DNA from: Candidatus Kaiserbacteria bacterium GW2011_GWA2_52_12
GTDB lineage: Bacteria; Patescibacteriota; Minisyncoccia; Phycocordibacterales; UBA2100
Reading direction: 5' to 3'
DNA: 38,444 nt
Assembly: GCA_001004345.1 (NCBI GenBank)
Contig: LCQW01000003.1
Coordinates: 1 to 38,444, forward strand
A model generated the notes under the pieces. It saw only the letters and a program-made list of their open reading frames with translations, did not search any database and was not told the origin of the DNA. A program made the translations under genes and the position numbers. Positions 1 through 38,444 of this stretch are shown here, one piece after another (position 1 is the stretch's first letter; each line of letters starts with the position of its first letter).

Positions 1-41
1 GACAAATCCGCCCGTTTTGAAATTCCCGTCCCGTCCCAATT

Positions 42-91
42 CGTCGCGAAGCGACGGCATCTTTTGCCCACACCCGCGCCTTTGGCGCGGG
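42..91. repeat. Two short hairpins at window edge
   Basis: Positions 42-56 form CGTCGC-GAA-GCGACG, and 73-91 form CCCGCGCC-TTT-GGCGCGGG. Both lie downstream of the minus-strand tRNA-Ser and could help end its transcript, but neither has a good U tract. I see no supportable gene in bases 1-128. Confidence 0.4.
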
Positions 92-128
92 CTTCTTCCC
101 ACCTTTCGGATTCGGAAGTTTCAATCTG

Positions 129-215
129 CGGAGGGGGTGAGATTCGAACTCACGGTCCCGTTTCCGAGACGACAGTTTTCAAGACTGTTCCATTAGACCA
201 CTCTGGCACCCCTCC
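129..215 (-). tRNA. tRNA-Ser (anticodon TGA)
   Basis: On the minus strand an 87-nt cloverleaf folds with a GGAGGGG/CCCCTCC acceptor stem and G as discriminator. The anticodon loop is CTTGAAA on an ACAGT/ACTGT stem, giving anticodon TGA, which reads UCA serine codons. The long variable arm (GTCTC/GGGAC) is typical of class II serine tRNAs, and the T arm is GTGAG-TTCGAAT-CTCAC. CCA is not encoded. Confidence 0.95.
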
Positions 216-288
216 CTTGCCGCGACGAAGCTTATGCGAAGTCGGGCCTTGCCGCGACGAAGTGGGCTACGGCCTCGCGAAGTCGGGC
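216..288. repeat. Tandem direct repeat beside tRNA-Ser
   Basis: Two units abut the 5' end of tRNA-Ser. CTTGCCGCGACGAAG occurs at 216-230 and again at 248-262, each followed by GCGAAGTCGGGC at 236-247 and 277-288. The two units differ in the length of the middle segment. No gene is supported in 216-360 before the start at 361. Confidence 0.6.
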
Positions 289-347
289 TTTGCTCATGTT
301 GTACCACGCTCTCGCGCGAATTCATACGGGCGCTCGAACAGTAATGA

Positions 348-353
348 TAGAAT
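348..353 (+). promoter_or_regulatory. -10 box TAGAAT, leaderless start at 361
   Basis: TAGAAT ends 7 nt before the ATG at 361, so transcription should start at or next to the start codon. There is no Shine-Dalgarno. Confidence 0.5.
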
Positions 354-360
354 TATGTGA

Positions 361-828
361 ATGCTGGATACATCCATGGTGTTGCATTGGACCGCATACG
401 ATCATGAGCATATAGAGCGCGGGAGTGATTGGTATTGGGCGCTCGGGATTTTTGCGGTATGCGCCGCGCTCACGAGCATACTTTTTCACGACGTGCTGTT
501 CGCGATCCTTATAATTCTCGCGGCCGTGACGTTGGGAATGCTCGCGCGCACTCCGCCGGAGCTCACGGAGATCGAGATTTCCGAAAAAGGTATCCGGGTG
601 GGCGACACGATGCACCAGTATCACGAGATCATTTCATTTTGGGTGGAGGAGCATGGAGATGTTCCCCTCCTTCTCGTCGATACGATAAAATTCATGTCGC
701 CAAATCTCATCATTCCCATCGAGCATGAGGATGCTTCGCTCGTGCGTGCGTATCTCAAAGAGCACAGCAAAGAAGTGCACATGAAGGAACCGATCGCACA
801 CAAAATCTTGGAGTTCTTCGGGCTGTGA
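361..828 (+). CDS. Two-helix membrane protein with PH-like cytoplasmic tail
   Basis: A 155-residue protein of unknown function. A short soluble N-terminus (HWTAYDHEH) is followed by two adjacent hydrophobic helices at about residues 25-60. The C-terminal half is a compact beta-rich domain ending in HKILEFFGL. I recall this layout from a conserved small-protein family in Parcubacteria, whose tail resembles PH-like domains such as YcxB/DUF5673; that is memory of the family and was not searched. The ATG at 361 is chosen because TAGAAT ends 7 nt upstream; an in-frame ATG at 376 is the alternative. It converges on the large surface-protein gene with only 15 nt between the stops. Function unknown. 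Confidence 0.8.
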   Translation: MLDTSMVLHWTAYDHEHIERGSDWYWALGIFAVCAALTSILFHDVLFAILIILAAVTLGMLARTPPELTEIEISEKGIRVGDTMHQYHEIISFWVEEHGDVPLLLVDTIKFMSPNLIIPIEHEDASLVRAYLKEHSKEVHMKEPIAHKILEFFGL

Positions 829-843
829 TCCTTTCGACCTCAT

Positions 844-3105
844 CTATAAAACTCCAACGGTTGTTGTTGCAGTACGTGTCGCGCCGCCAAGCGTCAAGCA
901 ACGTAAGGATACATCCATTGGTGCGGTGAGTGCGGGAGTGGACGCAACACCGTTCACGTCCGTGTTGTTCGCATTTTGCGCAGTGAAATCAGAACTTTGC
1001 GGACTGGAGGCAACACATGAGCGCATGCTGCTTGTCACCCACCCTATTGCCGACCGTTCCCCTGGTTGCACCTTCGAAGGATTCGCAACAAGGGTGATAG
1101 CGGGCTTCCCTACCTGCACACTGCACTGCGCGCCCGATGTAATTCCAAAATTGGTGCAAGTGAGCCCGTAAGTCGCGACATTCATATTGTATGGAGGGAT
1201 CGCAACGATAACTTCCGTGGAACTGGCAAGTCGTCCGCCGGTATCAAATCCCTGCCCAACGCTCGCCCGCGCGTTTTGACAAGCGAACGAAATAGAGAGC
1301 TTCATACCGATGTCCACAATCTGCGGCTGACACGAAAGCTGCGCCGTTGGCGTTTGTGGCGCTGCCGATGTCTCATTTCCCGTGCCGGTCGTGCCGGTGC
1401 CACTTGTGCTTCCTGTCCCGCTGGTCGTTGAGGAATTAGGAATACATTGCCAGCCACTAACGCACCCGTTGCCTGCCTGTGTGGTCGGTTTCCATGTACC
1501 GCTCGTACATTGTGCGGAGCTTGGCTGCTGCGGCGACTGACTGCACTGCGATGGATTCGCATTGTTGTAGCACGGCTGCGGCAGCTGGGCTGGCGGAGGG
1601 GGTGGTGGTGTCGTAGCGGCATAACCATAGCTGCTGTATCCGCTGCCATTGTAGTACTGCTGCTGTTGCTGGTAGTTGTACTGCTGCATCTGATAGTTGT
1701 ATTGCTGCTGCTGATTTTGGTACTGCTGTATTTGTTGATTGTACTGATCGTAGTTGGTCGCACATGCCACCTGCTGCTGTGATTGCGTAGTATTCCCCGA
1801 TCCGCCAAACAAACTTCCTATCATGCGGCCGAGCGTATAGAACACACTTTGTTGCGCCGGACGTAGGAGCTGGTATCCGCTCGATGGCGGTTGTTGCGAG
1901 AATGTTTGTCCTCCGGTACAAACACCATTTGGGCAAGGGGAATTTGCTGGTGCATTACGGTCGTTGTAGCAACCGGAGGGAAATGTGCTTCCCGCCGGAA
2001 TCCGAACGACATCCACTTGCGGCTCTATACTCCTCACACAGAAAGAATCCCGAGATACAATATCCCCCGCCGTCATTGTTGCTCCCCCAGGTGGAGGCGC
2101 GGTGGTCGTTTGGCCGGGTTGGAAGCACGCAACACCGCTTCCCATGGATCGCACATCGCATACGTACCCATGTTGCTCCAGCATGGCTCTTTGGGTGTCG
2201 GTGTTTGGATACGCATAACACCCGTGTGAATCGCATACATTTTGATCGCTAAGAACACTGCTGCCAGAAGAAAGTCCTGTTTGTTGTACTAATTGCTGCG
2301 AGAGTTGAAAGCTTTGTGCCTGCAGGGTCGTTTGTTGACCTTGTAATTTTTGAACAGTGGCGGCGTCGCATCCACCACTTGAAGCACAATCGCTTAGTTG
2401 TTGCGAAACGCTTTTTAATTGATTTTGAGTTTGCACCAGCTGTCCGCTTAGTACACTTTGCTGGCCCTGCGGACTGAAGGCGTCGTTTATTATCGACGAC
2501 CCGGTGATACCCACACTCGAACCATTCGGATAACTTATTGCAACAGAGCTGTTTTGACTTTGTGACAACAGTGCGGGAATAACATTTCCGGATCCGCCCT
2601 CTAAGGTCATCGCGGTATTGAGGTACTTTTTTATGCACACACTGTCGCCCACATCGCATTTGATAACAATGCACGTCCCCGGAGTACTTACCATGGTGTC
2701 GAGCGGGCAATAACGTACGACACATTTATTCGGGTCCCCCGCGGTGGTGCATATGATTCTCTCTTCGGTAGTAAGACTTAGATTTCCTTTCATTGGTTTA
2801 GGGGTAGCGGTCGATGTAGGGTCGGGAATATAACACTTCACTACTTTGTCCTTTGGTTTTTCGGCCGATCCGGTGGTTTCCTTTATTGTATGAACTTCAC
2901 CCGGATTGCATTGGTCGCTGACGGCCGCGGTCGTTGCGACGGTCTGTGCAACCTGGGATTGCGGGTTGACCATGAGTGACACTGTTGGTGTAGGCGGGGT
3001 CAGACTTTGGAGCGTGAAGGCGATGGTGCCGAGGATGCCGACAAACACGAGCGCCGCGACAATTGACGCACCACGTTCAAGGCCTCGCCTTCGAGAGACG
3101 TACAT
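844..3105 (-). CDS. Large membrane-anchored surface protein, Q/Y-rich with Ig-like C-terminus
   Basis: A 753-residue protein with one N-terminal membrane segment (about residues 14-35) after an Arg-rich start, so most of it should lie outside the cell. The ectodomain has scattered cysteines, a Q-rich stretch, then a Q/N/Y-rich low-complexity block (about residues 442-502) ending in six prolines, and a Ser/Thr/Gly linker. The C-terminal 170 residues look like two tandem Ig-like beta domains; the last contains PGERSAIGW followed by a Cys. The protein at 8654-10165 has the same plan. The ATG at 3105 is chosen over a start six codons earlier because TATGAT (3112-3117) ends 6 nt before it. Not recognised as a named family. 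Adhesin, fibre or pilus-associated roles are inference only. Confidence 0.75.
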   Translation of the reverse strand: MYVSRRRGLERGASIVAALVFVGILGTIAFTLQSLTPPTPTVSLMVNPQSQVAQTVATTAAVSDQCNPGEVHTIKETTGSAEKPKDKVVKCYIPDPTSTATPKPMKGNLSLTTEERIICTTAGDPNKCVVRYCPLDTMVSTPGTCIVIKCDVGDSVCIKKYLNTAMTLEGGSGNVIPALLSQSQNSSVAISYPNGSSVGITGSSIINDAFSPQGQQSVLSGQLVQTQNQLKSVSQQLSDCASSGGCDAATVQKLQGQQTTLQAQSFQLSQQLVQQTGLSSGSSVLSDQNVCDSHGCYAYPNTDTQRAMLEQHGYVCDVRSMGSGVACFQPGQTTTAPPPGGATMTAGDIVSRDSFCVRSIEPQVDVVRIPAGSTFPSGCYNDRNAPANSPCPNGVCTGGQTFSQQPPSSGYQLLRPAQQSVFYTLGRMIGSLFGGSGNTTQSQQQVACATNYDQYNQQIQQYQNQQQQYNYQMQQYNYQQQQQYYNGSGYSSYGYAATTPPPPPPAQLPQPCYNNANPSQCSQSPQQPSSAQCTSGTWKPTTQAGNGCVSGWQCIPNSSTTSGTGSTSGTGTTGTGNETSAAPQTPTAQLSCQPQIVDIGMKLSISFACQNARASVGQGFDTGGRLASSTEVIVAIPPYNMNVATYGLTCTNFGITSGAQCSVQVGKPAITLVANPSKVQPGERSAIGWVTSSMRSCVASSPQSSDFTAQNANNTDVNGVASTPALTAPMDVSLRCLTLGGATRTATTTVGVL

Positions 3106-3111
3106 GGTGCA

Positions 3112-3117
3112 ATCATA
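3112..3117 (-). promoter_or_regulatory. -10 box TATGAT, leaderless start at 3105
   Basis: On the minus strand TATGAT is followed by TGCACC and then ATG, a 6-nt gap. It supports the second in-frame start of the surface protein. Confidence 0.55.
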
Positions 3118-3212
3118 TCTCACTGCGAGAGGGCCCGGGCGGTACGTATTCGTGCAAAAGTGGAAAAAGCGCGAAATAATGGTACATTTTGCGGTGATAG
3201 TCGCTAGTCAGA

Positions 3213-3284
3213 GCTCCCGTCGTTCAATGGATAGGATGCGACCTTGCGGAGGTTGTGATGTAGGTTCGATTCCTACCGGGAGCA
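3213..3284 (+). tRNA. tRNA-Arg (anticodon GCG)
   Basis: A 72-nt cloverleaf: acceptor GCTCCCG/CGGGAGC, D arm GTTC-AATGGATA-GGAT, anticodon stem CGACC/GGTTG with loop TTGCGGA (anticodon GCG, CGC arginine codon), a 4-nt variable loop, T arm GTAGG-TTCGATT-CCTAC and discriminator A. CCA is not encoded. The stretch to 3370 holds a short hairpin (GGTATG/CATACC near 3338-3351) and no gene. Confidence 0.95.
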
Positions 3285-3370
3285 CAAGCAGGTGAAAAGA
3301 AAGGGCTTGCTCTTGCTTTTCCGAGTGCCGTCTCCTGGTATGCACATACCGGAAGCACCAGCAAAAATAG

Positions 3371-3400
3371 AAAAAACCCGCATCATGGAAATGCGGGTTT
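3371..3400 (-). terminator. Rho-independent terminator of the protease gene
   Basis: The minus-strand transcript folds AAACCCGCAT (3400-3391) with ATGCGGGTTT (3383-3374) around a 7-nt loop and continues into a run of six U and a second U-rich stretch. It sits just after the stop at 3417. Confidence 0.85.
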
Positions 3401-3416
3401 GAGTAATCTCTGTCTC

Positions 3417-4163
3417 CTATCGCGTTCCCCCGTTTACGGGAGAATCCTCGAGAAACTTTTTTACTGTGGAAATGGGTATCGAAAAGTTCAGCAAACCGAT
3501 CGGGATCATCATCCCGCCGATCCGGATCCCAAACACTGCCTGTGGGACTCCAATTAGTTTTCGTGAAAAGTTGTAGAGAGCGCCCCCCGAATTCCCCGCA
3601 ACGGTTGACGCCGACGAAGTAGTGGTCACTATGCCCTGTGTGACGTGCAAGCCGGACACAATCCCTTCGGTAATTACGGGATATAATCCGAAGGGAAAGC
3701 CCACCGCATACACGCGATCGAGGTAATCGGGATCATTTCCCATACGTGCGGTGTATTGAAATGGGGCGTTGTCCGTGAACATGAGAAGTGCCAGGTCATC
3801 GCTCGCGGATTCTTTCACTACCACTGCACCGTGTTCATGACCCTCGACGCGCCTGCGATCGTGGTATGTGAACGAGTAAATCGCGATGGGAAGCCACGTC
3901 CCATCCGCTTGTTTCCCTGCCACTACGACATGGTGCGCCGTGAGAACGTATGTCTCATATTTTCCGTCTTTCAATATTGAGGCAATGACGGTGCCTGATC
4001 CGATCGAATTGCTGCCATCCGGTAGCATAGTACTGACCATGACCGCGGGTGCGACCATGCGATCAAAATCATTTTCAAAATAGCCGTCTCTGTAGGCAGA
4101 TAAAATGCCGAGTAATGCTACGAGCACCGCACCGACGACGAACGCACGCCGAAAGAGCGTCAT
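3417..4163 (-). CDS. Membrane-anchored trypsin-like serine protease
   Basis: A 248-residue protein with an N-terminal membrane segment (about residues 7-23) and a chymotrypsin-fold protease domain of the HtrA/S1C type. The catalytic triad is visible: His78 in LTAHHVV, Asp123 in DDLALL and Ser192 in AGNSGGAL. No PDZ domain follows, so it is shorter than DegP/DegS. It probably acts outside the membrane on misfolded or surface proteins; the substrate is unknown. It is the only gene here with a clear Shine-Dalgarno: GGAGG at 4170-4174, six bases before the ATG. It is monocistronic, with its own terminator at 3371-3400. The family call is firm; the role in quality control is inference. Confidence 0.88.
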   Translation of the reverse strand: MTLFRRAFVVGAVLVALLGILSAYRDGYFENDFDRMVAPAVMVSTMLPDGSNSIGSGTVIASILKDGKYETYVLTAHHVVVAGKQADGTWLPIAIYSFTYHDRRRVEGHEHGAVVVKESASDDLALLMFTDNAPFQYTARMGNDPDYLDRVYAVGFPFGLYPVITEGIVSGLHVTQGIVTTTSSASTVAGNSGGALYNFSRKLIGVPQAVFGIRIGGMMIPIGLLNFSIPISTVKKFLEDSPVNGGTR

Positions 4164-4169
4164 TTCTCT

Positions 4170-4174
4170 CCTCC
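4170..4174 (-). promoter_or_regulatory. Shine-Dalgarno GGAGG of the protease gene
   Basis: GGAGG lies 6 nt upstream of the ATG at 4163 on the minus strand. It is unusual in this window, where most starts follow a -10 box directly and lack an SD. Confidence 0.8.
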
Positions 4175-4251
4175 ATCCTCACACACGTCAAGGTTCTTTC
4201 CTTGTTCAATCGTACCTCGCACCTCGTGGCGCCGAGTAGAGCCCTGTGTAT

Positions 4252-4275
4252 AAAAAAGACCCCGTGTCAGGGGCC
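4252..4275 (-). terminator. Rho-independent terminator of rpsT
   Basis: The minus-strand RNA forms GGCCCC-TGACAC-GGGGTC followed by six U. It begins right after the rpsT stop codon. Confidence 0.85.
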
Positions 4276-4276
4276 T

Positions 4277-4543
4277 TTACTTCGCAAGTGCCGCGAGTCG
4301 TTTGGTGATGCGCGACTTCATCCGCGCAGCGGTGTTTTTGTTGATGGTGTGATTTTTTGCCGCCTTGTCAATCGCTTGGTAGAGCTTGGGGAGTGCGGCT
4401 TCCGCTTTTGTGGAATCTTTTACGGCGATGAGCTTGCCGATCTCCTTGACCGCATCCTTCATGGCACCTTTGCGGCGCGCATTGAAAACGCGCTTCCGGA
4501 GTGCGCTTCGCTGTGCTTTCTTGGCCGAGCTTGTATTTGCCAT
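4277..4543 (-). CDS. rpsT: 30S ribosomal protein S20
   Basis: An 88-residue basic helical protein beginning MANTSSAKKAQRSALRK and ending ITKRLAALAK, typical of bS20, which binds 16S rRNA in the small subunit. An upstream in-frame extension of 12 codons is rejected because family members start at MANT/MPN-type sequences. TAGAGT (4551-4556) also ends 7 nt before this ATG. It is divergent from ruvA and followed directly by its own terminator. Length matches the family. Confidence 0.97.
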   Translation of the reverse strand: MANTSSAKKAQRSALRKRVFNARRKGAMKDAVKEIGKLIAVKDSTKAEAALPKLYQAIDKAAKNHTINKNTAARMKSRITKRLAALAK

Positions 4544-4617
4544 TCGCAGTACTCTAGCTGATATTCGTCCGAGGTGCAAGAATGAAAATATTCATGTGGT
4601 GAAACGCCTCGGTGGGG

Positions 4618-4623
4618 TATGAT
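4618..4623 (+). promoter_or_regulatory. -10 box TATGAT of ruvA
   Basis: TATGAT ends 7 nt before the ruvA ATG at 4631, consistent with a leaderless transcript. It overlaps a spurious upstream ATG at 4619. Confidence 0.5.
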
Positions 4624-4630
4624 ATCTCGT

Positions 4631-5203
4631 ATGATCGGATATCTCGAAGGTGAGGTGTATGCGCTGCGACAGGGCCACTGCATCATTTTGACTGGCGGCG
4701 TGGGATACAAGGTTTTTTGCACAAAAGACACGCTCGCACGCGCGAAAACGGGCGCGCGCATGAGCGTATGGACGCATCTTGCCGTGCGCGAAACCATTCT
4801 CGATTTGTACGGATTCAAAAGCGAAGAGGAGCTGCGTTTTTTTGATTTGCTTCTCACTATCTCCGGTATCGGACCAAAATCCGCACTCGCGATCCTGGAC
4901 ATTGCCACGATCGAGACGCTCCGCTCCGCTATTTCCGGAGGCAACGCGAGCTATCTTACCAAAGTCTCGGGCATCGGCAGAAAAACGGCGGAAAAAATAG
5001 TACTCGAACTCAAAGACAAGGTCGGCACGGCCGAGCTCGAAAATGCCCGCATGCTCTCCGGCGACCAGGAAGCGCTCGAGGCGATGCGCGCACTCGGCTA
5101 CTCGCAGGTGGAAGCGCGCGACGCGCTGCGCAAAGTCCCGCAAAACATCGAACGCGGCTCCGACCGATTGCGCGAGGCGCTCAGAATAGTTGGTGGAAAG
5201 TAG
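4631..5203 (+). CDS. ruvA: Holliday junction branch migration protein RuvA
   Basis: A 190-residue RuvA. It tetramerises on Holliday junctions and loads the RuvB helicase. An N-terminal OB-fold starts MIGYLEGEVYAL. Two helix-hairpin-helix motifs follow (LLLTISGIGPKSALAIL and YLTKVSGIGRKTAEKIV), and then a linker leads to the C-terminal RuvB-binding domain (EALEAMRALGYSQVEAR). The start at 4631 matches the family N-terminus; an in-frame ATG four codons earlier overlaps the -10 box. It is separated from ruvB and ruvC (15832-17888) and is followed by the MurE-like gene after 23 nt, perhaps as a small operon. Confidence 0.97.
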   Translation: MIGYLEGEVYALRQGHCIILTGGVGYKVFCTKDTLARAKTGARMSVWTHLAVRETILDLYGFKSEEELRFFDLLLTISGIGPKSALAILDIATIETLRSAISGGNASYLTKVSGIGRKTAEKIVLELKDKVGTAELENARMLSGDQEALEAMRALGYSQVEARDALRKVPQNIERGSDRLREALRIVGGK

Positions 5204-5226
5204 TTAATAGTGTGTCGTAGAAAACC

Positions 5227-6495
5227 ATGTACTCCGTCAAAAAAATAGTGAGTTCACTTCTGCCCACAGACCTTTTTCAAAAAGTAGTGGGTGGGTACCA
5301 CTGGATACTCCCCCACCTCGGCGCACCGCTCTACTTGTATCCATCAAGAAAAATTCGCGTCGTCGCAGTTACGGGCACAAAAGGCAAATCATCAACGGCG
5401 GAAATGATCAATGCCATTTTTGAAGAGGCGGGGGAAAAAACCGCCGTGCTGAATTCCATCCGTATCAAGGTAGCCGGTGATTCAAAGCCCAACACGTTGC
5501 GCATGTCGATGCCGGGGAGATTTTTCATCCAGCGTTTTTTGTCGCACGCCGTCCGTGCCGGATGCACCACGGTCATTTTGGAGATGACGTCGGAAGGTGC
5601 GCGGCAATATCGGCATCAGTGCATCGACCTCGACGCGCTCGTATTCACGAACCTTGCGCCCGAACACATTGAATCGCACGGCTCATACAAAGCCTACGCT
5701 GAAGCAAAGTTTGAGATCGGTCGCCAGCTCGTGCGCTCTTCGAAGTGTCCGCGTATCATCGTCGCGAACAGGGACGACGCGGAAGCGCCGCGGTACTTGT
5801 CACTTCCGGTTGAAAAACATTTCGCTTTTTCCCTCTCGGCTGCTTCGCCGCGGGAGGCCTCCGAAGAGGGCGGATGCTTCACCTTCGATGGCGAAAAAAT
5901 TACCGTGCACCTGCCGGGCGAATTTTCGCTCCGCAACGCGCTCGCCGCGGCGACGCTCGCGCGCGCATTCGGGGTGGGCACATCCGCTATCGCGCACGCG
6001 CTCGACAAACTTACGGTCATCCCGGGTCGCGGTGAACGCATTGCTGGCAAGCAGGATTTTACGGTCGTCGTCGATTACGCGCACACGCCGGATTCGCTGC
6101 GGGCGCTCTACGATGCCTACAAAAACAAGCGAAAGATCTGCGTCCTCGGCGCGACCGGCGGCGGACGTGATGCGTGGAAACGCCCCGTCATGGGAAAAAT
6201 AGCCGATGAAAACTGCGACGAGGTCATTCTCACGGACGAGGACCCGTACGACGAGGACCCGTACGCGATCGTTAAAATGGTGGCGAAAGACATGAAGCGA
6301 ACTCCCGGGGTCATCATGGATCGCCGTGAAGCGATACGGGGCGCGCTCGCGCGCGCAAAAAGCGGTGATGCTGTTCTCATTACCGGCAAAGGCACGGACC
6401 CGAATATCTGCGGCCCGCGCGGAACGAAAACACCATGGAGCGATGCTGATATCGTCCGAGAGGAGTTGGAAAAATTAAAGGCGAAGACCGTATAA
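5227..6495 (+). CDS. murE: MurE-like UDP-MurNAc-peptide ligase with shortened N-terminus
   Basis: A 422-residue Mur ligase adding an amino acid to UDP-MurNAc-peptide in cytoplasmic peptidoglycan synthesis. Visible motifs are the ATP loop GTKGKSS (residues 50-56), the MurE-like FTNLAPEHIESHGSYKAYAEAK region with the lysine that is carbamylated in the family, a VVVDYAHTPDSL central motif and a C-terminal GKGTDPNICG loop. The P-loop lies near residue 50, whereas in typical MurE (about 490 residues) it is near 110, so much of the UDP-binding N-domain is missing. The DNPR specificity motif of diaminopimelate enzymes is replaced by DEDPY, so the amino acid added cannot be inferred. Its last bases carry the promoter of the next gene. 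Confidence 0.85.
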   Translation: MYSVKKIVSSLLPTDLFQKVVGGYHWILPHLGAPLYLYPSRKIRVVAVTGTKGKSSTAEMINAIFEEAGEKTAVLNSIRIKVAGDSKPNTLRMSMPGRFFIQRFLSHAVRAGCTTVILEMTSEGARQYRHQCIDLDALVFTNLAPEHIESHGSYKAYAEAKFEIGRQLVRSSKCPRIIVANRDDAEAPRYLSLPVEKHFAFSLSAASPREASEEGGCFTFDGEKITVHLPGEFSLRNALAAATLARAFGVGTSAIAHALDKLTVIPGRGERIAGKQDFTVVVDYAHTPDSLRALYDAYKNKRKICVLGATGGGRDAWKRPVMGKIADENCDEVILTDEDPYDEDPYAIVKMVAKDMKRTPGVIMDRREAIRGALARAKSGDAVLITGKGTDPNICGPRGTKTPWSDADIVREELEKLKAKTV

Positions 6496-6496
6496 T
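6466..6496 (+). promoter_or_regulatory. Promoter TTGGAA-19-TATAAT inside the murE end
   Basis: A perfect TATAAT (6491-6496) spans the murE stop codon and ends 6 nt before the ATG at 6503. TTGGAA at 6466-6471 is a possible -35 at 19 bp. The next gene is thus probably transcribed separately and leaderless. Confidence 0.6.
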
Positions 6497-6502
6497 GTAA
6501 TT

Positions 6503-7513
6503 ATGATTAGGCGTATCCTTTTTATTCTTTTCATCTTCATGCTCATTGCGCTGCTCGGCGTGTGGCTTCTGCAGGGCGGCGTGCAAAAAATAAAAAGTGC
6601 GGCTCAAAGCATCTCCGATCCGATCGGATTTCTCTTTGGCACCGGCTCCTCGACGGGAACGATGATCACGCTGCCGTGGCAGATCGAGATGCCGCAAGGG
6701 GCTGATCTTTCGGAGTATACCGAGGGGAGCAACGGAACAGATCAAAATCAGACACCCGCGGATCGGTATGCGGATATTGCATCTCAATACAACACCATAA
6801 AACAAGACGTGGTCGATGCAAAAACATTTGGCACCCCCTCTCCCTACCGAGGAAAGGTTACGATCCAGGGAACCGGCAGCGCGAACGAGAGTGATCCGAA
6901 GCTCGAGTACATTGAGCTGCACGCGAGCTCGGCGAACACCTCGCCTGTAGAGATGGCAGGATGGTCTCTGCAAAGCGCCGTAACAGGGCTTCGTGTCCGC
7001 ATTCCGCCCGCAGCGTCACTATTTTATATGGGAGTCGTGAATCCGGTGCACGAGCTTTCGCCCGATCCAGACGCGCGTGTCATCATCAATTCGGGCATGT
7101 CGCCAGTCGGCGTCTCGTTCCGCGAGAACATTTGCACAGGCTACTTGCAACAATTCCAGAATTTCTCACCCGACCTCAACCGCGCGTGCCCCTCCCCTCA
7201 AGACGCGCTCCCTCTCACTGCCGAAAATATTCAGCGGTACGGCGATGCGTGCCTCGATTTCGTTCCTTCCTTGTCGCGCTGCACATTCCCCGACAAAACT
7301 CTCCCATCCGACCTATCGTTCGCGTGCAAAACATTTATTGTGAACACCCTTTCATACAACGGCTGCGTCAACATGTACCTGTACAAGCCGTCGTTCTATA
7401 TAGACTTGTGGAGAATATACCTCGGCTACGGCCGCGAGCTCTGGCGCAATACGCACGACGTTATCCGTCTTCTTGACGCCGATGGCCGCACGGTGGATGT
7501 GCTGACGTACTAA
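6503..7513 (+). CDS. Membrane-anchored lamin-tail-domain protein
   Basis: A 336-residue protein with an N-terminal hydrophobic anchor (residues 5-23) and an extracytoplasmic part. From about residue 115 it resembles a lamin tail domain: GKVTIQG, then YIELHAS, the diagnostic AGWSLQS, a buried strand ending in FYMGVVN, and a distant closing strand DVIRLLDADGRTVDVLTY. Between these halves lies a roughly 120-residue insert with several Cys and Tyr/Trp residues. Lamin-tail modules occur in bacterial surface and secreted proteins; the ligand here is unknown. It is transcribed from TATAAT inside murE and converges on the methyltransferase gene across a 32-nt palindrome. Confidence 0.78.
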   Translation: MIRRILFILFIFMLIALLGVWLLQGGVQKIKSAAQSISDPIGFLFGTGSSTGTMITLPWQIEMPQGADLSEYTEGSNGTDQNQTPADRYADIASQYNTIKQDVVDAKTFGTPSPYRGKVTIQGTGSANESDPKLEYIELHASSANTSPVEMAGWSLQSAVTGLRVRIPPAASLFYMGVVNPVHELSPDPDARVIINSGMSPVGVSFRENICTGYLQQFQNFSPDLNRACPSPQDALPLTAENIQRYGDACLDFVPSLSRCTFPDKTLPSDLSFACKTFIVNTLSYNGCVNMYLYKPSFYIDLWRIYLGYGRELWRNTHDVIRLLDADGRTVDVLTY

Positions 7514-7529
7514 CGTTAACTCCACTAAT

Positions 7530-7561
7530 CCCGATACTTAACTTTAAAGTTAAGTATCGGG
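7530..7561. terminator. Perfect 32-nt palindrome between convergent genes
   Basis: A perfect inverted repeat with 16-nt arms (left arm CCCGATACTTAACTTT) lies between the stops at 7513 and 7572. Its place between convergent genes suggests a bidirectional terminator. Neither strand has a real U tract after the stem, so this is plausible but not certain. Confidence 0.6.
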
Positions 7562-7571
7562 ACTGGAATTA

Positions 7572-8057
7572 TTAAACTCGATATGTATGCGTTTCTACTA
7601 CTTGGAACAATACGATACCTGCTGCAACTGATACGTTCAACGATTCTTTCTTGCCGCGCATCGGGATTTCGATCAGGGTGTCGCATTTTTTTCGGAGACT
7701 GCCCGAAAGACCACGAACTTCGTTACCGAAAATAAAAAGTGTTTTGCTTTTCAGTTTGAGTGAATGATAATTTTTCGCACGCGCATCTTGTTCGATGCCG
7801 ACGATCTTCCATCCTTCACGCTTCAATTTTGAAATGAGGCGTGCTAGGGATTTGTAGTATTCCCACGAAAGATATTTTTCCGCGCCGAGCGCGGTTTTTG
7901 CGATATCCTTTTGTACCCGACCGAACCGGTCGATGGGCCGCGGCGTATAGCCAGAGAGATACATTTTCTTCACTCCCGCAGCATCCGCCGTCCGAAAAAT
8001 AGAGCCGACGTTGTGCGAGCTCCGAATGTTGTGCAAAAGCAGCGCTATTTCATTCAT
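7572..8057 (-). CDS. SpoU/TrmH-family RNA 2'-O-methyltransferase
   Basis: A 161-residue SPOUT methyltransferase using S-adenosylmethionine to methylate ribose in tRNA or rRNA. All three SpoU motifs are visible: motif 1 NIRSSHNVGSIFRTADAAG (residues 10-28), motif 2 LFIFGNEVRGLS (107-118) and motif 3 IPMRGKKESLNVSVAAGI (131-148). It is a minimal version without the N-terminal RNA-binding domain of RlmB or TrmH and is close in size to TrmL. The actual target nucleotide cannot be read from the sequence. TAATCT (8064-8069) ends 6 nt before the ATG. It is divergent from the DoxX-like gene across a 44-bp inverted repeat. Confidence 0.9.
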   Translation of the reverse strand: MNEIALLLHNIRSSHNVGSIFRTADAAGVKKMYLSGYTPRPIDRFGRVQKDIAKTALGAEKYLSWEYYKSLARLISKLKREGWKIVGIEQDARAKNYHSLKLKSKTLFIFGNEVRGLSGSLRKKCDTLIEIPMRGKKESLNVSVAAGIVLFQVVETHTYRV

Positions 8058-8077
8058 GGTGGCAGATTAGCACAGTG

Positions 8078-8121
8078 GTATACCCCTTACCACTTTGTAC
8101 TCAAAGTGGTAAGGGGTATAC
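8078..8121. promoter_or_regulatory. 44-bp perfect inverted repeat in a divergent promoter region
   Basis: Arms of 20 bp (GTATACCCCTTACCACTTTG and its exact complement) flank a TACT loop. The right edge supplies TATACT (8117-8122), which ends 6 nt before the ATG at 8129. The left edge lies just upstream of the TAATCT box (8064-8069) of the minus-strand methyltransferase. It could be an operator or a cruciform-forming element acting on both promoters. Confidence 0.65.
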
Positions 8122-8128
8122 TTTTCCC

Positions 8129-8527
8129 ATGCTTTCCCTGTTCCCCCAGCTGTTGTTCCTCTCCCCCCTCTCGGCCACGTTGCTTAGAATCACCGCGGCA
8201 TGTCTCTTTCTATTCCTCACGTATTTTTATTTCAACAAACGAAAAGAGCTCGGACGTATTGAATTTATGTTCGCCTCGAACGGTGTGTGGATCCCGCTCG
8301 TTCTCACATTTTTCACCGCTCTTACCAGCGCAGGATTGTTGCTCGGTGCGTATACGCAACTCGCCGCGATTCTGGGAGCGCTCTTTGCTCTCAAATCCAT
8401 CGTGTGGAAACGACACTATAGCGCCGTGTTCCCCTTTTCCCGCGTCACCATGACGCTCGTTCTCGTCATCTGCATCTCGCTCATCTTTACCGGCGCAGGC
8501 GCATTCGCCGTCGACTGGCCGCTGTAA
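8129..8527 (+). CDS. DoxX-like four-helix membrane protein
   Basis: A 132-residue integral membrane protein with four hydrophobic helices. Features resembling the DoxX family are LRITAACLFLFLTYFYF in helix 1, a central helix pair around ALTSAGLLLGAYTQLAAILGAL, and a final helix ending GAGAFAVDWPL, close to the family's usual ending. DoxX-like proteins are poorly characterised; links to redox stress are known for some. An upstream in-frame ATG at 8075 would run through the 44-bp inverted repeat and is rejected, because TATACT ends 6 nt before the ATG at 8129. tRNA-Lys follows. Confidence 0.78.
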   Translation: MLSLFPQLLFLSPLSATLLRITAACLFLFLTYFYFNKRKELGRIEFMFASNGVWIPLVLTFFTALTSAGLLLGAYTQLAAILGALFALKSIVWKRHYSAVFPFSRVTMTLVLVICISLIFTGAGAFAVDWPL

Positions 8528-8564
8528 ATCACTCAAGAAACTCGCCGCTTTAGGCCGTAAGTGC

Positions 8565-8570
8565 TATATT
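8565..8570 (+). promoter_or_regulatory. -10 box TATATT of tRNA-Lys
   Basis: TATATT ends 10 nt before the first base of the mature tRNA, a suitable distance for a short 5' leader. Confidence 0.5.
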
Positions 8571-8580
8571 TTTGGAGTTA

Positions 8581-8653
8581 CCGCCCATAGCTCATTTGGT
8601 AGAGCAGCTCCCTTTTAAGGAGTTGGTGGTTGGTTCGAATCCAACTGGGCGGA
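8581..8653 (+). tRNA. tRNA-Lys (anticodon TTT)
   Basis: A 73-nt cloverleaf: acceptor CCGCCCA/TGGGCGG, D arm GCTC-ATTTGGTA-GAGC, anticodon stem GCTCC/GGAGT with loop CTTTTAA (anticodon TTT), variable loop TGGTG, T arm GTTGG-TTCGAAT-CCAAC and discriminator A. CCA is not encoded. The stop codon of the convergent gene begins at the very next base. Confidence 0.96.
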
Positions 8654-10165
8654 CTAAATCTTCAGTCGCACGATGACGTACGCTTCGGCGTGCTGGCCGC
8701 CTTGCGCCGAGCACGAAATGGTAAATGTGGTGGCAGTCGTGATCGGCACCGTAGCTGCGCCGCCGGAGAGGCGCGTTTCGTGGAAATTACCGTCCGGACT
8801 GATGACGAGACATTCGCTGACATTGCGTGAATTCCAGAATATCGCCGTACGTGCGCCGAGAGATACAGTGGTCGGCACCGCCCAGATATCCACTTGGGGC
8901 GGAGGTGACGGCGGGATGGGAAGCGCAGTTGTCGTCGCTACCCCCGACTGGCCGATGAACGTGGTATTTCCCTGTGCACTTCCGCCGGTTGAAGTCTGTG
9001 TAGTGACAGGTGGAATAGTCGGCGTGCCGACTTGATAGCCCTGCCACTTGCACAAACTGTCGAAGAACGAGGGCGGGATTATACTCGCGAACGTACCCGA
9101 CGCCCACGGCCTGTTTGTACAGAGACGCGCAACAATGCCCGTCGGCTGCGTTCCCATGGTATTGGAGCCGTAAAACCCGGAGATTTCGGTATTACTTCTC
9201 TCATCGCGATTCGCCGCGTAGATGGTGGCCCCTTCCGGCGTAAGTTCGATATTTCCGCGCGCACCTCCAAGCAATTGCATCATAATGATGTCAGTCAAAC
9301 CGGAGATCGTCCCTGGATTCACCGTCGATTCATTCAACGAAGCGCCTGATGTCGAGGTATTGGAGTTGTCGGCAGAGTTTCCGCCGGAAGAAGTGACTGG
9401 TGTATTAAAATTTCCAAACGTTGTGCTGCTTCCGTTGAGATTTCGGAGAAGTTGGTTAGTTGCGCTCGTCTCCGTTCCGTTCGAGGTAGAGATATTGGAA
9501 AGACCCGTTTGAGTGTTGTTTGTGTTGCTATTCGTCGGCTGCGAAAGTCCTTGTAAGGAAGGTTGAGAATTGTAGTAGTTGAAAAGCGAACCCGAATCAG
9601 TGCCACCACTCGTCGGAAACAAATTGCCATACGAAGAAAGGCTGCTATCTGTAGAGCCACCGGGCACATAGTACGCGCACGGATCGGTCGTTGATTTAGC
9701 TTGATCCGACGTCTGATAGTACGATGACTTGCAACCCTCCGAGCCGGTCCCTGTCGGTGGCTGTGATGACGGCGGTGGTGATCCTCCGCCTCCGCCCTTC
9801 AGAGCATCCATAATGCCCTTCAGAGCTTGCATAAGCTGATCCATGCCGGTCGCACCGCCCGGTTGACCTGCGGCAGATGAAAACGCCGTGCCTTTGCAGT
9901 GAAATGTCGCATCGCAATATCCTGATGTGATCCCAGTGTTTGTTGTGTCCTTGCAAAAGCACTTATATTTAGTCGGAAGACCAGAGCAGGTCTTTTTTTC
10001 GGGATCAAACTTCGGTCCACACGTGCAAGGATCCGGGTTGGCATCAGGAAGACACATCGCATCGGCTTCTTGACCAACGGCCTGAACAATAAAGGGTGTC
10101 GTGAATGCGATGGCGGCAAGAAAAACGAGAACGGCAATGAAACGCCACGAAATGCTTTCACTCAT
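8654..10165 (-). CDS. Secreted or anchored Cys-rich surface protein with Ig-like C-terminus
   Basis: A 503-residue extracytoplasmic protein. An N-terminal hydrophobic segment (about residues 6-28) is followed by a Cys-rich module (CTCGPKFDPEKKTC, CFCKDT, about ten Cys in 60 residues). Next come a Gly/Pro linker, a long Ser/Thr/Asn-rich low-complexity region, and a final beta domain of about 85 residues containing SLGARTAIFWNSRNVSEC. Plan and C-terminus resemble the protein at 844-3105. Starts: the frame opens with GTG at 10186 overlapping the holA-like stop; ATG at 10165 is preferred because it places the hydrophobic segment at the N-terminus. It is the last gene of the tsaE-polA-holA run. 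Function unknown; cell-surface attachment is a guess. Confidence 0.72.
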   Translation of the reverse strand: MSESISWRFIAVLVFLAAIAFTTPFIVQAVGQEADAMCLPDANPDPCTCGPKFDPEKKTCSGLPTKYKCFCKDTTNTGITSGYCDATFHCKGTAFSSAAGQPGGATGMDQLMQALKGIMDALKGGGGGSPPPSSQPPTGTGSEGCKSSYYQTSDQAKSTTDPCAYYVPGGSTDSSLSSYGNLFPTSGGTDSGSLFNYYNSQPSLQGLSQPTNSNTNNTQTGLSNISTSNGTETSATNQLLRNLNGSSTTFGNFNTPVTSSGGNSADNSNTSTSGASLNESTVNPGTISGLTDIIMMQLLGGARGNIELTPEGATIYAANRDERSNTEISGFYGSNTMGTQPTGIVARLCTNRPWASGTFASIIPPSFFDSLCKWQGYQVGTPTIPPVTTQTSTGGSAQGNTTFIGQSGVATTTALPIPPSPPPQVDIWAVPTTVSLGARTAIFWNSRNVSECLVISPDGNFHETRLSGGAATVPITTATTFTISCSAQGGQHAEAYVIVRLKI

Positions 10166-10182
10166 ATAGTAAGTAAATGATA

Positions 10183-10833
10183 TCACGCCACAGAAAGCAC
10201 AACTCGCTCGAGTGCATATTCCAGTTCCACGCCGCGGCGCCTCGATTCATGTGGTAATTCCGCAAGCTGTGCGATCAGTTTCCTTGCGCGGGAACGTTCG
10301 CTGTCACTCCGAGCTTTGAGCAACATATCCTTGGCCCCCCAAAAGAGGACGCCATGAATTGCCTCCGGAGCATTTCCTACAAGCTCGCGCTGGTAGCTTA
10401 CCCAGAGTGCTTTTTTATTGCCACTACGGAGTGCGCTTGCAAGCGCGAAAATGGTCGTCCGTTCATCACCTTTTTTCAGATCGAACCGTTTTGAGTCCTC
10501 GGCGTATTTTTCGATGGACTTACGTGTGGCCGCATCCGGTTTCTCCTCAAAAATAAAAAAGTGCTCCTCGGAATCCCGCATGTATTTCAAATTCGTCTCG
10601 GCGAGAGCGCGCATCTCCTCGTTCCCCCACACACCCTCCAAGACTACGGTCCGTACCCCTCCGAACATCCCCGCACCTTCAAACACCGACTTCAAATCGG
10701 CGGGAGTGTGCGCATCGGTAACCCGAACAACGTCGGTGTCTTTTGCCTGCCCGGCCAGGGAAACTTTCTTTACCGCAGTATTCATCTCCTCCCGCGCTTT
10801 TTCTCTGTCGGTTCCGGTGTATAGGTGAAGCAT
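10183..10833 (-). CDS. holA: DNA polymerase III delta-like subunit
   Basis: A 216-residue protein resembling the N-terminal part of the clamp-loader delta subunit, which opens the beta clamp. It starts MLHLYTGTDREKARE, as delta proteins begin with a short strand and a P-loop-like turn. It continues with LKSVFEGAGMFGGVRTVVLEGV, matching the family's 'lf.~rrlVvl' region, and FFIFEEKPDAATRK. It is much shorter than E. coli HolA (about 340 residues), and the collar domain is reduced. ATG 10833 is preferred over a GTG overlapping the polA stop because TACTAT (10840-10845) ends 6 nt upstream and the N-terminus then fits the family. The position after polA supports a replication role. Confidence in the exact function is moderate. 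Confidence 0.65.
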   Translation of the reverse strand: MLHLYTGTDREKAREEMNTAVKKVSLAGQAKDTDVVRVTDAHTPADLKSVFEGAGMFGGVRTVVLEGVWGNEEMRALAETNLKYMRDSEEHFFIFEEKPDAATRKSIEKYAEDSKRFDLKKGDERTTIFALASALRSGNKKALWVSYQRELVGNAPEAIHGVLFWGAKDMLLKARSDSERSRARKLIAQLAELPHESRRRGVELEYALERVVLSVA

Positions 10834-10862
10834 ACGCACATAGTACCGGTATCTTCCATATT

Positions 10863-13277
10863 TCACGACAACTTTCTCAAGTCACCCCAATTGGGCCCTG
10901 TGTTCGCCTCGGCAACGATCGGCACGCCGGACAGTTTTTTTGGATCGACGACCGACTCCATCGTGTGTTTTATGACGGGCATAATTTCCTGCAAATCCTC
11001 TCTTTTAATTTCATACACGAGCTCATCGTGCACCTGCAGGAGCAGTCGCGCTTTTTCGCGCCAGCCATTTTTTTCGATGAGCGCGTCCACTTCAACCATC
11101 GCGAGTTTGATGATGTCGGCCGACGTGCCTTGGATCGGCGCATTGACCGCCCTGCGCTCCGCTTGGGCGCGAAGATTCGGTAGAACGGACGTGAGACCGG
11201 GAAAATACCGGCGACGGCCAAACAATGTCTCTGTATAGCCATTTCTTGTAGCATCGGCTTTTGTGTGTTCGATATAGCGAGCAAGCCCCGCATACGTTTC
11301 GAAATACGCCGAGAGATACCGCGCCGCCTCTTCCCGCGAGACATTCTCTCCCATGTTCGCGCGCAGCGCATTCACTCCCATACCGTACAAAATGCCGAAA
11401 TTAATCACTTTCGCGCGCCGCCGCATTTCCCTGTCCACATTCTCCGGCGGCACTTCAAAAACGTCGGACGCGACGGCTGTATGTACGTCACCCCCTGCTT
11501 GGAACACGCGCGACAATTTTTCGTCACCAGAGAGTCCGGCGGCGATGCGCAATTCGATTTGCGAATAATCTATCGCAACTAATACGAAGCCGGGTGAAGC
11601 GACAAATCCGCTCCGGATCCGTCGGCCATATTCGCTTTTAATCGGAATGTTCTGCAGATTCGGATTTTGACTCGACATGCGACCTGTCGTCGTCCCTGTC
11701 TGCACAAATTCCGCGTGCAGCCGGTTTTCGCTATCAACCAACGCGGGCATTTTTTCTATATATGTCGAAAGAAGTTTTTGCAATTCACGGTACGCGAGCA
11801 CATCGGCGATGATGGGATGCAGCGAGCTTAGTTTTGCAAGCTCGTCTTCACACGTCGTTCGCGCGCCACCTGCTGTTTTTTTCTGACGTCCATTCACATT
11901 CACGATCTTCAACTCATCGAAGAGCACCGCACCAAGTTGTTTCGGTGAATTGACATTGAATTCGTGGCCGGCATGTTGATAGATTCTCCCCGCTATTTCG
12001 CCGAGGCCTTTCGTGTATTCGCGCGACAGCTTCTTGATATACGCAGTATCGAGTAGTATCCCGATCTCGGTCATTTTTTCTGTCACCGGGATCAGTGGTT
12101 TCTCAATCTGATCAAACACACCCTGAAGCTTCTCCGTTTCCTTCAGTTGTTTGAAGATCATTTCGCGCGCTGCCCTGAAATCTTCCGTATGCGCATAGCT
12201 CAAGATGTCATCCTGTGTCGGGTTGGTCGTATCGGAATGCAATAACCAGAGCGCAACCGAGGTCTCTTTGAGCTTCTTCGGATCAACGTTTTCACCGATC
12301 TCCCGAGGTTTAACCTCGGTGGTCGAAGCCTCCGGTGTCGCGCTCTTTCCGACAACGCCCTTCACCCGTTCTTTGAGCGCGCGAAACCCAAGTTCATCGC
12401 AGAGTGCAAAAATACTTTCGGTGTGTTCGGTCAAATTCCATTCCGTTTCCGGTAATTCGAATTTGATGGGAACATCACAGTGAATAGTTCCCAGTTTTTT
12501 GGAAAATATCGCGCTCTCCTCACCGTCTTTGACCAGTTGAAATACCCGCGGTTTTACTTTTTTGGCAAACCCCTCCGGTTTTTTCTTGAGCGCTGCATAC
12601 ATTTCTTCTATCGAACCGAATTCCTTGATGAGATCGGTCGCGGTCTTCTCGCCAATACCACGGATACCCGGAATGTTGTCCGACGGGTCGCCGCGCAGCG
12701 CCTTGTAGTCCACGACGTGTTCGGGTCCAAACCCGTATCGCTCCATGACCCTTTCTTCGTCGTACATGACCGTGTCGTTCAAACCTTTGCGAAGCGTAAA
12801 AACACGGACGCTCGGAGATACGAGTTGGAGGGCGTCCATATCGCCGGACGCAATGACTGTTTCGATATTTTTTTGCTTCGACAACTTTTGCACAATCGTC
12901 CCGATCACGTCGTCGGCCTCGAATCCTGCGTGTTCATAGAGTGGAATGCCGAATGCCTTGAACACAATCGGAGCGCGAATGAGCTGCGCCACGAGTTCGT
13001 CTTCGGCCTTCACACGCGTCGCTTTGTATGCTTCGAATGCGTCGTGGCGATGGGTTTTTCCCGGCAAGTCGCGCGCGGCGACGATGTAATCCGGTTTCAG
13101 GTCATGAACGATCTTGAGAAGCATCGAGATGAGTCCGTAGAGTGCACCCGTCGGTTCGCCCTTTGACGACGAAAAATCGGGTATGGCGTGATACGCGCGA
13201 TGCAAGATCGCGTGCGAATCCAAAATTACAAGCCGCGCTGTTTTTTTCTCTTCAGTTTTTGTCTTTTGTGCTGTCAT
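10863..13277 (-). CDS. polA: DNA polymerase I
   Basis: An 804-residue family A polymerase for gap filling and primer removal. The N-terminal 5' nuclease domain (about 14-290) shows ILDSHAILHRAYHA, AGFEADDVIGT, SGDMDALQLV and RGDPSDNIPGIRGIGEKTA. The polymerase domain has motif A DYSQIELR (about 569), motif B RRRAKVINFGILYG (about 625) and motif C LLLQVHDELVYE (about 749). The middle region (about 310-400) is short and I cannot find the acidic 3'-5' exonuclease motifs, so proofreading is probably absent. Its start overlaps the tsaE 3' end by 26 nt, and TATCAT (13286-13291) ends 8 nt before the ATG. The holA-like gene follows. Confidence 0.97.
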   Translation of the reverse strand: MTAQKTKTEEKKTARLVILDSHAILHRAYHAIPDFSSSKGEPTGALYGLISMLLKIVHDLKPDYIVAARDLPGKTHRHDAFEAYKATRVKAEDELVAQLIRAPIVFKAFGIPLYEHAGFEADDVIGTIVQKLSKQKNIETVIASGDMDALQLVSPSVRVFTLRKGLNDTVMYDEERVMERYGFGPEHVVDYKALRGDPSDNIPGIRGIGEKTATDLIKEFGSIEEMYAALKKKPEGFAKKVKPRVFQLVKDGEESAIFSKKLGTIHCDVPIKFELPETEWNLTEHTESIFALCDELGFRALKERVKGVVGKSATPEASTTEVKPREIGENVDPKKLKETSVALWLLHSDTTNPTQDDILSYAHTEDFRAAREMIFKQLKETEKLQGVFDQIEKPLIPVTEKMTEIGILLDTAYIKKLSREYTKGLGEIAGRIYQHAGHEFNVNSPKQLGAVLFDELKIVNVNGRQKKTAGGARTTCEDELAKLSSLHPIIADVLAYRELQKLLSTYIEKMPALVDSENRLHAEFVQTGTTTGRMSSQNPNLQNIPIKSEYGRRIRSGFVASPGFVLVAIDYSQIELRIAAGLSGDEKLSRVFQAGGDVHTAVASDVFEVPPENVDREMRRRAKVINFGILYGMGVNALRANMGENVSREEAARYLSAYFETYAGLARYIEHTKADATRNGYTETLFGRRRYFPGLTSVLPNLRAQAERRAVNAPIQGTSADIIKLAMVEVDALIEKNGWREKARLLLQVHDELVYEIKREDLQEIMPVIKHTMESVVDPKKLSGVPIVAEANTGPNWGDLRKLS

Positions 13278-13716
13278 TCATTGTGATGATACGCCCATCA
13301 CCCACAATTTCGAAATGAAGACGGGTCGCGTCTTTGGGTATCGCACTTTCGATATTTTCCGGCCATTCAACGAGCACCAAATTTCCTGGATCTTGTATCA
13401 GCTCATCCCAGCCGAGCGCGGCAAGCTCCTCTACCCCCTTCAATCGATACGCGTCGATGTGCACCAACCTCAAAAATGATTGATTTCGTAAATCAATCAT
13501 TGGAAGCTGATAGATTTTTTCAAGTACAAACGTCGGGCTTGTGACGCGTTCCTCCACCCCCAGCGCCCGCGCTATCCCCTGCACGAAGGTCGTCTTGCCT
13601 GCCCCGAGCTCGCCGGAGAGGGTCATGATCGTTGCTTTTTTGGCGAGTGGGGTGATGGCGCACACCAATTCTGCGGCGTATGCCATCAGTTCATTCGCAC
13701 TATGAATTTGGACCAT
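13252..13716 (-). CDS. tsaE: tRNA threonylcarbamoyladenosine biosynthesis ATPase TsaE
   Basis: A 154-residue P-loop ATPase needed with TsaB/TsaD to make t6A37 in ANN-decoding tRNAs. Motifs: Walker A SGELGAGKTTF (residues 34-44), TSPTFVL (the family's switch region) and HIDAYRL; VLVEWPE matches the C-terminal signature. An upstream open extension of 52 codons is Ser/Cys-rich, runs antisense to the pilB start and is rejected. The ATG at 13716 follows a TACAAT box by 6 nt. First gene of the minus-strand run tsaE-polA-holA-like-surface protein. Confidence 0.95.
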   Translation of the reverse strand: MVQIHSANELMAYAAELVCAITPLAKKATIMTLSGELGAGKTTFVQGIARALGVEERVTSPTFVLEKIYQLPMIDLRNQSFLRLVHIDAYRLKGVEELAALGWDELIQDPGNLVLVEWPENIESAIPKDATRLHFEIVGDGRIITMNDSTKDKN

Positions 13717-13722
13717 GGTGCG

Positions 13723-13754
13723 ATTGTAACAGCTGGTAGCATATGAGGTACAAT
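13723..13754. promoter_or_regulatory. Face-to-face overlapping promoters of tsaE and pilB
   Basis: On the minus strand TACAAT (13723-13728) ends 6 nt before tsaE. On the plus strand TACAAT (13749-13754) ends 8 nt before pilB. Each hexamer, read on the other strand, gives TTGTA(A/C) 19 bp upstream of the opposing -10, so each box may double as the partner's -35 region. Only one polymerase could occupy the site at a time. Confidence 0.55.
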
Positions 13755-13762
13755 AGCTGGAC

Positions 13763-15454
<1,692 letters not shown>

Positions 15455-15831
15455 TAGTGAAAAATTTTATACCACAAAACCCGATTGCGCGTATGCAACC
15501 GGATGATACGTTGCTTTTAGGTTTGAATTGTCCCTTCGACTTCGCTCAGGGTGATTCTTCCAGAATCAGAGGCGCACAATTTCGGGCGATGCTTTTTGTA
15601 GAAAAAGTTGCAACTTTGACCTAAGGATAGGGGCCGTAAGGCCGCCGAAGCGGCATACCGCCGCCGTCCTTGGATAAGTCACCATCGCCCGAAGCTGTGC
15701 GCCTCTGGATGTATAATAGAAATGCGCTCGCAGGCGCACCTATTTAGAATAATATCATATAGAATAAATTTGTCAATAGTATATTTGGGCCTTGTTGAGC
15801 TCTTTTTTGGACTTCGACAAGCCTCACTCCT
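15455..15831. other. 377-base non-coding stretch between pilB and ruvB
   Basis: No supportable gene. It holds the hairpin-forming CCCTTCGACTTCGCTCAGGG (15532-15551), a small GATTCT/AGAATC hairpin (15553-15567) and the large structured inverted repeat 15567-15707. After these come TATAAT at 15712-15717, a short TGCGC/GCGCA hairpin and an AT-rich tract (15741-15785) before ruvB. The TATAAT may drive ruvB from about 110 nt upstream. Confidence 0.7.
15567..15707. ncRNA. Putative structured RNA or MITE-like inverted repeat
   Basis: Outer arms CAGAGGCGCACA / TGTGCGCCTCTG (15567-15578, 15696-15707), a 3x3 internal loop, then TCGGGCGATG / CATCGCCCGA (15582-15591, 15683-15692) form a 22-bp stem. Inside are hairpins CTTTTT-GTAG-AAAAAG (15592-15607), a CC(T)AAGGA/TCCTTGG stem, GGCC-GTAA-GGCC and GCCGC-CGAA-GCGGC. 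On the minus strand the last loop is a stable cUUCGg. No known class (RNase P, tmRNA, SRP RNA, common riboswitches) was recognised. The strand is unresolved; a non-autonomous mobile repeat is an equally good reading. Confidence 0.4.
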
Positions 15832-16833
15832 ATGAAAAATGAAGGTGAAAAAAGTCCGCGCACACTCGATCATGCGCTTCGACCGGCTGATTGGGCGGAA
15901 TACGTGGGCCAGCCTACGATAAAAGAGAACCTCCGTATTCTCCTTTCGGCTGCCAAAAAACGCGAGCACCAGCCGGAGCACGTCCTTTTGTATGGTCCGC
16001 CAGGCCTCGGTAAAACGACGCTCGCGCATTTGATAACCAAAGAGATCGGCTCGAATCTGCGCTCCACATCCGGTCCCGCTATCGAGCGTGTGGGTGATCT
16101 CGCGTCCATCCTCACCAATCTCTCCCCCGGCGATGTGCTTTTTATCGATGAAACCCACCGCCTCAACCGTACCATCGAAGAGATACTCTACCCCGCGATG
16201 GAGTCCGGGGTGCTTGATATCGTAATAGGCAAAGGACCGGCTGCGCGTACGGTGCAGCTTGATCTCCCTCCGTTCACGCTCATCGCCGCAACGACGCGCA
16301 TTTCAATGCTCTCCGCACCGCTCCGGTCTCGTTTTTCCGGCGGCACGTTCCGTCTTGCATACTATACGACCCCCGAGATAGCGACTATCCTCAAACGCTC
16401 GGCGCGCGTACTCGGGATTGAAGTGGACGATGAATCGCTGCATGAAATAGCCCGCAGAAGTAGGGCGACGCCACGCACCGCAAATTATCTTTTGAAACGC
16501 GCGCGCGATTTTGCGGAAGTGATGGGCGAGCCGTTCACAATAAAAACCGTAAAAAAAGCACTCGCACTCCTCGAGGTCGACGAGCGCGGTCTCAACCAGA
16601 TCGACCGCGACATCCTGACGATTCTGATCGATAAATATGGTGGCGGCCCCGTCGGATTGAAAACGATCGCCGCTGCCATTTCCGAAGAAGAGGCAACGGT
16701 AGAAGAAGTGCACGAGCCGTACCTCATGCAAATAGGTTTTCTCGACCGCACGCCGCGCGGCCGCACCGTGACCGCGCGGGGCTACGAGCATGTCGGTGCG
16801 AAAAAAGTTCCTTCGCAACAAAAATTGATCTAA
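15832..16833 (+). CDS. ruvB: Holliday junction branch migration helicase RuvB
   Basis: A 333-residue AAA+ motor that drives branch migration together with RuvA. Features: [11 protein letters not shown] near the N-terminus, Walker A GPPGLGKT (55-62), Walker [10 protein letters not shown] (usually DEIHRL), sensor 1 AATTR, the arginine-finger region LSAPLRSRF, and a C-terminal winged helix with [18 protein letters not shown] and [10 protein letters not shown]. Size and motifs match the family. No Shine-Dalgarno or close -10 box precedes the ATG; the nearest TATAAT is at 15712-15717. The yebC gene follows after 10 nt. Confidence 0.97.
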
Positions 16834-16843
16834 ACTACACACC

Positions 16844-17371
16844 ATGTCCGGACATAACAAATGGGCGCAGATAAAAAGACAAAAAGGGGCGAACGACGCG
16901 GCAAAAGGTGTGGTCTGGGGCAAGCTCGGCAAGCGAATCGCCGTGGAGAGTAAAAAAGCGAATGGGGATGTAAATTCTCCAACCTTACGCACACTCATCG
17001 AAACGGCAAAGAAAGCGAACATGCCAAAAGACACTATCGACCGCGCTGTTGCAAAAGGTATTTCGAGTGATGTCGCGCTCGATTCCATCACCTACGAGAC
17101 GTACGGACCGGGAGGAGCGGCCATCATCATCGAATGTCTCACTGATAGTAGAAATCGCACCGCGCAGGAAATAAAACACCACTTGAGTGAGTTGGGGCTC
17201 GCACTCGCCGCACCCGGCAGCGCGCTCTGGGCGTTCGAGAAAACAAGTTTCGGCTACATGCCGAAAACCACCGTCCCACTTTCCGAAGAGGACGACGCAA
17301 AACTTATGGAAATCATGCAAAAAATCGACGAATATGACGATGTGCAGGAAGTGTATACGAACGCGGAATAG
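16844..17371 (+). CDS. yebC: YebC/TACO1-family protein, internally shortened
   Basis: A 175-residue YebC-family protein. Family members act as transcriptional regulators or in translation of difficult (proline-rich) stretches. The N-terminus MSGHNKWAQIKRQKGANDAAKG and the YETYGPGGAAIIIECLTDSRNRT segment are highly typical. The C-terminus DDVQEVYTNAE is the family ending. Normal length is about 240 residues, so roughly 60 residues of the second/third domains are missing between GSALWAFEK and the end. TAAACT (16831-16836) ends 7 nt before the ATG. The order ruvB-yebC-ruvC is a variant of the common yebC-ruvC-ruvA-ruvB cluster. Confidence 0.93.
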   Translation: MSGHNKWAQIKRQKGANDAAKGVVWGKLGKRIAVESKKANGDVNSPTLRTLIETAKKANMPKDTIDRAVAKGISSDVALDSITYETYGPGGAAIIIECLTDSRNRTAQEIKHHLSELGLALAAPGSALWAFEKTSFGYMPKTTVPLSEEDDAKLMEIMQKIDEYDDVQEVYTNAE

Positions 17372-17414
17372 TCGCGCGCGGCACAGAGTCTCAACTTTCA
17401 GGTACACTTCCCTT

Positions 17415-17888
17415 ATGCGTGTTCTTGCAATTGATCCGGGATATGGGCGGTGCGGGATGGCCGTTGTGGAAAAATCTGGCGGTCCGGAAACGCTCATATA
17501 CTCGGCGTGCATCGAGACGTCCGCACAAAGTGACTTTGGAGCGCGGCTCGCCACGGTCGTCGATGAGTGTGCAAAGCTCATCAAGGTTCATGCGCCGGAT
17601 GCGTTTGCGATGGAAAAACTTTTTTTCAGTAAAAATCAGAAGACCGCAATGCGTGTCGCCGAGGTCCGCGGCGCCCTTATTAGTTGCGCAGGCCAAAACG
17701 GGATAGAGGTATTTGAATATTCGCCCGGACAGATAAAAAACGCGGCTGCCGGCTGGGGTGGCGCCGACAAAAAACAGGTCGCTGCCATGCTTCATATACT
17801 CATGAAGATTGATAAAAATATAAAACACGACGATGAGTACGATGCAATAGCGATTGGCCTTACTCATCTTGTGTATGCGCGTAGATAA
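17415..17888 (+). CDS. ruvC: Crossover junction endodeoxyribonuclease RuvC
   Basis: A 157-residue RNase H-fold nuclease that resolves Holliday junctions. It starts MRVLAIDPGYGRCG with catalytic Asp7. The acidic residue in AMEKLFFSKN and the closing HDDEYDAIAIGLTH supply the remaining metal ligands. A longer open frame reaching back to 17187 overlaps yebC out of frame and is rejected. The start at 17415 fits the family, and TACACT (17403-17408) ends 6 nt upstream. Confidence 0.96.
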   Translation: MRVLAIDPGYGRCGMAVVEKSGGPETLIYSACIETSAQSDFGARLATVVDECAKLIKVHAPDAFAMEKLFFSKNQKTAMRVAEVRGALISCAGQNGIEVFEYSPGQIKNAAAGWGGADKKQVAAMLHILMKIDKNIKHDDEYDAIAIGLTHLVYARR

Positions 17889-17923
17889 TGGGTGTTAGCG
17901 CCGAAGCTAAAAAAACATTACAA

Positions 17924-17929
17924 TATACT
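17924..17929 (+). promoter_or_regulatory. -10 box TATACT of the PBP gene
   Basis: TATACT ends 8 nt before the ATG at 17938, consistent with a leaderless transcript independent of ruvC. Confidence 0.5.
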
Positions 17930-17937
17930 CGTTTGAT

Positions 17938-20358
17938 ATGTTTAGACGCATATTCAGGTCCGGCGCTGTACGGCGCTTTGTTCCCCAATGGCTCGAGTTC
18001 GGGCTTATCGCTGTTGCTGCGATCACTTTACTCGCCTTTGGTTTTTCTATTCTGTGGGCGACTATCGCCCCCATCCCATCTATAGACAACTTTCAAAATC
18101 GCGAGGTGGCACAGTCGACGAAAATATACGACCGGACCGGAAACATTGTGTTGTACGACGTTCACGGCTCAATGAGGCGCGTTGCGGTACCGCTCGACCA
18201 CATATCGCCGTATATTCAACATGCCGCTATCGCCGTTGAAGACGCGACGTTCTATACCAATGCCGGATTCCGTCCGCTTTCTTTCGCACGGGCCATGTTC
18301 ATCAACCTCATTTCCGGTGGGTACGTCCAGGGTGGTTCCACTATCACACAACAAGTCGTAAAGAACGCCCTTCTCACGCAGGAAAAAACTATTACCCGAA
18401 AGATCAAAGAGATAATATTGGCGTTGCGCCTCACACGCGTCTATTCAAAAGATCAAATACTCAACACCTACCTCAACGAAACAGCGTACGGCGGTACTAT
18501 CTACGGCGTACAGGAGGCAAGCCAGTACTATTTCGGGGTGGATGCAAAAGATGTGACGCTCGCCGAAGCGGCATATCTTGCCGCGCTTCCGCAAGCGCCT
18601 ACATATTTCTCTCCGTACGGCAATCACCGCGATGCACTCGATAAACGAAAGAATTTCGTTCTGGAACAAATGAAGAAAAATGGCTTTATTAATGAGGATG
18701 AATACACGCCGGCACTCGCAGAAAAAGTGATATTCAACGACGTGCGGGAAGCGGGGATAAAGGCGCCTCATTTTGTGTTCTACGTCCGTGAGTATCTTGA
18801 GAATAAATACGGGGCAGACGCCGTCAGCAACGGCGGTCTTCGCGTCATTACCACCCTCGATTACGATCTGCAACAAAAAGCAGAAGATACTATCGCAAAA
18901 TTCTCGCCGGATATGCAGAAAAACTTCAGTGCTTCCAATGAGGGGATGGTCGCTGTCGATCCAAAGACAGGGCAAATCCTCGCCATGGTCGGTTCGCGCG
19001 GATATTTCGATCCCACGATCGACGGGAAGGTCAATGTGACGCTCTCGAGTAGACAGCCGGGCTCCTCGTTCAAGCCGTTCGTATATGCCACCGCATTTGA
19101 GAAAGGATATACACCCGACACTATTGTTTTTGACCTTAAAACACAGTTTTCCACTTATTGTAAGCCGGAAGAAATAGAAAATGATACACCTCCCTGCTAC
19201 TCCCCCGACAACTTCGACGGCACGTTCAAAGGTCCGATGAATCTTCGTAATGCGATAGCTCAGTCTGAAAACATCCCTGCCATCAAGGTTCTTTATCTTG
19301 CAGGAGTGAAAGATTCAATAACAACAGCCAAAAACATGGGTATCACGACACTTGGCGATGCAAATCGGTATGGTCTCACCTTGGTGCTCGGTGGTGGTGA
19401 GGTGAATCTTCTCGAAATGACGAGCGCGTACGGTGTTTTTGGCAACGATGGCGTAAAAAATCCTCCTGTAAGAATACTTCGTGTTGAAGACATTAAGGGA
19501 AATATTCTTGAACAGTATGAGTACCAAAGTACACGAGTCCTGGACCCTCAGATCGCGCGGCTCATAAATAATGTTCTTTCTGATAACGTTGCACGCACAC
19601 CGGAATTTGGCTCTAATTCGCCATTATATTTCTCTGGTGTTGATGTGGCTGACAAGACAGGGACAACCAACGACTACCGTGACGTGTGGATATTGGGCTA
19701 CACACCCGGTATCTCCGTCGGAGCATGGGCCGGCAACAACAACAACACGCCGATGGAGAAAAAAATTGCGGCGTTCATTATTGCGCCGATGTGGCATGAA
19801 TTTATGGACTATGCGATAAAAAAATACCCGACCGATGGATTCATCTCGCCGGCACCCGACGCACACCTGAGCTCATTTTCACCCGTACTCCAGGGCAATT
19901 GGAACTCAAACCCAAATATGGGGGTCCATGACATTTTGTATTGGATCAATAAAGATGATCCGCGCGGCGGACCACCGGCGAATCCCGCAAATGATTCACA
20001 ATTTGCGTACTGGGAATATCCTGTCCAACTCTGGGCAGCACAAAATCCTACATCTCTCATTCCGATTGATTCAGTTGCTCAACAACCAGCCGCGGGAACT
20101 TTTACCATCACCTCACCAGAACAGAACACTGTAATACCGTGGGGAACGAATATTACAACCCACATAGAAACACTTCCGGGTTCTCAAATAACGAATATTA
20201 CCTATTATGTCAATGGTGCCGTTGTTGGGAATTCATCACAGGCACCATATGCCATACCAATCGTTCCGAACGGCCACGGTGCAATGACATTGCGTGCCGT
20301 TGCAAAAAACGAAGTGGGTTCCTATGAAGAGAAAATAGTTGTATTTGTAGTGCAGTAG
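17938..20358 (+). CDS. Class A penicillin-binding protein (PBP1a-like)
   Basis: An 806-residue bifunctional peptidoglycan synthase. An N-terminal membrane helix (about 20-43) precedes a GT51 glycosyltransferase domain with AVEDATFY (catalytic Glu near 101), GGSTITQQVVKN and RKIKEIILAL. The transpeptidase domain has the SxxK motif in GSSFKPF (Ser near 375), the SxN motif SEN and ADKTGTT (near 572). A C-terminal Ig-like domain of about 90 residues (TFTITSPEQNT ... AVAKNEVGSYEEKIVVF) resembles Big/PKD-type extensions of Gram-positive PBPs. Together with the MurE-like gene it shows that this organism makes peptidoglycan. Its stop codon directly abuts the dnaN stop on the other strand, with no spacer. 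Confidence 0.94.
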   Translation: MFRRIFRSGAVRRFVPQWLEFGLIAVAAITLLAFGFSILWATIAPIPSIDNFQNREVAQSTKIYDRTGNIVLYDVHGSMRRVAVPLDHISPYIQHAAIAVEDATFYTNAGFRPLSFARAMFINLISGGYVQGGSTITQQVVKNALLTQEKTITRKIKEIILALRLTRVYSKDQILNTYLNETAYGGTIYGVQEASQYYFGVDAKDVTLAEAAYLAALPQAPTYFSPYGNHRDALDKRKNFVLEQMKKNGFINEDEYTPALAEKVIFNDVREAGIKAPHFVFYVREYLENKYGADAVSNGGLRVITTLDYDLQQKAEDTIAKFSPDMQKNFSASNEGMVAVDPKTGQILAMVGSRGYFDPTIDGKVNVTLSSRQPGSSFKPFVYATAFEKGYTPDTIVFDLKTQFSTYCKPEEIENDTPPCYSPDNFDGTFKGPMNLRNAIAQSENIPAIKVLYLAGVKDSITTAKNMGITTLGDANRYGLTLVLGGGEVNLLEMTSAYGVFGNDGVKNPPVRILRVEDIKGNILEQYEYQSTRVLDPQIARLINNVLSDNVARTPEFGSNSPLYFSGVDVADKTGTTNDYRDVWILGYTPGISVGAWAGNNNNTPMEKKIAAFIIAPMWHEFMDYAIKKYPTDGFISPAPDAHLSSFSPVLQGNWNSNPNMGVHDILYWINKDDPRGGPPANPANDSQFAYWEYPVQLWAAQNPTSLIPIDSVAQQPAAGTFTITSPEQNTVIPWGTNITTHIETLPGSQITNITYYVNGAVVGNSSQAPYAIPIVPNGHGAMTLRAVAKNEVGSYEEKIVVFVVQ

Positions 20359-21459
20359 TTAGCGATTGAGTGGCATCACTAAATACATAAAACTTGAGTC
20401 TGATACACCACGGATCACGAGTGGTCTGCCCACACCGGAAAAACTAAAGGTGATTGAATCGGAACTTATGGATGATAAACAATCGGCCAAATAACCGATG
20501 TGAAAATTAATATCAACATCCTCTCCAGAGAACGCTGCATCTATTAAATCGGACATTTCACCCACATCCGCACTCTGCGCGGTTGCCGTAAATATCTTTC
20601 GTTTTGGATATACATGGAGCCCAATATGTTGATCATTACCAGAAAACACCCGTGCCTTACGAAGAGTCTCTGTAAAATCACTCTTAAGGACGGTGATCTC
20701 TGATGTAACTATTTTTGGAATTATTTCTTTGTAATTTGGGAAGTTTCCCTCAATAACTCTCGATACATACTCAACATCATCGGCATGAACAATAATTTGT
20801 GAGTCATCTATATATAGATTCACCTCATCCCCAGTGATGTGTTCAAGAGTATATACGAGCTCTGTGGCATGTTTGAGGGGAATCAATACCTCAACATCTT
20901 GTTTTCCCGCCCCTCCGGGGATAGTTTTTTCAGCAAGGCGGAACGAATCGGTAGCAACACAAATGATTGCACCGGATTGTAGTGACACGAATACACTCCC
21001 TAATTCAGGACGGATCATTGATGCCGACGCTGCATAGGAAACCGATTGAATGCCGCGTATCAGTCGTTCCCGAGATATTATAATACCCTTTTTACCCCCC
21101 TCCACACTCGTAAGTGTGGGAAATTCCTCATGTGGAACAGATTTGATAAGAGTCTTTGTACCTCGTGCCTCAACTAGAAGGTTGTTGGAGTCTGTTTTAA
21201 GATTAATTTTATCACTATTTATTGAATGAAGTGTTTGAGAAAGAACATTGGCCGGGACCGCTACAATCCCCCTCTCTCCCACATCTCCACCGACATGAAC
21301 ATGAATCCCCGCTTCAAGGTTTGTTGCCCGTACTGAAATATCTTTACCTACATCAAGAAGAATACATGAAAGTATTTGGAGTGATTCTTTTTTTCCGGCG
21401 ATACGTTCCGCGAGAACAACTGCATTCAATAATTTTTCTTTTGTTGTGCTGATCTTCAT
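20359..21459 (-). CDS. dnaN: DNA polymerase III beta sliding clamp
   Basis: A 366-residue ring-forming processivity clamp with the three-domain DnaN layout. It starts MKISTTKEKLLNAVVLAERIAGKKESLQIL; the ends of domains 1-2 show the typical LPHEEFPTL-like segment (SVPHEEFPTL). It ends RGVSDSSFMYLVMPLNR, matching the family's YvlMPmrl ending. TAATAT (21468-21473) ends 8 nt before the ATG. Next to dnaA with the candidate origin between them. Base composition here is visibly more AT-rich than in the flanking gene blocks. Confidence 0.97.
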   Translation of the reverse strand: MKISTTKEKLLNAVVLAERIAGKKESLQILSCILLDVGKDISVRATNLEAGIHVHVGGDVGERGIVAVPANVLSQTLHSINSDKINLKTDSNNLLVEARGTKTLIKSVPHEEFPTLTSVEGGKKGIIISRERLIRGIQSVSYAASASMIRPELGSVFVSLQSGAIICVATDSFRLAEKTIPGGAGKQDVEVLIPLKHATELVYTLEHITGDEVNLYIDDSQIIVHADDVEYVSRVIEGNFPNYKEIIPKIVTSEITVLKSDFTETLRKARVFSGNDQHIGLHVYPKRKIFTATAQSADVGEMSDLIDAAFSGEDVDINFHIGYLADCLSSISSDSITFSFSGVGRPLVIRGVSDSSFMYLVMPLNR

Positions 21460-21473
21460 ACCTTTAGATATTA

Positions 21474-21671
21474 AATACTATTACTACTACTAATGTTGTG
21501 GATTGTGTGGGTAAATCTGTTTCAGGATGTATTTACTTGATGTATTGATTATATGAAGGTGTTGAAAAAAATAGAATAACCATTGATTTTAGTGTGGATA
21601 ATTTTAATTTTTTCAATTCATAGTATTTTATACAGTTGTTATAAATTGTTTTCCACACACAATCAACAACC
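21474..21671. other. Candidate replication origin (oriC)
   Basis: This AT-rich intergenic region between dnaN and dnaA has one perfect DnaA box (TTATCCACA on the minus strand, 21593-21601) and near matches: TTACCCACA (minus, 21506-21514), TTTTCCACA (plus, 21649-21657) and CAATCCACA (minus, 21497-21505). The stretch 21602-21650 is almost entirely A/T and could be the unwinding element. Confidence 0.72.
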
Positions 21672-23021
21672 TTACGCATGTATGAGTGCGCGGATATGAT
21701 CGAGTTCTTGTTCAAGTGATGTATTTGTTTTAATTTCCTCTTTTATTTTCTCACACGAGTGAATAACAGTCGTGTGATCTCTACCACCAAGTTTTTCTCC
21801 TATTGATGGGTATGAAACATTAAATTCTTCGCGCAAAATATACATAATGATTTGTCGTGGTTTCACAACCTCTTTTTTCCGCGTCTTTTCATAGATGCTT
21901 TTCTCTGCGATCTCATAGTACTGTGCGACGCGTCGCACTACCTCATCAACGGAAACACCGCGATTTGGCTTCACGTTATGTTTAATAAGTGCCCGTACAT
22001 CGGCATGAGAGATAGTTTTCCCTTTTAGTTGGGACTTACACACGATCATATTGAGAACACCCTCAATCTCCCGGATATTACCGCGAACATTTTCGGCAAT
22101 GTATTGGACAATATCATCCGGGACAGAGAAGCTGTGTTGTTCCAATTTGGCTTTAATTATTGCTATTCTCGATTCAACATCAGGTTCTGGTATCTCCGCT
22201 ATCATTCCTGCGGAGAAACGCCCACGTAACCGGTCCTCAAAACCAGGTAATAATGTAGGGTGTTTATCACTCGAGAAAACTATTTGTTTATTATTATCAT
22301 AGAGGGCATTGAAAAGGTGGAAGAGTTCTTCTTGGGTTTTTTCCGTATTAGCTATGAACTGTACATCATCCATAATGAGCACATCATAACTCCGGTACTG
22401 ATCTTTGAAGTTGTTGGCGTGACCCGCACGGACTGAATTTATATAATCAACCGCAAAACGCTCGGATGTTACATATAAGACCTTTTTATTGGCATGTGTT
22501 TTCTTGAAATGGTTCCCTATCGCCTGTATAAGATGTGTTTTTCCACGACCTGTTGAGCCATATACAAATAATGGATTGTATGCAAGACCTGGTCGCTCGA
22601 GCACGGCCTTCGCTGCCGCATGGGCTAACTGATTGAATGGGCCAACAACGAATGTGTCAAATGTGTAGCGAGGGTTTAAATTGTCGCGTTTATCGATATA
22701 GAGTGCCTGTAGATCAAGAGATGCATTTCCCATTACCTGTGTTTTAGGTGTTTTACGATCTGTCGTTGTGGTGGAGCGGTGTACTACATATTCGACCGTT
22801 CGAACGGTCGAATCGAGTCCCCGGAGGGCTTTCAAAATAAGTTTGTGGTGTTTTTCCATAAGCCATTCCTTCACAATTTTTGAGGGAACGGCGATATGAA
22901 TTGTTCCACCATCGCGATTTGCGATATCTGTGTTGCGAAACCACGTGCGAAAACTTGCTTCAGATGTTCCAAGTTCAATTTGGACGAGAGTATTTTGCCA
23001 TAATTCACGGTTGGTAATCAT
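21672..23021 (-). CDS. dnaA: Chromosomal replication initiator DnaA
   Basis: A 449-residue AAA+ initiator that binds DnaA boxes and melts the origin. Domain I starts MITNRELWQNTLVQIE. The AAA+ domain has NPRYTFDTFVVGPFNQLAHAAA, Walker A GSTGRGKTHL (about 157-166), Walker B VLIMDDVQF and the arginine-finger GFEDRLRGRF. Domain IV carries the signature GGRDHTTVIHSCEKI for DNA binding. An upstream extension of 23 codons is rejected because it overlaps TATAAT (23050-23055); the start at 23021 fits the family. The implied 5' leader is about 20 nt, so this gene differs from its leaderless neighbours. Confidence 0.97.
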   Translation of the reverse strand: MITNRELWQNTLVQIELGTSEASFRTWFRNTDIANRDGGTIHIAVPSKIVKEWLMEKHHKLILKALRGLDSTVRTVEYVVHRSTTTTDRKTPKTQVMGNASLDLQALYIDKRDNLNPRYTFDTFVVGPFNQLAHAAAKAVLERPGLAYNPLFVYGSTGRGKTHLIQAIGNHFKKTHANKKVLYVTSERFAVDYINSVRAGHANNFKDQYRSYDVLIMDDVQFIANTEKTQEELFHLFNALYDNNKQIVFSSDKHPTLLPGFEDRLRGRFSAGMIAEIPEPDVESRIAIIKAKLEQHSFSVPDDIVQYIAENVRGNIREIEGVLNMIVCKSQLKGKTISHADVRALIKHNVKPNRGVSVDEVVRRVAQYYEIAEKSIYEKTRKKEVVKPRQIIMYILREEFNVSYPSIGEKLGGRDHTTVIHSCEKIKEEIKTNTSLEQELDHIRALIHA

Positions 23022-23049
23022 ACAATAACAACACTCATTAAGTCGCACC

Positions 23050-23055
23050 ATTATA
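23050..23055 (-). promoter_or_regulatory. -10 box TATAAT of dnaA
   Basis: A perfect TATAAT on the minus strand lies 28 nt before the dnaA ATG, giving a short untranslated leader. Confidence 0.5.
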
Positions 23056-23141
23056 CGCACCTTATTGTGTTCGTGAAGCGAAGAGGTCACTCACCCACAC
23101 TGTTCATATCATGTGGATGGGGTGGGGATAGTGGAGTTTGT

Positions 23142-23269
23142 GGTTCTGGGAGTGTTGTTTTTTTGAACTTTGTACTTTTTAACAGTTCTGAAATATATCA
23201 CCACTGCTTTGTTTATAATTTTTTCCAACGTGTCGCGCGCGAGGTTCAAAAAACAGCACTCCCAGCACC
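23142..23269. repeat. Long inverted repeat between dnaA and rpmH
   Basis: Arms at 23142-23168 and 23244-23269 share GGT(T/G)CTGGGAGTG(T/C)TG, a T run and then GAAC, with two mismatches and one length change in about 26 bp, around a 75-nt spacer. The spacer is AT-rich in its first part and contains GTCGCGCGCGAG near its end. Two weak DnaA-box-like sites (23091-23099 and 23112-23120) lie just outside. Confidence 0.65.
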
Positions 23270-23298
23270 TTGTTTTAGGTGAGAAATGACTGTATAGT
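23270..23298 (+). promoter_or_regulatory. Promoter TTGTTT-17-TATAGT of rpmH-rnpA
   Basis: TTGTTT (23270-23275) and TATAGT (23293-23298) are spaced by 17 bp. The -10 ends 8 nt before the ATG at 23307. Confidence 0.6.
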
Positions 23299-23306
23299 TC
23301 CTGCCT

Positions 23307-23447
23307 ATGAGCATGAAACGAACATATCAGCCAAAAAAGCGTAAACGGGCAAAAACACACGGTTTCCGCTCTCGAATAGCAACAAAAAATGGCCGTTTAA
23401 CTCTTCGTCGTCGTCGAAGAAAGGGGCGGGCACGAATTTCAGTGTAA
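23307..23447 (+). CDS. rpmH: 50S ribosomal protein L34
   Basis: A 46-residue, very basic protein containing [19 protein letters not shown] and ending [13 protein letters not shown], the standard bL34 of the large subunit. The ATG at 23307 (two residues before MKRTYQ) is chosen because TATAGT ends 8 nt upstream; ATG at 23313 would give the classic 44-residue form. The stop TAA shares its last A with the rnpA start (TAATG), implying translational coupling. Conserved order rpmH-rnpA-yidC-jag beside dnaA. Confidence 0.95.
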
Positions 23448-23785
23448 TGCTCAAAATTTTTAGGATATCACACACCGAGTTTGTGCGGCTTTCAAAAGAA
23501 AGAGGGTGCCGTATTCACGGCACCCATTTTGCACTGGCGACCTTCCCCTTACCCGTAGGAACACAAGGACCCAAAGCGGCCTGTGTAGTCTCAAAAAAAG
23601 TTTCATTAAAGGCAGTAACCCGAAATCAAATCAAACGACGGTGCCGCGAATGTATTAGAGCACATAGTTCCGTATTGGACACACATCGGACATATGTCTT
23701 TTATGCGAAAAAATCTTCGGCCGACACGGCCTTTGTTGATATACGGGTGGATATTGACGAACTTATTGAAAAAAGTAACCATTGA
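23447..23785 (+). CDS. rnpA: Ribonuclease P protein component
   Basis: A 112-residue basic protein that assists the RNase P RNA in 5' tRNA processing. The family signature is visible as VVSKKVSLKAVTRNQIKRRCREC (about residues 47-69, with the RN..KRR core), followed by a typical final strand and helix (YVFYAKKSSADTAFVDI). It overlaps the rpmH stop by one base. The RNA subunit gene was not found in this window. Confidence 0.93.
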   Translation: MLKIFRISHTEFVRLSKERGCRIHGTHFALATFPLPVGTQGPKAACVVSKKVSLKAVTRNQIKRRCRECIRAHSSVLDTHRTYVFYAKKSSADTAFVDIRVDIDELIEKSNH

Positions 23786-23862
23786 GCCGGCACAAAGAAT
23801 ATGGTGTCCTTTCTGAATGCCGGAACATGCCACGCTAGAGGCCCATTATTTTTGTATCATCA

Positions 23863-23892
23863 TTGTTCGCGAAGTCTTTAACGGGGTACAAT
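23863..23892 (+). promoter_or_regulatory. Promoter TTGTTC-18-TACAAT of yidC
   Basis: TTGTTC (23863-23868) and TACAAT (23887-23892) are 18 bp apart. The -10 ends 8 nt before the ATG at 23901, so yidC can be expressed apart from rnpA. Confidence 0.55.
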
Positions 23893-23900
23893 ACACCAAC

Positions 23901-24617
23901 ATGATCAGTTTTATTTTCCATGCCCTTGTGTATGATCCGCTATACAACGGGCTTATTTATTTTGTAGGAATGATACCCACTCACGACGTGGGAGTTGCAG
24001 TTATTGTGTTGACCATAGTAGTTCGTGTCATTCTTTTTCCTCTTTCCCGTCGCGCCGTTGAGTCCCAGATCGCAATGAAGAAAATCGCACCGGAGATCGA
24101 GGAATTGAAAAAGAAGCACAAAGATTCAGGAGAACAAAGCAAAGCAATATTTGCGCTCTACAAAGAACGCAACATACACCCCTTTGCGAGCATTGGGCTC
24201 CTCCTTTTGCAGCTTCCCGTCCTCATTGGTTTATATTGGGTATTTGCCCTCGGCGGATTACCGCACATCAACACAGATCTCCTCTATTCGTTTGTGCACG
24301 CACCAGCCGCTATCAATATGGAATTCATGGGCATTTTTGATATGGGAGCAAAACACAATGTCATTCTTGCAATACTGGTCGCTCTCTCTCAATTGATCTA
24401 CTCACGGCTCTCTATGGGGCCGCGCGGTGCCCAGACCGCTGGCGAAGCGACCCTTTCTACCGACATGGCAAAAAGCTTTGATGTTCAGGCGCGGTACGTA
24501 TTTCCGCTTCTATTCGGTGTTATTTCGTGGACAGTTCCCGCCGCCGCGCCGCTCTACTGGCTCACCGGCAACCTGTTCATGATGGGACAAGAGTATATAT
24601 CAGGACGCAGATTTTAG
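23901..24617 (+). CDS. yidC: Membrane protein insertase YidC/Oxa1 family
   Basis: A 238-residue insertase for membrane proteins, of the short Gram-positive type without the large periplasmic domain. Helices are visible at about residues 20-48, 100-125, 155-175 and 195-235. The family's cytoplasmic coiled-coil KIAPEIEELKKKHKDSGEQSKAIFALYKERNIHP lies between helices 1 and 2, and R51 of the SRRAVES segment is a candidate for the conserved groove arginine. An upstream extension of 28 codons is rejected because it contains the promoter. Followed by jag after 64 nt. Confidence 0.95.
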   Translation: MISFIFHALVYDPLYNGLIYFVGMIPTHDVGVAVIVLTIVVRVILFPLSRRAVESQIAMKKIAPEIEELKKKHKDSGEQSKAIFALYKERNIHPFASIGLLLLQLPVLIGLYWVFALGGLPHINTDLLYSFVHAPAAINMEFMGIFDMGAKHNVILAILVALSQLIYSRLSMGPRGAQTAGEATLSTDMAKSFDVQARYVFPLLFGVISWTVPAAAPLYWLTGNLFMMGQEYISGRRF

Positions 24618-24645
24618 GCGGTATAACACGTGAATAACGTCGACT

Positions 24646-24674
24646 TTGGTACAAAGTTGGTGTGGTGGTATAGT
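24646..24674 (+). promoter_or_regulatory. Promoter TTGGTA-17-TATAGT of jag
   Basis: TTGGTA (24646-24651) and TATAGT (24669-24674) are 17 bp apart. The -10 ends 7 nt before the ATG at 24682. Confidence 0.6.
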
Positions 24675-24681
24675 GCCCGAG

Positions 24682-25167
24682 ATGGAAATCATTGAAAATA
24701 TTCTCAAAGAACTGCTTGATAAAATCGGCGTCCCCTATTCAAAGATAGTCAAGTACGAGATTGCAAAACAGACCATCTTCTCGATTGAAGCGGATGATGG
24801 ATCGGCCCGCACACTCATCGGCATGCACGGGGACACTGTGCATGCACTCGACATGCTCGTGAAAAAGATCGTCGAGAAACGCTTTACCCCGAAAGAAGGT
24901 GAAGTCCTGTCTGCGCAGGCAGGAAACCCAATGTTTTTGGTTGACATCAATGATTACCGCGCAAAACAGATAAAAGACCTGCAGGCAAAGGCCCTCATGA
25001 TGGCGGAGCGCGCACGGTCGTTCCAGTATGATGTGGAACTCACCCCCATGAGTGCGTATGAACGGCTCATCGTTCACACCACCCTCCAAGACGCACCGAA
25101 TATAAAAACTGAATCACAGGGAGAAGGGAGGAACCGAAGGGTGGTAATAAAGTATTCAACCGAATAA
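24682..25167 (+). CDS. jag: Jag/KhpB-type RNA-binding protein (KH and R3H domains)
   Basis: A 161-residue cytoplasmic RNA-binding protein. A KH domain has its GxxG loop in LIGMHGDTVHALD, and a C-terminal R3H domain spans NDYRAKQIKDLQAKALMMAERAR ... PMSAYERLIVHTTLQD with the R-x3-H pattern in ERLIVH. The Jag-N domain is reduced, as in many short KhpB proteins. In Gram-positives KhpB with KhpA affects cell elongation and division. The ATG at 24682 replaces an upstream in-frame start at 24646 that lies within the promoter. It converges on the pilin gene with 9 nt between stops. Confidence 0.93.
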   Translation: MEIIENILKELLDKIGVPYSKIVKYEIAKQTIFSIEADDGSARTLIGMHGDTVHALDMLVKKIVEKRFTPKEGEVLSAQAGNPMFLVDINDYRAKQIKDLQAKALMMAERARSFQYDVELTPMSAYERLIVHTTLQDAPNIKTESQGEGRNRRVVIKYSTE

Positions 25168-25176
25168 TCTCATCCC

Positions 25177-25560
25177 CTAATCCCTTATCGTTTTCAGAAC
25201 ATCCAAATTCACAAGATCAGGATTTATTTGGAAAAGAATTAGATAAATAGCCAGAAGGAGGAGGAGTCCTAATACCGCGTCCCGCATTACTTCTTTGGCA
25301 CGGGATTTTGTACTCCACATCTCATTTCCCATATAGAGGTACCCACCCCACACGATCCGAACGACAGCCATGATTGCACCAATACTGAGCGAAAAGATAA
25401 ATACATTATTTATGAATTGGCTCAAAGTTTGTCCGCTCTGGAACAGATCCCCAACCCGCGTGTTAGCAAGACCACTATTGGTCAACGGAACGAACGCACC
25501 GGTTTCAAAAAGTATGTTTTGAGCGTTGAACCTGAAATACCGGAAAATTTTTTTCATCAT
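25177..25560 (-). CDS. VirB2-like pilin (Mbov_0395-type)
   Basis: A 127-residue small membrane protein with two long hydrophobic helices (about residues 51-76 and 92-113) separated by a short charged loop (MWSTKSRAKEVMRDAV). The pattern FINNVFIFSLSIGAIMAVVRIVWGGYLYM plus AVLGLLLLLAIYLILFQINPDLVNLDVL is what I recall for Mbov_0395-like pilin proteins of conjugation-type systems, the probable major pilus subunit. It is the last gene of the minus-strand secretion locus, 3 nt after the propeller-like gene. The family call is from memory. Confidence 0.78.
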   Translation of the reverse strand: MMKKIFRYFRFNAQNILFETGAFVPLTNSGLANTRVGDLFQSGQTLSQFINNVFIFSLSIGAIMAVVRIVWGGYLYMGNEMWSTKSRAKEVMRDAVLGLLLLLAIYLILFQINPDLVNLDVLKTIRD

Positions 25561-25563
25561 ACT

Positions 25564-26886
25564 TTAGTCTGTGGATGTTGCCGCACCTTCTAAGTCTAAC
25601 CGAAGAAGCCAGAGTGATGTGTCTGCGGCATTGATAAATGCAATGTAGTTCCCGCTCTCGTCAATGGTCGGACGATCAACATCAAGAGAAGCCAACTGTG
25701 CGGACGAGAACAATGCTTTGGCCGTCCCACTCTTGACATCGACCTTCCACCACGAATCTTCCGTATGCACGGCCCCACGGTACCATTGATCGAGGAAGTC
25801 ACCGTCCGGTAGAGTTTGCGGCACGGCGCAGTATGCAAACAGGGTCATATCGACGACCTTCCCCACTGTTTTAGAGGGTGCCCACACACACTTATCGGCC
25901 ACCGTCTTCAGTGGCAGTTGTACCGCGGGCGTCTTTTGATCGATCTTTGCCCACAAAGACAGCGTGCCCCCGCCGGATGCGCCATACAAAATGGCGGGGG
26001 AGGAAGCGCGCGGCAGGAGGGTGAGACCGGAAACATTTCCGATAAGCGATTTCTGCACGCTGGTTTGCGAAACCTCATAGCTATATCCCGCCGTATTATC
26101 CGCTGCCTTTTGTGTGATAATGAGCCGGCCATCTGCAAGCCACACCATGCGCCAGTCGAGTATGTTTGAAGAGAAAACTTGTTTCATCTTCGAACCATTC
26201 CATAAAGTGCGCGTCCCCACGAGCCCCGCTTTTGCATCGAGAGTGGTGTAGAAGATTTCGGGAGAAGCGGGATGTACAGCGAGGGAGATAATGTTTCGTT
26301 CGAGCAATGTACCCCGCAGAGCCTCCGTTGTGGTCGCGGACTCTTTTGCCGGGGCGGCCAGTAGTGTGCCCGCAAATGTTACTATATTTCCGGCGTCATC
26401 AAGCGATCGCTCAATGACAAAGCCGTTGTTCGTAAAAAACGCCTCATATATTTTCGGCCGCAATGTGTTGGTGATCCGTACGAGCTCCCCAGTCTCGGGA
26501 TCGGCGGAAAAAATGTATCCCGTGGCGCGCTCAACGAAATATATCATCGTAGACGCCCCACTCTTCACGAAACCCGCTCCCGCGACCGGATTTTGTGAAA
26601 TTTTCCACAGCTGTGGCGGCTTTCTCTTTATTGAAACAGATGGCGCGGTCGAACTCGAATTCGGGGCGATATTGGAAAGGACGTTTTGGTAGGTGCTTCC
26701 TCCCGCTCCTTCAAATAGAGGAGCGGCTGTGCCAAAGCCGCGCGCAGTATTTATTGATACTATCGTTGCGGTCTTTGATCGTAAGAAGAAATACCACCCG
26801 ACTAATCCGGTAAGCGACACAATAAGCACCATGATAATGAGGTACGAAACGATGGTAATTATGCGCTGTGTCGTCGTTTTTGTCAT
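25564..26886 (-). CDS. Membrane-anchored beta-propeller-like protein
   Basis: A 440-residue protein with one N-terminal membrane helix (about residues 12-36) and a long extracytoplasmic part. That part consists of repeated strands such as GFVKSGASTMIYFVERATGYIFSA, ISLAVHPASPEIFYTTLDA, MVWLADGRLII and YIAFINAADTSLWLLRLD, resembling TolB/WD40-like blades. No catalytic motif was found. It lies 5 nt after the Ig-like gene and 3 nt before the pilin gene, so it is co-transcribed and probably works on the pilus or at the cell surface. Function is inferred from position only. Confidence 0.7.
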   Translation of the reverse strand: MTKTTTQRIITIVSYLIIMVLIVSLTGLVGWYFFLRSKTATIVSINTARGFGTAAPLFEGAGGSTYQNVLSNIAPNSSSTAPSVSIKRKPPQLWKISQNPVAGAGFVKSGASTMIYFVERATGYIFSADPETGELVRITNTLRPKIYEAFFTNNGFVIERSLDDAGNIVTFAGTLLAAPAKESATTTEALRGTLLERNIISLAVHPASPEIFYTTLDAKAGLVGTRTLWNGSKMKQVFSSNILDWRMVWLADGRLIITQKAADNTAGYSYEVSQTSVQKSLIGNVSGLTLLPRASSPAILYGASGGGTLSLWAKIDQKTPAVQLPLKTVADKCVWAPSKTVGKVVDMTLFAYCAVPQTLPDGDFLDQWYRGAVHTEDSWWKVDVKSGTAKALFSSAQLASLDVDRPTIDESGNYIAFINAADTSLWLLRLDLEGAATSTD

Positions 26887-26891
26887 AGTGT

Positions 26892-27956
26892 TTAAAAACC
26901 CTGCTCGAACGGGTTATTTGTTGCGGAACCATTCGAACCTGATGCTTGGTCGAAGCCGGATTTAAGAGAGATATTCCATGTACTATTGGAACTCATCAGA
27001 TAGTTGGCGGCGTGGGTCAAAGAAAGTTCGACAATGGCGGTTCCGTCCGAAGAACCGGCGCTTAAGGTGATGGCACTTGGTCTCGTCGCATCCGCAGAGA
27101 TCTTTTGTGAATTAACGTGCCACTCATACTGTAAATTCTGGTCATCCGGACTATACGCTTGCGCAAAATACGGCACCGCAACGAACGTCATTTCAGTATT
27201 CGGAACGAATGTGCGTACAGAAAGCGCTTGGTGGTAGAGGATACCGAACAGCGCACTATCAAGGTAGAGGGCAATCACTGGTTCGACCGATGGGATGCGG
27301 AGGGAGGCGGAACCGGAATATGTATTGTCGGACGTATGTGCCTCAACAACGATCGTGTCGGTAGCAAACAGCGTAGGTCCCGGAAGCAGGGCCGCAGACC
27401 TTCCTAACCCTGATGCGGCCTGAATCAGTTCGCCATTTCGTTTCCATATATAGATGATAGAAGCGGCGGGCACAAGAGAGCCATCCCCTTTCGTGAAGCG
27501 CGGAATTGCTTGCAAACGGAGCATTGTGCCGGCCGACGGGAGCGCACGCCCCCGGTAGAAAGGCGGCGTATACGAGTTGGATTCATAAAGAAGGTCGATT
27601 TGCGTGGGAATGACGACCGCCGCACCGCTCGCGCGCGTGGAATCAATAGCGGCAGTGATGGTAATGGAGGTTTGTTGTCCGAGCGCGCCGACGGTAACGT
27701 CTGTTTCCGTTGTTCCGTCCCCGGAAGCGATTGTCTTCCCGTTCGAAGACCACGTGATTAAGGCGCGCGAGAGGTCGAGAAGGTTGCTCTCGGCTTTGAG
27801 GTGGACACTACTCGATGGTGCCGGATACTGCGGTGTCACCGTGATGGAGATGGTGTTTTCGGCACCCGGAAGACCGAACTGCGCATGAAGAAGTGCGGGG
27901 TACAAGAAAAGCGACAAAAAAAATACGAAGGACAAACCTTTCAATGAATCCGCCAT
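26892..27956 (-). CDS. Secreted protein with Ig-like repeats in the secretion locus
   Basis: A 354-residue protein with a clear signal peptide (MADSLKGLSFVFFLSLFLYPALLHAQ). The mature part has at least three beta-rich Ig/PKD-like repeats: ITVTPQYPAPSSSVHLKAES with ALITWSSNGKTIASG; LLYESNSYTPPFYRGRALPSAG; and EMTFVAVPYFAQAYSPDDQNLQYEWHVNSQKI. The ending NPFEQGF is short and polar. The ATG at 27956 is chosen because a perfect TATAAT (27964-27969) ends 7 nt upstream, replacing an earlier ATG. Followed by the propeller gene after 5 nt. Probably an extracellular scaffold or pilus-associated protein; exact role unknown. Confidence 0.72.
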   Translation of the reverse strand: MADSLKGLSFVFFLSLFLYPALLHAQFGLPGAENTISITVTPQYPAPSSSVHLKAESNLLDLSRALITWSSNGKTIASGDGTTETDVTVGALGQQTSITITAAIDSTRASGAAVVIPTQIDLLYESNSYTPPFYRGRALPSAGTMLRLQAIPRFTKGDGSLVPAASIIYIWKRNGELIQAASGLGRSAALLPGPTLFATDTIVVEAHTSDNTYSGSASLRIPSVEPVIALYLDSALFGILYHQALSVRTFVPNTEMTFVAVPYFAQAYSPDDQNLQYEWHVNSQKISADATRPSAITLSAGSSDGTAIVELSLTHAANYLMSSNSTWNISLKSGFDQASGSNGSATNNPFEQGF

Positions 27957-27963
27957 TGTTATC

Positions 27964-27969
27964 ATTATA
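27964..27969 (-). promoter_or_regulatory. -10 box TATAAT at the edge of a repeat element
   Basis: Perfect TATAAT on the minus strand, 7 nt before the ATG at 27956. Its upstream half overlaps the edge of the repeat at 27967-28048. Confidence 0.6.
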
Positions 27970-28048
27970 GCCTAGCGTAGCGAGAGAAGCGTGAGCTTGC
28001 TCACACTTCCGAGCGAGTGACGGATAAACGAGCGGAGCGAGTATAGCC
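27967..28048. repeat. Intergenic repeat element, copy A
   Basis: The unit starts TATAGCCTAGCGTAGCGAG, contains an AAGCGTGAG/CTCACACTT hairpin, then CCGAGCGAGTGACGG, AGCGGAGCGAG and a second TATAGCC 75 bp after the first. A related copy lies at 31532-31629. A degraded third start (CCAGACGAAATGAGT) follows at 28047-28061. Confidence 0.65.
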
Positions 28049-28082
28049 CAGACGAAATGAGTTACGTGGGGACTTATTCTCA

Positions 28083-28391
28083 TTATACCCCCTCGTCTAT
28101 GGGGGTTCGCCACTCATGCAACACGGTGGAAGTGACAGCGTATGTCCACATCGGAACAATGCTTGCAGGCGTGGCTTCAACAACGATCGTTCCGAGGAAT
28201 TTGAGCGCGCGGTCGGGGTGCAACATACTCAAATTGTTATGAGAAAAACAAATACCAAAGAACAGTGCCGCCGGAATATCGACGATAAAACCGAACATAC
28301 CGAGACCGAGTAGCCCATCAATGGAATCGGTGAGTACCGCACACCCGATCAAGATACCGCCGGTGATCATGCCGATCTTTGAAGTATTCAT
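28083..28391 (-). CDS. Small membrane protein of the secretion locus
   Basis: A 102-residue integral membrane protein with two or three hydrophobic helices (about residues 5-21, 28-50 and 63-80). Similar small membrane proteins are common between virB4-like and pilin genes in such loci. No motif is recognised and no function can be assigned. It begins 12 nt after the VirB4-like stop. No -10 box of the TANNNT type lies 6-8 nt upstream, so it is probably read from the VirB4 transcript. Confidence 0.62.
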   Translation of the reverse strand: MNTSKIGMITGGILIGCAVLTDSIDGLLGLGMFGFIVDIPAALFFGICFSHNNLSMLHPDRALKFLGTIVVEATPASIVPMWTYAVTSTVLHEWRTPIDEGV

Positions 28392-28403
28392 ATCACTCTA
28401 TTA

Positions 28404-30341
28404 CTAAGACGTTAAGCTTGAAATACCAGTTGATGTCTTTGAGGCACCGACCGGAGCCGTGTCGGCGCCAGGGGCCGCAGCGGCGGCAATTGGTTGCAGT
28501 AGTGGTGCTTGGAGAGGAGGTTCGCTCGCAGCAGCGAGTTCCTGCTTCGCCTTTTTGATAGCGAGGATCTGCGACGGATCGGAGGTGATGATCTGGTCTT
28601 CGGTATACGAGGCAATGATCTTGATGGCCACGTGTTTCAAGCCAGCAAAAAAGATCCCCTCCCCCACATCGGACTCGAGTAGGAGGTATTTTTCCTCGTC
28701 GGAGAGCTTGAACGTGCTCTGTACTAGGTCGACCGAGGTCGGCGATTGGCGGAGCAGAAGCTGGATCGACGAGTTGGTTATCATGGCAAGGCCGTAGGGA
28801 GATTGGAGGAAGTCGTTGACGTCTTGAGTGATTGTGGAGAGTCCGAGATAGTATTTGCGACCTCGTTTGGCGATCGAGAAAAGGAACGATGCCGTGTCCT
28901 GCGATTTCATCATCCACCACGCCTCATCGATGACGAGCAGGCGTTTGCGGAGCTCCTTGCGGACAGTATTCCAAATGTGGTGCGTGATGATGTACATAGC
29001 GACCGGCTTCAAGTCGTCTTCCATGTCGCGCACGGAAAAGACCACCATTTTTTTGTTCATGTCGACGTTTGTCGGACGATTCATGAACCCGGCCCACGTA
29101 CCGCTCGTGTATTTCGAGAGGCGCTGCACGAGCGACTCGCTCCCCTCCATGCCGGAGAGCACGAGCTCGAAATCGGACAGGAGCGGCGGCTCTATCAAGG
29201 CGAAATTCGCGTCCGCCGTGATGTCCTTCAGCGCATAGGTCTCGGTGATCGCCCTATCAATGACCGCGTCTTCTTCCGGGGTGAGCCCGCCGAGCATGAT
29301 GCGGAAAAGCCCGACCAGTGTGATGGTGTTGTTGCGAAGCACGTCGGCGGGATTTTCATCCTCGCGCGGTATCGGGAGATCGAACGGATTGATGTGGTGC
29401 TCGGACGAAAGAGAAATATTAAAATAGCGACCACCGACCGCTTGGGAGAGATATTCATACTCGCGCTCAGGGTCGATGACGATGACCTCGGTGTCGAACA
29501 TGAGGGAGCGCAAAATCTCGAGCTTGGTCGTGTAGGATTTTCCGGCGCCGGATTTTGCAAAGGTGACGGAGTTATAATTCTCAAGCGAAAAGCGGTCGAA
29601 CAGTATGAGCGATGAGTTGTGCCTATTGATGCCGTACAAAATGCCGCGATCCGAGGTGAGGTCGAACGAGATGAATGGAAAGATAGAAGAAAGTGGAGCG
29701 GAATTGAGTTTTGTGTGCACCGCTATTTCATCGATCGCAAGCGGAAGTACCGAACGGAACCCTTGTTCTTGCTGGAAAAGGGCGGGGCGTATGTACACAA
29801 GACGTGATTCGAGAACAGAACGAACCTCGGTCTCGACTTTGTCGATAGCCTCCCTCGTCGCGCCGTAAATAGTGAGATAGAGACCGACTTCAAATATCCT
29901 CTCCTGCGCCTGCTGCAGCGAATTGCGCAATTGCTCGAGGTCGGTGTACGCGGTATCGAGCATCGGGTCGCGCACCATTCCCTTCTCCTCGCGGCTCGAT
30001 ATCTGGCTCTGTACCTCGGCCACTTTCTTTTGGAATTTCCGGAGCATTTCATTGGTGTCCATGGGATGGATGAAGATGGAAATGTCGATGACTTTGTCCA
30101 TGTTGATGATGGGAGCGAACCAGCCCGTCGTAAGAAAGCGCGGATACGAGATAACGAAGAAGGTGCGCGCGATCTTTTCTCCGAGATCGAGCTCGCGCGA
30201 CGTGACTCGAAGCGCGTGCGGCGCAATTACATCCTGCAGGTCCAGTACCCCTGTCTTGTATATCTCTTCCGGCAATATCGGAAGCACGTCGGCCACTGCC
30301 GCCGCGTTTTCTTTTTTCTTAAAGATGTCGAAAAGCGCCAT
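28404..30341 (-). CDS. virB4: VirB4/TraC-family secretion ATPase
   Basis: A 645-residue cytoplasmic ATPase that powers pilus biogenesis and substrate transport in type IV secretion. The N-terminal 250 residues resemble the CagE/TrbE/VirB4 domain. The motor domain has Walker A AKSGAGKSYTTK (about 261-272), VIVIDPEREYEYL, Walker B LLVIDEAWWMM (about 465-475), SIAKRGRKYYLGLSTITQDVNDFL and a final RQSPTSVDLVQSTFKLSDEE segment. The last 50 residues are Ala/Pro-rich and disordered. It starts 2 nt after the stop of the TraC-like gene, which may encode the missing outer part of the same ATPase. The family call is firm. Confidence 0.93.
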   Translation of the reverse strand: MALFDIFKKKENAAAVADVLPILPEEIYKTGVLDLQDVIAPHALRVTSRELDLGEKIARTFFVISYPRFLTTGWFAPIINMDKVIDISIFIHPMDTNEMLRKFQKKVAEVQSQISSREEKGMVRDPMLDTAYTDLEQLRNSLQQAQERIFEVGLYLTIYGATREAIDKVETEVRSVLESRLVYIRPALFQQEQGFRSVLPLAIDEIAVHTKLNSAPLSSIFPFISFDLTSDRGILYGINRHNSSLILFDRFSLENYNSVTFAKSGAGKSYTTKLEILRSLMFDTEVIVIDPEREYEYLSQAVGGRYFNISLSSEHHINPFDLPIPREDENPADVLRNNTITLVGLFRIMLGGLTPEEDAVIDRAITETYALKDITADANFALIEPPLLSDFELVLSGMEGSESLVQRLSKYTSGTWAGFMNRPTNVDMNKKMVVFSVRDMEDDLKPVAMYIITHHIWNTVRKELRKRLLVIDEAWWMMKSQDTASFLFSIAKRGRKYYLGLSTITQDVNDFLQSPYGLAMITNSSIQLLLRQSPTSVDLVQSTFKLSDEEKYLLLESDVGEGIFFAGLKHVAIKIIASYTEDQIITSDPSQILAIKKAKQELAAASEPPLQAPLLQPIAAAAAPGADTAPVGASKTSTGISSLTS

Positions 30342-30343
30342 AT

Positions 30344-31006
30344 TTATGGTGTCGCGGGTGCGAGCGGCATTGGTTTACCCTCTTCGCCCGGGTTGAACAT
30401 TTTGTAGAGAAGTTCGATCGTTTCTTCGGTACCGAGCTGCACAGTCCGCACGCCCATGCGCACCAGTCCCTGCTGCACGATGGCGACGCGCTGCTCCAGC
30501 TGCGAGACCTGTTCCCCGAACGTTTTATTTACTTCCTCGGACGTCTCCTTTTTTCCGAACGGCAGGAAAGAAGACACACCCTTTTTTGTGACGGCGAGAA
30601 CGGGAGAATATGGCACGACAACGAAGAAGTTTTTTGTCATAATATTCGCCGCTTCGGTAAAACTTTTTACGAAATCAATGTACTCGCGTATCTGGATGCG
30701 CATCAGATCGTCGAGTTGCTGTTTGTACTGCACTTCGAGCGTCGCGACGTACGGGCGGATATCAAGCATGCGCGACTGCACGAAGATCTGTACCGAAAAA
30801 TCGAGTGAATTGAGAAAGTTTTGGAACTGCACGATGAACGCCGTCTGCTCATCCTCGGATTTGAGCGCAAAGTTGAGGGACGAAGCAAGTAAGATGGCAC
30901 GGAGCGAGCCGTCTTTGAGGACCGCGATGCCGTCGCGTACCTCGGCGACGGGAACGAATTCCTGTGTCGTTTTTGTGCTTGCACGCAGTGTATCAGCTGT
31001 TGCCAT
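30344..31006 (-). CDS. TraC-like domain protein (possible split VirB4 N-terminus)
   Basis: A 220-residue protein without a P-loop. It starts with a segment typical of the first strand pair of VirB4/TraC proteins (EFVPVAEVRDGIAVLKDGSLRAILLAS, then a long amphipathic region with FLNSLDFSVQIFVQSR). A middle FFVVVPYSP strand follows, and the C-terminal half has a coiled helix ending in TIELLYKMFNPGE. That is the pattern of the N-terminal domain of VirB4 proteins, here encoded separately. PrgI lies 4 nt upstream and the ATPase 2 nt downstream. Likely forms a complex with both. Confidence 0.8.
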   Translation of the reverse strand: MATADTLRASTKTTQEFVPVAEVRDGIAVLKDGSLRAILLASSLNFALKSEDEQTAFIVQFQNFLNSLDFSVQIFVQSRMLDIRPYVATLEVQYKQQLDDLMRIQIREYIDFVKSFTEAANIMTKNFFVVVPYSPVLAVTKKGVSSFLPFGKKETSEEVNKTFGEQVSQLEQRVAIVQQGLVRMGVRTVQLGTEETIELLYKMFNPGEEGKPMPLAPATP

Positions 31007-31010
31007 ACAA

Positions 31011-31523
31011 TTATTCGGATACGGCGCGGAGCGCCTCCCTCGCGGTGTGCAGCGGTGCAGAAGGGTCTATTGCCACTTGCCTCGTGCCGACGCGCTCGTC
31101 TTCGGCAGCGACGCCAGCGGCGACACGCTCCTTGATGTCGAGACTCCACGCGAGCTCATGCAACTTGCTTTCGGAGAGCTTTGGAATATAGAGCGTCGAA
31201 GAGCGTGCGGCCGCTTTCTCCACTTCCTTTTTATTCTTTACTTTTCTCACATTGTTCCAAAGATACAATTTACTCCGTATCATGTAGAAAAAACTGTTCT
31301 CGAGCGCGATGATGAACGGGCGGCCATTGAACTGAAAAAAAGCGAGAGCCGCCGCGAGTCCGCCGACACCAAGGATAATAGGGCCCGCGAGGTAGATCGG
31401 CAGAATGCGCCAGAGTATATACACTGCTCCCAGCCCGCCACCCACATAGATGAATTGTTTGAATGTAAGCGGCCCGAAGATCTTGTCCTCGACTTCGATG
31501 AATTGAGGTACTTGGAATTGCAT
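31011..31523 (-). CDS. PrgI-family protein (VirB3-like)
   Basis: A 170-residue inner-membrane protein. The N-terminus MQFQVPQFIEVEDKIFGPLTFKQFIYV is the PrgI signature. It is followed by two close hydrophobic helices (about residues 27-64), then FQFNGRPFIIALENSFFYMIRSKLYLW, as in VirB3/PrgI proteins that recruit VirB4. A charged tail of 80 residues follows. Perfect TATAAT (31530-31535) ends 6 nt before the ATG, marking the start of a leaderless prgI-traC-virB4 transcript. Family call good. Confidence 0.9.
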   Translation of the reverse strand: MQFQVPQFIEVEDKIFGPLTFKQFIYVGGGLGAVYILWRILPIYLAGPIILGVGGLAAALAFFQFNGRPFIIALENSFFYMIRSKLYLWNNVRKVKNKKEVEKAAARSSTLYIPKLSESKLHELAWSLDIKERVAAGVAAEDERVGTRQVAIDPSAPLHTAREALRAVSE

Positions 31524-31529
31524 AACGTA

Positions 31530-31535
31530 ATTATA
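31530..31535 (-). promoter_or_regulatory. -10 box TATAAT of the prgI-virB4 unit
   Basis: Perfect TATAAT on the minus strand, 6 nt before the ATG at 31523. It overlaps the boundary of repeat copy B. Confidence 0.6.
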
Positions 31536-31629
31536 ACCTAGCGAAGCGAGTGATATGAGAATTTATTCTCATATCCGAGCGAGCGAAGGGTAAAGGAGCG
31601 TAGCGACTATAACCTAGCGAAGCGAGTGA
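31532..31629. repeat. Intergenic repeat element, copy B (tandem)
   Basis: Starts TATAACCTAGCGAAGCGAG (31532), has a perfect ATATGAGAA-TTTA-TTCTCATAT hairpin, then CCGAGCGAGCGAAGGG, GGAGCGTAGCGAC and a second TATAACCTAGCGAAGCGAG at 31608. The repeat period is 76 bp. Related to copy A at 27967-28048 but with a different hairpin. The intergenic gap 31524-31637 is otherwise empty. Confidence 0.7.
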
Positions 31630-31637
31630 GTTTCCCC

Positions 31638-32189
31638 TTAAATTTGTTCGCGATACGGGTCGCCCTTGATCTCCTTTCGTTCATGGCTCGGGGTAGTCGG
31701 AGCATAGCTCTCGGGCGACGGTGTGCGTACCACTTTCTCCGTAGGAGCTCCTTGCGGAGGCGTTGCCGGTAGAATCGACGGTTTGGTCTGTATTTCTTCC
31801 GCCGCATCCTTGATCAATTGTGAACGGACGGGGTCAACGACAACCGCTTGCGCTTCAGGATGCTCAAGCTGGCGCTCAAGTTCTTCTCTGATGGGTTCAA
31901 ATACCGTATGTGCGATGTCGCTCGCGAGAATGCGAGCAATGTCTTCCGGCACACCCACCTCGCGCCTGATATTTTGTTCGAGTTCCTCGGCTTCATTGAC
32001 GCCGAGCAGCGTCAACTGCACTTCATTTTCAAGTTTTTCCCATTGATCGAGGTGCAATTTGTGCGTACCCGCGAGTTCGCGAAGATGCTTTTCGACATCG
32101 GCGGATACAATCGCGTCTTGTACCACCTTTGGCAAGAGCGCGAAGCGCTCCTTGAGCATTGCATCGAATTGTTCTTGTTGGTTATCCAT
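31638..32189 (-). CDS. Conserved soluble protein of the secretion locus
   Basis: A 183-residue acidic, mostly helical protein without membrane segments. The first 110 residues (FDAMLKERFALLPKVVQDAIVSADVEKHL, a hinge, then AEELEQNIRREVGVPEDIARILASDIAHTVFEPIREELERQLE) resemble a small helical family I recall from Parcubacteria. The remaining 70 residues are Pro/Ala-rich and end KGDPYREQI. No catalytic motif. It starts 9 nt after the VirB6-like stop. Function unknown; an accessory or substrate of the secretion machine is possible. Confidence 0.68.
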   Translation of the reverse strand: MDNQQEQFDAMLKERFALLPKVVQDAIVSADVEKHLRELAGTHKLHLDQWEKLENEVQLTLLGVNEAEELEQNIRREVGVPEDIARILASDIAHTVFEPIREELERQLEHPEAQAVVVDPVRSQLIKDAAEEIQTKPSILPATPPQGAPTEKVVRTPSPESYAPTTPSHERKEIKGDPYREQI

Positions 32190-32198
32190 ATCGTTTTT

Positions 32199-34748
32199 TT
32201 ATGGACTTGGATTTTGCGGTGGCGGTGGCGTTGATGGCCGTGATGGCGGAGTTGATGGAGGTGTGATCGTTTTACCGATCTCCTTTCCCAGCCCCTCGAC
32301 GATTCGGGTCATCCGTTGTTGTTGTTTCAATTGTCTCTGCCTCGCTAAGAGCGCTTCTTTGGTGAATGATGTATCGCCGATCGCATTCAGTAGCATACCC
32401 GTCAGACTTTTATTGTGAAGTTCGGCACCAATCTGTGGAGCTGTTTTCCTCGATGTATCGTACTTCGGACGCTTATTGAACTTCTTCTCCGCCTCCGCAA
32501 GTTTGTCGATCACCGTAACAATCTGGTCATTATTGGCCTTCTCATCCGCGAGCTGTTTTTTGACCTGTTTGAGCTTCTCGGTTTCCTGGTTGAGGGCTTG
32601 TTTCTCACGGGACTTATCGCGCTCGATACTCGCCTCGACCTCACGCTTCTGTTTCAGAGCCATCTCGTCTTGTGGTTTAATCTTGAGTACCCCTTCGACG
32701 TTGGACAATGCTTCTTTTTTTTGAGCTATTTCATTGCCGATCTTCGCTAATGCTTCGGCGTTTATTTTTGCGTTCTCTTTCGTGGCTTCTACCAGCTCGT
32801 TCCCCATGTTCTTTAAACGTTCATCGGAATCATTTATTCGTTTTGCGATATCCGGATTTTCTTTAATAACCTGTTCACGGGCATGTTTGACATCTTCACT
32901 CGGCTCTTCCTGCGGCTTGACTACCGGCTTGACCACTGGCACGCTTTCAGCAGTATCCGCTTTCAGGGCTTCATCGCGGGCTTTATCAAGCTCCTCCTTG
33001 TCCCTGTCCTCCCGTGCTTTGAGGACCCCCCTGTCGGCATCAGTGAGATTGAGGGCATCACCCTTTTTAATGAAGCGTTGTTGGTGGTTCTTGAGCGTGC
33101 CCTCCCCTCCGCCGACCGTTGGTCCTAGCATTTCCTTAATATTTTTTGCAGAGAGGGCCCTGTTCGCGGTGCTCGCTATAAGACCGCCGATGCTCGTCTT
33201 CATCGCGTTGAAATCACGCTGGGCGACGCCCTTGATGGGTTTGGAGCCGTAGTAGAGAGCACCCTGCATGGCCCGAGAGCCGAGTGTTTTGTCCTCTCGC
33301 GCGTTCAATATCCGCGCCCCCTGCATCATGCGATTCGAGAGAATGCTTGCTCCGACCCCAATGGTTCCCCTCCCCAAAGCACCGCCCAAGCGACCGAGAG
33401 CGGAAGTGGCTATCAAAGGCGCGATCGATGCCCAGTTGAATCCCGCGATGCCGGAGGCAAAACTGCTTGAGATTTTGATGGCCGCGAAGAGAAGACCGAT
33501 GATGACGATGTATCCGAACAGCGCGGTCACGTCTTCGGGTTTCGTCGGATTTGCGACAAGGTCGCCGATTGAACCGCCACCGAAACCGCCACCGGGCCAT
33601 CTCATATTTTTGGCGACAAGGAGCACGGCCCACAAGAAAAACATCAGAATGGGCGCGAAGACGGCATTCTTGAGGAGTGAACTCCACCAGGTGGTCCATC
33701 CGTACGTTTTAAGTTTTGACGGCAGCAAATAGCTTGCGAACGCCAGCGATGCCGTCATCATCAGGAATATCATGAGGATTCCCCGCACGATGAGCAGGAA
33801 GGCGCCGTAAAAAAGGACGGCCGCGGCGCCGAGGAACAGTATCGCCACGAAGATGCCGTGCAGCATCGCGCCGAGACCTTCGTCGAGTTTGTCCGCGAGC
33901 TTTCGTGTTTCCGCGACCGTGTCGGCAAAGCCGGAAACGCCGGCATACCTCATGAACTCCCCGGCTACGCCGGAGGTCTTTGCTTGGCCCTGCACTAATC
34001 CGCCGGTCGCCGCAGCCTGGCCCGTGGAGGAAATCGTAGGCACGACCTGTGATGCGGATGCCGCTTCGTAGAACTGTTTCGCGGTGAAATTTGACGTATC
34101 GATGATCATTTTGGTAAACAGCAAGCTGAAATTGATGAGGACGGCAATGATGAGCACCTTTGCCACCGTCTTTTTTTGTCCGAATTGCTGAAGGCCAAGA
34201 ATTATCGAGATGGCGGTGAAAACGAACATGCCGATGATGACGATATTCGATATATCTCTGAACGCCGTCCACACTGTGTTGATGCCGTTTTGAACCCCCA
34301 CGGTGACGAGCTTGGCGAAGTTGACGACGGTATAATCCAATACCAAATTAAAGAGAACGCCAGCGACCGTAAGGATCCACGCCGTGACGAACACGAGCAG
34401 CCCCGCGAGCCACGCGCCGATTGACCTGCCGATACAGATGATGGGGCTAAAGAAAAAATCGCTGAACCCTCCGCATATGGTGGGAGCCGTCACTTTTGGC
34501 CTCTCAATGTTTGTTACGGAACCGGTTTCTGGATCTATTTGTGCGGGTTCGCCGTTCGGAAGATAAAAATTTTCCGGGTGAGCGGGGTCCTGATACACAA
34601 CGTCACCGGTTATGAGTGATATTTGAGTGAAGCCTGTTATATCTATGGCAAACGAGAAAGATGGTAAAAGAACAATAACAATCAACATGATCACAATTCC
34701 GAATAACCATCGGTGATTAATTGTGCCGTGTTTGTGATGGTTGTTCAT
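32199..34748 (-). CDS. VirB6/TrbL-like polytopic secretion-channel protein
   Basis: An 849-residue protein with an N-terminal signal-like helix (about residues 13-34), a short exposed region and a polytopic membrane core up to about residue 480. Core segments include IGAWLAGLLVFVTAWILTVAG, NIVIIGMFVFTAISIILGL and a long hydrophobic block ending in WTTWWSSLLKNAVFAPILMFFLW, the layout of TrbL/VirB6 channel proteins. From about residue 560 on, a 270-residue highly charged coiled coil (Lys/Glu) and a Pro-rich tail follow, probably cytoplasmic. ATG 34748, 4 nt after the upstream stop, is preferred over an earlier in-frame start inside that gene. Confidence 0.85.
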   Translation of the reverse strand: MNNHHKHGTINHRWLFGIVIMLIVIVLLPSFSFAIDITGFTQISLITGDVVYQDPAHPENFYLPNGEPAQIDPETGSVTNIERPKVTAPTICGGFSDFFFSPIICIGRSIGAWLAGLLVFVTAWILTVAGVLFNLVLDYTVVNFAKLVTVGVQNGINTVWTAFRDISNIVIIGMFVFTAISIILGLQQFGQKKTVAKVLIIAVLINFSLLFTKMIIDTSNFTAKQFYEAASASQVVPTISSTGQAAATGGLVQGQAKTSGVAGEFMRYAGVSGFADTVAETRKLADKLDEGLGAMLHGIFVAILFLGAAAVLFYGAFLLIVRGILMIFLMMTASLAFASYLLPSKLKTYGWTTWWSSLLKNAVFAPILMFFLWAVLLVAKNMRWPGGGFGGGSIGDLVANPTKPEDVTALFGYIVIIGLLFAAIKISSSFASGIAGFNWASIAPLIATSALGRLGGALGRGTIGVGASILSNRMMQGARILNAREDKTLGSRAMQGALYYGSKPIKGVAQRDFNAMKTSIGGLIASTANRALSAKNIKEMLGPTVGGGEGTLKNHQQRFIKKGDALNLTDADRGVLKAREDRDKEELDKARDEALKADTAESVPVVKPVVKPQEEPSEDVKHAREQVIKENPDIAKRINDSDERLKNMGNELVEATKENAKINAEALAKIGNEIAQKKEALSNVEGVLKIKPQDEMALKQKREVEASIERDKSREKQALNQETEKLKQVKKQLADEKANNDQIVTVIDKLAEAEKKFNKRPKYDTSRKTAPQIGAELHNKSLTGMLLNAIGDTSFTKEALLARQRQLKQQQRMTRIVEGLGKEIGKTITPPSTPPSRPSTPPPPQNPSP

Positions 34749-34752
34749 ATTG

Positions 34753-36285
34753 TTAATGCGTCCACCGCTGCGCCCACATTTGGATGGCGGCATCGTTGCC
34801 GATGTTGCACCAGCCGATATTCGGGTCGGTGTTCTCGCTCCACGTGGTGATGGTGTTTTGCACGAGGGCCGTCATCGCATCCGTCACGCTCTGTTGTTGT
34901 GTGCGCACCACAGTCAGGTCTTGCGCAGTGTGTATCCCCCCCGTTGCGACGAGCACATCGAGAGCCGCAAGAGCGGCCTGCTGCGCGGCAGGGTCCGTTG
35001 AGTTGGTAACCGCCGCGATAAGACCATCGATCCTTGCGAGCGCGGCCCTCGATGTGCTGGCATTTGCCAGTGTTGGCGCTTGGAGCGGCGTGATCTGTGC
35101 GGTGATGATCGGCTGCGAGAACTGGGTTGATGTGGCCACCACAATGGTTGCTCCGGTAGAGCTCGCGTAGGTCATTACGCGGGGAATGATGAGATTCCAG
35201 CACTGATTTTCAGTATCTTTCAGCTGCGCGCTCGTCCCCGCGAGTGTTTGGAGTATTGTATTGATAGCTTGCAAATACGCCATCTCTACATTACGCGCCG
35301 CGTTCAGTATCTGGAGCGCCGCGTTTACGACCGCGCCGATAAGGCCGTTCCTTGACTGTGAGATGACCTGGTCGAGATAGGAGGGCTGACCGTTGAAGCT
35401 TTGGTTGAGACCGGAGAGTCCTTGTGAATTTGAAGTGACCTGATTCATAATGCCGGCAAAAAGCGCGCCCACGATCTGTCCCACGTCGTTGGCATTTTCC
35501 AGTTGGCGGAAGCCGGTACCGATGACTTCTTGGAATGATTGTTGCACCACAATAGCGGGCGTGACTACGTTTCCTTGCGCGTCTTTCCGTGCGTAATAGT
35601 CGTTACCGGCCGCCCACTCATCTGCCTGATCTTGAACCTCCTGTGCTGCGACGGCACCTGTTCTTTCACTAAAACGATAGGACAAACCGAGTGCATAGCA
35701 TGTGGGATGGCCGGCGTCTGCAAGTCTCTCGAAGCTGAATGAATTCGGTTGCATGCGCGTAAACGCGTCCAGGTCTCCCTGGAATGGACACGTGAGGATG
35801 CTATTGGGTTTTTGTGTGGACGCGAGATAGCTTCGCGCATCCACGTTTACGACGTTGTTTCTAAGTGCGGGATTCACTGCGCTTTGAGCAGCTTGAATGC
35901 CCCCGATCTTCCCCTTGTCTCGCACGAGAAGTCTCTCCATTGGCCGGTTTACAATAAATTGCGGTTGCCCGCCCCTGCCGGTGTTGACCGCCTGTACCAT
36001 TTGGCCGGTGAATGACGCCGTGGCGGACTCGCCCATTTTTTTGACGATCTGCCGCAGAATACACTCTTTGTATACGAGGATGCCGGTATTGAGCTCGACG
36101 GTGGCATCAGCAACCGGCACGTAGATACCGGCGGTCGCGGATTGCGAGCCGATGCTTTGCGCCGATCCGCCGCCTTGGCAGCTCATTATTCCCTGCTGGC
36201 TGTACTGATACGGGGCACTCTCGGCAAACGCGACGAGCGGGAGCGCACCGAGGACAATGAGGAATGTTGCGGTTCGAATACTCAT
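34753..36285 (-). CDS. Secreted protein of the secretion locus, VirB6-adjacent
   Basis: A 510-residue protein with a clear signal peptide (MSIRTATFLIVLGALPLVAFAES). The mature part has several conserved-looking Cys and aromatic residues, ARSYLASTQKPNSILTCPF, a stretch around GTGFRQLENANDVGQIVGALFAGIMN, and a long Ala/Gln/Thr-rich helical C-terminal region ending MWAQRWTH. I do not recognise a named family. An in-frame extension of 42 codons upstream (to 36411) consists entirely of the 122-bp palindromic element 36288-36409 and is rejected. The VirB6-like gene starts 4 nt after its stop, so a role at the outer face of the channel is plausible. Confidence 0.75.
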   Translation of the reverse strand: MSIRTATFLIVLGALPLVAFAESAPYQYSQQGIMSCQGGGSAQSIGSQSATAGIYVPVADATVELNTGILVYKECILRQIVKKMGESATASFTGQMVQAVNTGRGGQPQFIVNRPMERLLVRDKGKIGGIQAAQSAVNPALRNNVVNVDARSYLASTQKPNSILTCPFQGDLDAFTRMQPNSFSFERLADAGHPTCYALGLSYRFSERTGAVAAQEVQDQADEWAAGNDYYARKDAQGNVVTPAIVVQQSFQEVIGTGFRQLENANDVGQIVGALFAGIMNQVTSNSQGLSGLNQSFNGQPSYLDQVISQSRNGLIGAVVNAALQILNAARNVEMAYLQAINTILQTLAGTSAQLKDTENQCWNLIIPRVMTYASSTGATIVVATSTQFSQPIITAQITPLQAPTLANASTSRAALARIDGLIAAVTNSTDPAAQQAALAALDVLVATGGIHTAQDLTVVRTQQQSVTDAMTALVQNTITTWSENTDPNIGWCNIGNDAAIQMWAQRWTH

Positions 36286-36287
36286 TA

Positions 36288-36409
36288 GAAACTGTCGAAA
36301 AAGCTCCAGAGGCGAGGCGTCGAGGAGCGAGAACGCGAGCCGTACTGAACGTACGGTGAGTGTTCGAGCGACGATGACAACGATGCATGTGGACTTTTTC
36401 AATAGTTTC
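36288..36409. repeat. 122-bp palindromic (MITE/REP-like) element
   Basis: Terminal inverted repeats GAAACT(GTC)GAAAAAGCTCCA (left) and TGGACTTTTTC-AATAGTTTC (right) of about 20 bp enclose GC-rich DNA with an inner CCGTAC/GTACGG hairpin. It separates two genes of the secretion locus, supplies the stop codon of the upstream one and creates a false N-terminal extension on the downstream one. Similar palindromic units with GAGGCG...AGCGAG runs recur in other genomes, to my recollection. Confidence 0.7.
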
Positions 36410-37280
36410 ATAGCAGTTTTTGTTTGAAGTAGGCGACGAGGCCGCCGAAGGACGTCTGGACGTCGTTTTCCGCGCTGTTGTAGGTGACGAGGAGAGCGGC
36501 GGAGGCGAACGGATCGGCCGCATGCGTGGAAAGCGAATCAAGCGTCGCGGCAAATTTCTGCAACGCATTAAGCAGTGTGAGATGGTAGCTGCGGGCATCG
36601 GCCGGTACGACGAGTGCCGCCGTTTGCGAGGCGGCCACGCGATAATTATCGGCATATTGCTGCAATTTTATGAGCTGGTCCCTATCGCCGCTCTCTATGT
36701 AGCGGGCGAACACCGTATATTCCACCTCATCGTTCAAAAGGAGCGGCCTCAACGACGTCTGCAGGTCCTTTCTGTAGGTGAGAGTGCGCGCGGCCGACGT
36801 GTCAGTGTCCGCCCTCACAGTCGTCGCATCATAGGGATCGTAAGTCACGGTCGGAGCAACGCTCTGCCCCATCTTTTTTGCAAGGTCTTGCCCTATTTGC
36901 GGCGTATACGTTCCGGTTTCGTTGAGCGTTGAAAACTTGCCGAGAAGATCGGATACCATGCCGGCCCCGATATCCGTGAACGTGCCGTTTTGTCCGCCTT
37001 GGGGAGCGAGCGGTATAGTCTGCGCCCTCAATGCCGCAAGGGCGTCCGCACTCGTTTTCGCCTCTCGTTGTTGCTGCATGGCGATGTCAGAAAAGGCGTT
37101 GGTCGCCTGTATTGTTTCGTTCGAACGCCACATGAAGGAGGCGAACAGAGCAACAACAGAGAGCACAGCCAAAACTGCAATACCCGACTTGCCACGCTGT
37201 AGTTTGTAAGAACGAAGGCGGGGTTCGCTTTTCCAAATAGCACTAACACGCCCGCTTATATTCGCGCGTCTTGTTTTCAC
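36408..37280 (-). CDS. Membrane-anchored paralog 2 of the secretion locus
   Basis: A 290-residue protein with a basic N-terminus, one membrane helix (about residues 32-52) and an extracytoplasmic helical domain. Start: GTG at 37280, because a perfect TATAAT (37287-37292) ends exactly 6 nt upstream; the 40 codons before it contain that promoter. Its C-terminal region (ADARSYHLTLLNALQKF ... FASAALLVTYNSAENDVQTSF) aligns with the neighbouring paralog at 37345-38307 (PQQMRTLHMALAKSYETM ... FLAAIDAYNKSADEFVRSF). The stop codon uses the edge of the palindromic element, so the original C-terminus may have been slightly longer. Function unknown. Confidence 0.72.
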   Translation of the reverse strand: MKTRRANISGRVSAIWKSEPRLRSYKLQRGKSGIAVLAVLSVVALFASFMWRSNETIQATNAFSDIAMQQQREAKTSADALAALRAQTIPLAPQGGQNGTFTDIGAGMVSDLLGKFSTLNETGTYTPQIGQDLAKKMGQSVAPTVTYDPYDATTVRADTDTSAARTLTYRKDLQTSLRPLLLNDEVEYTVFARYIESGDRDQLIKLQQYADNYRVAASQTAALVVPADARSYHLTLLNALQKFAATLDSLSTHAADPFASAALLVTYNSAENDVQTSFGGLVAYFKQKLL

Positions 37281-37286
37281 CCATAA

Positions 37287-37292
37287 ATTATA
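37287..37292 (-). promoter_or_regulatory. -10 box TATAAT before a GTG start
   Basis: Perfect TATAAT on the minus strand, followed by TTATGG and then GTG at 37280. The out-of-frame ATG inside the gap cannot start this gene. Confidence 0.6.
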
Positions 37293-37344
37293 GCGCCTAT
37301 TTGAGACGTTTGTTTCCAAAACAGAGGATAATTGTTGTGCAGGT

Positions 37345-38307
37345 TTACAGGCCGCCCGTGTTTGTGAACGTAAATACACTTCCCGGATCTTCGGCGGCAA
37401 ATGTCACGCCGTTCGCCGAAAAAAGAGTCGCCACGGCGACAAAACTCCGTACAAATTCGTCAGCGGATTTGTTGTATGCATCGATGGCCGCCAAAAAGTC
37501 TCGCGGAGTTTTTGTCGTCGGGACAAGCCGGAGATTTTGTCCCATTGTTTCGTAACTTTTTGCGAGCGCCATGTGCAGTGTCCGCATTTGTTGCGGTATT
37601 TGATCTAGAGTTTTGAGACTGACCCCGACATTCTCGAGGTCGGCGGCGAGCCGCATAACCGCGGCGAGTTTTGCGGCATCTTGCGGGTCTTGCATCTGGT
37701 CTTTCAACACTTGCGCTTCATTTTTGTGGTTGTTCTCAAAGGTTTGAAGTGCAGAACCGACATCATTGCCATAATTGTAGAGGTTTTCTTGTGCGGCGGA
37801 GCGCTCCTTTGCACGCACCTGAGTACTTATGAGGCCGCTCGGAATGTATGCATATGCGCTGGGCACGGAATTCTGATCCGTGGAGCTTGTGCTCATTCCG
37901 GCGTGCGAGAGGAAAGCGATGAAGGCATCGTAATCAAACGCGTCGTTTTGGAGCACGATGGATGCGGGATTTTCTTGCGAAGGAGGAGGTGGTTGCGGCG
38001 TGAGAATGGGAATTTTGTATGTATACGGAGCGCTCTGTTGCACGTGGTTCATAATATCTCTCCCTCTTTGCACGGACTCTTGCGCCGCCCCATAGTCAAA
38101 GGGACCAAGAAGTGTCGATATGTTGCCGCTCCATGCACCCGTGCGGGGAGGCGGCGGCGCGGTCGAGAGGCGTTGTTGCACGACGAACGCGCCGGCCCCC
38201 AAGATTATGACGACGCCGAGAATCGCAAAGGCGTACGGATACGCGTGGAGCAAGCCCCCCCTTTGTTCTGATCTATCGCTTTGATTTTCAACCGGAGTTT
38301 CAAGCAT
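37345..38307 (-). CDS. Membrane-anchored paralog 1 of the secretion locus
   Basis: A 320-residue protein with a basic/polar N-terminus, one membrane helix (about residues 23-43), a Pro-rich spacer (APPPPRTG; QPPPPSQENP) and an extracytoplasmic helical domain. The C-terminal 120 residues match the next gene's product in spacing and in the LH...L and YN-SA-SF patterns, so the two arose by duplication. The ATG at 38307 is preferred; seven codons upstream, a GTG would also be in frame. Likely a structural part of the secretion/pilus complex, by position only. Confidence 0.72.
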   Translation of the reverse strand: MLETPVENQSDRSEQRGGLLHAYPYAFAILGVVIILGAGAFVVQQRLSTAPPPPRTGAWSGNISTLLGPFDYGAAQESVQRGRDIMNHVQQSAPYTYKIPILTPQPPPPSQENPASIVLQNDAFDYDAFIAFLSHAGMSTSSTDQNSVPSAYAYIPSGLISTQVRAKERSAAQENLYNYGNDVGSALQTFENNHKNEAQVLKDQMQDPQDAAKLAAVMRLAADLENVGVSLKTLDQIPQQMRTLHMALAKSYETMGQNLRLVPTTKTPRDFLAAIDAYNKSADEFVRSFVAVATLFSANGVTFAAEDPGSVFTFTNTGGL

Positions 38308-38376
38308 ATATTTTAATAATTGTACCACCGTGCGACTATCGATAGAGTATTTTCTAATCCGTAGATGGTGCTGAAA

Positions 38377-38442
38377 TCACTGTACCATGCGGCGTTTAAT
38401 TTTTTTGAATAATGTGTGTTTCGCCTCTTGCATTTCCTGCGC
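38377..38442 (-). CDS. Possible C-terminal end of a gene entering from the right edge
   Basis: Reading minus from 38442, one frame gives 21 residues of amphipathic, Lys/Arg-rich sequence ending FKKIKRRMVQ before a TGA. It could be the tail of the next upstream gene of the locus. Too short to confirm; the other frames also stay open for part of this stretch. Confidence 0.3.
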   Translation of the reverse strand, partial: AQEMQEAKHTLFKKIKRRMVQ

Positions 38443-38444
38443 GG

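Follow-up and report, generated by a model that had tools for sequence, protein, structure and literature searches.

Several free-standing bacterial RNAs resemble the RNA described here. 6S RNA (RF00013), as passages of PMC8414754 describe it, has a closing stem, a 3'-side hairpin at the junction and an apical stem, in that order, together with internal loops in the apical stem, a promoter and terminator of its own, and fixed, lineage-specific neighbours; the present RNA is alike in each of these respects. In lactic acid bacteria 6S adjoins rarA, which, like the ruvB gene that lies beside our RNA, encodes a recombination ATPase (passages of PMC8414754). Ms1 RNA of actinobacteria is similarly a lineage-restricted stable RNA whose synteny can be traced beyond sequence similarity, according to excerpts of PMC9130861; its neighbours are different, and the likeness is one of description, not of compared structures. 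raiA/ModT RNA is alike in being a free-standing, conserved, structured RNA (excerpts of PMC11706538), and bacterial SRP RNA (RF00169, RF01854) in being a stable RNA of similar size.

The present RNA differs from these in several ways. 6S RNA has a large single-stranded bulge on the 5' side of its centre, whereas here a covarying helix, P2, closes that bubble, and for this reason we have not filed the RNA as 6S. The 6S model spans 187 positions, compared with a core of 119–198 nt here (66 loci), and there is no sequence-structure match between them. raiA is an Rfam family, whereas the present RNA matches nothing in Rfam 15. SRP RNA carries an Ffh-binding motif, and the sequence that we take to be this core motif is missing from the present RNA; Ffh itself is absent from nine of nine genomes. 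No Rfam 15 family matched the element even at E ≤ 10, in agreement with the sequence-only reading, which had assigned it to no known class, and 15 diverse homologous loci searched at the same threshold gave no 6S match, their weak rows being scattered over unrelated families. No description of this RNA class was found in the literature searched. As judged by that literature and Rfam 15, the class is undescribed and has no known relative.

Promoter, terminator and fold of the RNA

The RNA lies between pilB (T2SSE/MshEN ATPase; 13763–15454, plus strand) and ruvB (15832–16833, plus strand) in the window, the whole 38,444-nucleotide stretch of DNA analysed. The long inverted repeat with small hairpins that had been noted here is present, its arms (15567–15591 and 15683–15707) being 25 nt long and 92% complementary, and on either strand the fold is far more stable than chance would give (plus strand, z −7.9; minus strand, z −7.6; 0 of 200 shuffles equally stable). 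The proposed extent of 15567–15739 enclosed a real structure but fell short of the whole unit, which runs on the minus strand from a promoter at 15776 to a terminator at 15479.

The sole promoter-like site across 15400–15900 is on the minus strand (15749–15776) and consists of a −35 TTGACA (15776–15771), a 16-nt spacer, a TG and a −10 TATTAT (15754–15749). It is a sigma-70-type promoter oriented away from ruvB, and the minus strand was recognized as the sense strand because relatives show a promoter of the same type and direction. Among 66 relative loci scanned, the best promoter score was at least 11 in 51 loci and at least 10 in 61, compared with 0.5% and 5.3% of shuffles respectively. A further set of 38 loci, wider in range and without part in choosing the promoter scan, gave similar figures (at least 11 in 28 loci versus 1.4% of shuffles; at least 10 in 36 loci versus 10.3%). 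The consensus fold of 20 relatives also favoured the minus strand (−100.1 versus −93.8 kcal/mol).

An intrinsic terminator hairpin followed by TTTGTGGT is located at 15479–15504 in the same orientation as the promoter. With a strict terminator scan 28 of the 66 loci passed, as against 7 of 66 on the opposite strand and 16 of 660 shuffles. If transcription starts 7 nt past the −10 and ends at the T run of the terminator, the RNA gene would extend from about 15742 down to 15471, giving a predicted minus-strand transcript of about 270 nt (15471–15742). No same-sense gene lies downstream of the RNA, pilB being convergent. The element is almost certainly an independent, free-standing gene for a structured non-coding RNA on the minus strand. 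A ruvB leader or riboswitch was considered and rejected, as ruvB is divergent, pilB is convergent and the RNA is followed by its own terminator. A coding gene was also rejected: core lengths modulo 3 were spread over 24, 24 and 18 of 66 loci, and 50 of 198 sense frames were open.

The conserved core is a covariance-model match of 142 nt (15566–15707, minus strand), scoring 142.4 bits (E 9.8e-35) with the genus model R1, whose training set includes the window sequence. It is closed by P1, a stem of some 22 pairs (5' strand 15683–15707, 3' strand 15567–15591), and every one of its 20 pairs in the model shows covariation in the order-wide sets. Next to it is P2 (5' strand GUGAC, 15678–15682; 3' strand GUUGC, 15610–15614), the helix that closes the would-be 6S-like bubble. 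All five P2 pairs have changes on both sides, and they are among the top covarying pairs of the unguided scan. P2b follows (5' strand CCAAGGACG, 15665–15673; 3' strand CUAUCCUUAGG, 15620–15630), and its 3' strand, with a bulged A and a bulged UA, is presumed to be a site of protein or tertiary contact. The P2b internal-loop motif AGGACG/AUCCU is near-invariant, while most helices change. Beyond P2b is an apical arm of variable length (15631–15664), which has a UUCG loop in the window copy. The P3 side hairpin, CUUU...AAAG (15592–15607), stands immediately 5' to the 3' strand of P1 and is paired in 97–99% of cells.

Relatives vary in the P3 and apical loops and in the loops of the junction. Outside the genus the junction often has an extra insert or hairpin, and in many relatives a fourth hairpin is added there. 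Among the 66 aligned loci the 5' junction linker is 0–3 nt in 45, and in the other 21 it holds an insert of 4–19 nt, often with a weak hairpin of its own.

Compensatory base changes, which the sequence-only reading had set as a test of the structure, were abundant. The order-wide alignment A5 (29 rows) contains 39 pairs, 34 of them with changes on both sides, and 92.3% of its cells are paired; its covariation of 0.546 compares with 0.206 in shuffles and was reached by 0 of 500, and slid structures pair just 41–47% of cells. The widest alignment, A7 (31 rows, 34 pairs), has 93.2% of cells paired and a covariation of 0.624 versus 0.224 in shuffles, again with 0 of 500 reaching it; taking A5 and A7 together, both of which were fitted to the model in a way that favours the structure, slid structures pair 41–50% of cells. 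In A1, 20 loci aligned by plain MAFFT with no model fitting, 23 pairs have both-sided changes and 96.4% of cells are paired, and of five measures there is one, further pair types, on which the structure fails to beat shuffles (106 of 500 reach its value). A structure-free pair scan of 60 rows, whose pairs were compared with the structure by eye, gave its highest ranks to the same helices and revealed no convincing pseudoknot. Rows that are opposite-strand echoes of the palindrome occur in alignments A2, A3, A4 and A6; A1, A5 and A7 are free of them.

Copy number, range and neighbours

The core is single copy in its own genome, where R1 and the broader models R2 and R3 each match at one place, barring a palindrome echo with R1. 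BLASTN detected the sequence in 30 of the 98 genomes that it was run against, and almost all of these belong to the same genus. R1 matched 57 of 195 genomes, including 40 of 52 within the genus, and 16 of 108 genera. In one of the 12 genus genomes that lack an R1 match, G005, a contig ends within the long stem of the RNA (G005:C6:88520, the end of L146), and breaks of this kind will hide copies in fragmented genomes.

Wider searches extended the range to the class. In a phylum sample of 379 genomes, R2 gave matches in 16 of the 17 that belong to the order (the genus itself counted), in 1 of the 15 remaining members of the class and in none of 347 sampled from other classes. A covariance search for homologues, as the sequence-only reading had suggested, was also made with R3, which matched 73 genomes in a class sample of 383: 38 of the 41 from the order (a count that takes in its own genus and family) and 35 of 342 in the rest of the class, spread over 13 families. 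These numbers are subject to strict search filters, so that misses are expected; rows that built R1, R2 and R3 match those models by construction, and opposite-strand palindrome echoes were left out of all locus counts. The 73 include a match in G597 (L144, 29 bits) that has no ruvB, no pilB and no promoter beside it and is probably false. One locus (L133) scored 49.5 bits in the class-wide R3 search and was missing from a further search at default filters. Phages gave no match to the sequence, and viral contigs none to the arm pattern. Three 20-base arm-pattern matches in contigs (L022–L024) had neither ruvB nor pilB beside them and were set aside as chance.

Since the models know nothing of neighbouring genes, synteny provides an independent check even of matches of about 30 bits. 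We inspected 104 genomes, omitting L107, which duplicates the genome of L056. ruvB is 5' of the RNA and divergent in 101 of them, and in 95 of the 104 loci pilB follows on the 3' side in convergent orientation; at L123 and L127 pilB adjoins the RNA and no ruvB was found in the stretch examined. Among the loci obtained by BLASTN, 20 of 20 have ruvB beside the RNA and 19 also have pilB. In sequence comparison, the promoter, the fixed locus, the single copy and the conserved fold are established.

A long inverted repeat is also what a MITE-like or other mobile palindrome would present, and the sequence-only reading had allowed for a mobile repeat of this kind. One copy per genome, always at the same locus, refutes it, as do the compensatory changes, and we give this explanation practically no credence. 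Such constant neighbours might also reflect a local role, exerted on ruvB or pilB. In such a role the element would regulate one of them in cis, via its strong divergent promoter or via the transcript itself, in keeping with its unchanging position (101 of 104 genomes) and a median distance of 113 nt from the core to the ruvB start. An effect of the promoter, however, needs no folded, covarying 140-nt RNA with its own terminator, and matches to pilB lie as far as 1325 nt away; regulation in cis appears distinctly unlikely.

On the far side of ruvB, the yebC (16844–17371) and ruvC (17187–17888) reading frames, as listed, overlap by 185 bases. The RuvC domain begins at residue 79, so the true ruvC start is probably downstream of the listed one.

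Candidate functions

Few stable RNAs are, to our knowledge, kept across a whole bacterial class, and almost all of those that are have central functions. Across a large group of bacteria, tiny and uncultured, the present RNA class has kept one place, its sequence changing around a preserved fold. Its presence in 38 of 41 genomes of the order, its single locus and its near-consensus promoter make the RNA a promising candidate for a core role in the group, as regulator or as particle. The genomes of the host bacteria are tiny and yielded nothing with the Rfam 6S model, and by passages of PMC4508563 and our own tests the hosts lack SRP.

Shape and conservation suggest how the RNA might function. 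The vegetative RNA polymerase would transcribe the gene from the minus strand until the intrinsic terminator ended the transcript, and with such a promoter the RNA may well be abundant. Its own terminator and the convergent and divergent arrangement of its neighbours point to action in trans, where it would form the RNA part of a ribonucleoprotein. A protein, rather than an mRNA, is the likely partner because the constant letters are held within helices or an internal loop and form no exposed seed. We consider it probable that the RNA is independent, trans-acting and protein-bound. The size, promoter and terminator are usual for small regulatory RNAs that pair with mRNAs as antisense. Such RNAs would be expected to keep a seed, and no run of six or more conserved unpaired letters was found; moreover the junction, P3 and apical loops all vary, which makes base pairing with mRNAs very unlikely.

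Our first specific guess for the protein-bound RNA, held with low confidence, is that it may bind RNA polymerase and tune transcription globally, as 6S and Ms1 RNA do. In its strictest form, as a 6S/Ms1-type RNA proper, P1 would take the part of the closing stem and P3 that of the bubble's 3'-side hairpin, and P2 would open on the enzyme. The order of the arms and the 3'-side hairpin fit 6S of lactic acid bacteria, which passages of PMC8414754 place beside rarA, a recombination ATPase gene as ruvB is here. The vegetative promoter and the RNA's own terminator are as expected of such an RNA, and no other 6S was found in 21 genomes with RF00013, an absence that says little given that the control matched just 5 of 14 named genomes. 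Against this, there is no large unpaired 5' bubble and P2 covaries, many relatives have an insert or hairpin at the 5' junction (4–19 nt in 21 of 66 loci), and no Rfam 6S match was obtained even at E ≤ 10. We regard this form of the protein-bound RNA as rather unlikely. If RNA-polymerase binding were shown, the RNA would join the 6S/Ms1 kind.

The protein-bound RNA might instead be the scaffold of another particle unrelated to RNA polymerase, with a part in translation, membrane targeting, the pilus or DNA repair. A near-invariant AGGACG/AUCCU motif and a constant P3 stem within an otherwise fast-changing RNA are consistent with such a scaffold, as is the lack of SRP in the relatives tested and, by passages of PMC4508563, in Parcubacteria. 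On the other side stands the absence from the RNA of what we take to be the SRP core motif. We hold such a scaffold to be a serious possibility, if somewhat short of probable.

SRP RNA itself was considered once RF00169 and RF01854 had given nothing (0 of 9 genomes with each model, in the own genome and eight relatives), and was rejected, the Ffh M domain being missing as well (0 of the same 9 genomes; control 14 of 14). A pattern for the presumed SRP core motif had no match in the own genome and scattered matches in 5 of 21 genomes. The signal recognition particle thus seems to have been lost in the own genome and its eight relatives, as printed for Parcubacteria in passages of PMC4508563, and on this agreement we call the bacteria Parcubacteria-like. 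RNase P RNA and tmRNA were likewise rejected for this locus; their own-genome copies are at G000:C12:6757-7096 and G000:C1:50017-50407 respectively.

Taken at its broadest, the protein-bound reading would make this an RNA shared across the class of Parcubacteria-like bacteria, with no sequence kinship to 6S or Ms1. It would act either as a third RNA, independently evolved, that regulates the polymerase or as the core component of a ribonucleoprotein without counterpart elsewhere, in a lineage that has lost SRP; we advance this only tentatively. The models and coordinates make the RNA directly testable in existing metatranscriptomes.

Leader and flanking sequence

Between the transcript start and P1 is a small 5' leader hairpin (15721–15740, minus strand), which contains GUGCGCCU (15739–15732). 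This is the second copy of a repeat that the sequence-only reading had recorded as AGGCGCAC at 15732–15739, and both the copy and its pairing with 15697–15704 are exact. The mutually exclusive switch built on that pairing did not survive comparison. Leader counts were made on 64 of the 66 promoter-scan loci, those with a promoter score of at least 9, and a leader 8-mer able to compete with P1 (at least 8 nt) occurs in two of the 64, one of them the window; P1 pairs, meanwhile, are kept in 92.7% of cells in the order-wide set. The TATAAT reported at 15712–15717 is also in the sequence. It has no −35 partner, and a plus-strand TATAAT is found in 8 of 64 leaders, so we do not regard it as a working promoter.

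In 23 of 64 loci the transcript opens with a leader hairpin and U's directly after it, an arrangement that resembles a terminator placed very early or a hairpin capping the 5' end. In five loci (L092, L093, L097, L098 and L100) a plus-strand TATAAT within the RNA leader faces ruvB, with an extended −10 (TGCTATAAT) in L092 and L093; here the RNA promoter and a ruvB-facing promoter may overlap and interfere. At the other end of the gene, between the RNA core and the terminator, is a perfect, short REP-like palindrome, CCCTTCGACTTCGCTCAGGG (15532–15551), present in one copy only within the window. Words related to it, such as CCTTCGACAAGCTCAGGA, are found at the equivalent position in some relatives.
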